Assembly: GCF_013372265.1 (NCBI RefSeq)
Contig: NZ_CP054051.1
Location: forward strand, 694,263-758,262
Length of the DNA: 64,000 nucleotides
Direction of reading: 5' to 3'
Source: Aliarcobacter cibarius
GTDB taxonomy: Bacteria > Campylobacterota > Campylobacteria > Campylobacterales > Arcobacteraceae
Part shown: positions 1-64,000 of the stretch, in pieces
Layout: each line of letters opens with the position of its first letter
How positions within the stretch are numbered: position 1 is the first letter of the stretch
Notes under the pieces: model-generated
Seen by the model: the letters and a program-made list of their open reading frames with translations, nothing else
Told to the model about the DNA's origin: nothing
Database searches by the model: none
Position numbers and translations under genes: made by a program

Positions 1-266
1 TCACAAATTAATGCGACTTCGGCCTCAACTTGTAAATTATCATTTTCTCTTCCATGAGTTAAAATGATTTCATCACAAATAGGATAAGTTCCTAAAAAGC
101 TATTGTGATTTTTTATATAAAATGGAAACATACCTTTTGGAGCATCTTTTTCTGTCGTTTTTATAACAGAAAACTCGTCAGCTTCTCCAGCTTCACCTAA
201 ATGATTTGCAAAGTTTCCAGCAACAGCAAAACCTAAATAATCTTTTAAATCTTCTATTAAATTCAT
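1..266 (-). CDS. Conserved hypothetical protein, N-terminal part (window edge)
   Basis: The first 88 codons of a minus-strand gene that runs off the left edge. The ATG at 266-264 follows a good ribosome site (AGGAAAA, about 5 nt away). The protein starts MNLIEDLKDYLGFAVAGNFA and has no signal peptide or membrane segment in the visible part. It looks like the conserved Campylobacterota family annotated DUF5718; near the truncation it reads QVEAEVALI, which recalls the E-x-E metal-binding strand of fumarylacetoacetate-hydrolase-fold proteins. That link is inference from a short segment. No function is assigned. Confidence 0.6.
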   Translation of the reverse strand, partial: MNLIEDLKDYLGFAVAGNFANHLGEAGEADEFSVIKTTEKDAPKGMFPFYIKNHNSFLGTYPICDEIILTHGRENDNLQVEAEVALIC

Positions 267-373
267 ATTAATTTTCCTAATATATTTTCAAGTCAAATAT
301 TATCAGAAAAAGTTATTATAAAAGTCAAAAAAGGAATATAGTTTGTGTATGTAAGGGTAATTTAAGAAAAATA

Positions 374-400
374 TTTACAAAGAGCAGGGCTCTTTGTAAA
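374..400 (-). terminator. Rho-independent terminator of the fumarase gene
   Basis: A perfect 12-bp stem (TTTACAAAGAGC / GCTCTTTGTAAA) with a 3-nt loop, followed on the minus strand by a U-rich run (ATATTTTTC). It begins 7 bp after the stop codon of the fumarase gene, so that gene appears to be transcribed alone. Confidence 0.85.
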
Positions 401-407
401 ATTAGAT

Positions 408-1907
408 TTACTTATTAATAGTTCTCCATTTAGCAGGACCAGTAGTATGAATAGAGTTTCCTTCTGTATCAACGGCAACAGTTACAGGCATATCTTTTAC
501 TTCAAATTCATAAATTGCTTCCATTCCAAGCTCTTCAAATGCTAAAGTTTTTGCACCTTTGATTGATTGAGCAATTAAATAAGCAGCTCCACCAGTTGCA
601 ATTAAATAAATAGATTTGTACTCTTTAATTAAGTCGATTGTTGGTTGTTTTCTTTCACCTTTTCCAATCATTCCCATAATTCCAATTTCCATCATATCTT
701 TTGTAAATTTATCCATTCTTGTAGATGTTGTTGGTCCTGCAGGTCCTACAACTTCATCTCTAACTGGATCAACTGGTCCAACGTAGTAGATGAATCTATC
801 TTTTAAATCAACACCATTTGGAAGTGGTTTTCCAGCATTTTTGTACTCAACTATTTTTTTATGAGCAGCATCTCTTGCTGTTAAAATCTTTCCAGATAAT
901 AATAAAGTATCTCCAGATTTAAATTGAGATAAATTTTCTTTTGTTAAATCTTCAATATTTACTCTTTTAATTGTATCCATTGGAAGAGTAACATCTGGCC
1001 ATAAATCTAAATCAGGTTTTTCAAATTTAGCAGGACCATTTCCATCTAATTCAAAGTGAATATGTCTTGTTGCTGCACAGTTTGGAATCATAGCAACTGG
1101 TAAAGAAGCAGCATGACATGGGTAATCTAAAATTTTAACATCTAAAACAGTTGTTAAACCACCAAGACCTTGTGCTCCAATTCCAAGTTTATTGATATCT
1201 TCATATAATTTTAATCTTAATTCTTCAAGTGGATTTTGAGGACCTCTTGCTTTTAATTCATGAATGTCAACGTGACCCATTAATGATTCTTTTGCTAAAA
1301 GCATAGATTTTTCAGGATTTCCACCAATTCCAATTCCTAAAATTCCAGGAGGACACCATCCCGCACCCATATCTTTTACATTTGCCATAACCCAGTCATA
1401 AATACTATCACTTGGATTTAAAACAGCGAATTTAGATTTATTTTCACTTCCTCCACCTTTAGCTGCAACTGTGATATCTAATTTATCAGAGTTATCAACG
1501 CTTACATGAATAACTGCTGGAGTATTGTTTTTTGTATTTGTTCTTTTTCCTGCAGGATCACTTACAACTGAAAATCTAAGAGTATTATCAGGATCTGTAT
1601 AACCTTTTGCAACACCTTCATTTAATAAATCTTCTAAATTTTTTGTAATGTCTAAGTTAGCTTTTAATCCAACTTTTACAAAAATATTAACACTTCCTGT
1701 ATCTTGACATAGAGGTCTATGTCCCATTGCACACATTTTTGAGTTGATTAATATTTGTCCAATTGCATTTTTTGCAGAGTCACTTTGCTCTTTTTCATAA
1801 GCTTCAACCATACCTTTTACAAAATCTTCTGGATGATAAAAAGATATAAATTGACATGCACTTGCAACTGAATCTATAATATCTTGTTCTGTGATTTTTT
1901 TACTCAT
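408..1907 (-). CDS. Class I fumarate hydratase (possible mesaconase)
   Basis: A 499-residue iron-sulfur fumarase with fused alpha and beta parts; it interconverts fumarate and L-malate in the TCA cycle. Probable [4Fe-4S] ligands are C67 (in PLCQDTG), C185 (in GAGWCPPG) and C277 (in IPNCAATRH); their spacing (118 and 92) is close to that of E. coli FumA. The beta part begins near residue 300 and carries the GPAGPTTSTRMD motif. The ATG has the ribosome site AAAGGAAA. Class I fumarases often also hydrate mesaconate to citramalate (known for the family). That may matter here because the next operon encodes mesaconyl-CoA-type enzymes, but a terminator separates the two units. Confidence 0.93.
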   Translation of the reverse strand: MSKKITEQDIIDSVASACQFISFYHPEDFVKGMVEAYEKEQSDSAKNAIGQILINSKMCAMGHRPLCQDTGSVNIFVKVGLKANLDITKNLEDLLNEGVAKGYTDPDNTLRFSVVSDPAGKRTNTKNNTPAVIHVSVDNSDKLDITVAAKGGGSENKSKFAVLNPSDSIYDWVMANVKDMGAGWCPPGILGIGIGGNPEKSMLLAKESLMGHVDIHELKARGPQNPLEELRLKLYEDINKLGIGAQGLGGLTTVLDVKILDYPCHAASLPVAMIPNCAATRHIHFELDGNGPAKFEKPDLDLWPDVTLPMDTIKRVNIEDLTKENLSQFKSGDTLLLSGKILTARDAAHKKIVEYKNAGKPLPNGVDLKDRFIYYVGPVDPVRDEVVGPAGPTTSTRMDKFTKDMMEIGIMGMIGKGERKQPTIDLIKEYKSIYLIATGGAAYLIAQSIKGAKTLAFEELGMEAIYEFEVKDMPVTVAVDTEGNSIHTTGPAKWRTINK

Positions 1908-2036
1908 AAATTTTTCCTTTGTTTATTTTAGAAATTTTTAAATTATATCAACGCAGTTTTAAAATTAGCCTTTTTATAAACTAAAAAATAAGATATTTCC
2001 AAAAAATGTTTAGTTTAGAAATAGCTAGACATAAAA

Positions 2037-2064
2037 AAAGCTACTCTTAAAAAAGAGTAGCTTT
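2037..2064 (-). terminator. Rho-independent terminator of the acyl-CoA lyase operon
   Basis: A 12-bp perfect stem (AAAGCTACTCTT / AAGAGTAGCTTT) with a 4-nt A loop, then seven U residues on the minus strand. It lies just past the stop of the last CitE-like gene and closes the four-gene operon, separating it from the fumarase gene. Confidence 0.85.
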
Positions 2065-2082
2065 TCTATACATACTTAAATA

Positions 2083-3066
2083 TTAAGCAAAAAATCTTTT
2101 TTCTGCCTCATCTTGTAATTTAACACCAGAATATTTAGCTCTTTGAACTAATTCCCAGAAGTATCTATAAGTTGCTCTATCATGTAATTCACCATCATAT
2201 TGGATTGGTCCCCACTCAGCATCTTGAGCTTTAATTAAAATATTTTGTGCAGCTTCAAGTTCTGTAAAATCAGGTTTCATAGCATCAACAATTGCTTGAA
2301 CTTGTGTTGGGTAAATTGACCACATTCTCATGAATCCGAACTCATTTCTTGCTCTTTCAGCATCTTTATAAGTTTGGTATGGGTTTTTTAAATCTAAAGT
2401 TACGTTATGTGCTGGAATTACACAGTTTTGGATTGCAGCTTGAGCAACTCTTGCTTTTGCAGCTCCAATTAATCTGTGATCAAATTGACCAGGGCTTCTC
2501 ATATTAATCGCTGGAATTGCTCCTTGGTATCCTGAAACGAAATCCATTAATCCAAAATCTAAAACTTGTAACCAAGGTAAAGTTGCAATCTTTTCAACAT
2601 CTTGTAATGCACCATGAGTTTCAATTAAAACGTGAATTGGAATTTCTCTTTTTATTCCAGCTTCTTTTGCTACTTTTTGAATATATTCAATTTGAGTTTT
2701 TGCATCTTCATAACATGTTGATTTTGGTAAAGTAATGTATGCTAAATTTTCTCCAGCACCTGGTACTAAAATATCAACATCTTGTCTCCAATCTGGATGA
2801 GAGTGGTCATGAATTCTTGTTCCAGCCATTTTGTATGGATTTTCAGAAGAATTAACAACTCTTACGATCATTTGAGCATGTTCAACTTCTTTTCCTGTTT
2901 CTGCACCATCTTCACAATCACAAGTAATATCAAAAACTGGTCCTAATTTTTTTTGCATTTCAAAACCTTTTAGGATTAGCTTTTCGCTTCCTGCAAAGTG
3001 CTCACAAGTTGGAATAATTGGTAAAGATTTACCTGATTCAAATAAAGCTTCTTTTGGATGTGTCAT
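2083..3066 (-). CDS. HpcH/HpaI (CitE-like) malyl-CoA/methylmalyl-CoA lyase family protein
   Basis: 327 residues, a TIM-barrel Mg-dependent lyase of the CitE/malyl-CoA lyase superfamily, which cleaves or condenses 3-hydroxyacyl-CoA esters (for example malyl-CoA to glyoxylate plus acetyl-CoA, or methylmalyl-CoA to glyoxylate plus propionyl-CoA). Visible motifs are DCEDGA (50-55), R84 in TRIHD, LIETHGAL (147-154, metal-binding Glu149) and FGLMDF (171-176). It is last in the operon, 28 bp after the hydratase gene. The pairing with a mesaconyl-CoA hydratase suggests the beta-methylmalyl-CoA or malyl-CoA reaction; the exact substrate cannot be read from the sequence. The ATG has AAGGAAAAA upstream. 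Confidence 0.85.
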   Translation of the reverse strand: MTHPKEALFESGKSLPIIPTCEHFAGSEKLILKGFEMQKKLGPVFDITCDCEDGAETGKEVEHAQMIVRVVNSSENPYKMAGTRIHDHSHPDWRQDVDILVPGAGENLAYITLPKSTCYEDAKTQIEYIQKVAKEAGIKREIPIHVLIETHGALQDVEKIATLPWLQVLDFGLMDFVSGYQGAIPAINMRSPGQFDHRLIGAAKARVAQAAIQNCVIPAHNVTLDLKNPYQTYKDAERARNEFGFMRMWSIYPTQVQAIVDAMKPDFTELEAAQNILIKAQDAEWGPIQYDGELHDRATYRYFWELVQRAKYSGVKLQDEAEKRFFA

Positions 3067-3094
3067 ATTTTTTCCTTTTTGTTAAATTAAATTT

Positions 3095-4153
3095 TTATTT
3101 TTTTGTAGATTTTTTTGGAATTACAACAGTGTAATCTAAATCTAATACAATGTTTGGAAGATATTTACCATCTTCACCTTTAGGGCTTGAAATCTCTGTT
3201 GGATTTTGATTTTTAACAGCAATCGTTCTTAATCTTAAAAGACCAATATCCTCTCTTTTATGATCTATAGTCTCTAAAATTTCAGTATATGCATAAATTG
3301 TATCTCCTGCATAAGTAGGATTACAGTGATTTCCACTATTTATAGCATATACCCATTGAGCATTTTGTAGCCCATTAAAAGAGATTGCTCTTGCCATTGA
3401 AATAACAATTCCACCATACATTAATCTTTGACCCATAGGAGTTGATTTCATCATATGGTCATTAAAATGTACCTTCGCATTGTTTTGGTATAGTTTTGTT
3501 GCAAGTGTGTGATCACTATTATCAATAGTAATTCCTTCAGGATGATTAAGTCTCTCTCCTGCAACATAATCTTCAAAGAAGTACTCTCCACCACTAGCAT
3601 CTGTATCAATTGCACCAATTGTTGGAATATTTATTTTATCAACTATTGGAGTTGAAGCTTCAAAAGTTGGAACAATATTTATTTCACTTTTTACACTATG
3701 GTCTTTTTTGTGAACCATTACCCATCTTTTGAAGTTTAAAACTTCATTTCCGTCTTGATTTACCCCAATAGAGTGAACATAAACAACTCCACTTTTTCCA
3801 TTTGAGTTTTCTTTTAAACCAATTACAGTTGAAGTCATACTAACTGTATCTCCAACAAAAACTGGATTTGGAAAAGAGATTTCAGCATAACCTAAATTTG
3901 CAATAGCATTTAAAGATATATCTTGAACTGATTTTCCAAATGTTAGGTGGAACATTAATATATCATCAATTGGTCTTTTTTTGTAACCAATCTCTCTTGC
4001 TACAATATCACTTGAATGAAGAGAAAATCTAGAACCTGTGAAGGCTATGTATAAAGATACATCACCTTCGCTTACAGTTCTAGGAAGTGGATGAACAATT
4101 TTTTGTCCAATGCTAAAATCTTCAAAATAGTTACCGTAATTTATTTTTGACAA
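3095..4153 (-). CDS. mch: Mesaconyl-CoA hydratase-like MaoC double-hotdog protein
   Basis: 352 residues with two MaoC-type hotdog domains (about 1-160 and 190-345). The N-terminal half matches my recollection of Rhodobacter mesaconyl-C1-CoA hydratase (beta-methylmalyl-CoA dehydratase): the order NYFEDFSIGQ, PRTVSEGDVSLY, SLNAIANLGYAE, GVVYVHSIGVNQ is family-specific and unlike short R-specific enoyl-CoA hydratases. The known reaction is mesaconyl-C1-CoA + water to methylmalyl-CoA, which a CitE-type lyase splits to glyoxylate and propionyl-CoA. It sits between the synthetase fusion and the CitE-like lyase with short gaps (10 and 28 bp), so it is co-transcribed. Confidence 0.8.
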   Translation of the reverse strand: MSKINYGNYFEDFSIGQKIVHPLPRTVSEGDVSLYIAFTGSRFSLHSSDIVAREIGYKKRPIDDILMFHLTFGKSVQDISLNAIANLGYAEISFPNPVFVGDTVSMTSTVIGLKENSNGKSGVVYVHSIGVNQDGNEVLNFKRWVMVHKKDHSVKSEINIVPTFEASTPIVDKINIPTIGAIDTDASGGEYFFEDYVAGERLNHPEGITIDNSDHTLATKLYQNNAKVHFNDHMMKSTPMGQRLMYGGIVISMARAISFNGLQNAQWVYAINSGNHCNPTYAGDTIYAYTEILETIDHKREDIGLLRLRTIAVKNQNPTEISSPKGEDGKYLPNIVLDLDYTVVIPKKSTKK

Positions 4154-4163
4154 ACTAATCTCC

Positions 4164-6683
4164 TTATTTGTTAAATAGGTTTTGACCTAATGATTTATAT
4201 GTTTCATAAAGTTTTATCATTTTTCTTGCCCATTTAATTCTTGAAGAATCAACAAGTTTATTGTTATGTAAAATTACCTCTTTACCTTCTTTTGCTGCTT
4301 CTTCATATTTTGCAATCATTTGTTCATAATCTTCAACTTCACTTTGTTTTGGAGTGAAAATGTCATTAATGTATTCAATTTGAATTGGATGAATAAGAGA
4401 TTTACCATCAAATCCTAAATTAAATGCATCTTTTGTTGAATCTTCACAAGCAAACTCGTCTAACACATCGAAGTGTGGACCATCAATTACAGTTTTACCA
4501 TAAGCTTTTGCAGCAAGTGCAATTTGAGCTAAATATGTAACGATAGCTTTTGAACCTCTTTTTATATCTATTTGAAGTCTATTTGCTAATTTGTTTGAAC
4601 CAACTACAACAACTTCAACTTTTGGACTAGCTGCACAAATTTCGTGAATATTTAAAACAGCTAAAGGAGTTTCAATCATAATCATAAGAGTTAATTTTGG
4701 ATTTACTTCTTCTATTAATTTAACAGCTTCTAAAACATCTTCTTTTGAATCTATTTTAGAGAATAGTAAACCATCAATTTCAATTTCTCTTGCTAATTGT
4801 AAATCTTTTTTCAAATCTTCACTTCCAAGATTATTAATTCTTAAAACTCTTTCGCTATCTCCAAAGCTTGGACCTTGTTCTGCGTAAACTTCTTTTAAAG
4901 TAGTTCTTCCTAATTCTCTTTGATCTTCTAAAATTGCTTCAAAATCAAAAATAACAGTGTCAGCTAAAACAGTTTTTGCTTTTTCTACATTGTGTTTGTT
5001 GTATGAAGGAACTAAAAGCATAGATCTTCTAGCTTTATATTCAACTACTTCTTCACCTTTTGATTTTGCTCTTTCAAGCTCATTTAAATCTTTTACTAAT
5101 TGTTTTCTTAAAACTTTTCCATTTTTTGTTCTTGGATAGTCAGTCATTGTATAGATTCTTTTTGGTGCTTTATATTTAGCTAAATTTGCTTGAGAGAATT
5201 TTAAAATTTCTTCTTCTTGTTCTTTAGTTAAAGTAGTATGACCAATAACAATGATTGCTACGATAGTTTTATCTTTTTCAATATCTAGACCAAAAGCAAC
5301 ACAATCTGCAACATCTGGATGAGTTTTTACAACTCTTTCAATTTCATGTGGAGATACTCTAAATCCAAAAGTATTGATAATGTCATCTTTTCTTCCAATG
5401 AACCAAATATATCCATCTTTATCTTTTCTAGCATAATCTCCTGTGAAGAAGTATCCATCATGTTTAGCTTTTTGAGTCTCTTCTTCTAATTGCCAGTACT
5501 CTAAGAATAATCCTGGATCGTCTTCACCTATACAAATCATTCCTTCTTCTTCAACACCAACTTCTTCTAAAGTTTCTGGGTTTAAAAGTTTTACAATGTG
5601 TCCTGGTTGAGGGAATCCTGCACTTCCTGGTCTTATTGGATTATATTTTGAGTGTGAAATATAGTATGAACATTCACTCATACCAATTGCTTCAAAAATA
5701 TCTTGTTTAAATCTTTCTCTCCAAAGTCCTAACATTTCATCAGATAAGTGTTCTCCAGCAGACATACAATATCTTAAAGTTGGACAATCATCTAAAGTGA
5801 AGTCAGTTTTTTGAATTATTTGTCTATAAATTGTTGGAACTCCAATGAAAATAGTACATTGATGTTTTTTAATTAAATTAATCCATGTAGAAGCATCATT
5901 TGCACCTTCATAAGCAATAACTGTATGACCATTGTATAATGGATCCATTAAAGCAGAACCTAAAACATAAGTCCAGTTAAATTTACCAGAGTGCATGATT
6001 CTATCATTTTCTTTAAAATCAAACCAGTAATCAGTTGCTGGTTTTCTACCTACTAATGATCTATGAGAGTGTAGTACACCTTTTGGATAACCAGTAGTTC
6101 CAGATGTATAAACTAAATATGCAGGTTCACCTGATTTTGAATTGTAATGATTTGGAGTTGTACTAGTCTCTTTAAAAATTTGATTTAATGCATATACATT
6201 TATATCTTTTGGTTTTTTTAAATCTTCAACACTATCAATTCCAGCAACAACTATTGTTCTCAAATTATCAAGATTTTCTAAATATGGAACTAAATTTTCA
6301 TACATAGAAGCTGATAAAACAATTGCTTTCGCTTGAGAATCTTCAGCTAAATATTTAACTTCACTACCACTTAATAAAGTTGAAGTAGGAACAGCAATCA
6401 TTCCACCTTTCATTACTCCAAAAAATGAAATAGGGTAAGCTAAAGAGTTTTTTAGACAAACTAAAACTCTATCTCTTGGCTCTAAACCAATTCCTGCAAA
6501 GAAGTTAGATACTTGATCAGATTTTGTTGCTAACTCTTTATAAGTTATAGAATCTGTCCCTAATTTATCATCTTCAATTACCATAGCAACATTATTTTCT
6601 TTATTTGTACCAACATGTTTTGTTGTACAAGCGATACCTATATTTAAAAACTCAGGTACATCTAATTTTATTGTTTGACTCAT
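4164..6683 (-). CDS. Acyl-CoA synthetase fused to a CitE-like lyase domain
   Basis: 839 residues with two enzymes in one chain. Residues 1-545 are an ANL-family AMP-forming acyl-CoA synthetase: YTSGTTGYPKG (192-202), GMSECSYY (334-341), FTGDYARKDKDGY (413-425) and the C-terminal lid with NGK (K523 in the catalytic Lys position). After a short charged linker, residues 553-835 form a CitE-like barrel with MLLVPSYN (555-562), MIETPLAVL (E671) and KSLIHPIQ near 761. The usual DLEDAV metal loop reads FDFEAILED (579-587), so one acid is replaced and the lyase part may be weak or altered. A carboxylic acid activated by the first domain could pass straight to the lyase domain (inference). Middle gene of the operon. 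Confidence 0.88.
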   Translation of the reverse strand: MSQTIKLDVPEFLNIGIACTTKHVGTNKENNVAMVIEDDKLGTDSITYKELATKSDQVSNFFAGIGLEPRDRVLVCLKNSLAYPISFFGVMKGGMIAVPTSTLLSGSEVKYLAEDSQAKAIVLSASMYENLVPYLENLDNLRTIVVAGIDSVEDLKKPKDINVYALNQIFKETSTTPNHYNSKSGEPAYLVYTSGTTGYPKGVLHSHRSLVGRKPATDYWFDFKENDRIMHSGKFNWTYVLGSALMDPLYNGHTVIAYEGANDASTWINLIKKHQCTIFIGVPTIYRQIIQKTDFTLDDCPTLRYCMSAGEHLSDEMLGLWRERFKQDIFEAIGMSECSYYISHSKYNPIRPGSAGFPQPGHIVKLLNPETLEEVGVEEEGMICIGEDDPGLFLEYWQLEEETQKAKHDGYFFTGDYARKDKDGYIWFIGRKDDIINTFGFRVSPHEIERVVKTHPDVADCVAFGLDIEKDKTIVAIIVIGHTTLTKEQEEEILKFSQANLAKYKAPKRIYTMTDYPRTKNGKVLRKQLVKDLNELERAKSKGEEVVEYKARRSMLLVPSYNKHNVEKAKTVLADTVIFDFEAILEDQRELGRTTLKEVYAEQGPSFGDSERVLRINNLGSEDLKKDLQLAREIEIDGLLFSKIDSKEDVLEAVKLIEEVNPKLTLMIMIETPLAVLNIHEICAASPKVEVVVVGSNKLANRLQIDIKRGSKAIVTYLAQIALAAKAYGKTVIDGPHFDVLDEFACEDSTKDAFNLGFDGKSLIHPIQIEYINDIFTPKQSEVEDYEQMIAKYEEAAKEGKEVILHNNKLVDSSRIKWARKMIKLYETYKSLGQNLFNK

Positions 6684-6702
6684 ATTAAAACTCCTTATAA
6701 TA

Positions 6703-7836
6703 TTACAGTTGACCGTATGGCCAGTTTTCTTTAAATGTGTGGATAGGCATTTTGTTTAACACAGAAAGTGCAAATAACTCATCCTCTTTTGATAAACTAT
6801 TTAATGCATAAGCTCTTAAAATGTTTTGTAAAGATTTTCCAAACATTGGCGGATCTAACATTTCACCTTCATATCTAATTGCACCACTTAGTAAAGCATC
6901 AGCTTCAATAGCAGCTTTTAAAATTGATACATCTTTTTCTATTTCTAGAGGAGACGGTGTAAATGCAACTTTACAAATATTTATATGATTTGGTGTAATA
7001 ACTTGTTTACCTGTTAATCCCATTGCATTCTCTCTTAATGCATGAGAATAAACATGTTTACTAGCTTCATCACCATGTAAATCTAACCATCTTCTAATAT
7101 CTTTTTTCTCAACACAAGAATCTGGTAATGAATGTGGTGTTAAAAGTACTTCTACTCCCCCAATTACTCCTTTACCTTTAATTCTAGCTTCCATTGTAAG
7201 AATATTAAAGAATGTTTCTAATTCATCAATCCAACCTTTTGGAGTTATTTTATAAGCCATTGCTTTTGAAAAATCGTGAATTCCAAATACAATGTGTTTA
7301 ACAGTTGAATATTCCATTAATCTATCGGCAATTTGAAGAGATTTTGGATGCTCAACGATTGGCTGAATTGTTAGTTTACTTCCAATTGAAATTAACCATG
7401 AAGACAAATCTCTGATTTCAGCACTTCCATAAACTTCTCCTGCTTTTGCTAAAACAATAACATCTATATATTGATGAATTTGTTTTAACATTTTTAAATC
7501 TTCTTCATACTCTTCAGTTCTAAATGGATTTATTCTTACAGCTATTTGAAAATCTCTTTCAGGGAATTTTGGTAATTCTTGAATTAAAAGTTCTCTACTC
7601 ATAGCTTTTTGTCTACAACCATCTTCTAAGTCAAATAAAACAGTGTGAGCTTTTGTTTTATAAGCATGTTTTTGTAATCTTAATTTTGCTTGTTCCATTG
7701 TTTCATAAGAACCATCTAGTGGATTATATTTAATTGGTGGATAATAAATTTGGATACCTGGCCAATAACCACCAAGAACTGGTGTTAAATCGTCATTTGC
7801 TGTTAATTTAGATAAATCTATCGCAGAAGTCATCAT
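6703..7836 (-). CDS. CitE-like (HpcH/HpaI) CoA-ester lyase, long form
   Basis: First gene of the operon, about 378 residues from the chosen start. I place the start at the ATG at 7836 because AAAGG lies 7 nt upstream; the open frame extends 13 codons further to 7875 without a better ribosome site. Motifs of the CitE superfamily: FDLEDG (68-73), RIN (101-103), IVEHP (160-164) and GIHDFS (185-190). It is longer than typical CitE (about 290), with an extended N-terminus (PVLGGYWPGIQIYYPP) and C-terminus. It differs strongly from the lyase at the other end of the operon, so the two probably use different CoA esters. A third lyase domain lies in the fusion protein. Confidence 0.82.
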   Translation of the reverse strand: MMTSAIDLSKLTANDDLTPVLGGYWPGIQIYYPPIKYNPLDGSYETMEQAKLRLQKHAYKTKAHTVLFDLEDGCRQKAMSRELLIQELPKFPERDFQIAVRINPFRTEEYEEDLKMLKQIHQYIDVIVLAKAGEVYGSAEIRDLSSWLISIGSKLTIQPIVEHPKSLQIADRLMEYSTVKHIVFGIHDFSKAMAYKITPKGWIDELETFFNILTMEARIKGKGVIGGVEVLLTPHSLPDSCVEKKDIRRWLDLHGDEASKHVYSHALRENAMGLTGKQVITPNHINICKVAFTPSPLEIEKDVSILKAAIEADALLSGAIRYEGEMLDPPMFGKSLQNILRAYALNSLSKEDELFALSVLNKMPIHTFKENWPYGQL

Positions 7837-8089
7837 ATTTAAACCTTTCATATTTTTTACTTGTTTTATGTACAAAGATTTTATTACACATAAAAACTAA
7901 CAAGGAATTTATACACAAATTAAAATGAATAAATTTTATATCTTTTAATATAGTAAATAAATTTAAGTTTATTATAATAAATGCCGTACAATTACCAATT
8001 TTAGGGAAATAAAACTTAAAAATTATTATAAAAAATGATAATTATTTAAAAAATTGAGGAGTAAATTAGAATTTCTTATGAAGATTTTC

Positions 8090-8122
8090 TATAAAAAAGA
8101 GTTAAAAATACTCTTTTTTATA
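8090..8122 (-). terminator. Terminator of bioD (symmetrical hairpin)
   Basis: A 13-bp perfect stem (TATAAAAAAGAGT / ACTCTTTTTTATA) with a 7-nt loop. It overlaps the last codons of bioD, and its U-rich arm works on the minus strand; the symmetry would also allow use in the other direction. The preceding 7837-8089 stretch (about 250 bp) is very AT-rich, and I see no gene in it. It must hold the promoter of the acyl-CoA operon. Confidence 0.75.
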
Positions 8123-8756
8123 AATCTTGTAAAAAATTTAGTGTTTCAAAGTAGTCAATTAAAAAAGGTTTTGATACTTTTTCAAAGCTATCTACATCTT
8201 CATATAGGTTTATAAAAAATGAAAAATTAATATTTCTATTTTTTAAAGCTTCTATTGAAAGAAGAGTATCATTTATAGAGCCCAATTTTGAAGGAGTTAT
8301 TAAAAAAGTTTTTGTTTTGAATTCTTTTATTAAATCAATTATAAAAAAATCTTTTTTAATAGGAACCATTAACCCACCAGCTCCCTCAATAATAAGAACA
8401 TCACAAAAATTTTTTAAATACTCTTTTTTTTCTTTTAAAAATTCAATATCTATATAAGTGTTTCCTTTTGCAACATATGGTGAAGCGGGAAGTAAGAATT
8501 GATAGGGAACACAATCATTAACAGAAATATTCTTGAAATCAGGATTTAATTTTTTTACTAAATTAAGCATTTTTGAACCATCAAGAGGAGTATTGTTTTC
8601 AACTCCTGTTTCAATAGGTTTAAAATAACCAACTCTAAGTCCAGCTTTTGCAAAATGATTTAAGAATTTTTCACAAGCATAAGTTTTTCCGACATTTGTA
8701 TTTGTTGCAGTAATAAAGATACTTTTACCTATATACTCTTCTGGATTGATTTTCAT
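8118..8756 (-). CDS. bioD: Dethiobiotin synthetase
   Basis: 212 residues, a P-loop enzyme of biotin synthesis: it carboxylates 7,8-diaminopelargonic acid with ATP and CO2 to give dethiobiotin. Visible: P-loop TNTNVGKT (18-25), the substrate-Lys region FKPIETGV, and IEGAGGLMVPI, all diagnostic for BioD. No other biotin gene is next to it, so the pathway is split in this genome. It is transcribed away from clpS with about 74 bp between the two starts; that gap must hold both promoters. The length fits the family (about 210-230). Confidence 0.93.
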   Translation of the reverse strand: MKINPEEYIGKSIFITATNTNVGKTYACEKFLNHFAKAGLRVGYFKPIETGVENNTPLDGSKMLNLVKKLNPDFKNISVNDCVPYQFLLPASPYVAKGNTYIDIEFLKEKKEYLKNFCDVLIIEGAGGLMVPIKKDFFIIDLIKEFKTKTFLITPSKLGSINDTLLSIEALKNRNINFSFFINLYEDVDSFEKVSKPFLIDYFETLNFLQDL

Positions 8757-8830
8757 AATAATCTCTTTTTTGTTATAATTTGTAGCTTTTTAAAAATATG
8801 ATTTTATCATAGCAATAATAAGGGTTTTAT

Positions 8831-9130
8831 GTGAGTAATGAAATAGAAATAGAATTAAGTGAAGATTTAGAAGTACAAGAACCAAAAAAATATAATGTTT
8901 TTTTATTAAATGATGATTATTCAACAATGGAATTTGTAATAGATGTATTAGTAAAAATATTTAGAAAGACAGTAAGTGAAGCTGAAGCAATTATGTTGAA
9001 TGTTCATAATAATGGTAAAGGTCTTTGTGGTGTTTATAGTTTTGAAATAGCAACTACTAAAGTTGCTCAAGTAAAAACTATGGCTAGAGAGAAGGGCTTT
9101 CCTTTAAAAGCTACAATGGAAGAAGAGTAA
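8831..9130 (+). CDS. clpS: ATP-dependent Clp protease adaptor ClpS
   Basis: 99 residues. ClpS delivers N-degron substrates to ClpAP. The N-degron pocket residues are visible in LLNDDYSTMEFVIDVL (25-40) and VHNNGKG (58-64, His59 in the conserved place). The start is GTG at 8831, supported by AAGGG 6 nt upstream; an ATG one base out of phase at 8830 is not in frame. It is followed after 3 bp by clpA, the standard pairing, so the two are co-transcribed and translationally close. Confidence 0.95.
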   Translation: MSNEIEIELSEDLEVQEPKKYNVFLLNDDYSTMEFVIDVLVKIFRKTVSEAEAIMLNVHNNGKGLCGVYSFEIATTKVAQVKTMAREKGFPLKATMEEE

Positions 9131-9133
9131 ATA

Positions 9134-11341
9134 ATGATAAGTAAAGAGTTAAGGCATATCTTTGCACAAGCAATTAGTTATGCAAAAAGTAATCATCATG
9201 AATATTTGACATTGGAACATATTTTTTTAATGTTAATAAATGATGCAACAATAGAAGAGATGTTTTTTGATTTAGGAGTTGATACGAATATTTTATTTCA
9301 AGATTTAAAAACATATATTGAATCAAACACTCCAAAGCTTCCTGAAGGAATAAATGATGAACCAATTGAAACTTTGGCTCTCTCTTCTACAATTGAGTAT
9401 ATGGTTGCACATACTCAAAGTAGTGGAAAAACAAAAGCTAATGTTGAAGATATGTTTGTAGCAATATTAAAAGATGAAAAAACGTATGCTGCATATCTAT
9501 TAAAAAAATTGGGAATTCAAAGAGTGGATATTCTTGAAGAGATTTCTCATAGACCTGATGATGAAAAAGATGAACAAGATGGTAAAAATGAGAAAGTGTT
9601 AGAGCAAAATTCAAGTGAACTTGTAGCTGTTGCTAAAAAAAATGAGATAGATCCAGTTATTGGAAGAGAGAATGAAATAGCAAGAGTAATAGAGATACTT
9701 TCAAGAAGAAAGAAAAATAATCCACTCTTAGTTGGAGAACCAGGAGTTGGTAAAACAGCTATTGCAGAAGGTTTAGCTTTAAAAATAGCACAAAAACAAG
9801 TTCCTGTGACTTTAGAAGATTCAAAAATCTTTTCATTGGATATGGGTTCTATGTTAGCTGGTACTAAATATAGAGGTGATTTTGAAAAAAAATTAAAATC
9901 TCTTTTAAATGAGATTTCAAAAATACCCAATGCAATTTTATTTATAGATGAAATACATACAATTGTTGGAGCTGGAAGTGTTGGTGGAAGTGCCATGGAT
10001 GCTTCTAATATTTTGAAACCTCTTTTAGCAAATGGAAAATTAAGATGTATAGGTGCTACAACTTTTGCTGAATATAGAAATGATTTTGCAAAAGATAAAG
10101 CATTAAGTCGGCGTTTTGCAAAGGTTGATGTAAATGAGCCAAGTATTGAAGATTCAATTACAATTTTAGAAGGTTTAAAATCAAAATATGAAGAGTTTCA
10201 TCAAGTTAAGTATTCAAAAAGTGCTATTGTAAGTGCAGTAGAACTTAGTAAAAAATATATAACAGATAGATTTTTACCTGATTGTGCAATAGATGTAATA
10301 GATGAGGTAGGTGCAGCTAAAAAAATAGAGTTGTCTAAAACTCTAAAAACAAAAACTGATTCGAATATAACTATCTTATCAAAAGATGTAGAAGAAATTA
10401 TTTCAAAAATGGCACATATTCCTGCAAGAAGTGCGACAAAATCAGATTTGACACTTTTGAAAAATTTAGAAAAAAATATGCAAAAAAGAGTTTTTGGTCA
10501 AGATAAAGCTATATCCTCAATTATTCAAGCTATTAAGATAAACAAAGCAGGGCTAGGATTAGATAAAAAACCAATTGGAAGTTTTTTATTTACTGGACCT
10601 ACTGGAGTTGGAAAAACAGAAGTTGCAAAAGAGCTAGCACTTCAAATGGGAATACATTTTGAAAGATTTGATATGAGTGAATATATGGAAGCTCATGCAG
10701 TTTCAAGGTTGATTGGTGCTCCTGCTGGATATATTGGATTTGAACAGGGTGGACTTTTAACTGAATCAATTAGAAAACATCCTCATACTGTATTATTATT
10801 AGATGAAATTGAAAAAGCACATCCTGATTTAATGTCAATTTTACTTCAAGTTATGGATAATGCAGAACTAACAGATAATAGCGGTAATAAAGCAGATTTT
10901 CAAAATGTAATATTAATAATGACTTCAAATTTAGGTGTAAGTGAAGCAAATGTTATGGGATTTGCAAAAAATGAGAAACTTAACGAAAGCAAAGCTATAA
11001 ATAAGTTTTTTGCACCTGAATTTAGAAATAGATTAGATGCTGTTGTGAGTTTTGATAGTTTAACTTTAGATATAGTTTCAAAAGTTGCTGGAAAGTTTAT
11101 TGAAGATTTAGAAAAACAGTTAGAAAATAAAAAAATAAAAATAGAGATAAGTAAAAAAGCAAAAGATGAGCTTGCAAAATTAGGTTATGATAAAGCAATG
11201 GGTGCAAGACCTTTAAATAGAGTTATTTCTCATAAAATAAGAAATCCATTAACAGATGAAATTTTATTTGGTAAACTCAAAAAAGGTGGAATTGTGAAAA
11301 TAGATTTTAAAGAAGACTTTATTTTTGATTATATTCAATAA
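9134..11341 (+). CDS. clpA: ATP-dependent Clp protease ATP-binding subunit ClpA
   Basis: 735 residues: Clp N-domain (1-140), first AAA+ module with Walker A GEPGVGKT (201-208) and Walker B ILFIDEIHT, second AAA+ module with GPTGVGKT near 487 and LLLDEIEKAH, then the ClpB D2-small domain. The lack of a long middle coiled coil separates it from ClpB. It unfolds substrates for ClpP (no clpP in this window) and partners with ClpS, encoded 3 bp upstream. The C-terminal segment ends IFDYIQ. Length is usual for ClpA (about 730-760). Confidence 0.95.
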   Translation: MISKELRHIFAQAISYAKSNHHEYLTLEHIFLMLINDATIEEMFFDLGVDTNILFQDLKTYIESNTPKLPEGINDEPIETLALSSTIEYMVAHTQSSGKTKANVEDMFVAILKDEKTYAAYLLKKLGIQRVDILEEISHRPDDEKDEQDGKNEKVLEQNSSELVAVAKKNEIDPVIGRENEIARVIEILSRRKKNNPLLVGEPGVGKTAIAEGLALKIAQKQVPVTLEDSKIFSLDMGSMLAGTKYRGDFEKKLKSLLNEISKIPNAILFIDEIHTIVGAGSVGGSAMDASNILKPLLANGKLRCIGATTFAEYRNDFAKDKALSRRFAKVDVNEPSIEDSITILEGLKSKYEEFHQVKYSKSAIVSAVELSKKYITDRFLPDCAIDVIDEVGAAKKIELSKTLKTKTDSNITILSKDVEEIISKMAHIPARSATKSDLTLLKNLEKNMQKRVFGQDKAISSIIQAIKINKAGLGLDKKPIGSFLFTGPTGVGKTEVAKELALQMGIHFERFDMSEYMEAHAVSRLIGAPAGYIGFEQGGLLTESIRKHPHTVLLLDEIEKAHPDLMSILLQVMDNAELTDNSGNKADFQNVILIMTSNLGVSEANVMGFAKNEKLNESKAINKFFAPEFRNRLDAVVSFDSLTLDIVSKVAGKFIEDLEKQLENKKIKIEISKKAKDELAKLGYDKAMGARPLNRVISHKIRNPLTDEILFGKLKKGGIVKIDFKEDFIFDYIQ

Positions 11342-11409
11342 TAAAACACAATTATTTTACAATCAATTTGATACAATTTTGAAATAAATATAAGATATAA
11401 AGGGAAAAG

Positions 11410-11880
11410 ATGAAAAAAAGTTTAATTATTACGGCTGCAACAATTTTATTATTTGCTGGATGTACAGAAGAGAAAAAAGAAACAAAAGTAGAAGCTGCAA
11501 AACAAGAAGTTGTTCAAACTAATCAGCCTAAAGTTGAAGAAGCTAAAGTACAAGAAGTAAAAGCTGAATTAAAAGTTGTTGAAACAAAAACTGAAGGAAA
11601 AAAAGTTGAAGAAGCTAAATCTGAAGTAGTTGTAGCATCGAATGATGGAGAAACTTTATTTAAAACATGTACATCATGTCATGGAACAAAAGGTGAAAAA
11701 GAAGCTTTAGGAAAATCACAAGTAATTGCTGGTTGGGATAAAGATAGAGTAGTAAAAGCATTGAATGGTTATAAAGATGGAACTTATGGAGGAGTTATGA
11801 AAGGTATTATGAAACCACATGTAGAAACAAAAACTCCAGAGCAAATAGAGATATTAGCTAATTACATATCTAAGCTATAA
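11410..11880 (+). CDS. Lipoprotein c-type cytochrome (class I)
   Basis: 156 residues. A signal peptide with a lipobox (LLFAGC, lipidated Cys18) is followed by a Lys/Glu/Val-rich low-complexity linker (residues 20-75, repeated KVEEAK/VQEVK-like units) and a single haem-binding site CTSCH (87-91). Met120 or Met124 in GGVMKGIMKP is the likely sixth ligand. The protein should be anchored to a membrane facing the periplasm, with the haem domain on a flexible arm, and carry electrons. The partner is not visible here. AGGGAAAAG lies just before the ATG. It has its own promoter-sized gap after clpA and a hairpin afterwards, so it is probably monocistronic. Confidence 0.9.
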   Translation: MKKSLIITAATILLFAGCTEEKKETKVEAAKQEVVQTNQPKVEEAKVQEVKAELKVVETKTEGKKVEEAKSEVVVASNDGETLFKTCTSCHGTKGEKEALGKSQVIAGWDKDRVVKALNGYKDGTYGGVMKGIMKPHVETKTPEQIEILANYISKL

Positions 11881-11889
11881 ATTATAATT

Positions 11890-11917
11890 TCAAATAGAAC
11901 TTTATTGTTCTATTTGA
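11890..11917 (+). terminator. Hairpin after the cytochrome gene
   Basis: An 11-bp perfect stem (TCAAATAGAAC / GTTCTATTTGA) with a 6-nt loop just after the stop codon. There is no clear U run on the plus strand, so it may act as an mRNA 3' end or a weak terminator. Confidence 0.5.
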
Positions 11918-12007
11918 GTCAAAGCCCTAATCTAAAGTAATTTTTTCCTTCAAAAATAGCGATAAAACAAACTTCCAAAATTTAAGCGGTATTTAAGCGT
12001 ATAGCTC

Positions 12008-12036
12008 TTGACAACTAAGAAAAATCCTATTATAAT
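12008..12036 (+). promoter_or_regulatory. rRNA operon promoter, full sigma-70 consensus
   Basis: TTGACA at 12008-12013 and TATAAT at 12031-12036, exactly 17 bp apart: a perfect consensus. The GC-rich stretch TCCCGTCC follows directly and is a typical discriminator of stringently controlled promoters (known from E. coli rrn). The same TATAATTCCCGTCC string occurs before the tRNA cluster at 32145. Confidence 0.9.
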
Positions 12037-12273
12037 TCCCGTCCAATTTGACCAAGAGTGGTTAAGTTAAGATCTTTAAAAAATCAAGTAAGTTTGTAAA
12101 GATAATAATCTTTGTAAACCGAATATGTTAATCTTAAATATTCAATACAAAAAAATAATGAACAAGAAGTCAAATTCTTGTCTATAAATTTGAGTGATAA
12201 TTTTGTAATTTAGTAATAAAAAACAAAAATGTCAGTTTCATACACTACATAATGATTAATTAGATTAATCAAT
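12037..12273 (+). other. Leader of the rRNA operon
   Basis: About 237 bp from the promoter to the mature 16S 5' end. It has no open frame. The segment near 12070 (GATCTTTAAAAAATC) resembles a boxA antitermination element, though this is a weak call. The rest should form the 16S processing stem with sequence after 13793. Confidence 0.5.
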
Positions 12274-13793
<1,520 letters not shown>

Positions 13794-13896
13794 CAGAGAA
13801 ATAAGTTAAGATTTGTTTCTTAACTATTCAGAAGAACAAAGAAGATTTAAGATAATATGTTCGGTTTATAAAGATTATTTGAAAAAATAGGTGAAG

Positions 13897-13973
13897 GGGC
13901 CTATAGCTCAGCTGGCTAGAGCGCTCGACTGATAATCGTGAGGTCTCAGGTTCAAGTCCTGATAGGCCCACCA
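13897..13973 (+). tRNA. tRNA-Ile (GAT)
   Basis: Cloverleaf with acceptor GGGCCTA / TAGGCCC, anticodon GAT at 13931-13933 and encoded CCA. It lies in the 16S-23S spacer, about 103 bp after 16S. Confidence 0.96.
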
Positions 13974-13983
13974 TAAATAATCT

Positions 13984-14059
13984 GGGGAATTAGCTCAGCT
14001 GGGAGAGCGCCTGCTTTGCACGCAGGAGGTCAGCGGTTCGATCCCGCTATTCTCCACCA
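13984..14059 (+). tRNA. tRNA-Ala (TGC)
   Basis: Cloverleaf with acceptor GGGGAAT / ATTCTCC, anticodon TGC at 14017-14019 and encoded CCA. It follows tRNA-Ile by 10 bp in the rRNA spacer, so the order is 16S-Ile-Ala-23S. Confidence 0.96.
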
Positions 14060-14431
14060 TCTATTAAACTTAAGAGTGTAAGAGCTTTTAAAGTTTTAAT
14101 ATAAGTTTTATAATATGATTATAAGATTTATATTAGAACTTAATAAAATAGGTTTCTAAATGATATTTAAAAATATAATGTTAAAGTCTTTAAAATTTTT
14201 TCGTAAATTTGAATAGCGATATTTAAATTTAAATAAAAAAATTTCATATCTAAAAAATTTAATAGAGATATTAAATATAACTATAGATAACACAACTATA
14301 TTATTGAACAATATGTTTAATAAGATAGTAGCCAAAGAATATTATCAAATTTAGAAGTTTTAGTTAAACTAGAATTTTTAGGCAAGAAAAAAGGAACCTG
14401 AATAAAATCGTAAGATTTTTTTAGGCTCCGT
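14060..14431 (+). other. tRNA-Ala to 23S spacer
   Basis: About 370 bp of AT-rich transcribed spacer with no gene and no convincing open frame. It probably carries the 5' half of the 23S processing stem; otherwise I see nothing in it. Confidence 0.6.
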
Positions 14432-17346
<2,915 letters not shown>

Positions 17347-17549
17347 ACAATTTTCTTTGGTTTACTATCTTATTAAGCATATTTATTATGTTTAATTAGT
17401 GTTTATTAATATAGATACAAATATGAAATACAAGGCTGTTACCTTGAAAAAACTTTAGTTTTTTTAAGAAGCCAAAAGACTTTAACATTAGATTCTCAAA
17501 ATCACAATTTGAGTGTTAAGAGTTTATTCAAGCTTTTAACACTCGAATT

Positions 17550-17667
17550 TGCTGGTGGTTAAAGAGAAGTGGAAATACCCAGTCCCATTCCGAACCTGGT
17601 AGTCAAGCACTTCATCGCCGATAATACTGCAGGGTCCCCTTGTGGAAACGTAGGTCGCTGCCAGCTC
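17550..17667 (+). rRNA. rrf: 5S ribosomal RNA
   Basis: About 118 nt with the conserved core CCCATTCCGAACCTGG and paired ends (TGCTGGTGG / CGCTGCCAGC). It lies about 200 bp after 23S; the spacer between them (17347-17549) has no gene. Confidence 0.94.
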
Positions 17668-17686
17668 TTTGAGTTTTTATTTACAC

Positions 17687-17739
17687 AAAAGCTTACCTTT
17701 TTACATCTTCACGGTGTAAAGTGGTAAGCTTTTTTTTTA
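17687..17739 (+). terminator. Terminator of the rRNA operon
   Basis: A long hairpin: outer stem AAAGCTTACC / GGTAAGCTTT with inner TTTACA / TGTAAA pairing, followed by nine T residues. It is the strongest terminator in the window and sits 20 bp after 5S. Confidence 0.92.
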
Positions 17740-17995
17740 TCTAATATTTATTTATCCCTATGCATCTTACTTCGCACCTAAATATCTCTTTTTTTTATCT
17801 TATTACTTTCCTTTATTTCACTTTTTTATTACTCTATATACAAGATTGTCTTTATATCACTTGTTTCTGTTTGTTATGTATCAATGTTATACATAAATAT
17901 TAGTTTCAATCAGGTCAACTATATACTACATATATCTATATTCATATTATTACTATATATTTTTTAATCTATGAAGTTATGTGCATATATCGGAA
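17740..17995. other. AT-rich gap after the rRNA operon
   Basis: About 256 bp of T-rich sequence between the rRNA terminator and the insertion-sequence remnant. I see no gene, RNA or repeat in it. Confidence 0.5.
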
Positions 17996-18409
17996 TACTT
18001 GAACAGTGTTTCCAGAATTACTTGAACACTTTTTGTAAGAATATTTTCTGAGTTTTAATTATAACACAAAGTGTTCAAGTGTTATAAAAAATCATTCATA
18101 ATTATCATTAACTTTTTCATATTTTGGTCTTAATGAATCTCCTTTTAAATGAATCCTATGTGATGAGTTTACTATTCTATCAAGTATTGCATCTGCAACA
18201 GTATTATTTTGCAAATATCCATACCAATCTTTAACTGGAAGTTGTGAAGTTATAATTGTTGAAGATAATTGATTTCTTGTTTCAATTATTTCAAATAGAT
18301 TTGTTGCATCATCAACAGATATTGGTGAAATACCAAAGTCATCAAGTATTAGAAGTTTCCGATTTTTGCAGTTATGATTTATTTTAGGAATATATTTTAA
18401 AAATGATTA
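17996..18409 (-). mobile_element. Remnant of an IS21-family element (copy 1)
   Basis: The istB end of an IS21-type element. The terminal part (17996-18091) holds two direct copies of ACTTGAACA and an inverted GTGTTCAAGT, in the manner of the multiple transposase-binding repeats at IS21 ends. Inside it is the C-terminal half of istB. istA and the other end are missing. A second, diverged fragment of the same terminal region lies at 25566-25738 in the same orientation. Confidence 0.8.
18092..18409 (-). pseudogene. istB: istB C-terminal fragment (IS21 ATPase)
   Basis: An open minus-strand frame of about 105 codons with no start codon, ending in DNYE and a stop at 18094-18092. It reads KLLILDDFGISPI (Walker B), then TIITSQLPVKDWY, TVADAILDRIV and SHRIHLKGDSLR, the signature order of IstB, the ATPase helper of IS21 transposition. 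The N-terminal half with the Walker A loop is absent, cut off by a stop at 18412-18410. A full IstB is about 250 residues, so this is dead. Confidence 0.85.
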
Positions 18410-18459
18410 CTATTTGATTTTAGTTATACTATCAAATATTTATATTATTTTAATTAGGT

Positions 18460-18482
18460 ATTAGGGCATAAAAAGCCCTAAT
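18460..18482 (-). terminator. Hairpin after the YihY gene
   Basis: An 8-bp stem (ATTAGGGC / GCCCTAAT) with a 7-nt A/T loop, 58 bp downstream of the YihY-family stop. There is no long U run, so this is only a possible terminator. Confidence 0.4.
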
Positions 18483-18539
18483 GTAGTTTTCTACTTTCTC
18501 TCTAATATCTCTATAGATATAATCTCATCTGTATAAAAA

Positions 18540-19319
18540 TTAATTTTCTAATTCTTTTAAATTTAATTTATAACATATTTTTATTCCATATAGATAAATT
18601 ATCCAAGATATATAAATCCATAGAAAAGTAAATAATAAAGTTGCTAATGAACCATATATTGTTGTATATGTTTTATTATATATAACATAATATACAAAAA
18701 GATTTTGTGTGATTGTTAGTACCAATAGTGTTAAAAATGATGAAATTAGTATAGCTTTGAAATATAGTTTTTTGTTAATACTTAATTTAAATATAGAAAA
18801 AAACATAAACCAAGTAAATAAGAATGTAGATATAAATTTGAAAATATCATTTTCATGTAGTGAATTTGCGTAGGTAATTATGACAAAAATAATTGGAAAA
18901 ACAATAAAAAGTATTAAATATATAAAAAATGATTTATATATGGCTCTACGCTCAGTATTATGAATTTTGTTTACAATGTAGTCATAATCTTTAAAAAACA
19001 TTATAAAGACAAAAAGCATATATAAAATACCTATAAAACCTAGTTTATTTGAGTTAGAAATATAATTTCTAAGGCTTTCAACAATTTCTGTTGAGTGTGT
19101 TGGATTAAGAAAATCAAATAGAAAATTTGTGAATATTTCTATATAAGAGTTAAATTCTGGAAAGCTAGAAATAATTGCAATTCCAAGAGCTATTATTGGT
19201 AAAATTGAGAATATTGTAAAAAAGCTTAGAGAAGCTGCATAGTAAGTAGTATCATCATTAAAAAATGAATCTATACTTACTATAATTTTTTTTAAAATTC
19301 CAATTTTAGCATTAGTCAA
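18540..19319 (-). CDS. YihY/BrkB family inner-membrane protein
   Basis: 259 residues with about six hydrophobic segments and the family block DDTTYYAASLSFFTIFSILPI near the N-terminus (residues 20-40). YihY proteins were once called ribonuclease BN; that name is wrong for the family, and the true function is unknown. The start is TTG at 19319, two bases after the stop of the upstream oxidase gene, so they are likely co-transcribed. Another frame immediately past the stop encodes a short plausible tail (FYTDEIISIEILERK), which might mark an old frameshift at the C-terminus, but this is weak. Confidence 0.85.
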   Translation of the reverse strand: MTNAKIGILKKIIVSIDSFFNDDTTYYAASLSFFTIFSILPIIALGIAIISSFPEFNSYIEIFTNFLFDFLNPTHSTEIVESLRNYISNSNKLGFIGILYMLFVFIMFFKDYDYIVNKIHNTERRAIYKSFFIYLILFIVFPIIFVIITYANSLHENDIFKFISTFLFTWFMFFSIFKLSINKKLYFKAILISSFLTLLVLTITQNLFVYYVIYNKTYTTIYGSLATLLFTFLWIYISWIIYLYGIKICYKLNLKELEN

Positions 19320-19321
19320 AA

Positions 19322-20710
19322 TTATAATCCCATTTTAAAAGGATTTAAAATGTTATTAGGGTCAAATGCTTTTTTGATACTTCTAAATAGATTCATCTCT
19401 GCTTCAGTAAATGCAATATGCATAAATGGAGCTTTAGATGTTCCAATTCCATGTTCACCACTTAAAGTACCACCTAAATCTACAACATATTGGAAAATTT
19501 CTTCAATAGCCTTGTGTCCATCTTCCATCTCTTTTTCATTTGTTTTATCTTTTACCATAACATTAACATGGATATTTCCATCTCCTGCATGACCAAAGCA
19601 TGGAACTTGGAAACCATATTTTTCACCAATTTTATAAATTCCATCAAGTGCAACAGGTAGTTTACTTCTTGGAACAGATATATCTTCATTTAATTTTTTT
19701 GTTCCATAAATCATAGTTGCAGGGCTAGCATTTCTTCTAGCGAACCAAAGTTTTTTACCTTCATCTTCATCTTTTGCAACTATAAAATCAATAGAACCAT
19801 TTGCAGCAAAAGATTCTTTTAGAGTTTTTAGTTGAGAATCAATTTCTGCTTGGCTACTTGCATCAACATCACCAACTAAAATTCCACCAGCATTTTCTGG
19901 TAGGCTAACATGAGGAAATTTTTGTCTTAATGCTTTAATTACAAGAGAATCTAAAAATTCCATAGCAACAGGATTCGCACCAGCAGCAAGAGATTTAAAT
20001 ACTGCAGTCATTGCACTATCAACGCTTGGGAAAACTCCCATATATGTTTGTTTGAATTTTGGTTTTGGAATTAATTTTAAAGTGATTTCTGTAATAACTG
20101 CTAAAGTTCCTTCACTTGCTATTAAAATACCAGCTGTGTTGTAACCTGCAACGTCCTTTATAGTTTTTTTACCTGCAACTATTATGTCTCCATTTGGTAA
20201 AACAGCTCTTAGGGCCATAACATAATCTTTTGTAATACCATATTTTGCAGCTCTCATACCACCAGCATTTTCACTTACGTTTCCACCAAGTGTTGAATAC
20301 TCTTCACTTGCTGGATCTGGTGGATAAAATAAACCTACTGCTTCAACAGCTTTTTGAAATTCCATATTTACAAGACCAGGTTGAACAACTCCAACCATAT
20401 TTTCCATATCAATTTCAAGTAGTTTATTCATGTGTCTTTCAAGAGAAAGAATAATTCCACCATTTGCTGGCAATGCACCACCTGTAAATCCAGAACCAGC
20501 ACCACGAGGTACAATAATTATTTTATGTTCATTACAATATTTTAAAATATCACTAATATCTTGTTCATGTCTTGGAAATACAACTGCATCTGGCTCGAAT
20601 CTCGTTCTTGTTGCATCGTAACAAAAAGCTATTAGGTGAGCTTTATCACTTTTTATATTTTCTTCACCAACTATTGAAGTTATATAATCTAAATGTTTTT
20701 TATCAATCAT
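19322..20710 (-). CDS. glcD: FAD-linked oxidase, GlcD / D-lactate dehydrogenase type
   Basis: 462 residues. The N-terminal PCMH-type FAD-binding domain has PRGAGSGFTGGALP (near 68-82) and DPASEEYSTLGGNVSENAGG; the C-terminal FAD-oxidase domain has GHAGDGNIHVNV and SGEHGIG near the end. The family oxidises D-2-hydroxyacids (glycolate or D-lactate) at the membrane and passes electrons to quinone or an iron-sulfur partner. Which acid is used cannot be decided from sequence. The gene overlaps the next one upstream by one base (20710) and runs into the YihY gene. Confidence 0.88.
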   Translation of the reverse strand: MIDKKHLDYITSIVGEENIKSDKAHLIAFCYDATRTRFEPDAVVFPRHEQDISDILKYCNEHKIIIVPRGAGSGFTGGALPANGGIILSLERHMNKLLEIDMENMVGVVQPGLVNMEFQKAVEAVGLFYPPDPASEEYSTLGGNVSENAGGMRAAKYGITKDYVMALRAVLPNGDIIVAGKKTIKDVAGYNTAGILIASEGTLAVITEITLKLIPKPKFKQTYMGVFPSVDSAMTAVFKSLAAGANPVAMEFLDSLVIKALRQKFPHVSLPENAGGILVGDVDASSQAEIDSQLKTLKESFAANGSIDFIVAKDEDEGKKLWFARRNASPATMIYGTKKLNEDISVPRSKLPVALDGIYKIGEKYGFQVPCFGHAGDGNIHVNVMVKDKTNEKEMEDGHKAIEEIFQYVVDLGGTLSGEHGIGTSKAPFMHIAFTEAEMNLFRSIKKAFDPNNILNPFKMGL

Positions 20711-21690
20711 TATTTTATTCCTAAAATCTTTTTATAGTAATCATTATAAGTTAATTTTTCATCACCAAATATAAATGCAATTTGGTAAAAAGGACTTTCT
20801 ATATCTTCAACTCTTGTATAGAAAGGAATTTGTTGTTCTTTTTGATCAAATGTAAATCTGTAAGAATCTAAAATTGTAAATGTTTTTGAGTCAACTACAA
20901 AAATCTTTCCATCTAATACAAAAAATACTGTTCCTAAATTTTGTTCCATTGCAAATTGTTGAATATCTTCTTTTGTCGGATAAGGTCTATTGTTGTATTT
21001 TAATTTAGCTGCAAATATATCTGAATGAATAAAATTATTCTCTTTAAATTCATTTCTAACTGCTTGAAAACTATCGAAGTTTGGAGCAATTAATAAAGAT
21101 GAATTATACATATAATTTAAAACTAAAACATCATTTATAGATACATTTCTATTTGTGATTGGAAGAGCATCTTGTTTTAAGTCATCAAAACTGAAAAATT
21201 CAACTACAGAAGAGTTTGGGTTTGAGCTAATAACTTTTGCATTTGCAACAATAGATCTTTTATCATTGTCATAAATATGAACAACAATTCCTGTTTGACC
21301 AACAATTAAATTTCCAACATTGATTGTACTTTTATTGTTTTCTAAATTCATTATTTTTGTACCAATAGGTCTTACAGAAAATTCAGCTTTTTCATTTACA
21401 GAATTAATTTTTGGAGCGGCCTTCAAACTATCTATTTTATAAAAATAGTATGAATAATTTAATTTTCCATCAACTGTTTTAATTTGAATATCTAAAACAT
21501 TCCATCCATCTTTTTTCATATCATTAACTGATAGCTGATTTTTACAAACTATACCATTTAAAGGAGTTGTTTCTATTTCAGAAGGTGATGTAACACCATT
21601 TTTATAACAAATTGTCTCTTGTGCAAATAGATTATTTGCAAATAGAGAAATAGCACCAACTAGTAAAACCTTATTTAAAAACTTTCTCAT
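20710..21690 (-). CDS. Exported protein with a plasminogen-binding (PgbA N-terminal) domain
   Basis: 326 residues with a clear signal peptide (MRKFLNKVLLVGAISLFANNLFA, cut near residue 23). The core with INVGNLIVGQTGIVVHIYDN (123-142), followed by SIVANAKVIS, resembles the N-terminal domain of Helicobacter pylori PgbA, described as a plasminogen-binding protein. Whether this homologue binds plasminogen is unknown; the domain is common in non-pathogenic Campylobacterota too. Two Cys residues (28 and 49) could form a disulfide. It overlaps its neighbours by one base at each end, so it sits within one minus-strand operon. Confidence 0.7.
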   Translation of the reverse strand: MRKFLNKVLLVGAISLFANNLFAQETICYKNGVTSPSEIETTPLNGIVCKNQLSVNDMKKDGWNVLDIQIKTVDGKLNYSYYFYKIDSLKAAPKINSVNEKAEFSVRPIGTKIMNLENNKSTINVGNLIVGQTGIVVHIYDNDKRSIVANAKVISSNPNSSVVEFFSFDDLKQDALPITNRNVSINDVLVLNYMYNSSLLIAPNFDSFQAVRNEFKENNFIHSDIFAAKLKYNNRPYPTKEDIQQFAMEQNLGTVFFVLDGKIFVVDSKTFTILDSYRFTFDQKEQQIPFYTRVEDIESPFYQIAFIFGDEKLTYNDYYKKILGIK

Positions 21691-22202
21691 TATTTTTCCT
21701 TTGATTGTAACTCTTCTAATTTTTCTCTTACTTCATCAACATGTAAAATTTCTACTTTTTCACCTTTTACAGTTTTTGTTTTTCTTACATTTACTTTATC
21801 CCAAATATAAGCAATTTCTCCTTTTGGATTAATAATAAAAGTAGTCCTAACAACTCCCATAAATTCTTTACCCATAAACTTTTTTAGTTGCCAAACACCG
21901 AAATCTTGACACATTTGTTTATTTGTATCTGCTAAAAGTGTGATTCCTAAATCATATTTTTCAATAAATTTTCTATGTTTTTCACTATCATCAGGACTTA
22001 CACCAATAATCGTTGCATTTAAATTGTCAAATAAAAATTGATTACTTGTGAAATCACAAGCTTCTGTTGTACAACCTGGTGTCATGTCTTTAGGGTAAAA
22101 ATATAGAACTATCCAATTACCGACAATATCTCTTAAACATATCTCTGTATCATCTTGATTAAAGGCACAAAAACTTGGAGCCATATCACCTATTTTTAAC
22201 AT
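21690..22202 (-). CDS. bcp: Bcp/PrxQ-type peroxiredoxin (thiol peroxidase)
   Basis: 170 residues with a thioredoxin fold. The motif YPKDMTPGCTTEACDF carries the peroxidatic Cys44 and the resolving Cys49 five residues later, the atypical 2-Cys pattern of the Bcp family. It reduces hydrogen peroxide and organic hydroperoxides using thioredoxin. A good ribosome site (AAAGGAGAG) precedes the ATG. The extended C-terminus (KTKTVKGEKVEILHVDEVREKL) is slightly longer than in E. coli Bcp. Confidence 0.93.
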   Translation of the reverse strand: MLKIGDMAPSFCAFNQDDTEICLRDIVGNWIVLYFYPKDMTPGCTTEACDFTSNQFLFDNLNATIIGVSPDDSEKHRKFIEKYDLGITLLADTNKQMCQDFGVWQLKKFMGKEFMGVVRTTFIINPKGEIAYIWDKVNVRKTKTVKGEKVEILHVDEVREKLEELQSKEK

Positions 22203-22211
22203 CTCTCTCCT

Positions 22212-22919
22212 TTATTTAATTGCTATAAATGTAGCAAAATTAACCCACTTGAAAATCATTTCACAGTGTGAAAATCCAGCATCTTTTATCATTTTGTTAT
22301 TTTCATCTTCTGTATAAGGAATTAGTACATTTTCTAAAGCTTCTCTTTTCTGAGATATCTCGAATTCACTATAACCTTGCGCTTTTTTAAAACTATAGTA
22401 TTCATCTATAAGCTGTTTATTTAAAATACTATTTTGAGAAACAAGTTTTTCACTAAATATAAAAACTCCACCCTCTGTTAAACCATCATAAATTTTTTTT
22501 ACTAATTTTTCTCTTTGAAGTGGTCTTATAAATTGTAAAGTATAGTTAGAAAATATAACTTTTGCATCTTTTAAATCAACATCAAAAATGTCATTACAAA
22601 TAAATTTTATATCTACTCCAAAAGCTTTTGATTTATTATTAGCTCTCTCTAGCATAGCTTTTGAGTTATCGATACCAATTAACTTTAAATCTTTGTTACA
22701 ATTTTTTGATAATTCAATTAAAGTTGTAGCTGTTGAGCAACCTAAATCATAAACTCTTGAGCCATTTTCTAAAAAATTGTTTGCAAAAACTATACTGAGT
22801 CTTTGCATCTCTTTATAAAAAGGAACAGAGCGATCTAGCATATCGTCAAATACGCTAGCAACCTCTTCATCAAATTCAAATTGTTTGGAAATAGTTTTAT
22901 TAAATACTTTATCTGTCAT
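22212..22919 (-). CDS. cmoA: Carboxy-S-adenosyl-L-methionine synthase
   Basis: 235 residues, a SAM-binding Rossmann methyltransferase fold with [15 protein letters not shown] (near 57-71) and the CmoA-specific [16 protein letters not shown] close to the N-terminus. CmoA makes carboxy-SAM from SAM and prephenate, which CmoB uses for the wobble modification cmo5U34 in tRNA. cmoB is not in this window. It lies between peroxiredoxin and ribF with short gaps (9 and 19 bp). Confidence 0.92.
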
Positions 22920-22938
22920 TCTTTATTTTATCTAAAAA

Positions 22939-23781
22939 TTAATAAAAGTATTTTTTTGCATAGTTTATATCTTCTAATATTTGATTCTTTAGCTCAATAA
23001 AATCATTAAATTTTTTATTATCTCTTATTTTTTCTATAAATTTAATAGATATATTAATATTTTCAAAATGAATATCTTTATTTAAAATATGAGTTTCAAT
23101 TGCAAAAGAGTTATCTGTTGTTTTTCTATTACCAATAAAAGTTACTGAATTGTGTTCAATATTATCAATGTAAGTTTTTGTTATATATACACCATCTTTT
23201 GGAAGTAAAAAATCATCTATTCTTAAATTTATGGTTGGTACAAAATCACTTTTTCCTAAACCTTGTCCTTTTATAGCTACTCCATAAATTTTATACTCTT
23301 TGCCTAAAAATTTATTTGCTTTTTGTATATCTCCATCTTTTATAAATTCTCTTATATGTCTTGAATGAATTGGATAATTGTCAAATTTTATTTCTGAAAT
23401 AACTACAACTTCTCCATCAAAAATTTTTTTAAGTTCATCTATACAGTATTTTCTATTTTTTCCGAAACAAAAATCAAATCCAATAACTATTTTTTTCAAA
23501 GATGTGAACTCTTCTTTTAATAGTTTAACAAACTCTATTCCTTCTAATTTTTTAATATTTTCCAAAACATAATAATAGATTGGATAATTTGTATATTCTT
23601 GTCTATAACTTTTTGGAGTAAGGTTTGCATAACCTGTTTCAATACATACAATAGCACCATTTTTACCTAAATTTTTAAATAATTCCTGATGAGCAATATG
23701 CATTCCATCAAAACCACCTATTGCTATTGTATCAATTGTGTTTTTATTTACTAAAGTAGAAGAACTCTTCATAATTTCCAT
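22939..23781 (-). CDS. ribF: Bifunctional riboflavin kinase / FAD synthetase
   Basis: 280 residues. The N-terminal FMN adenylyltransferase domain has GGFDGMHIAHQ (18-28, the HxxH-type nucleotide site) and HSRHIREFI; the C-terminal riboflavin kinase domain has GQGLGKSDFVPTINL and PKDGVYITKTY. It makes FMN and then FAD. The start at 23781 has AAGGG 5 nt upstream; an internal ATG at codon 4 is possible. It overlaps tlyA by 38 bp, so the two are translationally coupled. The N-terminal domain is compact compared with the usual 300-310 total. Confidence 0.92.
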   Translation of the reverse strand: MEIMKSSSTLVNKNTIDTIAIGGFDGMHIAHQELFKNLGKNGAIVCIETGYANLTPKSYRQEYTNYPIYYYVLENIKKLEGIEFVKLLKEEFTSLKKIVIGFDFCFGKNRKYCIDELKKIFDGEVVVISEIKFDNYPIHSRHIREFIKDGDIQKANKFLGKEYKIYGVAIKGQGLGKSDFVPTINLRIDDFLLPKDGVYITKTYIDNIEHNSVTFIGNRKTTDNSFAIETHILNKDIHFENINISIKFIEKIRDNKKFNDFIELKNQILEDINYAKKYFY

Positions 23782-24451
23782 CTTTCCCTTGAAGCTTACT
23801 AATATTATTTTTTTCTAATTTCCACTTTAATTCTAAAGTTTTTGCTAAAAAGTTACTTCTTGCTTTTTCTATTGCATCTTTGTCTTTTACAACACCTTTT
23901 TTATCTCTTTTTACATTTATACCAACTTCAAATTGTGGTTTAAACAAAATTATTAATTTTTTAAAATCTAAAGAGTCTATTGAATTAATAATATTTAAAA
24001 TAGAGATAAATGAAACATCACATGTTACAATATCGAAGCAGATTTCACTTTTGAAATCTCTAATGTCACAATTTTCAAAAAATTCAATTCTCTCATCATT
24101 TTTTATTCTTTCGTGAAGTTGATTTGAACCAACATCTACACAAATTACCTTTTTTATCTGGTGCTCGAGCAAAATTTGAGTGAAACCGCCAGTACTTGAA
24201 CCAATATCAAGTGCTATTTTATCTTGTAAATCAATTTTAATTTCATCTAAGAAATATTTTAATTTATAAGCTGCTCTTGATACATAAAAATCCTCTTCAA
24301 GTAGTTCTATATTCATATTTTCTTCAACTATAAATGAAGCTTTTGATATAATCTTGTTATCTACTTTTACTTTTGAGGCTTTTATTAATTCATTTGCTTT
24401 ATTTCTACTTTGAATGTTAAAGTTTTTTGTAAGGTATAAATCTAATCTCAT
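23744..24451 (-). CDS. tlyA: TlyA family rRNA 2'-O-methyltransferase
   Basis: 235 residues: an S4 RNA-binding domain (1-60, beginning MRLDLYLTK) and a FtsJ-like methyltransferase domain with DIGSSTGGFTQILL (near 81-94) and catalytic-type Lys residues. TlyA methylates 16S and/or 23S rRNA ribose; it was once called haemolysin. The ATG at 24451 is the conserved family start, but no Shine-Dalgarno precedes it. Instead, TATAAT (24464-24459 on minus) ends 7 nt before the ATG, which suggests a leaderless mRNA. It overlaps ribF by 38 bp and is divergent from the yigZ-like gene 14 bp away. Confidence 0.92.
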   Translation of the reverse strand: MRLDLYLTKNFNIQSRNKANELIKASKVKVDNKIISKASFIVEENMNIELLEEDFYVSRAAYKLKYFLDEIKIDLQDKIALDIGSSTGGFTQILLEHQIKKVICVDVGSNQLHERIKNDERIEFFENCDIRDFKSEICFDIVTCDVSFISILNIINSIDSLDFKKLIILFKPQFEVGINVKRDKKGVVKDKDAIEKARSNFLAKTLELKWKLEKNNISKLQGKDGNYEEFFYFSK

Positions 24452-24458
24452 GGGAGGA

Positions 24459-24464
24459 ATTATA
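24459..24464 (-). promoter_or_regulatory. Probable -10 box for leaderless tlyA transcription
   Basis: TATAAT on the minus strand, followed by TCCTCCC and then the ATG of tlyA, so the predicted transcript start falls at or next to the A of the start codon. The same six bases lie between the ribosome site (GGGAGGAA, 24452-24459) and the TTG start of the divergent gene. No -35 hexamer is evident, which is usual in this phylum. Confidence 0.55.
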
Positions 24465-24465
24465 T

Positions 24466-25038
24466 TTGAAATTTGTTCAAAAAGAGTTTAGTGCTGTTTT
24501 AGAAGAAAAAAAATCAAAATTTATATCTTATTTAGTTCCATATAATGATTTTTTAAAAACTATGCAAAGACTAAAAGAAGAACATCCAAAAGCTGTACAT
24601 CATGTTTATGCGTATCGATATTTAAATGAATTTGAGCAAATTGTAGAAAATTCAAGTGATGATGGTGAACCTAAAGGAACTAGTGGTAAACCATCCTTAG
24701 CTGTTTTAGCTGGTGCTGAAATTATTAATAGTGCTGTAATAATTGTTCGTTATTTTGGAGGCATAAAGCTTGGAACAGGAGGTTTAGTAAAAACTTATTC
24801 AAATAGTGTAAATGAGGTCATTAAAATTGCTGAATTTATAACTTACAAAAAGTTAGATAGTTATATTTTAGAGTGTGAATATAGTAGTTTATCTCAGTTA
24901 GAATATCTTTTAAAAGAACAAAAAATAGAAATTTCGAATAAAGAATTTTCTATAAATATTAAATTAGAAATAAAAGCATCTATAGAAGAATTTGAAACTT
25001 TAAAATCTTTACTTTCAAGGGATATTAAGATATTATAA
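24466..25038 (+). CDS. YigZ/IMPACT (UPF0029) family protein
   Basis: 190 residues. The N-terminal IMPACT domain has DDGEPKGTSGKP (near 65-76) and RYFGGIKLGTGGL (near 96-108), with HHVYAYRY before them; a short C-terminal ferredoxin-like domain (DUF1949 type) follows. The family is implicated in translation stress or peptidase-linked roles, but its bacterial function is not settled. The start is TTG at 24466, backed by GGGAGGAA 6 nt upstream, one of the best ribosome sites in the window. Confidence 0.88.
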   Translation: MKFVQKEFSAVLEEKKSKFISYLVPYNDFLKTMQRLKEEHPKAVHHVYAYRYLNEFEQIVENSSDDGEPKGTSGKPSLAVLAGAEIINSAVIIVRYFGGIKLGTGGLVKTYSNSVNEVIKIAEFITYKKLDSYILECEYSSLSQLEYLLKEQKIEISNKEFSINIKLEIKASIEEFETLKSLLSRDIKIL

Positions 25039-25068
25039 TAATTTTAAAAATTATTAATAAGATCTTTT

Positions 25069-25308
25069 ATGAAAACAATTACTTTTATACTTTTATCCCT
25101 TGTTTTAGTGTCAACTCTTTTTTCAAAAGAACTAATAGATATAAATTTTGAAAATTTAAAATTAAATGAGTTTGTGGTGATTGTTTCAAAAGTTTTAGAT
25201 AAAAATATTCTTATAAATGAGCCACTTGATGGAACAATAAATTTTTCTTCAAATAAAAAGTTATCAAAAGATGAATTATTTAACTCAACTTTCGCAGATA
25301 AAACCTAA
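25069..25308 (+). pseudogene. Truncated secretin (GspD/PilQ-type) gene
   Basis: A signal peptide (MKTITFILLSLVLVSTLFS) and the first secretin N0/N1 segment: DINFENLKLNEFVVIVSKVLDKNILINEPL is the STN/N-domain pattern of type II secretion GspD or type IV pilus secretins. After about residue 74 (KDELFNST) the frame crosses into insertion-sequence DNA and stops; a full secretin is 500-700 residues. No other part of the gene is found nearby, so it has been lost. The ATG starts 30 bp after the yigZ-like gene. Confidence 0.8.
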
Positions 25309-25563
25309 CTGTTTTTTAGTGTAAAGCCTGAGCATTAGGATAATCTGTTCCAAATCTTTATTTCTCTTGACAATTTCTTGGACTTGAACTAGTTGTTCTA
25401 ATATTTTTATAAATAGTTCCATCGAAATTGCAAGTGTTTCTAGTTGACATTCTAAATCTCTAAAAAGTTCTCCTAATGTTTGTGGTTCATTATTGATACG
25501 ATTTATATAGCTTGTAAGATTATAAGATAAAAATGATAGAGTGATTCTAGTGCGTATAACAGA
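25285..25563 (-). pseudogene. Probable transposase C-terminal fragment
   Basis: An open minus-strand frame of about 92 codons with no plausible start and a stop at 25287-25285. It reads RTRITLSFLSYNLTSYINRI, then a Leu/Glu-rich helical stretch (LGELFRDLECQLETLAI) and KKQLGF near the end. The arrangement resembles the C-terminal end of DDE transposases of the IS4/IS1634 kind, where an R-x-R...L-x-FL-x helix precedes a coiled tail. It lies between the broken secretin gene and an IS21 end. The family call is tentative. Confidence 0.4.
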
Positions 25564-25565
25564 TT

Positions 25566-25738
25566 ATTTGAACAGTGTTTCAAGAAATACTTGAACACTT
25601 TTGATAATAATATTTTCTGAACTTTAATTATAACACATAGTGTTCAAGTGTTATAAAAAATTACTCATAATTCTCATTTATTTTTTCATATTTTGGTCTT
25701 AAGGAGTCACCTTTTAAATCTATTCTATGTGATGATTT
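25566..25738 (-). mobile_element. Remnant of an IS21-family element (copy 2)
   Basis: About 170 bp that align base for base, with roughly 15% difference by eye, to the terminal region at 17996-18170: ATTTGAACAGTGTTTC, then the ACTTGAACAC and GTGTTCAAGTGTTAT repeats. It contains the last 25 codons of istB (SHRIDLKGDSLRPKYEK, stop at 25663-25661) and breaks off just before the HNH-like gene. Same orientation as copy 1. Confidence 0.8.
25661..25735 (-). pseudogene. istB: istB 3' fragment (IS21 ATPase)
   Basis: Only the final 25 codons of istB remain (KSSHRIDLKGDSLR...NENYE), differing from copy 1 at several positions. It is far too short to function. Confidence 0.75.
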
Positions 25739-25747
25739 TTGATAATA

Positions 25748-26353
25748 TCAATCCTCAATAAATTTTAATAAATTATCATATAATTTTAAGGAGCTTATGA
25801 TAGAAGATTTTTCTAAATTTGAATCCATAATTTTACTACAATCTGCACAAAGAGTTAAAATATTTTCAAAATTATATCCTCCACCTTCTTTCACTGGACG
25901 TACAAAGGATGTATATACTTCATTTAAACTTTCTAAGTTTTGACCACATCTTTTACAAGATTTATTATCCCTTACGTATGCAAACTCTTTTCTTTGAAGC
26001 CAATCATTAGGATATGATGAAGAAAGAGGATTATCTATGTATGTGGCCCATAGTTTTTCTTTAGGGATTATTTTTTGAGTTTTTTTAGTAAAATTGAAGT
26101 TATAAAATTGAGAAACAATATCTTGAATTACTAAAGTTTCTTTAATTTTCTCATTTTTCTCATTTTTTACTAGTTCAACAATACTGTAATTTATACCAAT
26201 ATTTGGATGAACTCTTTTCATATAAATTTCTATATTTTTTATAAAAAAATCAAATTTAGTATTTTTTTTTTCAAAAACATTTAATAGTTTTACTGTAAAA
26301 AATATTAAAGCTATTACAACTAAAAAAAGAAATACGTACAATAAGATTTGCAT
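25748..26353 (-). CDS. Membrane-anchored protein with a degenerate HNH/zinc-finger domain
   Basis: 201 residues. A single N-terminal membrane segment (3-22) is followed by a linker and a C-terminal HNH-like fold: CKRCG (near 133) and CADC (near 169) with GGGYNFENILTLC between. In an active HNH enzyme the first strand reads VDHI; here it reads VYTSFV, so the catalytic His is missing, while the zinc-binding Cys pairs are kept. It is likely a zinc-binding structural or binding domain rather than a nuclease. The gene follows the SdhB-like gene directly (stop and ATG adjacent) and ends 10 bp before the IS21 remnant, so its 3' end may have been trimmed. Confidence 0.65.
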   Translation of the reverse strand: MQILLYVFLFLVVIALIFFTVKLLNVFEKKNTKFDFFIKNIEIYMKRVHPNIGINYSIVELVKNEKNEKIKETLVIQDIVSQFYNFNFTKKTQKIIPKEKLWATYIDNPLSSSYPNDWLQRKEFAYVRDNKSCKRCGQNLESLNEVYTSFVRPVKEGGGYNFENILTLCADCSKIMDSNLEKSSIISSLKLYDNLLKFIED

Positions 26354-27412
26354 CTAAATAATCCTTGGATTTATTTTGTGATTTTTAAAACTTTTTTTGG
26401 CTTTATCAAAATCTCCAGATGCCAACATTTGTAATTCACTTATATGAATTATTGGAAGAGGAATTTCTCTATTTGATATTCTTTCTATTTCTTTTAATTT
26501 GTTATTAAAAATAAAAAAATCATCATTATTAAAAACTACTAAAAAATCGGCTCCTTCATCAAAAGCACTTAGTAAGATCTGAGAAGCTACAAAATATGTT
26601 AATTTTGGATTTATAAAAAAACTCTTTATTGCTAAATCTAAATTTTCTAAATTTATAAAATTTGCTTCAAATTTTTCTAAAAATGTATCAAATTTACTAT
26701 CTTTATTATAAAGGGTAATATTAAAATTCTTAAAACTATTTTTTAAATTAAAATCTATTTGAATATCTTCAAATTTTATGGTTTTTTCATTAAAATCTTT
26801 TAAAAAATTTAACTCTTCTTGAATGGATTTTATATTGTCTTCTATATTTGTATCAAAATTTAGAACTCTATTCTTTAGATTTGTATGAAAAGATGCACCA
26901 TATTTTTGTTCTTTTAAAATTTTTAAAATATCACTTCTTTTATCAGAATTTTCATCTATAAGTTTTGAAGCCAAAAGGAGTAAAGCATCTCCAATATATT
27001 TTTCTTTATAGCTTAAAGTATTTGAAGCATAATAATATATTTTTTGATTGTTATAAAATGTGTTATCTTCAGAACTACAAAATCTTTCTAATATTTCAAA
27101 TTTTGAATAAAAATCATCTTCATTTATTAGAAAATCTTTATACGCTCTTTTTATAGATATTGGTTCTATTATCAAATCTTTTCCAAATATTTTTATGATA
27201 TCTTCTAATGCAGTTAAACCAAATAAAAACTTTTTATTTACTACAAAAATAGAATCTTTTGAGTCTAAAAAAGAGAATTCTTCATTTTCATGAATTCTCT
27301 TTAAAATATCTAGAAGATTTTTTTCATCTTTTAGAGTTAAAAAGTGTTTTGTATAGTATGGAAGATAGTCACTATCTTTATCAAATCTAAATAAAGATAT
27401 TTCTAATTTCAT
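26354..27412 (-). CDS. Uncharacterised protein with an SdhB/FrdB-like N-terminus
   Basis: 352 residues, soluble. The first 45 residues ([20 protein letters not shown] ... KNLLDILKRIHE) have the pattern of the beta-grasp ferredoxin domain of succinate dehydrogenase/fumarate reductase iron-sulfur subunits, but the cluster Cys motif is replaced by FLDSKDSIFVVNKKFLFGL. The rest is Phe/Asp/Lys-rich with few Cys. It resembles the Campylobacterota family annotated DUF5644; function unknown. The start is the ATG in a TGATG overlap with murA (the frame is open one codon earlier at TTG), so it is translationally coupled to murA. Confidence 0.65.
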   Translation of the reverse strand: MKLEISLFRFDKDSDYLPYYTKHFLTLKDEKNLLDILKRIHENEEFSFLDSKDSIFVVNKKFLFGLTALEDIIKIFGKDLIIEPISIKRAYKDFLINEDDFYSKFEILERFCSSEDNTFYNNQKIYYYASNTLSYKEKYIGDALLLLASKLIDENSDKRSDILKILKEQKYGASFHTNLKNRVLNFDTNIEDNIKSIQEELNFLKDFNEKTIKFEDIQIDFNLKNSFKNFNITLYNKDSKFDTFLEKFEANFINLENLDLAIKSFFINPKLTYFVASQILLSAFDEGADFLVVFNNDDFFIFNNKLKEIERISNREIPLPIIHISELQMLASGDFDKAKKSFKNHKINPRII

Positions 27413-28680
27413 CAATTTTCTTTTAATCTTTTAACATCAGCTCCAATATTTAGAAGCTTTCCTTCTAAATCTTCATATCCTCTATCTAGATGGTAAATTC
27501 TATGAATATTTGTCTCTCCAGAAGCTACTAAAGCTGCAAGAACAAGAGCAGAAGAAGCTCTTAAATCTGTTGCCATAACATCAGTTCCAGTTAATGAACC
27601 TTTTTTCCCATTAATTGTTGCAATATTTCCATTTAACTGAATATCAGCACCCATTCTTAAAAGTTCACTAACATGCATGAATCTATTTTCAAAAAGTCTT
27701 TCATCTATTGTGCTAGTTCCTTCAGCTTGAGTTGCAAGTGCCATAAATTGAGCTTGCATATCTGTTGGAAATCCAGGATATTCTGTTGTTATAATATTTA
27801 CAGGTAAAATTTTCGATGTTGGAAATATTGTAAGTTCATCTTCTTTTACATCAATTTCAAAATTCATCTCTTCAAGTTTTGATGTAACAGCTTCAAGATG
27901 AGCAGGAACAATATTTTTAATAGTTAGTTTTTGGTTTGTAATTGCTGCAGCACACATGTAAGTTCCTGCTTCAATTCTATCAGGAATTACACTAAATGAT
28001 TTAATATCAAGTAGTTTTCCACCAGTTCCTTCTATTATAATTTTAGATGTACCAATTCCATCTATTTTTACTCCAGCACTTGCAATAACTTCACAAAGTT
28101 GAACAATTTCTGGCTCTTTTGCTGCATTAATAATTGTCGTTATTCCAGAAGCTAAAGCAGCTGCCATAACTGTATTTTCAGTTCCTCCAACAGTTACTTT
28201 ATCAAATACTATTTTTGCACCTTTTAGTCCATTTGGAGCAGTTGCTTTTATATATCCTTGTAAAATTTCTATTTTTGCACCCATTGCTTCCATTGCTTTT
28301 AGGTGTAAATCAACAGGTCTTTGTCCTATTGCACAACCTCCTGGAAGTGATACTTCACAATGTCCAAATCTAGCAAGAAGAGGGCCAAGTACTAAAATAG
28401 AAGCTCTCATCGTTTTTACAATATCATAAGTTGCTGTTGTATTATCTATTGTTTTAGTATCAATTGTTGCACTATTTTTATCTTTAGTGAAACTACCACC
28501 AAGCATTTTTATAAGTTTTAGAAAAGTGTTTATATCAGCTACATTTGGAAGATTATTAATTGTAGTCTCATTCTTTGCCAAAATAGTACAAGCTATTAAA
28601 GGAAGAGCTGCATTTTTTGCTCCAGAGATAGATATTTCACCGCTTAATTTTTTGTTTCCAACAATTCTTAAATAATCCAT
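27412..28680 (-). CDS. murA: UDP-N-acetylglucosamine 1-carboxyvinyltransferase
   Basis: 422 residues, the first committed enzyme of peptidoglycan synthesis: it transfers enolpyruvate from PEP to UDP-GlcNAc. Visible: GAKNAALPL (20-28) and the active-site loop [15 protein letters not shown] with catalytic Cys116, the residue that fosfomycin attacks; Cys rather than Asp implies the enzyme itself would be sensitive. Length is usual (about 418). It is first in a minus-strand run of three genes and divergent from the EamA transporter with about 100 bp between starts. Confidence 0.96.
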
Positions 28681-28781
28681 AAATTTCCTAAATAATATTT
28701 TAAAATAGTTTTTATAATACCTAAAAATTGCTTTATTTTATCAATCTTACTATACTATTTTCTTTTTTAAAAGGAGTGTAT

Positions 28782-29660
28782 TTGGAAGAAAATGTAAACA
28801 AAGGTATAAAATATATGCTTATTGCTTCATTTTTATTTGCGCTTATGGGAGTTGCAGCTAAAGAGTTAAGTAATACTTTAAGTTCAATAGAAGTTGTATT
28901 TTTTAGGAATGTTTTTGGTGTATTATTTATTTTATTTTCTATTTATAAGTCACCTCTTAAACAGTTAGGTGGTAAATTTTGGCTTCTTGTTTTTAGAGGA
29001 ACAGCTGGATTTATAGCTTTGCTTTTCTTTTTTTATAATATTGCAAATATTCCTTTAGGAGAAGCTATGACTTTTTCTAAAACTTCTACAATATTTACGG
29101 CTCTTTTAGCGTATTTTTTTCTAAAGGAACAAATTGGATTTAAAGGTTGGATTGGAGTATTTATTGGATTTATTGGAATTTTATTTATAACAGAATTTGA
29201 TGGCTCAAGTTTAGAAAAAACTGATTATTTAGGAATACTTTCAGGTGTTGGAGCAGCTTTGGCCTATACTTCTATTAGAGAACTTAGAAAATATTACGAT
29301 AGTAGAGCAATTGTTTTATCATTTATGACTGTTGGAACAATTTTACCTTTGATTTTAATGATTATTAGTGAGTTTTATACAAATCCAAATTTAGATTTTA
29401 TGTTGGGAACTTTTGTGTTACCACAGTCTAAAGATTGGATTTTTATAGTTTTATTAGGAATTTTTTCAACTTATGCTCAAATATTTATGACAAAAGCTTA
29501 TTCATTTGCAAAAGCTGGAATTATAGGAACAGTATCTTATAGTAATATTGTTTTTTCAATTATTTTAGGTCTTTTTATGGGTGATGCTTTTCCTTCATTT
29601 ATAATAGTTTTAGGTATAATCTTAATCGTATTTAGTGGAATTTTAGTAAGTAAAAAATAA
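28782..29660 (+). CDS. EamA-type (DMT superfamily) transporter
   Basis: About 292 residues with ten predicted membrane helices in two EamA repeats (first half KGIKYMLIASFLFALMGV..., second half LGILSGVGAALAYTSIRELR...). I chose TTG at 28782 because AAAGGAG lies 5 nt upstream and the protein then begins in the usual place (MEENVNKGIKYML); an upstream ATG at 28728 adds 18 unlikely residues. The family exports or imports small metabolites; the substrate is unknown. It lies 15 bp before kdsA and may share its mRNA. Confidence 0.88.
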   Translation: MEENVNKGIKYMLIASFLFALMGVAAKELSNTLSSIEVVFFRNVFGVLFILFSIYKSPLKQLGGKFWLLVFRGTAGFIALLFFFYNIANIPLGEAMTFSKTSTIFTALLAYFFLKEQIGFKGWIGVFIGFIGILFITEFDGSSLEKTDYLGILSGVGAALAYTSIRELRKYYDSRAIVLSFMTVGTILPLILMIISEFYTNPNLDFMLGTFVLPQSKDWIFIVLLGIFSTYAQIFMTKAYSFAKAGIIGTVSYSNIVFSIILGLFMGDAFPSFIIVLGIILIVFSGILVSKK

Positions 29661-29675
29661 AGGAAAATATAATAT

Positions 29676-30476
29676 ATGTTAACAGTTATGACAGGACCTT
29701 GTGTTTTAGAAGATATGGATACAATTTTAAAAATAGCGGAGAAATTGAAGCCGTTAAGTGAAGATAAAAGAGTTGATTTTTATTTTAAAGCTAGTTTTGA
29801 TAAAGCAAATAGAACAAGTTTAAGCTCTTTTAGAGGACCTGGACTTGATGAGGGATTAAAAATATTTGAGAAAATAAAAAAAGAGTTTGGATATAAAGTA
29901 GTAACTGATATTCATGAATCATATCAAGCAGCACCTGCGGGAGAGGTTATGGATATACTTCAAATTCCTGCATTTTTATGTAGACAAACAGATTTACTTG
30001 TTGCTGCAGCTGAAACAAAAGCTAAAATAAATATTAAAAAAGGGCAGTTTTTAGCAGCGGATGCTATGAAACATCCTGTTGAAAAAGTTTTAAATACTAG
30101 AGGAATAACTGAAGTAAATTATGAAAATAGTGAAAAAGCTGGTGTTTGGCTTTGTGAAAGAGGGAATACTTTTGGATACGGTGCTTTAGTTGTTGATATG
30201 AGAAATTTAATACTTTTAAGACAGTACGCACCTGTTATTTTTGATGCAACACATAGTGTTCAAATTCCAAGTACTGGAGGAACAACAGGGGGAAATAGTA
30301 CTTTTGTTCCTTATATGGCAAGAGCTGCAGCTAGTGTAGGAGTTGATGGATTTTTCTTTGAGACACATATTGACCCAAAAAATGCAAAAAGTGATGGGCC
30401 TAATATGCTTCATATTGATGATTTGTATAAAACTATGAATGAAATTTTTGCTATTAAAGAGGCTTTAGGTAACTAA
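29676..30476 (+). CDS. kdsA: 3-deoxy-D-manno-octulosonate 8-phosphate (KDO8P) synthase
   Basis: 266 residues, a DAHP-synthase-type TIM barrel that condenses arabinose-5-phosphate with PEP for KDO, the inner sugar of LPS. Visible: TGPCVLED (7-14), [23 protein letters not shown] and [10 protein letters not shown]. The Cys in GPCVLED is the metal-ligand position that separates metal-dependent KdsA from the Asn-bearing metal-free class, so this is probably the metal-dependent type. It starts a run with ribH, nusB and pyrF. Confidence 0.95.
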
Positions 30477-30534
30477 TTTTTTAAGATAATTTTGAGTATA
30501 ATCGATACTTATATAAAAAGATTTGGAGTATAAA

Positions 30535-31005
30535 ATGAGAATAATAGAAGGTGTTTTACGATTAAAAGGACACGAAAAAGTTGCAATAATAAATGGAAGA
30601 TTTAACCATATTATTACTGATAGATTGGTTGAAGGTGCAAAAGATGCATTTAAAAGACATGGAGGAAATGAAGATAATTTAGATTTAATATTAGTTCCTG
30701 GTGCTTTTGAAATACCTTTTGCTCTTGAAAAAGCTCTTGCAAGTAAAAAATATGATGCTGTATGTTGTGTTGGTGCAGTTATAAGAGGAGCAACACCTCA
30801 TTTTGATTATATAAGTGCAGAAGCAACAAAAGGTATTGCAACAGTGGCTTTAAAGTATGGAAAACCTGTTTCAAATGGTGTTTTAACAACTGATACAATT
30901 GAGCAAGCAATTGAAAGAGCTGGTTCAAAAGTAGGGAACAAAGGTGCTGAAGCTATGGTTACAATAATTGAAATGCTAGATTTATATAGCGAAATGGAAA
31001 AATAA
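30535..31005 (+). CDS. ribH: 6,7-dimethyl-8-ribityllumazine synthase
   Basis: 156 residues; the penultimate enzyme of riboflavin synthesis, normally a 60-mer shell or pentamer. Motifs: [40 protein letters not shown] (catalytic His) and [12 protein letters not shown] use the ATG at 30535, preceded by TTGGAG 6 nt away; the longer frame begins with that ribosome site itself. It is coupled to nusB, which starts one base after its stop. ribF, acting later in the same pathway, lies about 7 kb to the left. Confidence 0.95.
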
Positions 31006-31006
31006 T

Positions 31007-31402
31007 TTGGCAACAAGAACACAAGCAAGAGAGTCTGTAATTGGACTTCTGTATGCATATGATTTAGGAAATGAAGAAATTGCGAAATTTGTTGATGAGA
31101 TATTAGAAGAAAAGAAAATTAGAAATAGTCAAAAAGAATTTGCATTAAATTTATTCAATGGAACAATAAAAAACGTTGAAGTAATAGATGAGCAAATTAT
31201 CGCTTTTATAACACAAGGAACTATTGATGATGTAGGTAGTGTTGAGAAATCTATTTTAAGATTAGCTATTTATGAAATATTGTTTGAAAATTTATCAAAA
31301 GCTATTGTAATAAATGAAGCGATAGAATTAGCAAAAAGATTAGCAAGTGATGGTGCTCCAAAATTTATAAATGCAATTTTAGACCAAATAAAAAAGGTAT
31401 AG
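31007..31402 (+). CDS. nusB: Transcription antitermination protein NusB
   Basis: 131 residues, all-helical. NusB with NusE binds boxA in rRNA leaders and supports antitermination. Family pattern: [16 protein letters not shown] at the N-terminus, then [16 protein letters not shown] and [28 protein letters not shown] at the C-terminus. The start is TTG at 31007, one base after the ribH stop, which makes translational coupling likely. The ribH-nusB pairing is widely conserved. Confidence 0.95.
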
Positions 31403-31404
31403 AT

Positions 31405-32103
31405 ATGAAAAAAGATATGAAGCTTTGTGTATCTTTAGACCTTGAAAGTTCAAGTGAAAATTTAGAACTTGTAGAAAAAATAAAAGATTTTGATGTTTGG
31501 TTAAAAGTAGGTTTTAGAACATATTTAAGAGATGGAAAAAAGTTTTTAGAAGATATAAAAAATATAAACCCAAACTTTAAAATTTTTTTAGATTTAAAAC
31601 TATATGATATTCCAAATACTATGGCTGATGCGGCTGAAGATATATCAAAATTTGGTTTAGTTGATATGTTTAATGTTCATGCAAGTGCAGGAAAATTTGC
31701 TATGCAAACTGTAATGAATAGAATCAAAGATATTCCAAATCGACCTTTGGTTCTTGCTGTTACAGCTCTTACTTCTTTTGATAATGATAGTTTTAAAGAG
31801 ATTTATGGAGAGAATATAGATAAAAAAGCAAGAGAATTTGCAAAAAATACTTTTGAAGCAGGACTTGATGGTGTTGTTTGTTCAGCTTTTGAAAGTTTAG
31901 ATATAAAAGAAAATACATCTAATGATTTTATAACATTATGTCCTGGTATTCGTCCTTTTGGTGAAGATAGTGGAGATCAAAAAAGAGTTGCTGATATATC
32001 TTTTTCAAAAGAAAATTTAGTGAATTTTATAGTTGTAGGAAGACCTATATATAAAAGTGAAAATCCTAGAGCAGTAGTTCAAAAAATTTTAAATAATCTA
32101 TAA
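31405..32103 (+). CDS. pyrF: Orotidine 5'-phosphate decarboxylase
   Basis: 232 residues, a TIM barrel that turns OMP into UMP, the last step of pyrimidine synthesis. Visible: the catalytic [10 protein letters not shown] (near 71-80, with the Lys-Asp charge network), VTALTS and [16 protein letters not shown] near the phosphate site. It ends the kdsA-ribH-nusB-pyrF run and is followed after about 40 bp by the tRNA promoter. Confidence 0.96.
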
Positions 32104-32144
32104 AATAATTAGAATAATTAAGGTAAATTTAAGACATTTCCTCT

Positions 32145-32158
32145 TATAATTCCCGTCC
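32145..32158 (+). promoter_or_regulatory. Promoter -10 and discriminator of the tRNA cluster
   Basis: TATAATTCCCGTCC, identical over 14 bases to the rRNA operon promoter at 12031-12044. The -35 region 17 bp upstream is not TTGACA. The GC-rich discriminator suggests shared stringent control of rRNA and tRNA. Confidence 0.75.
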
Positions 32159-32184
32159 TGATTTTATGAATTTAAAATTAGAAC

Positions 32185-32274
32185 GGACAGTTGGGTGAGT
32201 GGCTGAAACCACCTCCCTGCTAAGGAGACGTACTGGCAACGGTACCGAGGGTTCAAATCCCTCACTGTCCGCCA
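32185..32274 (+). tRNA. tRNA-Ser (GCT)
   Basis: A 90-nt class II tRNA with a long variable arm, acceptor GGACAGT / ACTGTCC, anticodon GCT at 32219-32221 and encoded CCA. First gene of the cluster. Confidence 0.95.
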
Positions 32275-32276
32275 CT

Positions 32277-32353
32277 GGGTCGTTAGCTCAGCTGGTTAGA
32301 GCACTCGGCTCATAACCGAGTGGTCGAAGGTTCGAGTCCTTCACGACCCACCA
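32277..32353 (+). tRNA. tRNA with CAT anticodon (probably tRNA-Ile2)
   Basis: Acceptor GGGTCGT / ACGACCC, anticodon CAT at 32311-32313, CCA encoded. The body (TTAGCTCAG, GGCTCATAACC) resembles lysidine-modified tRNA-Ile2 as I recall it from other bacteria, rather than elongator Met. This choice is tentative. Confidence 0.8.
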
Positions 32354-32356
32354 GCT

Positions 32357-32387
32357 AAAAAATATTAAGTTTTATTTAATATTTTTT
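32357..32387 (+). terminator. A/T-only hairpin inside the tRNA cluster
   Basis: A 12-bp stem (AAAAAATATTAA / TTAATATTTTTT) with a 7-nt loop between the second and third tRNA genes. It could terminate or process the transcript, in which case the later tRNAs need another promoter. Confidence 0.35.
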
Positions 32388-32425
32388 TAGATATTATTTC
32401 AATCCTTTTTATTTAAAGGTTTTAT

Positions 32426-32502
32426 GCGGGAGTAGCTCAGTTGGCTAGAGCTTCTGCCTTCCAAGCAGACTGTCGCGAGTTCGAGTCTCGTCTCCCGCTC
32501 CA
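32426..32502 (+). tRNA. tRNA-Gly (TCC)
   Basis: Acceptor GCGGGAG / CTCCCGC, anticodon TCC at 32460-32462, discriminator T, CCA encoded. Confidence 0.94.
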
Positions 32503-32529
32503 CTTTTTAGTGACGTTCTTTTATTTTAT

Positions 32530-32606
<77 letters not shown>

Positions 32607-32619
32607 ACTTAATTCTTAT

Positions 32620-32696
32620 GTCAAAGTAGCTCAGCTGGCTAGAGCGCTGGTCTCATAAGCCGGAGGTCGAGAGTTCAAGTCTCTCTTTTGACACCA
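32620..32696 (+). tRNA. tRNA with CAT anticodon (probably elongator tRNA-Met)
   Basis: Acceptor GTCAAAG / TTTTGAC, anticodon CAT at 32654-32656, CCA encoded. It lacks the initiator features. The choice between elongator Met and Ile2 is tentative. Confidence 0.8.
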
Positions 32697-32714
32697 TATA
32701 AATAAGATAAAAGT

Positions 32715-32791
32715 GCTGGTGTAGCTCAGTTGGCTAGAGCAGCTGATTTGTAATCAGCAGGTCGGGGGTTCGACTCCCTTCACCAGCTCCA
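32715..32791 (+). tRNA. tRNA-Thr (TGT)
   Basis: Acceptor GCTGGTG / CACCAGC, anticodon TGT at 32749-32751, discriminator T, CCA encoded. Confidence 0.94.
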
Positions 32792-32811
32792 CTTTTACTT
32801 TAAAATCCTTC

Positions 32812-32886
32812 TGGGGTATCGCCAAGCGGTAAGGCAACGGTTTTTGGTACCGTCACTCGAAGGTTCGAATCCTTCTACCCCATCCA
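32812..32886 (+). tRNA. tRNA-Gln (TTG)
   Basis: A 75-nt tRNA, acceptor TGGGGTA / TACCCCA, anticodon TTG at 32844-32846, CCA encoded. Confidence 0.94.
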
Positions 32887-32957
32887 CAAAGTCTTAAATT
32901 ATTTCCTTTTGTTGATTTTTTAAATTTACTTTATGAATATATTTTTTTGTTTATTAT

Positions 32958-33034
<77 letters not shown>

Positions 33035-33237
33035 ATTTTAATATTTATCAATTTATAATAAATACAATTAATTCATTTTTGGACTCATTCTTATTCAAAG
33101 TTGTAAGATAATATTTTGATTCCATTACTTGAAAATTGAAATTCTTATGTTCCATTTTTAAAATTTAAAAATAATCTTTTTTACGCTAGAATAAATAAGT
33201 TTAACAAATAAAAATAATTTATCATTAAAGTGGTTTT

Positions 33238-33960
33238 ATGCCTTCTATAGAGTTAGTTTTACCTGAAAAATTGCTATTTATATTTTCTAATATTTCTTTA
33301 ATATCTTTTTGTTTTTTTATTAGTTTTATCTTTTCTAAATTATTCAAAAGTTTTTTTGTATTTTTTTTAACTTTATTTCTACTTTTTTCATTTTTTTATG
33401 GTGATATTATACTTAAGCATACAGTCAGAACTTACTATATTTTGTTTAAAATGGATAGCAAAATTCTAATTAGTGCTCAAAAAAATTTAAGTGGAAAAAT
33501 AGATAGTCTAGATATAACTGAAGTTTATTCATACCCTTTGATGAATTCATCAAATTTTAATTTAAAAGATAGGTATAATATCTCAATAACTCACCAAAAA
33601 TATATTGATAAGTTTATAGATATAGGTACATATTCAACACGTTTTAATAGATATGTTTATGGTATTGAAAGAGTTTACTTAAATGGTAATAGTAAAACTT
33701 TAGATGAAAAACCTAGATATGAAATTACGAAAAAGTTTACAACATCATTTTTTGATACAATTTATTCTAAAGAAGAGTTTTTATTTAGAGACAAACTTAA
33801 TAATATCGTTATAGCAACAGCTTTTAAAATAAATTTTAAGCTAAGTAAGGAGAGTTTTAGAAACAAACATCTTTTCTGGAGTTTAGAAAAGGAAGAGGAG
33901 TTTAATCCAAAACCTATTCAAAATTTTGATAATATTTATAAAAAACTATTTATTAATTAA
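33238..33960 (+). CDS. Hypothetical membrane protein
   Basis: 240 residues, not recognised. Two hydrophobic segments (about 10-33 and 38-56) make a short hairpin in the membrane; the remaining 180 residues should lie on one side and are rich in Tyr, Phe and Lys, without Cys pairs or known motifs. The ATG has only a weak ribosome site (AAGTGG). It converges on the next gene with a 4-bp overlap at the stops. It sits just beyond the tRNA cluster, a common place for accessory genes. Confidence 0.6.
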   Translation: MPSIELVLPEKLLFIFSNISLISFCFFISFIFSKLFKSFFVFFLTLFLLFSFFYGDIILKHTVRTYYILFKMDSKILISAQKNLSGKIDSLDITEVYSYPLMNSSNFNLKDRYNISITHQKYIDKFIDIGTYSTRFNRYVYGIERVYLNGNSKTLDEKPRYEITKKFTTSFFDTIYSKEEFLFRDKLNNIVIATAFKINFKLSKESFRNKHLFWSLEKEEEFNPKPIQNFDNIYKKLFIN

Positions 33961-34280
33961 ATGAAACTTCCTAATTCATCACCTAGGTATTCATCAATTT
34001 TTTTTACTAAATCTTCAAATGATTTTTCACCTTGTCTATTAAATACTACAATTTCTTCACCAAAATTATTTTGAATAAAATGTTCTTTTTTTATAACTTC
34101 ATTGTATAATTTTTGGAGTTCTTCTTCACTTTCGTCTTTGTTAAATAAAAACCAATTACAAGTAGTATCTTCAACTCTTAATAAACCATAAGTCTTATCT
34201 TTATCTATATAATCTTGAATTGTTCCATTTTCAAATCTAGCTCCAACTACCATATCATCTTCGTTTAAAATCATCTCCAT
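33957..34280 (-). CDS. Hypothetical small acidic protein
   Basis: 107 residues, not recognised; soluble, strongly acidic, no membrane segment. It begins MEMILNEDDMVVGARFENGT and has one Cys. The ATG follows a plausible ribosome site (AAAGGTTAG). It is transcribed against the membrane-protein gene and away from the radical SAM gene. Ordinary codon use for this genome supports it being real. Confidence 0.6.
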   Translation of the reverse strand: MEMILNEDDMVVGARFENGTIQDYIDKDKTYGLLRVEDTTCNWFLFNKDESEEELQKLYNEVIKKEHFIQNNFGEEIVVFNRQGEKSFEDLVKKIDEYLGDELGSFI

Positions 34281-34381
34281 ATGTCTAACCTTTAATTTTT
34301 TGGCAATTATATTTAAACTATTTTTAGTAATCGATTATTTTGCTATAGTTGGTTACAATTCTGAAAAAATAAGGAATAGAT

Positions 34382-35257
34382 ATAAAAAAATTTAAGAAAG
34401 TTCATATAGAACTTACAAATATTTGTAATTTAAAATGTACCTTTTGTCCACCTAAATTGATGCCAAATAAAATTATGGATTTGGATACTTTTGATAGATT
34501 AAATTTTGAGTTAAAAAATTTTACAAATGAGCTAGCATATCATATTGTAGGAGATCCTTTAGTTCTTACAAATTTGGAAGAGTATCTAAATATTAGTTTA
34601 AAACATGGATTAAAAGTAAATATTACGACTACAGCAAATAATATAAATGTCAAACACTATAAGGCTTTGTTAAATCCAGCAATTAAGCAAATTAATTTTT
34701 CTTTAAATTCCTACAATGCTAATTCACATAAAAAAAGTTTTGAAGAGTATTTAAATCCAATTTTAGATTTTGTAAAGTTTGCACAAGAAAATAAACATGA
34801 ATATTTTATAAATTTTAGAATTTGGAATTTAGATAATGAAAAAACAGCATTTGATTTTAATAGTAAAACTTTTGATAAATTAAATAGTTTTTTTGATTCA
34901 AAATTAAATATTAATGAGATTTATGAGACAAAACCAAAAAATATAAGAGTAGATAGAAAAATATTTATAAATTTTGATGAATATTTCAGTTGGCCAAGTT
35001 TGAAAAATGAAGTTGTTAGTTTAAAAGGTTTTTGTTATGGATTGAGTTCACATTTTGGTATTTTAGCAAATGGAACAGTAGTTCCTTGTTGTTTGGATTT
35101 AGATGCAAATATAAATCTTGGAAATATACATGAATTTTCAATAGAAAAAATTTTAGAGAGTCCTAAAGCTAAACAAATGATACAGGGATTTAAAAACAAT
35201 ATTTTAATTGAGGAACTTTGTCAAAAATGTGATTATAGAAAAAGATTCGATTTTTAA
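34382..35257 (+). CDS. Radical SAM/SPASM protein, apparent AUA start
   Basis: The radical SAM motif CNLKCTFC (Cys 15, 19 and 22 of this call) lies upstream of every ATG, GTG or TTG in the frame; the first usual start (34457) would remove it. In frame, after a stop at 34370-34372, only ATA codons (34376, 34382) could start, and AAGGA sits 6 nt before the one at 34382. I therefore call 291 residues beginning at 34382. The C-terminal part has a SPASM-type Cys set (GFCYGLS, VPCCLDLD, ELCQKCDYR) binding extra Fe-S clusters. Such proteins modify peptides or small molecules; the substrate is unknown. Confidence 0.8.
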   Translation: MKKFKKVHIELTNICNLKCTFCPPKLMPNKIMDLDTFDRLNFELKNFTNELAYHIVGDPLVLTNLEEYLNISLKHGLKVNITTTANNINVKHYKALLNPAIKQINFSLNSYNANSHKKSFEEYLNPILDFVKFAQENKHEYFINFRIWNLDNEKTAFDFNSKTFDKLNSFFDSKLNINEIYETKPKNIRVDRKIFINFDEYFSWPSLKNEVVSLKGFCYGLSSHFGILANGTVVPCCLDLDANINLGNIHEFSIEKILESPKAKQMIQGFKNNILIEELCQKCDYRKRFDF

Positions 35258-35302
35258 ATATATAAATAGTAGAATAATTGGAATTTAATATAAAGATGTA
35301 AT

Positions 35303-36136
35303 ATGAATGAAATAGAAATTTTAAAAAGAAGTATAAGAGATTTTTTTAGTTCTTCAATGCTAAAAATTGCATTGGTACCTTTAATTGTTACAATGATAGT
35401 TTTATATGCGCTATTTTTTGGTTTTGCTAGTTTTGGAATAGATGCTTTAAAAACAGTTGCTGAAACTTCTCAAAATGGAGGAGAAGTTATAATTGATGAA
35501 AATGCACCATTTTATTTTGTTTGGCTCACATACTTGATTGTATTTTTATTTAAATACTCTATTACTTCATGGTTGGCAGGGTTTTTATTGTATACTGTGG
35601 GTGTCGTTTTTATATTTCATCTTAGTGTTATTTTAACTTTAATAATAATTGGTTTTTTAACACCTTTTGTTGTAAATTATCTTAAGAAAACACATTATAA
35701 TAGTTTGAATTTAAAGCCATATGGAACTGTTTTAGGTGCTTTTTGGGTCCTTACTAAGTCATTATTTATAATGATACTTTTATATATATTGTTAGTTCCT
35801 TTATACTTTATTCCTTTGGTAAATTTGATAGCTCTTTATTTACCTTTGTATTATTTTTTCCATAAACTTTTAAATTATGATGTATCATCTACAATTTTAA
35901 GTAACGAAGAATATAAAATAATTTATTCAAAAAATTCTAACTCATTTAGAATTAGAACATTTTTTCTTTATTTTATATCTACGGTTCCATTTTTTACACT
36001 TTTTATAGCAATATTTTACGTAATTTATTTATCTCATGCTTATTTTATGGAACTTGAAAAAATCCAAAAAGTAGAAATTAATACAAATGAAAAAGATAAC
36101 AATCTTAGACAAATAGATTATAAAGAGAGTTTGTAA
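35303..36136 (+). CDS. EI24/CysZ-like membrane protein
   Basis: 277 residues with about six hydrophobic segments, and the N-terminal LKRSIRDFFSSSMLKIALVP plus ILTLIIIGFLTPFVVNYL typical of the EI24 domain. In E. coli the related CysZ is a sulfate transporter; most homologues in this phylum are uncharacterised. The charged tail ends cytoplasmic. It is 2 bp before the IMPase-like gene, which suggests co-transcription. A phosphatase related to CysQ lying next to a CysZ-like protein is suggestive of sulfur or phosphate handling, but that is inference. Confidence 0.75.
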   Translation: MNEIEILKRSIRDFFSSSMLKIALVPLIVTMIVLYALFFGFASFGIDALKTVAETSQNGGEVIIDENAPFYFVWLTYLIVFLFKYSITSWLAGFLLYTVGVVFIFHLSVILTLIIIGFLTPFVVNYLKKTHYNSLNLKPYGTVLGAFWVLTKSLFIMILLYILLVPLYFIPLVNLIALYLPLYYFFHKLLNYDVSSTILSNEEYKIIYSKNSNSFRIRTFFLYFISTVPFFTLFIAIFYVIYLSHAYFMELEKIQKVEINTNEKDNNLRQIDYKESL

Positions 36137-36138
36137 TT

Positions 36139-36873
36139 TTGAAAAATATAGAAAATGCAATAATAAAATCAAATATGGAAATATTTGAATATATAAGAAA
36201 TAATTTAAAAAAAGAGGATTATTTATATACTAATCAGATTGGTTTTGGAGGAGATAATTCTCTTAAAATTGACATTATATTTGAAAATATATTTATAAAA
36301 AATCTAAAAGAATTTGGAAATATTTTCAGTGAAGAGTGTGGATTTTTAGATTTTCAAAAAGAATTTACATTTGTAATTGATCCGCTTGATGGAAGTAATA
36401 ATTTTTTCTCAAATCTTCCATATTATGGAACATCTGTTGGAGTAAAAAAAGGGGAAGAAACAATTGCTGGTTTTGTAGCAAACTTAGCTTCAGGAGTTTT
36501 AATTTATAAAATTTTTAATGAAGATATAAAATATTTTTGTTTAAATAGTAAAAAAGAATTAAAACAAAATCTAAATAGTAATTCAAAAGTTGCAGTATTT
36601 GAAAGAGGATACAAATATCCTAATATTTGTAAAGTATTAAATGATAAAAATATTAAGTTTAGAATTTTAGGAGCTACAGCTCTAAGTTTAGCAAATGCAA
36701 AAGATTATGATTTTGTTTTATTTGCTGGAGATTTAAGAGTTTTTGATTTAGAAGCAGCCTTATTTATAAGTAGTGGTTTATATATTTATAAAGATGAAAA
36801 TCTTGTTTTTATATCAAAATATAAAGATAAATTTCATTATTTTAAAGAAAATATTAAAGATTTTTGGGTATAA
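36139..36873 (+). CDS. Inositol monophosphatase-like phosphatase
   Basis: 244 residues of the FBPase/IMPase/CysQ superfamily (metal-dependent sugar or nucleotide phosphatases). The metal site is visible as FSEECGF and DPLDGSNNFFSNLPYYGTSVG (motif DPLDGS near 80-85); the distal Asp is probably in FDLEAALF. The substrate (fructose-1,6-bisphosphate, inositol phosphate or PAP) cannot be assigned. The start is TTG at 36139, right after the EI24 gene. Confidence 0.82.
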   Translation: MKNIENAIIKSNMEIFEYIRNNLKKEDYLYTNQIGFGGDNSLKIDIIFENIFIKNLKEFGNIFSEECGFLDFQKEFTFVIDPLDGSNNFFSNLPYYGTSVGVKKGEETIAGFVANLASGVLIYKIFNEDIKYFCLNSKKELKQNLNSNSKVAVFERGYKYPNICKVLNDKNIKFRILGATALSLANAKDYDFVLFAGDLRVFDLEAALFISSGLYIYKDENLVFISKYKDKFHYFKENIKDFWV

Positions 36874-36887
36874 CTCCAAAACAATAA

Positions 36888-37160
<273 letters not shown>

Positions 37161-37161
37161 T

Positions 37162-38631
37162 ATGTCAAAAATCACAACAATCATTGATATTGGGTCAAAC
37201 TCAATGAGAATGGTTGTTCTAGAAAAGAGTAGTAGGTTTGCCTTTAGTCTTATAAATGAGACAAAAAGTAAGGTTAAAATTTCTGAAGGTTGCTATGAAA
37301 ATGGCGGTAATCTTCAGGAAGTTCCAATGCAAAGAGCCTATGAAGCTTTAAAATCATTTTTAAATATTTCAAATGCTTTAAAATCAAGAAAAATTTTATG
37401 TGTTGCAACATCAGCTTTAAGAGATGCTCCAAATTCTAAGATATTTTTAAATAGAGTTAAAAAAGATTTAGATTTAAATATCAAAATCATAAATGGAGAA
37501 AAAGAGGCATATTTTGGTGGAGTTGCTACTTCAAATCTCCTACCAGATGATAATTTTGTAACTGTTGATATTGGCGGTGGTTCTACTGAGTTTTGTTTTG
37601 TAAAAGATGGAAAAATAAAAAAATCTATATCATTAGATGTTGGTACAGTAAGATTAAAAGAGTTATATTTTAATAAAAACAATTTAGATGGTGCTAAAAA
37701 ATATATTTTAGATAGCTTAAAAAAAGTTTATGATTTAAATGAAGAAATTCCTTCTAAAGTTGTAGGAATTGGTGGAAGTATTAGATTTCTATCAAAATTA
37801 ATTATGCAAAAAAACTGTTATCCTTTAGATGCAATTCATGGGTTTACTTATAGTGTAAAAAAGGAAGAAAAACTTTTTGTTGATATATTAAAAACAAAAA
37901 CAGTTGAAGATTTAGAAAGACTAGGAGTTAAAAAAGATAGGTTTGATACTATAAAAGAAGGAACTTTTATTTTTAAAACGATTCTTGATGAGTTAGACAC
38001 AAAAACTGTTGTAACTTCTGGAGTAGGTGTTCGAGAGGGAGTTTATTTAACAGATCTTCTTAGAAATTCAAATCATAAATTTCCAGAGAATTTTAATGTA
38101 AGTGTTAGAAGTTTACTTGATAGATTTCAAATTGATGCAAAACAAAGTGCTTATGTGGGTACTAATGCAAGTAAAATATTTGATGTATTAAAGCCAATTC
38201 ATAATTTAGATGAAAAGTATAAAACACTTTTAGTTGTTGCTTCAAAGCTACATTCAATTGGAACTACTTTGAATTTTTATAAATCAAATGATAATGCTTT
38301 TGAGTTTATTTTAAATGGGCTAAGTTATGATTTTTTTCACTCTTCAAGAGTTATAGTAGCTTATATATTGAAATTCTCAAAGAAATCTCTACCAAGACAG
38401 AGAGATTTAGAAGAATATGAAGAACTTTTACCATCTTTGGATACTATGCAATGGCTTTCGTTTATGATAGCACTTAATTTAGCTGTAAATATTGATTTTA
38501 GTAGACCTAAAGTGAAATATGTTTTGCTCAATAATACATTGCATTTAGAATTACCTAATAAATCATTTTTGGTTGAATCATATATTGAAAAATTAGAACT
38601 TCCACAAAAACTATTTTTAGAGATTTTATAG
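37162..38631 (+). CDS. ppx: Ppx/GppA family phosphatase
   Basis: 489 residues of the ASKHA fold: DIGSNSMRMVV (9-19) and VTVDIGGGSTEFCFV, and a C-terminal HD-like helical domain. The family hydrolyses polyphosphate or converts pppGpp to ppGpp; sequence alone does not separate the two. It lies between the ferredoxin (1 bp away) and waaC, whose GTG overlaps its TAG stop. The ferredoxin-Ppx-WaaC order occurs in other Campylobacterota as I recall. Confidence 0.9.
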   Translation: MSKITTIIDIGSNSMRMVVLEKSSRFAFSLINETKSKVKISEGCYENGGNLQEVPMQRAYEALKSFLNISNALKSRKILCVATSALRDAPNSKIFLNRVKKDLDLNIKIINGEKEAYFGGVATSNLLPDDNFVTVDIGGGSTEFCFVKDGKIKKSISLDVGTVRLKELYFNKNNLDGAKKYILDSLKKVYDLNEEIPSKVVGIGGSIRFLSKLIMQKNCYPLDAIHGFTYSVKKEEKLFVDILKTKTVEDLERLGVKKDRFDTIKEGTFIFKTILDELDTKTVVTSGVGVREGVYLTDLLRNSNHKFPENFNVSVRSLLDRFQIDAKQSAYVGTNASKIFDVLKPIHNLDEKYKTLLVVASKLHSIGTTLNFYKSNDNAFEFILNGLSYDFFHSSRVIVAYILKFSKKSLPRQRDLEEYEELLPSLDTMQWLSFMIALNLAVNIDFSRPKVKYVLLNNTLHLELPNKSFLVESYIEKLELPQKLFLEIL

Positions 38632-39635
38632 TGGAAAAGATAGCTATTATAAAGCTATCTGCAATGGGTGATATTATTCACTCTATGGTAGCTTTAGAAT
38701 TTATAAAAAAGTACTATCCAAGCATTAAAATTGATTGGTTTGTAGAAGATGCTTTTTCTCAAGTTTTGGAATATAATCCAAACATAAATAAGATAATAAA
38801 ATTAAACCTTAAATCTATAAAAAAATTAAAAAAAAATATTTTTTCTCAAATATCTTTTATTAAAGCTTTTAAAGAAGAGAATTACGATCTTATAATAGAT
38901 GCTCAAGGACTTATTAAATCTGCACTTGTTGCTAGAATTTTGGGAAAAAATATTGTTGGATTTTGTAAAAATTCTACAAGAGAAGGATTTGCAAGTTTTT
39001 TTTATACAAAAAAAGTAAGTATAGCTTACGATAAAAATGTAATAGAAAGAAACTGTTTTTTAATCTCTAAAGCTTTAAACTTTGATATATCAACAGAGGA
39101 TATTTTAAATAAAAAACCATTTTTATTTTTCAAGAGTGAGAATAAAGTAGTCTATGATTTTTTATCTAAAGATAAAAAGAATATATTATTAATAGTTGGG
39201 GCTAGTTGGAAGAGTAAAATGTATTCTAAAGAGAAGTTTGCTAAAATAGTGTCAAATATTGATGAAAATTTTATAATAGCTTGGGGAAATGAAGAAGAAA
39301 AATCTATAGCTTCTTTTATATCAGATAATTCAAGTGCTAAAGTTTTACCAAAAATAGATTTAAATAGTTTAAAAGCATTAGTATCAAAAGTTGATTTAGT
39401 AATAGGAAATGATACTGGACCAACTCATATGGCTTGGGCTTTAAACACTCCAAGTATTACAATATTTGGAAATACCCCAGATTATAGAAATACATATCTT
39501 ACAAATATAAATAGAACAGTAAAATCTAAATCTTTTGTTAATCCATTTAAGTTAAATAAAGAGGATTTTTCTATAAATGAAATAAATGAGCAAGAGATTA
39601 TAAAAATAGCGAAGGAGCTTTTATGTATAGAGTGA
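38631..39635 (+). CDS. waaC: LPS heptosyltransferase I
   Basis: 334 residues, a GT9 enzyme that adds the first heptose to KDO of the LPS inner core at the cytoplasmic membrane. The N-terminus IIKLSAMGDIIHSM is the WaaC signature, and the C-terminal GNDTGPTHMAWALNTPSITIFGNT binds ADP-heptose. The start is GTG at 38631, sharing a base with the ppx stop; the 3' end overlaps lpxL by 13 bp. It marks the left border of the LPS locus. A run of nine A residues lies near 38828. Confidence 0.93.
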   Translation: MEKIAIIKLSAMGDIIHSMVALEFIKKYYPSIKIDWFVEDAFSQVLEYNPNINKIIKLNLKSIKKLKKNIFSQISFIKAFKEENYDLIIDAQGLIKSALVARILGKNIVGFCKNSTREGFASFFYTKKVSIAYDKNVIERNCFLISKALNFDISTEDILNKKPFLFFKSENKVVYDFLSKDKKNILLIVGASWKSKMYSKEKFAKIVSNIDENFIIAWGNEEEKSIASFISDNSSAKVLPKIDLNSLKALVSKVDLVIGNDTGPTHMAWALNTPSITIFGNTPDYRNTYLTNINRTVKSKSFVNPFKLNKEDFSINEINEQEIIKIAKELLCIE

Positions 39636-40528
39636 TAAAAGATTATTTTAGACTTTTTTTATATAACACTTTTATCTTCTTATTTTTAATTACTCCTAAA
39701 TTTATTATGGAAAAGTTTTTAAGATTTTTAGCATTTTTAGCTTATAAATTAAATAAAAAACATTTAAAAGTAGCAAGAGCGAACCTTGATTTAGTTTATA
39801 AAGATTCTATAAGTAAAGATAGAAAAGAAGAGATAATTTATAACTCTTATAAATCTTTAGTTTTTAATATGTATGAATTTATTGAAAATCAAACTATTTC
39901 AAAAGAAGAACTTTTAAGTAAAGCAAATATTTTAAATAAAGAGATAATAGAAAAAGCTTTTCAAGATAATAGAAAAATTATTTATATGACTGCGCATTAT
40001 GGCGGTTGGGAGATAACTTTACCTTATATTGCACTAATGTTTGGAGATATTGCGGTTGTAAATAGAAGAATGGATAATCCTCATATTCAAAAAAAATATG
40101 AAATAGCTAGAAGTAAAAATAGAATTACTATGCTTGAAAAAGAGACTGCTGCTAAGGGGATGCTAAAAGCTTTTAAAGAAAATAAAAGTGTTGCAATTGT
40201 TATAGATCAACATATAGGTAGCGGAATAGAAGTTGAATTTTTGGCTCAAAAAGCTTATGCGACAGATTCAACTTCTCGGTTGGCTTTAAAATTTGGTGCT
40301 ATTATTATTCCAATTTTTACAGTAAATAATGGTTTTAGAGATTGGACAATTAAAGTTTGTGAGCCAATTGATGTTAAAACTTTTGATTTTAAAACAGATG
40401 ATAAAGTTAAAGAGTTAACTCAAATTCAAAATGATATTGTTTCTAAACAAATTTTTGATAAACCCGATTTTTGGTTATGGCAACATAAAAGATTTAAAAA
40501 ATTTCATAAAAATATTTATAAAAAGTAG
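39623..40528 (+). CDS. lpxL: Lipid A late acyltransferase (LpxL/HtrB type)
   Basis: 301 residues: one N-terminal membrane segment (12-27) and the acyltransferase motif TAHYGGWE (H-x4-E) near residues 122-129, followed by NRRMDNPHI and VIDQHIG. It adds a secondary acyl chain to lipid A. It overlaps waaC by 13 bp, the same waaC-htrB order as in Campylobacter LOS loci. Confidence 0.92.
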   Translation: MYRVIKDYFRLFLYNTFIFLFLITPKFIMEKFLRFLAFLAYKLNKKHLKVARANLDLVYKDSISKDRKEEIIYNSYKSLVFNMYEFIENQTISKEELLSKANILNKEIIEKAFQDNRKIIYMTAHYGGWEITLPYIALMFGDIAVVNRRMDNPHIQKKYEIARSKNRITMLEKETAAKGMLKAFKENKSVAIVIDQHIGSGIEVEFLAQKAYATDSTSRLALKFGAIIIPIFTVNNGFRDWTIKVCEPIDVKTFDFKTDDKVKELTQIQNDIVSKQIFDKPDFWLWQHKRFKKFHKNIYKK

Positions 40529-40532
40529 AAAT

Positions 40533-41318
40533 TTGAGTAGTATAGAAATAATTGCTAAAAAAGAATTTGATTCTTCACGAAGTGATATATTCCCTTTTGT
40601 TTTTGAAAACAGAGCTTATTGGTTAAAAAAAGCTAGAGCCACAAAACCAGATAGAATACAGGAATTTTTTTATAAATTTTTACCTTTTGAACTATTAATT
40701 CCTCCTTTAAAAAAAAATAAAAAAGAGGCTTTAGATTTTGAAGTTTCTAAGCTTGAAAAATTTTATAGTTTAGGAATAAATGTTCCAAAAGTGGTTGTTA
40801 AAAATAACGATTATTTTGTTTTGGAAGATAGTGGGAAAAGTGTAAATAGAATTTTAAAGAATAAGAATATTGTAGAAAAAGATTTTTATTATTATATCGA
40901 TTTAGCTTTATTTGAACTTGTAAAAATACACAATTGTAACTCCTTTCATGGTGGTAGTCAATTGAGAAATTTTACTTTTAAAGATGGTAAAGTTTTTGCT
41001 ATTGATTTTGAAGAGAGTTTTCAAGATAATGTAGATATAAAAAAACTACAATATAGAGATTTTTTGTTGTTTCTATTATCATTTTTAAAATTAAAAAAGC
41101 TTAATTTTAAGATAGATTATGAAAGAATAATTAATAAATATTTAGAACTTTCCTCTAATTTTGAGTTTAAAAATAAATTAATAATTTTTAGTAAAAGACT
41201 CAGATTTTTTTCGTGGTTATATGAAAAAGATTTTATAAAAAAAAGAGTTGGAAGTGACGTAAAATATTTTTTTGAATTAATAGAAATTTTAAATAAAATG
41301 AGAAAAAATGCAAAATAA
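40533..41318 (+). CDS. Kinase-fold protein of the LPS kinase/InaA type (1)
   Basis: About 261 residues. The open frame begins inside lpxL, but I use TTG at 40533, 4 bp after the lpxL stop, where the family-like sequence (LSSIEIIAKKEFDSS) begins. Kinase-like motifs: YWLKKARATKP (Lys for ATP), FHGGSQLRNFTF (catalytic-loop pattern with H and N) and AIDFEES (metal-binding Asp). It resembles the WaaP/KdkA/BUD32-like small kinases that phosphorylate KDO or heptose in the LPS core. The position between lpxL and dgkA fits that role; the target sugar is unknown. It overlaps dgkA by 11 bp. Confidence 0.7.
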   Translation: MSSIEIIAKKEFDSSRSDIFPFVFENRAYWLKKARATKPDRIQEFFYKFLPFELLIPPLKKNKKEALDFEVSKLEKFYSLGINVPKVVVKNNDYFVLEDSGKSVNRILKNKNIVEKDFYYYIDLALFELVKIHNCNSFHGGSQLRNFTFKDGKVFAIDFEESFQDNVDIKKLQYRDFLLFLLSFLKLKKLNFKIDYERIINKYLELSSNFEFKNKLIIFSKRLRFFSWLYEKDFIKKRVGSDVKYFFELIEILNKMRKNAK

Positions 41319-41661
41319 ACCGAAATATCATCTTTTTAAAAATACAAAATATGCATTAGATGGATTAATAACAGCAATAAAAACGGAAAGCTCTTTTAAG
41401 CTAGAGTTATTTTGTGCAATTTTTATAATTGCTGGGATAATATACATTGATACTAGTTTAACGAACAAACTAATATTACTTATAACTGGGATTTTGGTTT
41501 TGATTGTAGAGTTATTAAATTCTGCAGTTGAAAATGTAGTTGATTTATGTACAAAAGAGATACATCCTTTAGCTAAAAATGCAAAAGATATAGGTTCAAC
41601 TGCTGTTATGTTTACAATAGGATTACATACAGTTTGTTGGGTTTTAATACTCTTATTTTAA
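41308..41661 (+). CDS. dgkA: Diacylglycerol kinase
   Basis: 117 residues, three membrane helices; the family motif ELLNSAVENVVDLC (near 71-84, catalytic Glu) is clear. It rephosphorylates diacylglycerol to phosphatidic acid in the inner membrane. In enteric bacteria the diacylglycerol comes mainly from transfer of phosphoglycerol from phosphatidylglycerol by OpgB. The next gene, 9 bp on, encodes an OpgB/LtaS-type transferase, which gives an obvious reason for the pairing. Confidence 0.93.
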   Translation: MQNKPKYHLFKNTKYALDGLITAIKTESSFKLELFCAIFIIAGIIYIDTSLTNKLILLITGILVLIVELLNSAVENVVDLCTKEIHPLAKNAKDIGSTAVMFTIGLHTVCWVLILLF

Positions 41662-41670
41662 GGTATTTAG

Positions 41671-43665
41671 ATGAGCTTTAATAAAATCTGGGTTTTGGAT
41701 ATTGTAAAAAAACTATTTTTCGTATATATAGTATTTTTACTTTTTATGACTATTTTTAGAGTAGTTTTTTTTACATATTACAGTGAATTAGATAATTTCA
41801 GCAATTTTAGTTTTGATATACTAAAAATGTTATTTTTAGGTTTTAGAATTGATTTAACTGTGATTGGATATATCCAAGCTATACCAACTTTTGGAATAAT
41901 TACCTTATACTATTTAAATAATGATAAACTTTTCAGAATTTTTCAGAATTTCTTGGTTTATTATATTTTTCTATTCTATTTTATTGTAACTATACTTTTA
42001 TTTGCTGATTTTGGTTTTTACTCTTATTTTAAAGATCATTTGAATATATTGTTTTTTGGACTTTTTGAAGATGATACTGTAGCTTTATTAAAAACTTTTT
42101 GGGAAAATTATAGTGTTGTTCCAATTTTATCAATATTTACTTTTTATTTAATTTTTCTTTTTTTTATCTTAAAAAAAATATTTAAAAATAACAGTGAAAA
42201 TTTAAAGTTGATTTTTTTAATAAAAATTCCATTTTTCTTTTTTCTTTTTTTAATAGTATTTAATTTTTTTATAATTCGTGGAACTTTTGGAATGTATCCT
42301 TTAGGGAAAATGATTCCAAATGTTTCAACAAATGAATATATTAATAAAATGAGTCAAAATGGTGTTAGAGCATTTATAACTGCGTATGATGTGAGAAATA
42401 AATTTAAAAAAAGTAAAATTGATTATATTAAAGAAACTGGATTTGAAAACAATATAGCAGAAGCATTTAAAATACACAAAAAATCTTCTAATATTGATGA
42501 ACAAAATCTTTTAAATAATATAACTTATACAACAAAAAAAATAGACAATCAAGATTATAATGTTGTTGTAATTATGGTTGAAAGTTTTGGAATGCCAATA
42601 TTAAAATATCAAAGTGAAGAGTTTGATATTATGGGAAATTTGAAAAAACATTTTGAAGAAGATATTTTGTTTACAAATATTATTAGTGAAGGTGATGGAA
42701 CAATTTCTAGTTTAGAAGCACTTTTATTAAATATTCCATATAGGCCAAATAGTTTTCCATTTTCTCAATCAGATTATGCACAAACAAGTTTTTCTTTTAC
42801 TCCTGCATTCTTATATAATAATGAAGGCTACAATACAAGCTTTATTTATGGAGGAGATTCTACATGGAGAGATTTAGGAAAATTTATTAAATATCAGGAT
42901 TATAAAGCGGTAGATGGGAAACAAGATATTTTTTCTTCAATAAAAGTTACTAAAGAAGAGAGTGAATATTTTCATCCATGGGGAATTTATGATGAGTATT
43001 TATATGATCATATTTTAAATAAACTTGAAAAATCAAATGGTAAAGAGATGATTGTAGCACTTAGTACAAATAATCATCCACCTTACAATATTCCAAATGG
43101 ATATAAGAGCAAGATTTTAAGTTATAGTGAAGATTTGAGAAATCATATAACGGGAGATTTTGCTTTAGCAGAGCAAAGATTAAAATCTTATGGTTATGCC
43201 TTAGATAGTGTAGGAACTTTTTTAGATAAATTTAAACAAAGTAAATTTAAAGATAATACAATTGTAGTTATAACTGCAGATAACAATACAATTGAAGGAA
43301 TTATGAAGTATGATAATAATCCAATTTTTACAGCAAAAAACATTCCAATATATTTTTATTTACCAAAAAACTTAAAAGAAAAGTTACAGATTGATACTAC
43401 AGTTGCTGGAAGCCAAAAAGATATTTTTCCTACTTTATATAATTTGACTTTAAATGGTGTGAAATATTTATCAATAGGAAATAATCTTTTTGATAAAACA
43501 GTTCAACATTATGGATTTAATGGATCTATGATTGTAAATAATGGAAGTAAAGTTAGAAAATTAAATAGTTTAAAAGATAAAAGTAGTGATGAAATTATAA
43601 ATTATTACAAAGCTAGTTTAGCAGTGACAGAATATTTAATAAAAAATTATAAAAATGAGGAGTAA
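41671..43665 (+). CDS. LtaS/OpgB-type sulfatase-fold phosphoglycerol transferase
   Basis: 664 residues: five membrane helices in the first 215 residues, then a periplasmic sulfatase-type domain. Metal site VIMVESFG (Glu304) and nucleophile Thr344 in EGDGTISSLEALLL, followed by STNNHPPY and ITADNN, match lipoteichoic-acid synthase-like enzymes. As a Gram-negative, this organism would not make LTA; related OpgB moves phosphoglycerol from phosphatidylglycerol onto glucans. The neighbouring dgkA supports a reaction that leaves diacylglycerol. The acceptor here (LPS, glucan or another) is unknown. Confidence 0.85.
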   Translation: MSFNKIWVLDIVKKLFFVYIVFLLFMTIFRVVFFTYYSELDNFSNFSFDILKMLFLGFRIDLTVIGYIQAIPTFGIITLYYLNNDKLFRIFQNFLVYYIFLFYFIVTILLFADFGFYSYFKDHLNILFFGLFEDDTVALLKTFWENYSVVPILSIFTFYLIFLFFILKKIFKNNSENLKLIFLIKIPFFFFLFLIVFNFFIIRGTFGMYPLGKMIPNVSTNEYINKMSQNGVRAFITAYDVRNKFKKSKIDYIKETGFENNIAEAFKIHKKSSNIDEQNLLNNITYTTKKIDNQDYNVVVIMVESFGMPILKYQSEEFDIMGNLKKHFEEDILFTNIISEGDGTISSLEALLLNIPYRPNSFPFSQSDYAQTSFSFTPAFLYNNEGYNTSFIYGGDSTWRDLGKFIKYQDYKAVDGKQDIFSSIKVTKEESEYFHPWGIYDEYLYDHILNKLEKSNGKEMIVALSTNNHPPYNIPNGYKSKILSYSEDLRNHITGDFALAEQRLKSYGYALDSVGTFLDKFKQSKFKDNTIVVITADNNTIEGIMKYDNNPIFTAKNIPIYFYLPKNLKEKLQIDTTVAGSQKDIFPTLYNLTLNGVKYLSIGNNLFDKTVQHYGFNGSMIVNNGSKVRKLNSLKDKSSDEIINYYKASLAVTEYLIKNYKNEE

Positions 43666-43671
43666 TAAATT

Positions 43672-44868
43672 ATGGATAAACAAAGTAAGCAAACAATTAA
43701 ATGTAAAATTGCCATCGCAGGAACAGGATATGTAGGTTTATCAAATGGATTACTCTTAGCTCAAAATAATGAAGTAGTTGCTCTAGATATAATTCCAGAA
43801 AAAGTAGAAATGATTAACAATAAAATATCTCCTATTGAAGATAAGGAGATAGAAGAGTATTTAAAAAAAGATAATATAAATTTTAAAGCTACTTTAGATA
43901 AAAATGAAGCCTATAAAGATGCTACTTTTGTAATTATTGCTACTCCTACTGATTATGATCCACAAACTAATTACTTTAATACAAAAAGTGTTGAAGCAGT
44001 AATTAAAGATGTATTAGAAATAAATCCAAATACAACTATGATAATTAAATCAACAGTTCCTGTTGGATATACAAAAAGCTTAAAAGAAAAGTTTAATACG
44101 CAAAATATAATTTTCTCCCCAGAATTCTTGAGGGAAGGAAAAGCTCTATATGATAATTTATACCCAAGTAGAATAATTGTAGGTGAACAAAGTAAAAAAG
44201 CAGAACTTTTTGCTTCACTGCTAGCTGCTGGTGCTATTAAAAAAGATATTCCCATTCTTTTTACAGATTCAACTGAAGCTGAAGCTATAAAACTATTTTC
44301 AAATACATACCTTGCTATGAGAGTTGCATACTTTAATGAATTAGACTCTTACGCTCAAACTCATAACCTTGATACTAAACAAATTATTGATGGTGTAGGA
44401 TTAGATCCTCGAATTGGAACTCATTATAATAATCCAAGCTTTGGGTATGGAGGTTACTGCTTACCTAAAGATACAAAACAACTTTTGGCAAACTATAGTG
44501 AAGTACCAAGTAATTTAATAGAAGCTATTGTAAAATCTAACTCTACAAGAAAAGATTTTATTGCAGATAGTATTATAAAAAGAAACCCAAAAGTAGTTGG
44601 TGTATATAGACTTGTAATGAAAAGTGGAAGTGATAACTTTAGAAGCTCTGCAATTCAAGGTATAATGAAAAGAATAAAAGCAAAAGGTATTGAAGTAGTA
44701 ATATATGAACCAGTACTAAATGAAGAAACTTTTTTTAACTCTAAAGTTATAAAAGATTTAGATGAATTTAAAAAGATGTCAGATGTAATAGTAGCAAATA
44801 GACAAAGTGATAAACTAAAAGATGTAGAATCAAAAGTTTATACTAGAGATATTTTTGGTAATGATTAA
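43672..44868 (+). CDS. ugd: UDP-glucose 6-dehydrogenase
   Basis: 398 residues: NAD-binding [12 protein letters not shown] (15-26), the middle domain, and the active-site Cys in [13 protein letters not shown]. It oxidises UDP-glucose to UDP-glucuronate. The short LPS-locus form ends with [20 protein letters not shown]. The next gene encodes a UDP-glucuronate 4-epimerase, so together they should supply UDP-GalA. Confidence 0.9.
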
Positions 44869-44886
44869 ATAGGGAATAAAAAGTAT

Positions 44887-45939
44887 ATGAAGATATTAGT
44901 AACAGGAACAGCTGGTTTTATAGGTTATCATTTAGCAAAAAAACTACTTAATCGAGGAGATGAAGTAGTAGGATTAGATAATATAAATGACTACTATGAT
45001 GTAAATCTGAAATATGCAAGATTAAATGAACTTGGTATTTCAAAAGCAGAAATAATAGAAAATAAATTAATCTCTTCAAAAACTTACCCAAAACATAGAT
45101 TTGTAAAAATGGATTTGTCTAATACAAATGAGATGTATAAACTTTTTGAATCTGAGAAGTTTGATGCTGTTTGTAATCTTGCAGCTCAAGCAGGTGTTAG
45201 ATACTCTATAGAAAATCCTCATGCATATATAGACTCTAATGTTAAAGGATTTATGAATATACTTGAAGCTTGTAGACATAATAATGTAAAAAATTTATGT
45301 TATGCAAGTTCTAGTTCAGTGTACGGACTAAATAAATCTCAGCCATTTAAAACAAGTGATCATACAGATCATCCAATAAGTCTTTATGCTGCTACAAAAA
45401 AATCAAATGAGATGATGGCACATACATACTCTCACTTGTATAATATATCAACTACAGGACTTAGATTCTTTACTGTTTATGGACCATATGGAAGACCTGA
45501 TATGGCTCCTATTCTTTTTGCAGATGCTATCTTAAATGATAGAGAGATAAAAGTATTTAATTATGGAAATATGAGTAGAGACTTTACATATGTAGATGAC
45601 ATAGTAGATGGAATAATAAAAGTAATAGATAATCCAGCAATATCATCTAAAGATTTCAATCCAGAAAATCCAAAACCAGATATTTCAACAGCTGCATATA
45701 GAATATATAATATAGGAAATAATGCACCTGTACAATTACTAGATTTTATAGAAACATTAGAAAAAGCAATTGGAATTGATGCAAAGAAAAACTTTCTTCC
45801 AATGCAAGCAGGAGATGTGGTAAGCACTTACGCTGATGTAAGTGATTTAATAAAGGATTTTGATTATAAACCAGATACAAAGTTACCTGATGGAATTAAA
45901 GAGTTTGTTAAGTGGTATAAAGATTTTTATGGAAAATAA
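44887..45939 (+). CDS. UDP-glucuronate 4-epimerase-like SDR enzyme
   Basis: 350 residues, an extended short-chain dehydrogenase: TGTAGFIGYHLAKKLL (7-22) for NAD, catalytic YAATKKS (Tyr and Lys), and YGPYGRPDMAP, which marks UDP-glucuronate 4-epimerases (CapI/WbnF group). It makes UDP-GalA from the product of the preceding enzyme. Ends 15 bp before the next gene. Confidence 0.88.
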   Translation: MKILVTGTAGFIGYHLAKKLLNRGDEVVGLDNINDYYDVNLKYARLNELGISKAEIIENKLISSKTYPKHRFVKMDLSNTNEMYKLFESEKFDAVCNLAAQAGVRYSIENPHAYIDSNVKGFMNILEACRHNNVKNLCYASSSSVYGLNKSQPFKTSDHTDHPISLYAATKKSNEMMAHTYSHLYNISTTGLRFFTVYGPYGRPDMAPILFADAILNDREIKVFNYGNMSRDFTYVDDIVDGIIKVIDNPAISSKDFNPENPKPDISTAAYRIYNIGNNAPVQLLDFIETLEKAIGIDAKKNFLPMQAGDVVSTYADVSDLIKDFDYKPDTKLPDGIKEFVKWYKDFYGK

Positions 45940-45954
45940 TAGTTGGAGGAAAAT

Positions 45955-47202
45955 TTGAAAGATAAGATATGTATAATAGGATTAGGGTATGTAGGGCTTC
46001 CATTAGCTCATGCTTTTTCTTCTAAATATCCTGTAGTTGGGTTTGATATTAATGAAAAAAGAATTGAAGAACTAAATAATGGCTATGATAGAACTGAGGA
46101 ATTGAGTGAAACTCAAGTTAAAGAAACAATAAAAAATGGTATGAAATTTTCTTTAGATATAAATGATATTAAAGATTGTAATATATTTATAGTGACTGTA
46201 CCAACTCCAATTGATAGAAATAATAAACCAGATTTAACTCCACTTATAAAATCATCTCAAACAGTTGGAAAAGTACTGAAAAAAAATGACATAGTTATAT
46301 ATGAGTCTACTGTTTATCCAGGTGTTACAGAAGATGTATGTGTTCCTGAATTAGAAAAAGTAAGTGGATTAAAATTCAATGTGGATTTTTTTGCTGGATA
46401 TAGCCCAGAGAGAATTAATCCAGGGGATAAAGAGCATACTGTAACCAAAATATTAAAAGTAACATCAGGAAGCACTCCAGAAATTGCAGATAAAGTAGAT
46501 AACCTTTATAAATCTATAATATTGGCAGGAACACATAAGGCAAGTTCTATAAAAGTAGCAGAAGCTTCTAAAGTTATTGAAAATACTCAAAGAGATGTAA
46601 ATATTGCTTTAATTAATGAGTTGTCTTTAATTTTTAATACAATGAATATTAATACAAGTGAAGTTATAGCAGCAGCGGCTACTAAATGGAACTTTATAAA
46701 ATTGATGCCAGGATTGGTTGGTGGACATTGTATAGGAGTAGATCCTTATTATCTGACATATAAAGCAGAGGAATTAGGTTATAAACCAAACTTAATTTTA
46801 GGTGCAAGACAAATAAATAATGGAATGGCTAAATATATTGCAGAGCGAACTATAAAACTTATGATAAAAAAAGGTATTCAAATTAAAGACTCAAAAGTAT
46901 TAGTTTTAGGAATAACTTTTAAAGAAAATTGTCCAGATGTAAGAAATACAAAAGTAATAGATATAATTAATGAAATGAAAGAATATGGATGTTTTGTTGA
47001 TGTATCAGATTATTGGGCAGATAAAAATGAGGTAAAACATGAATATGGATTATCTTTAATTGATAAATATAATTTTGATGATTACCAAGCAGTAATATTA
47101 GCAGTTAGTCATGATGAATATAAGAAATTAAAAATATCAAATGAGAATAAAGTGATATTTGATATTAAATCTATATTACCAAATTCAGATGGAAGATTGT
47201 GA
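45955..47202 (+). CDS. Nucleotide-sugar 6-dehydrogenase (TviB/WbpO type)
   Basis: About 415 residues: [14 protein letters not shown] near the N-terminus, TVPTPID, and the active-site Cys in [16 protein letters not shown] (typical of UDP-GlcNAc/UDP-GalNAc dehydrogenases rather than Ugd). It should make a UDP-N-acetylhexosaminuronic acid. I choose TTG at 45955 because GGAGGA lies 4-5 nt upstream; the frame is open from 45943. A truncated rmlA remnant follows 2 bp after the stop. Confidence 0.85.
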
Positions 47203-47204
47203 AA

Positions 47205-47330
47205 ATGAAAGACATAATATTAGCAGGAAGGATTGGAACAAGACTTTATCCAGTAACAAGAAGTATTATAAGTAAGCAACTGCTTCTTACATATGATAAA
47301 CCTACGATATATTATCCACTTTCAGTATGA
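47205..47330 (+). pseudogene. rmlA: rmlA remnant (glucose-1-phosphate thymidylyltransferase N-terminus)
   Basis: A 41-codon frame reading [20 protein letters not shown]...[17 protein letters not shown] and then stop. This is the first 40 residues of RmlA, which is about 290 residues long. The nucleotide loop G-G-S-G-T-R reads G-R-I-G-T-R, and one codon is inserted after RSI, so it is decayed as well as truncated. The rest is deleted and rmlB starts 17 bp later. Confidence 0.85.
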
Positions 47331-47347
47331 TTTAGTAAAGGATATAT

Positions 47348-48388
47348 ATGTTCAATAACAAAAATAAAACAATACTAGTAACTGGATGTGCTGGATTTAT
47401 TGGTTCAAACTTCGTACCATACTTCCTAAATAAATATAAAAACTATAATCTAGTAAACCTAGACCTTTTAACTTATGCAGGTAATCTAGAAAATCTTAAA
47501 GAGTGTGAAACAAATCCTAACTATAAATTTATTAAAGGTGATATCTGTAATAGAGAATTAATAGAGTTTATATTTAATGAATATGATATCTCTGGTGTTA
47601 TTCACTTTGCAGCAGAATCTCATGTAGATAACTCTATTAAAAATCCAGGTGTGTTTGTTCAAACAAATGTAAATGGAACATTCACTTTAATTGATGTAGC
47701 TTATAAATATTGGATGACTAAACCATTTAGTTATAAAGATAAATATAAAAACTCAAGATTCCATCATATATCTACTGATGAAGTATATGGAACATTAAGT
47801 GAAGATCCAAATGATCTGTTCACTGAAAAAACACCTTACGCTCCAAATTCTCCATACAGTGCAAGCAAAGCTTCAAGTGATATGATAATTAGAGCATATA
47901 ATGAAACATATGGATTAAATACAGTTATTACAAACTGCTCAAATAATTATGGTCCAAAACAACATGATGAAAAACTAATCCCTACAATTATTAGAAATGC
48001 TCTTAAACAAAATCCAATTCCAATATATGGTGATGGAAAAAATATAAGAGATTGGTTGTATGTACTTGATCACTGTAGAGGTATAGACTTAGTTTATCAT
48101 AATGGAAAAACTGGAGAAACATATAATATTGGTGGAAGAAATGAAAGAACAAATCTTCAAATAGTTGATAGAATTACAACTATTTTAGATGAACAAGTTT
48201 CACTTCCTAACTTTTCATATAAAAGTTTAATAACTTTCGTAGAAGATAGAGCTGGACATGATAGAAGATACGCAATAGATGCAACAAAGTTAGAAGAAGA
48301 ACTTGGTTGGAAGGCAGATGAGAATTTTGATAGTGGAATAGTTAAAACTATTAAGTGGTATTTGAATAAATATGGAATAAATAAATGA
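47348..48388 (+). CDS. rmlB: dTDP-glucose 4,6-dehydratase
   Basis: 346 residues: VTGCAGFIGSNFV (12-24), the RmlB catalytic loop STDEVYGTL and YSASKASSDM (Tyr-x3-Lys), and NCSNNYGPKQ. It converts dTDP-glucose to the 4-keto-6-deoxy sugar. The usual partner rmlA next to it is broken, so a second rmlA elsewhere, or another substrate, is required. The ATG has AAAGGATAT upstream. It overlaps the aminotransferase gene by 4 bp. Confidence 0.93.
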   Translation: MFNNKNKTILVTGCAGFIGSNFVPYFLNKYKNYNLVNLDLLTYAGNLENLKECETNPNYKFIKGDICNRELIEFIFNEYDISGVIHFAAESHVDNSIKNPGVFVQTNVNGTFTLIDVAYKYWMTKPFSYKDKYKNSRFHHISTDEVYGTLSEDPNDLFTEKTPYAPNSPYSASKASSDMIIRAYNETYGLNTVITNCSNNYGPKQHDEKLIPTIIRNALKQNPIPIYGDGKNIRDWLYVLDHCRGIDLVYHNGKTGETYNIGGRNERTNLQIVDRITTILDEQVSLPNFSYKSLITFVEDRAGHDRRYAIDATKLEEELGWKADENFDSGIVKTIKWYLNKYGINK

Positions 48389-49458
48389 TAAATGTAACAA
48401 AAACTTACTTACCAAATAAAGAAAAATATAAAGAATATGTAGATGAAATATACGCAAATGGATGGCTTACGAATAATGGTCCATTGGTACAAAAACTTGA
48501 GAAAAGACTTGCTGAGTATTTAGGAGTAAAAAATATAGTTCTTGTATCAAATGGTACAGTTGCTCTTGAGATAGCTTATCGTACACTTGATATAAAGAGT
48601 TTTGCTATAACTACTCCTTTTAGCTTTGTAGCAACTACAAGTTCTCTTGTAACAAATAATATTTTACCAATATTTGCTGATATAGATAAAAACACATTTA
48701 ATCTTGACCCTAAAAGTATAGAAAAAATTATCACTCCAAATACAAGTGCTATAGTTCCTGTTCATGTATTTGGAAATGCTTGTGAAGTAGAAGAAATAGA
48801 AAAAATAGCAAAAAAGAGTAATTTAAAAGTTATATATGATGCAGCTCACGCTTTTGATGTAAAATATAAAAATCAAAGTGTATTAAATTATGGTGATATT
48901 TCCACTCTTAGCTTTCATGCTACTAAACTTTTTCATACAATTGAAGGCGGAGCCTTAATAATAAATGATGATGAATTAGTACAAAAAGCACGATATCTTA
49001 TAAACTTTGGTATTAAAAACACTGAAGAAATACCACATCTAGGTACAAATGCAAAGATGAATGAATTCGAAGCAGCAATGGGACTTTGTGTACTTGATGA
49101 TATAGAAAATATAAAAGAAAAGAGAAAAGTTGTAGTAGAAAATTATAGAGAAAAACTAAAAGATTTAGTTCAATTTCAAGAACAAAATATAAATGCATCT
49201 GAGAACTATAGTTATTTTCCAATTGTTTTAAAAAGTGAAGAACAACTTTTAAAAGTACAAAAAGCTTTAAATGATGAAAATATATTTCCAAGAAGATATT
49301 TTTATCCATCCCTTGATACTTTAAAATATATAGAACCAAAGCAAGAGTGTAAAATATCAAGAGACATTAGTAAAAGAATTCTTTGTTTACCAGTTTATGT
49401 TGAATTAGATTTTGATAACCAGAAAAAAATTATTGAAATATTAAAGAGTAGTATTTAG
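48385..49458 (+). CDS. DegT/DnrJ/EryC1-family sugar aminotransferase
   Basis: 357 residues, a PLP enzyme with VLVSNGTVALEIAYR near 50-64, PVHVFGNACEVEEIEKIA, YDAAHAF, and the PLP lysine in STLSFHATKLFHTIEGG. It transaminates keto-sugar nucleotides, most likely the 4-keto-6-deoxy product of RmlB, to an amino sugar for LPS. ATGA overlap with rmlB implies translational coupling. It abuts the ligase gene with no gap. Confidence 0.88.
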   Translation: MINVTKTYLPNKEKYKEYVDEIYANGWLTNNGPLVQKLEKRLAEYLGVKNIVLVSNGTVALEIAYRTLDIKSFAITTPFSFVATTSSLVTNNILPIFADIDKNTFNLDPKSIEKIITPNTSAIVPVHVFGNACEVEEIEKIAKKSNLKVIYDAAHAFDVKYKNQSVLNYGDISTLSFHATKLFHTIEGGALIINDDELVQKARYLINFGIKNTEEIPHLGTNAKMNEFEAAMGLCVLDDIENIKEKRKVVVENYREKLKDLVQFQEQNINASENYSYFPIVLKSEEQLLKVQKALNDENIFPRRYFYPSLDTLKYIEPKQECKISRDISKRILCLPVYVELDFDNQKKIIEILKSSI

Positions 49459-50802
49459 ATGATAGAAAATAGATTAAGCATTTTTAATAAAATTTATAAT
49501 ATTTCTAAAGATAGTCAAGATAAAGTCACTCTTTGGATGAATCATTTATTAGTAGTTTATGCTTTTTTAATTCCTATTCATAATAAGGCTAAGACTTCGG
49601 TTTTTTTTTGTATTCTACTTCTATTTTTATATAGAAGAAATTTTATATATTATTTAAAAATTGCTTTTAAAAATTATTTATTAAAATACTTTTTATTATT
49701 ATATTTGTTATTTGTAGTTGGTATGTTATATACAAGTGATTTGGAATCAGGTTTTTCTTTTATGGATAAAGCAAAATTGCTATTATATCCTTTAATATTT
49801 TTAAGTTTTTTAGATGAAAGATTCTCTTTTAGAATTTTGAATGCTTTTATTTTCGGGGTTTTATTATCTGAAATAGTATCTTATTTAATACATTTTCAGA
49901 TGATTCCTCCTGAATTATTTATAGGAGAATATAAAATTTATAAAAGTATTCTAGAAGATCCAAGTCCATTTTTTACTCATGGAATACATAATATGTTTTT
50001 ATGTATAGTAATAACAATTCTTATATATAGAATATTAGTTAAAGATATAAAGAATTATAAATTTAAAATATTATCTCTTATTTTTATAACAACGGCCTTT
50101 TTAAATATTAGTTTGATAGGTGGAAGGGTAGGATATGTTGTATTATTTTGTTTGATCTTCTTTCTAATATTTTTGATTTATAAAAAAGAGATATTAAAAG
50201 GAATTTTTATTTTACTATCAATTTTTTTTATAATGTTTACATATCTATATAATTTCTCAGATCAGTTTGATAAGAGAATAGAAGATGGAAAAAATGATTT
50301 AGAGAAAATTATTACTGAAAAAAATTATAATAGTTCTATAGGACTTAGAATTATTACTGGATATTATGTATTAGAAATTATAAAAGATAATTTTCTAATA
50401 GGTGTAGGTACAGGTGATGTAATGCAGGAAGTTGATGAATTAGCAAATCAAAAACATTCTTATATCAAACTTATTTCTCATCCTCATAATCTTTATTTGG
50501 AAATATTAGCACAGTTAGGAATAATTGGTTTTTCTATGATGTTACTAATGTTTTATAAAATTTTATGTTATGAAGCAGAAGATAGGAAAAGAAGTGATAT
50601 AGCTAAAATTATTACTGTTGCTTTTTTGATATATGTATTAACAGCATCTTTTTGGTCACATCTAGCAACTTTTGTTACATTAATTAGTGCTATGATATGT
50701 GTTCAAAAATTTGATGTTCATGTTAAAGAAATAGATAAAGAATCTATATTAAAATATATTTTAGTTATTATTATTTTCTTAATAATAGGAATTACAAAAT
50801 GA
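49459..50802 (+). CDS. O-antigen ligase/polymerase-like membrane protein (Wzy_C)
   Basis: 447 residues with about eleven hydrophobic segments and a periplasmic loop holding SHPHNLYLEILAQLGIIGF (near 341-359), the motif of the WaaL/Wzy_C family. It either ligates O-chain to lipid A-core or polymerises repeat units; sequence does not decide. A run of nine T residues at 49601-49609 could allow slippage. It begins right after the aminotransferase stop and overlaps the next gene by 4 bp. Confidence 0.82.
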   Translation: MIENRLSIFNKIYNISKDSQDKVTLWMNHLLVVYAFLIPIHNKAKTSVFFCILLLFLYRRNFIYYLKIAFKNYLLKYFLLLYLLFVVGMLYTSDLESGFSFMDKAKLLLYPLIFLSFLDERFSFRILNAFIFGVLLSEIVSYLIHFQMIPPELFIGEYKIYKSILEDPSPFFTHGIHNMFLCIVITILIYRILVKDIKNYKFKILSLIFITTAFLNISLIGGRVGYVVLFCLIFFLIFLIYKKEILKGIFILLSIFFIMFTYLYNFSDQFDKRIEDGKNDLEKIITEKNYNSSIGLRIITGYYVLEIIKDNFLIGVGTGDVMQEVDELANQKHSYIKLISHPHNLYLEILAQLGIIGFSMMLLMFYKILCYEAEDRKRSDIAKIITVAFLIYVLTASFWSHLATFVTLISAMICVQKFDVHVKEIDKESILKYILVIIIFLIIGITK

Positions 50803-51926
50803 AGTCATTAAAAATAGTATATATTTGCCGTTCAATAATACCTTCACGAACTGCGAATAGTGTAAATGTAATGAAAATGTGTGCAGCTTTTGCTTCTTTA
50901 GGTCATCAAGTAATTCTTTTTGCTCCTATTACAAAAAAGCTTGAGGAAAAGAATGTAGAGAATATTTTTGAATTTTATGGAGTTGAAAAGAATTTTGAAA
51001 TAAAAAAGTTATTTTCTCCAAATATAAAATTTTTAAAAAAAAGAATATATTCTTTTAGATGTTTAAGTCAGGTTAAAAAAATAAATCCAGATTTAGTTTA
51101 TGGTAGAGATGATATTTTGTCTTTTTATTTGGCGCAAAAATTTGGATATAAAACTCTATTTGAAAGACATGATAGTTTCAATAAAAATAGTGTAGATGAA
51201 AAGTTATTTAAAAAATTTATTGATAATAATACTAATGAATATAAGTTGGTAACTAACACACAAAAATTAAAAGAGTATTATTGTAAAGAGTACAATTTAA
51301 AATGTGATCATGTTCATGTAGCATCAAGTGCTACAGATGTGCCAAATGACTTTGATACAATACCTGATGATTGTGAGAAATTTAAAAATACTTTTAATGT
51401 AGGATATATAGGTAAGCTAGCTAAAATGAGAGGACTCGAGATAATTATAAAGTTAGCTAAAAGTCTTCCAAATATGTATTTTCATATAGTGGGTGGTGAT
51501 GAAAGAGATATAAAATATTGGAAAAATGAAGCTAGAGATCTTAATAATATAATTTTTCATGGATTTATAAATCCAAGAAATACATACAAATATAGAAATT
51601 TATGTGATGTTCTATTGGCTCCCTATATAAATGCTGATGAACTCTTTGATTATATGTCTCCTATAAAAGCTTTTGAATATATGGCTTCTAAAACTCCAAT
51701 GATTTGTTCAGATTCAAAAATTATAAGAGAAACTATAAATGAAAATTGTGCTATTTTGGTAGATAATAATGATATAAATTCTTGGATAAACGCTTTAGAA
51801 AAACTACATAATGATTTAGAATTTACGAAAAGATTAATTGAAAATGCTTATCAATATTGCTTGGAAAATTTCACTTATGAAGCTAGATCTAGAAAAGTAT
51901 TAGATTTTATAGAGAGAAATAATTAG
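50799..51926 (+). CDS. Glycosyltransferase family 4
   Basis: 375 residues, GT-B fold. N-terminal ICRSIIPSRTANSVNVMKMC and the C-terminal donor domain with VGYIGKLAKMRGLEIII, IVGGDERD and MSPIKAFEYMASKTPMICSD (E-x7-E region). A retaining transferase of the LPS pathway; the donor sugar is unknown. It overlaps the ligase gene by 4 bp and is followed 8 bp on by a second transferase. Confidence 0.86.
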   Translation: MKSLKIVYICRSIIPSRTANSVNVMKMCAAFASLGHQVILFAPITKKLEEKNVENIFEFYGVEKNFEIKKLFSPNIKFLKKRIYSFRCLSQVKKINPDLVYGRDDILSFYLAQKFGYKTLFERHDSFNKNSVDEKLFKKFIDNNTNEYKLVTNTQKLKEYYCKEYNLKCDHVHVASSATDVPNDFDTIPDDCEKFKNTFNVGYIGKLAKMRGLEIIIKLAKSLPNMYFHIVGGDERDIKYWKNEARDLNNIIFHGFINPRNTYKYRNLCDVLLAPYINADELFDYMSPIKAFEYMASKTPMICSDSKIIRETINENCAILVDNNDINSWINALEKLHNDLEFTKRLIENAYQYCLENFTYEARSRKVLDFIERNN

Positions 51927-51934
51927 GAATCAAA

Positions 51935-52747
51935 ATGAAAAAAATAATTGCATCTTTAACAACATATGGTAGCAGAATAAATAGTGTTGACCTAACTTTA
52001 AAAACAATTCTTAATCAGACAAAGAAAGCAGATAAAATAATTTTGTGGTTGGCTGAAGATGAGTTTAATTTCGATAATATACCTAAAGACTTATTAGCTT
52101 TACATACTAATAACTTAATAGAAATTAAGTTTTGTAAAGATTTGAAATCTTATAAAAAATTAATTCCAACTCTAAAATTATATTCTGAAGAGATAATTAT
52201 TACATTTGATGATGATATTTTATATAAGGATGATTTAATAGAAAAATTATATGCTGAGCATTTAAAATTTCCAAATACAGTTATTTGTGGAAGAGGGCAT
52301 AAAATACGTTTTAATATTAACAATAGTTTAAAGAAGTATAGTAAATGGGATAGAAGAACACAAGATTTCTCAGAAGATTATGATATTCTTCCTACAGGTG
52401 CAGGAGGTGTTTTATATCCACCTAATTGCTTTTATAAAGATATATTAGATGAAAGTTTATTTTCTAGATTAGCACCAAATGCAGATGATATATGGTTTAA
52501 AGCTATGACTTTAATGAACAATAAAAAGTCTAAAATACTTTTTCAAAATAAAAAAGAATTTACAAGATTAGAAACAATTGAAGATACTCAGAATGAAACT
52601 TTATATAGTAAAAATAAATATTCTAATGATAAATATTTAAAAAACGTTTTTGATAGCTATAACTTATATGATAAATTTAAAATGCCTATTTCAAAGAGAA
52701 TATTTACTAATATAAAAATATTTTTAAAAAGAAAAATTAGTTTATAG
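51935..52747 (+). CDS. Glycosyltransferase, GT-A-like
   Basis: 270 residues with a GT-A-type start (IIASLTTYGSRINSVDLTLKTILNQTKKADKIILWL) and a DDDI metal motif (near 92-95: IITFDDDILY). It looks like the group of LPS-locus transferases related to family 2/25, with ADDIW near 184-188 as the possible catalytic acid. Acceptor and donor are not known. No membrane segment. Confidence 0.78.
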   Translation: MKKIIASLTTYGSRINSVDLTLKTILNQTKKADKIILWLAEDEFNFDNIPKDLLALHTNNLIEIKFCKDLKSYKKLIPTLKLYSEEIIITFDDDILYKDDLIEKLYAEHLKFPNTVICGRGHKIRFNINNSLKKYSKWDRRTQDFSEDYDILPTGAGGVLYPPNCFYKDILDESLFSRLAPNADDIWFKAMTLMNNKKSKILFQNKKEFTRLETIEDTQNETLYSKNKYSNDKYLKNVFDSYNLYDKFKMPISKRIFTNIKIFLKRKISL

Positions 52748-52759
52748 GAATTTTATATA

Positions 52760-53353
52760 ATGATTATTGAGTTAAAAGAAGATTTTTTGTTGGGTGAAGG
52801 TGGAGAAAGACTAGTTTATATACATCCACATGATGATAATAAAGTTATAAAAATTTTGAAACCAGGATTAAGTAAGCATAACTTCCAAAATGAATTAGAA
52901 TTTAAGTATTATGATTTCTTAACTAAAAAAAATAGAGATTTTTCCAATATAACAAAATGTTTTGGATATATAGATACAAATTTAGGAAAGGGTTTAGTAT
53001 TTGAAAGAGTAATTGATTATGATGGAAAAGATTCAAAATATTTTAAATATTATTTAAAAAAACATTTTTTTTCAGAAGATCAAGAAAAAAAATTATTAAA
53101 CAATTTAAAGAATTTTTTAGAAAATAATCAAATATTATTTATTGACTGTAATACCCAAAATTTATTTTGCAAAAAAGTTAGTGAAGATAAATATACATTA
53201 ATAATTTATGATGGATTAGGAGCTAGAAGAGATAGTATAAAACTATCTCTTTATATGAAAAGTAAATTATATACCAAGTATAAGATAAAAAAACAGTGGA
53301 AGCTTTTTATCAAAAACTGTGAAAAATCAAAAGCTTCAACTTTAAAAAACTAG
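52760..53353 (+). CDS. YrbL-like kinase-fold protein (1)
   Basis: 197 residues of the PhoP-network YrbL family: a Gly-rich loop LLGEGGERLVYIHP (10-23), Lys31 in KVIKIL (ATP-binding position), EFKYYDFL, LFIDCNTQNLF (catalytic-loop pattern), and IIYDGLG in place of DFG. E. coli YrbL has the same plan (GTGRHRKCYAHPED). Its substrate is unknown. A paralogue lies 6 kb on at 59260. It converges on the minus-strand transferase with 9 bp between stops. Confidence 0.85.
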   Translation: MIIELKEDFLLGEGGERLVYIHPHDDNKVIKILKPGLSKHNFQNELEFKYYDFLTKKNRDFSNITKCFGYIDTNLGKGLVFERVIDYDGKDSKYFKYYLKKHFFSEDQEKKLLNNLKNFLENNQILFIDCNTQNLFCKKVSEDKYTLIIYDGLGARRDSIKLSLYMKSKLYTKYKIKKQWKLFIKNCEKSKASTLKN

Positions 53354-53362
53354 TTTAAATTA

Positions 53363-54376
53363 TCAATTTTTCAAATATCTTTTTCTAAATCTTCTAATTA
53401 AATAATTTAAGTTTATTTTCTTTGCAAGTTTAGATTTTGAATTTTTGAATTTATTTAAATAATTCTCTTCATTTTGAATAAAAAACTTCTCTAATTTATT
53501 TAAGTATTTTGTTTTATACATATTATAATCATCTATATATTTATTTGTGAACTCTTTATTTGCTAATATAAGTTCGTAATATGATACTAATCTATTGAAA
53601 ATTAAACTTTTTATAAATCTTTTAATACCTTTATCTTCTTCTAAATCATAATAATAAGTATAAGTTTCTAATATTTTTTTTGTACTGATAATATATTTTT
53701 CTGTTTTTTCACCAGTCATAACAGAATTTGGTCTAATCCTATAAACATAAGCATAATTATCTATGAATGATACTTTTTTAGCATCATAAAAAAGTCTTAA
53801 TAAAGATTCTGCATCATCAGAAATAACCCCAGAAGTGTAACCAAAGTTAATTTCTTTTAAATAACTTTTTTTTAAAAGTTTATCCCAAGGAGTATTAGTA
53901 ATATTTCCTTTTTCCGCAGTTGAAAGATATTCTTTTCCTGTATAGATTTTGTTATTTTCTCTATTTATAGAGAATTTTTTTAAAGAGTTATTTTTTAAAA
54001 TTAAATGATTAAAGTTAAGGATATCTAAAGATGCTTTTTTTGCAATTCTGTATAACTCATTTAAACAATTATCATTTGCTAAATAGTCATCATTGTCTAC
54101 AAAGTATACATATTCTCCATTTGCTATTTGCAGTCCATTATTTCTTGCTATTGCTGAACCAGCATTTTTTTGATCAATTATTATCATATTTGGAAATTTT
54201 GTTTTGTACATATTTAAGATATCTAATGAACTATCACTGCTACCATCATTTACACAAATTAACTCTATATTTTCAACTATAGTTTGTTTTAAGATACTTT
54301 GTAAACATTCATCTATGTATAATTCAGAATTATAGACAGGAATTACCACACTTATAAAAATTTCTTTATTTGACAT
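53363..54376 (-). CDS. Glycosyltransferase family 2
   Basis: 337 residues: the GT-A domain begins ISVVIPVYNSELYIDECLQSIL (8-29) and has the metal motif YFVDNDDYLA (near 92-101) and DDAESLLRLFY. The C-terminal 120 residues are charged helices ending RRFRKRYLKN, probably peripheral to the membrane. Opposite in direction to most of the locus, and paired with the GT4 gene 19 bp upstream. Confidence 0.88.
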   Translation of the reverse strand: MSNKEIFISVVIPVYNSELYIDECLQSILKQTIVENIELICVNDGSSDSSLDILNMYKTKFPNMIIIDQKNAGSAIARNNGLQIANGEYVYFVDNDDYLANDNCLNELYRIAKKASLDILNFNHLILKNNSLKKFSINRENNKIYTGKEYLSTAEKGNITNTPWDKLLKKSYLKEINFGYTSGVISDDAESLLRLFYDAKKVSFIDNYAYVYRIRPNSVMTGEKTEKYIISTKKILETYTYYYDLEEDKGIKRFIKSLIFNRLVSYYELILANKEFTNKYIDDYNMYKTKYLNKLEKFFIQNEENYLNKFKNSKSKLAKKINLNYLIRRFRKRYLKN

Positions 54377-54395
54377 TTTTTACTCTCTTTCAATT

Positions 54396-55472
54396 TTATA
54401 CTAATAAATTCATATACTCTTTTTTTTCTCTTTCTGGAGCAAAAATATTTAATGCTTTTTCATGATTATCTTTTGCTTTGAGTTTTTCTTCCTCAAAATT
54501 TATTACAACTTTTAATAGAATTTCTTTTAAGTTTTCAACATTATTTTCTTTTGTTAAATGAATATGAAATCCTAAGTCTTTAAATTCACTCGAAGAAGTA
54601 TCGTCATAAATTATAGGAATAAGACCAAAGCCTAAACTTTCAATTATTGCATTACTCATTCCTTCTCCTAAGCTTGGAAAGATGAAAATATCACTTTTTT
54701 GTAAATACTCTTTTACCTCTGAAGTATAACCAATAAATTCAACATGATTTTTTAAAGAAGAATTTTCTAGATAATTTTTCATAGTTTCAAAATAATTTTT
54801 ATCTTGAATGTCTCCTAAAAATTTTATTGTAAAAGGTACATTGTTTTCTTTTAAAATTTCACATGCTTTTATTACTTCAAACTGACCTTTTCCCTTATTT
54901 ATTCTTCCTACATGAACTAAATCTATTGTATTGTTTAAAGCTTTAAAATTTACATTTTCTTGCAATTTTAAAGATGAATATATCCTTGTAACAGTTGCAT
55001 TCTTAGGGATTGGAAGAATATTAATAATATTTTTTCTCATATATTCACAATTTCCTACAAAATAGTTTACATTGCTATAAAGAAGTTTATGAAAAAAATC
55101 TTTTTTTGAAGTTGTTTTTTTTGAACCTTGTCTAATTATGAAATTAATATTTAGACCTAAAGTAGCAAAATATATTGATTTCATTTCTGAGGCACCTAGA
55201 AAAATTACATTTTTAATATTATTTTCTTTTAGGATTTTTCGTATTTTAAAAATAAGTTTAAAACTAAAATTAGATGAAAATTCTACAATATGAACTTTTA
55301 CATTGTAGTTTTCAAAATGCTCTTTTCTATTAACTATATAGCTATTATCTCTGGCGATAAATTCTACTTCTAAATCTTGGCTTAGAAGTCTTGCTAATTT
55401 TACTGATGCAAGTTCCATTCCTCCATTCACTCTTGATAGACAAATAATAGCTGTTTTTTGTTTCATAATCAC
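54396..55472 (-). CDS. Glycosyltransferase family 4
   Basis: 358 residues, GT-B fold with SRVNGGMELASVKLARLL near the N-terminus and, in the donor domain, HVGRINKGKGQFEVIKACEIL and FIFPSLGEGMSNAIIESLGFG (the E-x7-E motif region). It forms a two-gene minus-strand unit with the GT2 downstream. It is divergent from the WaaE-like gene at 55553; the 80-bp gap must hold both promoters. Confidence 0.88.
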   Translation of the reverse strand: MIMKQKTAIICLSRVNGGMELASVKLARLLSQDLEVEFIARDNSYIVNRKEHFENYNVKVHIVEFSSNFSFKLIFKIRKILKENNIKNVIFLGASEMKSIYFATLGLNINFIIRQGSKKTTSKKDFFHKLLYSNVNYFVGNCEYMRKNIINILPIPKNATVTRIYSSLKLQENVNFKALNNTIDLVHVGRINKGKGQFEVIKACEILKENNVPFTIKFLGDIQDKNYFETMKNYLENSSLKNHVEFIGYTSEVKEYLQKSDIFIFPSLGEGMSNAIIESLGFGLIPIIYDDTSSSEFKDLGFHIHLTKENNVENLKEILLKVVINFEEEKLKAKDNHEKALNIFAPEREKKEYMNLLV

Positions 55473-55552
55473 CTCATAAAATAGGGATTGTATCTTAATT
55501 AAATTAAATTTTCTATATAATATAAACTATATTAATAGTACAAAGGTTATTT

Positions 55553-56296
55553 TTGAAAATTACAGCAAATATTATTACACTCAATGAAGAAAAAAATATT
55601 GAAGCCGTTATAAAATCAGTTCAAACTGTATGTGATGAAGTTTTAGTTGTTGATTCTTTAAGTAGTGATAGAACTTGTGAAATTGCAGAAAGTTTAGGTG
55701 CAAAAGTTATAAAGCAAGCTTATCTTGGAGATGGGCCACAAAAAGCATTTGGAGCACCTTATGCTTCAAATGACTGGATCTTAAGTATAGATGCTGATGA
55801 AAGATTAGATTTAAATGCTATAGAAGAGATAAAAAAATTAGATTTAGAAAACAGTTCTTATGATGGATACTCATTTGCTAGGAAAACGTTTGTTGGGAAA
55901 AATTATATAAAGCTTTGGTATCCAGATAGAGTTGTAAGACTTTATAATCGTAAAAAATGTGGTTTCTCAACTGCAAAGGGTCATGCTAGAGTTGAAACAA
56001 AAAATGTTTGTAATTTAAAAGCTGATATGTTACATTACTCTTATGATGATTATATACACATGATAAGAACAACTGAAAAATTTATAAAAAGAGGGGCAAT
56101 TTTAGCTCATGAAGAAGGCAAAAAAGCATCAGTTTTTGATCCAATAATTCATGGCTTAGGTGCTTTATTTAAAGCTTTAGTATTAAAAGGTGGTGCATTT
56201 CATGGTATTAATGGTTGGAATGTAGCTGTAATTTCAGCATATAGTTCATATATGAAGTATGCTATTATGTTGGATATGCAGAGAAATGGAAAATAA
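55553..56296 (+). CDS. waaE: WaaE/KdtX-type glycosyltransferase (family 2)
   Basis: 247 residues. ITANIITLNEEKNIEAVI, then VDSLSSDRT, LSIDADERL (metal site) and LWYPDRVVRLYNRK, the order seen in LPS-core beta-1,4-glucosyltransferase WaaE and relatives. It likely adds a hexose to heptose I. The start is TTG at 55553 with AAAGG upstream. It overlaps the following GT4 by 11 bp. Confidence 0.83.
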   Translation: MKITANIITLNEEKNIEAVIKSVQTVCDEVLVVDSLSSDRTCEIAESLGAKVIKQAYLGDGPQKAFGAPYASNDWILSIDADERLDLNAIEEIKKLDLENSSYDGYSFARKTFVGKNYIKLWYPDRVVRLYNRKKCGFSTAKGHARVETKNVCNLKADMLHYSYDDYIHMIRTTEKFIKRGAILAHEEGKKASVFDPIIHGLGALFKALVLKGGAFHGINGWNVAVISAYSSYMKYAIMLDMQRNGK

Positions 56297-57383
56297 AAAT
56301 ATTTTAGAAGTTTGTTTGTCTCCTGATTTAGGTGGATTAGAACTTTATATGCAAAATTGTTCAAGAGAACTTTCAAAAGAGTTCAATGTTCTTTGTACTA
56401 TTTCAAATAAATCTAAGTTGAAACCTTTTTTAGATGATTTAAAAGTTGTAGAGATAAAAAGGAAAACTGGTTTTTCTTTTTTTTCTTCAAGAAACTTAGC
56501 TAGTATTATTGATGAAAACAAAATTGATCTAATTCATATTCACTGGACAAAAGATATTCCAATTGTGGTATTTGCAAAACTTCTATCAAAAAGAAAACCA
56601 AAAATTGTTCAAACTAGACATATGACAATGACAAGATTTAAGAATGATTTTTACCATAAGTTTTTGTATAAAAATATAGATATGATAATTTGCGTTACAA
56701 AGGCTTTAGGAAATCAGATAAATAAGTTTATTCCAGAAAATATTAGACCTGAAGTAAAAGTACTATATTTAGGTGCTAAGAATGTAAAAGAATTTGCAGA
56801 AGATGAATTAAAGGTTTATAAAGAGAAATTAAATACAGAAAATTCTTTTATAGTAGGTTTTGTAGGTAGAATAAATGAAGCAAAAGGGCAATATCTTTTG
56901 ATTGAAGCTTTAAAAAGATTAAAAATAAAAAACTTAGATATAAAAGTTTATTTTGTTGGACATGCAATGAATGAAGAATATTTAAACTTTTTAAAGCAAA
57001 AAGTAAAAAGTTATAATCTTGAGAAAGAAGTTAATTTTTTAGGTTTTGTAAATGAACCTAGTAAATTTATGCAAATTTGTGATGTTATTGTTGCTGCTTC
57101 AAAAAATGAAACTTTTGGTTTAGTTGTAATTGAGGCCATGAAGAATCAAACGGCTGTTATTGCTTCAAAAAGTGGTGGTTTTTTAGAAATAATTGATGAT
57201 GGTTTAAATGGTTTGTTATTTGGAAATGAGAATGTGGAAGATCTTTGTATGAAAATAGAAAAACTTTACCATGATAAAAAATTAAAAGATACTTTAGTTT
57301 TAGAAGCAAAGAGAAAAGTTGATTTAGAGTTTGATAGCCAAAAACAGTTTAAAAAATTAATTGAAGTTATAAAAGAAGTTTAA
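56286..57383 (+). CDS. Glycosyltransferase family 4
   Basis: About 365 residues. I use the ATG at 56286 (MENKNILEVCLSPDLGGLEL), which overlaps the end of the preceding gene; the frame is open 9 codons earlier. Donor-domain motifs are VGFVGRINEAKGQYLLIEAL and AASKNETFGLVVIEAMKNQ (E-x7-E). Also HIHWTKDIPIVVFAKLL in the acceptor half. Role in LPS outer core; donor unknown. A shared hairpin terminator follows. Confidence 0.88.
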   Translation: MENKNILEVCLSPDLGGLELYMQNCSRELSKEFNVLCTISNKSKLKPFLDDLKVVEIKRKTGFSFFSSRNLASIIDENKIDLIHIHWTKDIPIVVFAKLLSKRKPKIVQTRHMTMTRFKNDFYHKFLYKNIDMIICVTKALGNQINKFIPENIRPEVKVLYLGAKNVKEFAEDELKVYKEKLNTENSFIVGFVGRINEAKGQYLLIEALKRLKIKNLDIKVYFVGHAMNEEYLNFLKQKVKSYNLEKEVNFLGFVNEPSKFMQICDVIVAASKNETFGLVVIEAMKNQTAVIASKSGGFLEIIDDGLNGLLFGNENVEDLCMKIEKLYHDKKLKDTLVLEAKRKVDLEFDSQKQFKKLIEVIKEV

Positions 57384-57391
57384 ATAAAGAG

Positions 57392-57423
57392 TTATAAAGT
57401 AGCAAAAATTTACTACTTTATAA
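57392..57423. terminator. Bidirectional terminator between convergent genes
   Basis: An 11-bp perfect stem (TTATAAAGTAG / CTACTTTATAA) with a 10-nt loop, placed between the GT4 gene and the PEtn transferase gene and overlapping the latter's stop codon. A/T-rich flanks can serve both strands. Confidence 0.5.
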
Positions 57424-59059
57424 AATTAAAATCTTTAGTTAGATTATTTTCTTTATCAAAAGAAATTTTTAGAATTCCATCAAATCCTGATATATCCGCA
57501 CCACAAACATAATAATCCTCTTTTGTATTAAAATATTCATATTGTTTTTGATATCCTAAAAGATAACTTATTAAATTCCCAATTTGATAATGTGAAATGT
57601 ATGGAAAATCTTGAAAATAATTACTTAAATTTTCTGGATTATTTATTCCATAAACAAAAAATGGAATTTGCCAAACAGAATCAAAATCTAATCTTCCATG
57701 CCCATTTCGATTTTTCTCCATACTTGTACTATGATCTGAAGTAAATATAAAATATGTTGGACGATTTGTTTTTTCACTAATTTTTTTAATTATATTTTCT
57801 ATAACATAGTCTGTATAACGAACAGAATTTAAATAATTAATAAGATTTTGATTTAATGTTTTATCTTCAATATTATCTTTGTTATAAATTTCAAATTCTT
57901 TAGGATATGTATCATAAAATGGACTATGAGAAGCTCTTTGATGCAGTGCTATAAAACTAGGTTTTGAAAAATCAATATCATCTATTTTTGTGATTAAATA
58001 CTCATCAAATGCTGGAGTTCCTGTATCTTTAGTTAAATTAGTACCATCAAAATAATCATCAATAAAATTAGTACATAAATAGCTTTTTAGCTGAGCTAAT
58101 TGATCTTGTGCTTGTGCAGAGTAGAAATATGTTTGGAAACCATTTTCTTTTGCCATTTTAAACATACAAGTATTTTGAGATATAGCTTGAGGAACTCCAT
58201 CTGGTTGTTTTATCATATTAAAAAAATTAGGAATTCCTACATCTGTTACTACTCCTGAAGATATAGCATCTTTATAAATAAAATTTTTATCATTTTTTAA
58301 ACTTTCTAAATAGGGTGTAGATTTTATATGATAACCATATAAAGACATGAAATTTCTATTTGCACTTTCTCCCATTATTACAACTACATTTATGTCTGGA
58401 TTATTTAAAATAATATTTGGAGTAGGAACAACAGGTTGTTCTAATCCACTGTAATTTGATAAAAATTTTTTAGGTAAAATAATTGCAAAAAGATGACTAA
58501 TTGATAAATATGAATTTTTTATTTGATAATATTCTACTGATGGACGATGACCTTTTCTTGTATTGTCTTTTAGATATAAATTAATTGGATTTATGAAAAT
58601 TGCAATAATCAAGATGTAAGATAAATAACGAATTTTTAATCTTTTTTCTTCATACTTTTTTAGTAAATAGTAAATAGAAATCAATAATATAAAGAACATA
58701 ATTGTTGGGATAATAGTTATATTTGTAACAGATTTAAATGTATCAAATACTTCTTTGAATTTTGTAAAGAATAACATATATTCTAAAGGAAAAATCCAAG
58801 TTCCAAAATATGAGAAGTGTAAAAGTTGAAACCATACAAATGTTGCTAATATTATATAAACTACAAAAATAGCTCTACTTTTAACAATGGAAACGATTAA
58901 TAAATTTATAAAAAATTGTTCTAAGAAAGATTTAAAATCTAAATTAAAAACTAAAATATTATTATAGAGTCTAAATATTTGGTCAAAACTTACAAATAGT
59001 AAAGTTATAATAAATGCTAATAAGATATTGTAAGTAAACTTTATAAAATTATTTTTCAT
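57413..59059 (-). CDS. EptA-like phosphoethanolamine transferase
   Basis: 548 residues: five membrane segments in the first 160, then a periplasmic sulfatase-type domain with VVVIMGESANRNFMSLYGY (Glu231, metal), nucleophile Thr272 in SGVVTDVGIP, HQRASHSPF and TSDHSTSMEKNRNGHGR. The pattern is that of LPS phosphoethanolamine transferases (EptA/EptC group), which decorate lipid A or core phosphates and can lower polymyxin binding. It is divergent from the YrbL-like gene with a 200-bp gap, in which I see no other gene. Confidence 0.85.
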   Translation of the reverse strand: MKNNFIKFTYNILLAFIITLLFVSFDQIFRLYNNILVFNLDFKSFLEQFFINLLIVSIVKSRAIFVVYIILATFVWFQLLHFSYFGTWIFPLEYMLFFTKFKEVFDTFKSVTNITIIPTIMFFILLISIYYLLKKYEEKRLKIRYLSYILIIAIFINPINLYLKDNTRKGHRPSVEYYQIKNSYLSISHLFAIILPKKFLSNYSGLEQPVVPTPNIILNNPDINVVVIMGESANRNFMSLYGYHIKSTPYLESLKNDKNFIYKDAISSGVVTDVGIPNFFNMIKQPDGVPQAISQNTCMFKMAKENGFQTYFYSAQAQDQLAQLKSYLCTNFIDDYFDGTNLTKDTGTPAFDEYLITKIDDIDFSKPSFIALHQRASHSPFYDTYPKEFEIYNKDNIEDKTLNQNLINYLNSVRYTDYVIENIIKKISEKTNRPTYFIFTSDHSTSMEKNRNGHGRLDFDSVWQIPFFVYGINNPENLSNYFQDFPYISHYQIGNLISYLLGYQKQYEYFNTKEDYYVCGADISGFDGILKISFDKENNLTKDFNFIK

Positions 59060-59259
59060 TGATAATCCCTTCTACAAATAAAAGCAAGAATTATTATAAA
59101 TATATATATAATATTTCCTTAAATAAAAGAAAATGGATTCAAAAGATATAATTTATTTTAGAGATTATAAAGTTCAAATGAATAGTGGAAAAGATATAAT
59201 TAAATTCTAAATTTCACATAAAATATGATATGTTTAATAGTTTAAGAAGGGAGAAGTAA

Positions 59260-59841
59260 TTGATAGTATTAAAAGATGAAAATTTTATTGGAAAAGGAAA
59301 TGAACGAGCTTGTTATGTTCATCCTGAAGATTGTAATAAAGCAATAAAAATTACTTATGAAAATAATAATAGAAAAGAGAGTAAACAAACAAAATTAGAA
59401 GTAAAGTATTATAAAGAATTAGAAAAAAGAAAAATGATAAATTTTAAACATCTTCCAAAATATTTTGGTGAAGTAGAAACGGATAAAGGAAGAGGATTTG
59501 TAGTTGAGTTAGTAAGAGACTATAATGGAGAAGTTTCTAAAACATTTGAGTTTTATTTAAAACAGAACGGAGTTTTTAAATATCAAAAAGAGTTAGAGAC
59601 TTACAAACAATATTTTTTAGATAACTATATAATATTTAATTATGGAATGATGCCTAAAAATATTCTTCTTAGAAAAAATAGTGAAACAGATTTCGATTTA
59701 GTATTAATTGATGGATTAGGTGATGTTACTTATTTTACTTTTTTAAATAAAATTAAATATTTAGCAAGAAGAAGAATAAATAGAAGATGGGATAAATTTG
59801 TTAAAAAATATTTAGAAAAGTATAAAACTTCTAGTTTATAA
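59260..59841 (+). CDS. YrbL-like kinase-fold protein (2)
   Basis: 193 residues, paralogue of the protein at 52760. Gly-rich loop FIGKGNERACYVHPED (9-24), Lys30 in KAIKITY, VKYYKEL, KHLPKYFGEVETDKGRGFVVELVRDYNGE, and VLIDGLG near the metal site. It is closer to E. coli YrbL than the first copy (the Y-HPED and VETD-G-G motifs match). The start is TTG at 59260 with GGGAGAAG upstream. It is divergent from the PEtn transferase gene. Confidence 0.87.
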   Translation: MIVLKDENFIGKGNERACYVHPEDCNKAIKITYENNNRKESKQTKLEVKYYKELEKRKMINFKHLPKYFGEVETDKGRGFVVELVRDYNGEVSKTFEFYLKQNGVFKYQKELETYKQYFLDNYIIFNYGMMPKNILLRKNSETDFDLVLIDGLGDVTYFTFLNKIKYLARRRINRRWDKFVKKYLEKYKTSSL

Positions 59842-59936
59842 AATTAAAAATATTATTTTAATTATTAGGGCATATAGTTTATGAACTTGTATGACTAGAT
59901 AGATTAAATATAAATTTTGATAAGATATGTTTTTTA

Positions 59937-60701
59937 ATGAAAAGGAAGAAATTGAGTATAAAGTATCAACTAAATAAGAATTATGAAAATATTAAAGATT
60001 TTTTACTAAATATTAAAGATTATTTTAAAAATAATTCAAACACTATACATAAAGCTAGAAATGAATTAAAAGTTATTGAATATAAAGGTGTAGAAACAGT
60101 TGTAAAAGCTTTTAAGGTACCAAACATTGTAAATCAAGTTGTTTATGCCTATTTTAGAGATTCTAAAGCAAAGAAATCTTATCAAAATGCTATAAAACTT
60201 AAAGAGCTAAATATAAATACACCTAATCCTATAGGGTACATTGAATTTTATAGAAATTTTTTATTTAAAGAAAGTTTTTTTATTAGTGAAAAAGTAGATT
60301 ATCTATTTACTATTAGAGAACCACTAAGAAATGTTGATTTAAAAGATAGAGAAGAGATTATTAAAAAATTTGTAGCATTTACTTATAATCTTCATAAAAA
60401 TTGTGTTTATCATAAAGATTATTCAGCTGGTAATATTCTTGTATTTAAAAATGAAAAAAATGAGTATGATTTTAGTTTGGTGGATATTAATAGAATGGAG
60501 TTTAAACCAATAAATTTAGAATTGGGTTTAGATAATTTTGCAAAATTATGGTTAGACTCTGATAATTTACAAATAATTGCAAAAGAGTATTCTTTGTTAG
60601 CTAATGTAGATGAGAATAATGCAATAAGCATATTGAAATCTTGTGATAAAAAATTAAAAGATTTTGTAGAAATGAAAAGAAAAATTAGAGGTAGAAAATA
60701 G
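59937..60701 (+). CDS. LPS core kinase-like protein (InaA/WaaP type, 2)
   Basis: 254 residues. A Lys in VVKAFKVP, FFISEKVDYLFTI, a catalytic loop YHKDYSAGNILVF (H-x-D-x4-N, near 157-169) and LVDINRMEF (DFG equivalent) give a complete kinase-like active site. The family phosphorylates KDO or heptose in the LPS core. The catalytic Asp is present here, so it is likely active. It shares a base overlap with the next gene (GTG at 60701) in the run leading to waaF. Confidence 0.8.
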   Translation: MKRKKLSIKYQLNKNYENIKDFLLNIKDYFKNNSNTIHKARNELKVIEYKGVETVVKAFKVPNIVNQVVYAYFRDSKAKKSYQNAIKLKELNINTPNPIGYIEFYRNFLFKESFFISEKVDYLFTIREPLRNVDLKDREEIIKKFVAFTYNLHKNCVYHKDYSAGNILVFKNEKNEYDFSLVDINRMEFKPINLELGLDNFAKLWLDSDNLQIIAKEYSLLANVDENNAISILKSCDKKLKDFVEMKRKIRGRK

Positions 60702-61624
60702 TGAACTTATTGATCACAAGGCATGATAAAATAGGTGATTTTGTAGTAACTTTACCATTATTTAAAGCAATAAAAGAACAATATCCAAAAACTAAATTAA
60801 CAGCACTTGTAAGTAAAGTAAATTTTGAATTTGCAAAAGAGATAGGGTTTATAGATGAGGTTATTTTATTTGATAAAAATGATTTATCTAAGACACAAAA
60901 AGAGATAAAAAGTAAGAAGTTTGATGCAAGTATTAGTGCTTACATTGATATTGCTCTTGGAAAATTACTTTTTAAAAGTAAAATAAAAAAAAGAGTAGCT
61001 CCAGCAACTAAAATAGCTCAACTTTTTTTTAATAAAAGAGTAAAACAAAAAAGAAGCAGGGTAGAAAAAACAGAATGGCAATATAATCTTGATTTAGGAA
61101 AAAAACTTTTTCCAGATATAAAGCTAGATTTTACAAGACCTCTTTTAAATGTTAATGTTGAAAAAGAGAAAAAAGTGATTTTTCATGCTGGATTTGGTGG
61201 AAGTAGCGATGGTAATTTAAGTTTAGATGATTATATAAATCTGGCTAGAAGTATTAAAGATAGTGATTATGAAATAATATTTAGTTTCGGACCTGATGAT
61301 GAAAAATCAAAAGAGTATATAAAAGATAAATTAGATTTTGAAGCTACTATTTTTGATTCAAAAATTTCTTTATGGAAGTTTACAGAATTTATTGCAAGTA
61401 GTAATTTATTTGTTAGTACTTCAACAGGACCTATGCATTTAGCTGGTGCAACAAATACAAAAACTTTATCTTTTTTTGGAGATACACTGTTTGCAAGTAG
61501 TAAAAGATGGGCAACTATAAGTGATGAAAAATGTCAAAATAATTTTATGATAAATAAAGATTATTCAAAAGAACAATATTTACAAATAGAGAAAAGATTA
61601 AAAGAGATTTTGGATGTCCAATAG
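60701..61624 (+). CDS. GT9 heptosyltransferase-like protein
   Basis: 307 residues with the GT9 pattern: LITRHDKIGDFVVTLPLFKAI at the N-terminus and VSTSTGPMHLAGATNTKTLSFFG in the donor domain. It is the third GT9 in the locus besides waaC and waaF, so it may be a heptosyltransferase III/IV or act on another ADP- or nucleotide-heptose. The start is GTG; it overlaps the next gene by 11 bp. Confidence 0.85.
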   Translation: MNLLITRHDKIGDFVVTLPLFKAIKEQYPKTKLTALVSKVNFEFAKEIGFIDEVILFDKNDLSKTQKEIKSKKFDASISAYIDIALGKLLFKSKIKKRVAPATKIAQLFFNKRVKQKRSRVEKTEWQYNLDLGKKLFPDIKLDFTRPLLNVNVEKEKKVIFHAGFGGSSDGNLSLDDYINLARSIKDSDYEIIFSFGPDDEKSKEYIKDKLDFEATIFDSKISLWKFTEFIASSNLFVSTSTGPMHLAGATNTKTLSFFGDTLFASSKRWATISDEKCQNNFMINKDYSKEQYLQIEKRLKEILDVQ

Positions 61625-62684
61625 TCATTTTATTTGGGATAATTACTCTGACCAGCCTCATGTAATTAGAGATAAAGCTTATAAAAAAGCTATGAGAAAA
61701 AAGGAGTTAAAAGATAATTTAAAACTTCTTTTAACATCTCTCTTTATTTTACCAATTTCAATTATTTTTATGAAATTTTTTCAAGGAAAAGCTAAACCTT
61801 CAAAAAAAGATTTTATTGGAATTGGTGTAAATCTTGATAAAGATGATGGTAAAAATGTTCAGCAAGAATTAGTTGATGAGTTAGGTGTTAAAAATCTAAT
61901 TATTCGAGTTCCTTTAAATGATATTAAAAATCTTGACTTATATGTTAAATTTGCTCAAAGTTTTAATAAAAATGAGAAAAAAAATATTTTAATTAATGTA
62001 ATTCAAGATAGATTAAATATTGAAAACAAAGAACTATTTAAAAAAAATATTGATTTAATTTTTCAAAAGTTTGAAGGTATATCAAATGAATTTCAAATAG
62101 GAACTACAATAAATAGATTAAAATGGGGTTTCTTTAGTACAGTAGAATTTATAAATTTTTATATGGTAGCTCAAAATTTAAAAGAAGAGAAATACCCAAA
62201 TATAAAACTTTTAGGACCTAGCGTTATAGACTTTGAATATTATTATAATGCAAGAGCTATGTTTAATCTAAAAAAACTAAAATATGATATAACTTCGGCA
62301 CTTCTTTATGTTGATAGAAGGGGTGGCCCACAAAATACTCAATATGGAATATTTGATTTAAAAAATAAAATAGATATGCTTTTCTCTTTAGTAAAGCTAA
62401 GTCCTAAAGTAAAAAGCGAAGATATTTATATAACTGAAGTTAATTGGCCAATTTCAAATACAGCTCCATACGCACCTACAAGTGAAAAAGAGTGTGTTAA
62501 TTGTGATGACTATACAAAATATATGTTGGAATATTTTAAAATTGCATATGAATCAAAAAAAATAAAAAGAGTCTATTGGCATCAATTAATTTCTCCTGGA
62601 TATGGATTGGTTGATAATAGAGATGGAAAAATTTTAAAATATCCTCAATTTTATGCTTTTAAGGAAATGATTAAGAATGATTAA
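61614..62684 (+). CDS. Membrane-anchored TIM-barrel protein, glycosidase-like
   Basis: 356 residues. A Lys-rich cytoplasmic N-terminus (20-35), one membrane helix (about 37-55), then a barrel-like domain with GIGVNLDKDD, LIIRVPLND, FQIGTTINRLKWG, LLGPSVIDFEYYY, ITEVNWPISN (Glu as possible nucleophile) and VYWHQLISPGYGLV. The order resembles clan GH-A glycoside hydrolases, with the barrel on the periplasmic side. In a locus of transferases it might trim or transglycosylate LPS or an oligosaccharide; that is inference. A Cys pair CVNC is seen near 299. It overlaps waaF by 8 bp. Confidence 0.6.
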   Translation: MSNSHFIWDNYSDQPHVIRDKAYKKAMRKKELKDNLKLLLTSLFILPISIIFMKFFQGKAKPSKKDFIGIGVNLDKDDGKNVQQELVDELGVKNLIIRVPLNDIKNLDLYVKFAQSFNKNEKKNILINVIQDRLNIENKELFKKNIDLIFQKFEGISNEFQIGTTINRLKWGFFSTVEFINFYMVAQNLKEEKYPNIKLLGPSVIDFEYYYNARAMFNLKKLKYDITSALLYVDRRGGPQNTQYGIFDLKNKIDMLFSLVKLSPKVKSEDIYITEVNWPISNTAPYAPTSEKECVNCDDYTKYMLEYFKIAYESKKIKRVYWHQLISPGYGLVDNRDGKILKYPQFYAFKEMIKND

Positions 62685-63624
62685 GAAAATATTTATTGAA
62701 ATCCCTTCATGGCTTGGAGATGCAATAATGGCAACTCCAGCTATACAAAATATAATAAAAACATATCCAGAAGCAAAAATTACTCTTTTAGGCTCTTTTG
62801 TTTCAACGCAAGCTTTTCAAGGTTATCCAAATATTGAAAAAATTATAGTGGATAATACTAAAAAAAGTGGTAATAGATATAAAAATTTAATTTCTTTGGC
62901 AAAATCGATTGGAAAAGTTGATTTGGCAATATCATTTAGAAGAAGTTTCTCTTCAAAATTTATGATGTTCTTTATAAAAGCAAAAAATAAATTTAACTAT
63001 AAAAGACTTACAAAAGAAGAGATACATTTATGTATAAGATACAATGATTTCATAAATAAAGTTTTAAAACTTAAAAATGAAGTAGGGGATCTGAAATTAT
63101 ATTTTAAACCATTTTTGTATTCAAAACCAACTTTAGGAATAAATCCTGGAGCTACATATGGAAGTGCAAAAAGATGGTATCCAGAAGAGTTTGCAAAGGT
63201 TGCAATAACTTTAGCCTCAAAGTATGACATTGTAATTTTTGGAGGACCTTCAGAAACTGATATAGCAAAAGATATAGAAAATGAATTAATAAAAAACAAT
63301 ATTTTAAACTATAAAAATTTGGCTGGTCTTACAACTATTCCTGAACTTATAGAAAAAATTGCAGGTTTAAGTTTATTTATTACAAATGATAGTGGTCCTA
63401 TGCATGTTGCAGCTGCTTATAAAGTAAAAACTGTAGCAATTTTTGGACCAACAAAGTTTACAGAGACAAATCAATGGAAAAATGATAAAAATGGTTTGAT
63501 TGTAACAAAAAATTTAGATTGTGCACCTTGTATGAAAAGAGAGTGTCCGCTTAAGCATCACAATTGTATGAAGTTAGTTACAGCTAATGATGTGATGAGT
63601 TCAATTTCAAAACTAGAAGAATAG
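62677..63624 (+). CDS. waaF: LPS heptosyltransferase II
   Basis: 315 residues, GT9. IEIPSWLGDAIMATPAIQNI at the N-terminus and GINPGATYGSAKRW, NDSGPMHVAAAYKVKTVAIFGPT in the donor domain are typical of WaaF, which adds heptose II to heptose I. The C-terminal CAPCMKRECPLKHHNCM is a family feature. It ends the LPS locus; waaC lies 24 kb to the left. Confidence 0.93.
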   Translation: MIKKIFIEIPSWLGDAIMATPAIQNIIKTYPEAKITLLGSFVSTQAFQGYPNIEKIIVDNTKKSGNRYKNLISLAKSIGKVDLAISFRRSFSSKFMMFFIKAKNKFNYKRLTKEEIHLCIRYNDFINKVLKLKNEVGDLKLYFKPFLYSKPTLGINPGATYGSAKRWYPEEFAKVAITLASKYDIVIFGGPSETDIAKDIENELIKNNILNYKNLAGLTTIPELIEKIAGLSLFITNDSGPMHVAAAYKVKTVAIFGPTKFTETNQWKNDKNGLIVTKNLDCAPCMKRECPLKHHNCMKLVTANDVMSSISKLEE

Positions 63625-63633
63625 ATCTTCTAG
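63613..63633. terminator. Hairpin between waaF and the convergent gene
   Basis: An 8-bp perfect stem (CTAGAAGA / TCTTCTAG) with a 5-nt loop across the waaF stop codon, 1 bp before the stop of the convergent sulfatase gene. No strong U run directly follows, so it is a possible terminator only. Confidence 0.4.
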
Positions 63634-63634
63634 T

Positions 63635-64000
63635 CTACTTAAAAGTTTTATTTTTATACATATCATCTAAAACATAAATCAAAGCCAAAGCTTCTTTTTC
63701 TAAGATAGGATTTTCTTCTATTTCTATTAGTTTTTTCTCTTTGTATAAATAAGTTTTTATTGGCATATTTGGTACTAAAATGGCTACTTTATCTTCTTTC
63801 CTATAAGCATAAATTTCATCAAATAACATTAGGTTTATATCTTTCTTATTGTCTTTAAATATTGAATTTCCAAGAATAGGATAAGATAAATCAATACCTA
63901 TTAAATCTAATGCAGTAGCTAAAACATCAGGTTGAGAAGTTAATCTACTAAATATTTGAGGTGGAATGTTATCACTTATTATTACAGCTGGAATTTGAAA
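63635..64000 (-). CDS. Sulfatase-fold transferase (LtaS/PEtn type), C-terminal part
   Basis: The last 121 codons of a gene entering from the right edge. It reads IPAVIISDNIPPQIFSRLTS, QPDVLATALDLIGIDL and PILGNSIF, the standard C-terminal end of LTA-synthase/phosphoglycerol-transferase sulfatase domains. The catalytic part lies outside the window. An internal ATG at 63829 is not the start. It would be the third enzyme of this superfamily in or beside the LPS locus. Confidence 0.75.
   Translation of the reverse strand, partial: FQIPAVIISDNIPPQIFSRLTSQPDVLATALDLIGIDLSYPILGNSIFKDNKKDINLMLFDEIYAYRKEDKVAILVPNMPIKTYLYKEKKLIEIEENPILEKEALALIYVLDDMYKNKTFK

Follow-up and report, generated by a model that had tools for sequence, protein, structure and literature searches.

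A radical SAM gene of the Arcobacteraceae probably starts at a conserved AUA, AUU or AUC codon that would limit its translation

To our knowledge, bacterial starts at AUA, AUU or AUC (collectively AUH) that have experimental support are few, and AUH codons form the class that is rejected by initiation factor 3 (IF3). The described cases of non-canonical initiation differ in codon and in control. In E. coli, infC starts with AUU and is autoregulated by its product IF3 (PMC5472188), and an AUU start is also named for pcnB in the title of the report by Binns and Masters (cited in PMC13009471). Streptomyces sigR has a GTC start that is repressed by IF3, the codon being GTC in 32 of 34 genomes and GTT in 2 of 34 (PMC5472188). 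In S. aureus, AUA and AUU starts yield about 10% of the output of AUG, and that of ccpN is medium-dependent (PMC13009471).

We analysed a 64-kb stretch of DNA from Aliarcobacter cibarius (hereafter the window), which belongs to a single-contig genome of 2.34 Mb (G000:C1:694263-758262) and carries a radical SAM gene on its forward strand (34382-35257, +). At the beginning of this gene, positions 34370-34384 read TAA GGA ATA GAT ATA, and the frame then continues with AAA AAA TTT. The frame is closed by a TAA stop (34370-34372, +) that lies four codons ahead of the ATA at 34382-34384 (+), and an AAGGA Shine-Dalgarno (SD) sequence (34371-34375, +) precedes this ATA by 6 nt, with a duplex energy of -5.1 kcal/mol. 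There is no ATG, GTG or TTG in the window frame ahead of the CxxxCxxC motif, and no canonical start fits the conserved N-terminus; the frame offers its first canonical start only at codon 26, a TTG (34457-34459, +) past the cysteines C15, C19 and C22. An earlier sequence-only reading of the window had placed the motif upstream of every canonical start and had judged AAGGA to be correctly spaced for ATA 34382. Both observations hold, and relatives keep the SD core, its distance to the start being 5-8 nt in nearly all of the 69 AUH loci compared. The same reading had named the ATA codons after the stop as start candidates, which stands for ATA 34382, as this codon is conserved together with its SD, but not for the second ATA at 34376, which sits directly against the SD and is not kept by relatives.

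The product, 291 aa with the stop codon at 35255-35257, was assigned as a radical SAM enzyme with a SPASM/twitch-type C-terminal domain on the basis of Pfam, a structural model and a match to BtrN. Pfam places Radical_SAM (PF04055) at residues 9-140 (E 3e-10; 40.8 bits against a cut-off of 29.5) and SPASM (PF13186) at residues 218-284 (E 2e-14; 53.8 bits against a cut-off of 21.5), and no NCBIfam equivalog cut-off was reached by the protein. C15, C19 and C22 of the CxxxCxxC motif are invariant among 35 aligned homologues; C218, G231, C236, C280 and C283 are likewise invariant in the homologue alignment and fit the CX(n)GX4C and CX2C patterns of the SPASM/twitch subgroup. Every cysteine needed for a radical SAM cluster and, by analogy with BtrN, a single auxiliary cluster is invariant. 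An AlphaFold model built from 35 homologues has a mean pLDDT of 92.8, and by both profile and fold the nearest solved structure is BtrN, a twitch-type radical SAM dehydrogenase, followed by DesII, anSME and SuiB. BtrN (PDB 4m7t, 4m7s) is the top sequence-profile match (E 8e-19) and the top fold match (Foldseek E 2e-11), and as in BtrN the cysteine pattern is compatible with one auxiliary cluster. However, identity in the structural alignment is only 16%, the likeness being one of profile and fold match, and unlike BtrN the protein is encoded without a surrounding butirosin-type cluster.

These cysteines bear on the question of whether translation begins further downstream, at TTG 34457 or another codon, to give a shorter protein. 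TTG 34457, the first canonical codon of the frame, would be chosen by automatic gene calling, but a start there would remove the three invariant cluster cysteines and the first beta strand, and codons 2-26 are under strong purifying selection (see below). Because TTG 34457 lies downstream of the cluster cysteines, it is not the real start, and we regard initiation at any downstream codon as extremely improbable.

The gene is present in 31 of 31 genomes of the genus with 70-82% identity, and in a first comparison of these homologues (29 read, one of which was masked) the codon aligned with ATA 34382 was ATA, ATT or ATC in all 28 that were readable. Across 91 loci of the family, which the named records among them identify as Arcobacteraceae, the aligned codon is ATA in 48, ATT in 20, ATC in 3 and ATG in one, the last belonging to another clade; the remaining family loci fall mostly into clades in which the N-terminus differs in length by one residue, in either direction, and the start, ATG or GTG, adjoins the aligned codon. 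No ATG, GTG or TTG occurs from the upstream stop through codon 14 in 49 of the 71 AUH loci. The most restricted cases are L026, L027, L033-L035 and L070, where just one codon lies between the upstream stop and the AUH codon; since this intervening codon varies (GTT, AGC, AAC, AGT, ACT), these loci have no other possible start. Outside the family, members of the order nearly all start with ATG, GTG or TTG, and Bacillota homologues with about 40% identity carry ATG, GTG or TTG exactly at the aligned codon. Comparison of this codon in related genomes, which the sequence-only reading had proposed as a check, thus yields AUH in 71 of 91 family loci, and the homologues point to the same codon.

The earlier reading had also offered a mutation from ATG to ATA that silenced the gene in this strain, and a mere sequencing error at this base would have the same appearance. 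Nothing besides the missing canonical start in this genome speaks for either, and both are refuted, because the codon is conserved over many genera and pN/pS is about 0.1. The AUH codons of the 28 genus homologues and of the wider family come from independent assemblies, with the frame intact and constrained, and we accord these two explanations practically no probability. With AUA, AUU or AUC retained at this position in about 70 related species, the odd start is evidently an old, maintained feature and not a mutation or sequencing error.

Two side observations concern starts elsewhere in the alignment. The Bacillota homologues (L166-L192) often use TTG or GTG starts. In L071, L072 and L036 (g20, g3) the likeliest starts are likewise AUC or AUA, and L071 and L072, which stand outside the main AUH clade, may represent an independent or older case.

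Substitution patterns place the onset of coding at the same codon. In 69 AUH loci, codons 2-26 show a pS of 0.585 and a pN of 0.065 (pN/pS 0.11), whereas pN/pS is 0.94 over the ten codons before the AUH codon, and coding constraint therefore begins at the AUH codon. Avoidance of G at third bases was tried as a neutral test and was uninformative, as G makes up only 4.3% of fourfold sites. For the same reason the lack of ATG would by itself be weak evidence, because AT richness may contribute to it. The position of the start, its conservation, the onset of coding and the association with an SD can all be read from the aligned sequences. Given this conserved position and SD, the alignment of canonical starts of homologues with the same codon and the sharp onset of constraint, the earlier proposal of AUA initiation at 34382 is strongly supported.

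The region upstream of the start was also considered with regard to a further explanation, namely that the AUH codon encodes an isoleucine inside the protein and that translation arrives from an unusual codon upstream or by frameshift from an upstream frame. Consistent with this, ATA is the commonest and ATC the rarest codon at the start position, as they are at the internal isoleucine codons of the gene. However, many species have a stop a short way upstream, some of them with a single unconserved codon in between, the upstream codons show no constraint, and canonical-start homologues begin at the very same codon. In addition, a putative -10-like box, TACAAT (34354-34359, +), would place the transcription start near 34366, and most of the genus and several other genera have TACAAT, TATAAT or TAAAAT at 28-35 nt ahead of the start. 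Such a promoter would leave a leader of roughly 16-20 nt without a canonical start codon. An upstream start or frameshift was rejected on account of the close stops, the unconstrained upstream codons and the short leader, and we consider an internal isoleucine very improbable.

A comparison of 464 kb of the window's genome with 400 kb of a second genome (G011), comprising 227 non-overlapping ortholog pairs, indicated how uncommon this arrangement is. Only in the radical SAM gene did a long stretch conserved as protein clearly precede all canonical starts; it spans 25-31 codons and has many synonymous differences, with a pS of 0.58 and a pN of 0.03. The other entries, as judged from their listing, resembled rRNA-derived frames, stretches shared with the gene upstream, or short runs of codons ahead of a conserved ATG. 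Among the titles and abstracts of the literature searched, there was no report of an AUA start in Arcobacter or of non-canonical starts with radical SAM genes, and those on radical SAM in Arcobacter butzleri made no mention of such a start.

A tree of 126 proteins, from which the first three codons were excluded, groups the AUH rows, four ambiguous ones aside, into one clade of 74 rows, of which three are canonical and one is masked. The canonical starts inside this clade belong to two lineages, L038/L039 with ATG one codon upstream and L056 with TTG. On the tree, AUA, AUU and AUC must have replaced one another about 12 times, with the four ambiguous rows counted in. These patterns are best explained by a weak start that has been retained since an ancestor of most Arcobacteraceae genera.

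The strength of the SD sequence differs between the two kinds of start. Leaving aside L071-L073 and L108, which were excluded because their start is ambiguous, the mean SD duplex energy is -4.8 kcal/mol in 70 AUH loci, resembling the mean of -4.5 kcal/mol for other genes of the genome (based on rough starts). By contrast, it is -1.95 kcal/mol in 50 canonical-start homologues, and in the 16 of these that belong to the same family it is -0.2 kcal/mol, with the SD nearly absent. A rank test on the energies, which ignores relatedness, gave p about 1e-8. The reverted lineages are likewise without an SD, at +2.0 kcal/mol for L038/L039 (ATG) and -1.8 kcal/mol for L056 (TTG). This distribution suggests selection for low initiation output, which would be reached either with an SD and a bad codon or with a good codon and no SD. 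The trade-off rests on few independent events, because only two lineages inside the clade reverted, and the SD difference may partly reflect that an AUH codon needs an SD to work.

Several neighbouring genes were recorded. Directly downstream lies a gene for an EI24/CysZ-family membrane protein (35303-36136, +; PF07264, E 2e-19). Nearly every locus of the AUH clade has it in this place; it was not found behind canonical-start homologues outside the clade, where some of the stretches examined were short. Since both are characters of the clade and some stretches were short, we count this association as one coincidence and not as a test. On the other side, a conserved divergent ORF of 107 aa (33957-34280, -) is 56-81% identical in relatives and often adjoins the radical SAM gene, and an ORF of 240 aa (33238-33960, +) is found in the same place in several relatives; neither has a Pfam match. 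Just upstream, a tRNA cluster contains two identical initiator-like tRNA-Met genes (32530-32606 and 32958-33034). A special initiator tRNA was rejected as a candidate: the window's CAU tRNAs look ordinary, and nothing ties the initiator-like copies to the gene.

Taking these comparisons together, we propose that initiator tRNA probably starts translation at AUA, AUU or AUC under guidance of the SD and that this arrangement acts as a conserved limiter of translation. In the window, AAGGA would position the ribosome at AUA 34382, where fMet-tRNA would start translation. Because the third base of AUA mismatches the CAU anticodon, initiation would be inefficient and open to rejection by IF3, and the weak start would cap the amount of enzyme made. 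The low initiation rate would itself be the selected trait, realised by SD and AUH in this clade and by AUG without SD elsewhere in the family. Initiation with fMet, low output, IF3 sensitivity and a benefit of enzyme scarcity are what we infer from the alignments, and IF3 sensitivity at AUA 34382 is a reasonable expectation.

A role for IF3 could go further than this. The AUH start might be a regulatory switch through which the level or activity of IF3, varying with growth rate, cold or stress, tunes the enzyme, as for infC and possibly ccpN. In its favour, AUA, AUU and AUC, the codon class that IF3 rejects, interchange while AUG is missing from the aligned start codon of the clade, and precedents exist in the IF3 control demonstrated for the non-canonical sigR start and in the medium-dependent efficiency of the ccpN AUA. 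Against this, the SD disappeared in the lineages where ATG or TTG had returned, which would be expected if selection acts on output and not on codon class, and other clades of the family manage without AUH. The trade-off between SD and start codon thus points more to a simple expression cap than to IF3 sensitivity, and a switch remains a tentative and rather unlikely reading. Somewhat less likely again is the stronger form, in which the radical SAM enzyme would be a read-out of initiation fidelity, that is of IF3 activity, in Arcobacteraceae and would be made only under relaxed start-codon stringency; if true, IF3-fidelity wiring would exist outside translation-factor genes, kept across many genera and acting on an Fe-S enzyme. 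By comparison, autoregulation by IF3, with which the sequence-only reading had linked AUA initiation, is wrong in this wording, since the gene is a different one from infC, whose own start in this family is TTG. The infC of the window's genome lies elsewhere (G000:C1:2094424), and in the infC loci of the family (L193-L222) the start is TTG in essentially all that were read, after a conserved SD-bearing leader, and never ATG or AUH, unlike in E. coli and S. aureus.

As gene callers normally take ATG, GTG and TTG as the only starts, the radical SAM gene would be miscalled or truncated past its catalytic motif. At the same time, this one gene offers dozens of species in which AUA, AUU and AUC are exchanged, a switch from canonical starts that can be placed on the tree and two reversions that lost the SD, and whether low rate or IF3 control is the reason for non-canonical starts is therefore testable with reporters. 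The same ortholog comparison could reveal further such genes in any clade.

Relative to the described systems, the locus is like S. aureus ccpN (AUA) and cvfC1 (AUU) in that an AUA or AUU start is conserved and accompanied by an SD (PMC13009471). Those Bacillota genes carry extended start-proximal SD motifs (PMC13009471), whereas the SD here (AAGGA/AAAGG) is ordinary for the genome, and unlike them the present gene encodes an enzyme, belongs to the phylum Campylobacterota and swaps AUA, AUU and AUC across many genera. With Streptomyces sigR it shares a non-canonical start conserved over a bacterial group and its place at the head of a short, operon-like pair in which the second gene has a start of its own (PMC5472188). 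The codon class differs, GTY in sigR and AUH here, and for sigR both repression by IF3 and misregulation upon introduction of a canonical start were shown by experiment (PMC5472188), while our case is built on sequence comparison. As in E. coli infC and in pcnB, the latter as far as its title and citation convey, an AUH start would limit translation, but unlike infC the gene encodes no translation factor, and infC itself takes TTG in this family. The radical SAM gene of the Arcobacteraceae thereby adds to the known group of genes with non-canonical starts that comprises infC, pcnB, sigR and ccpN.
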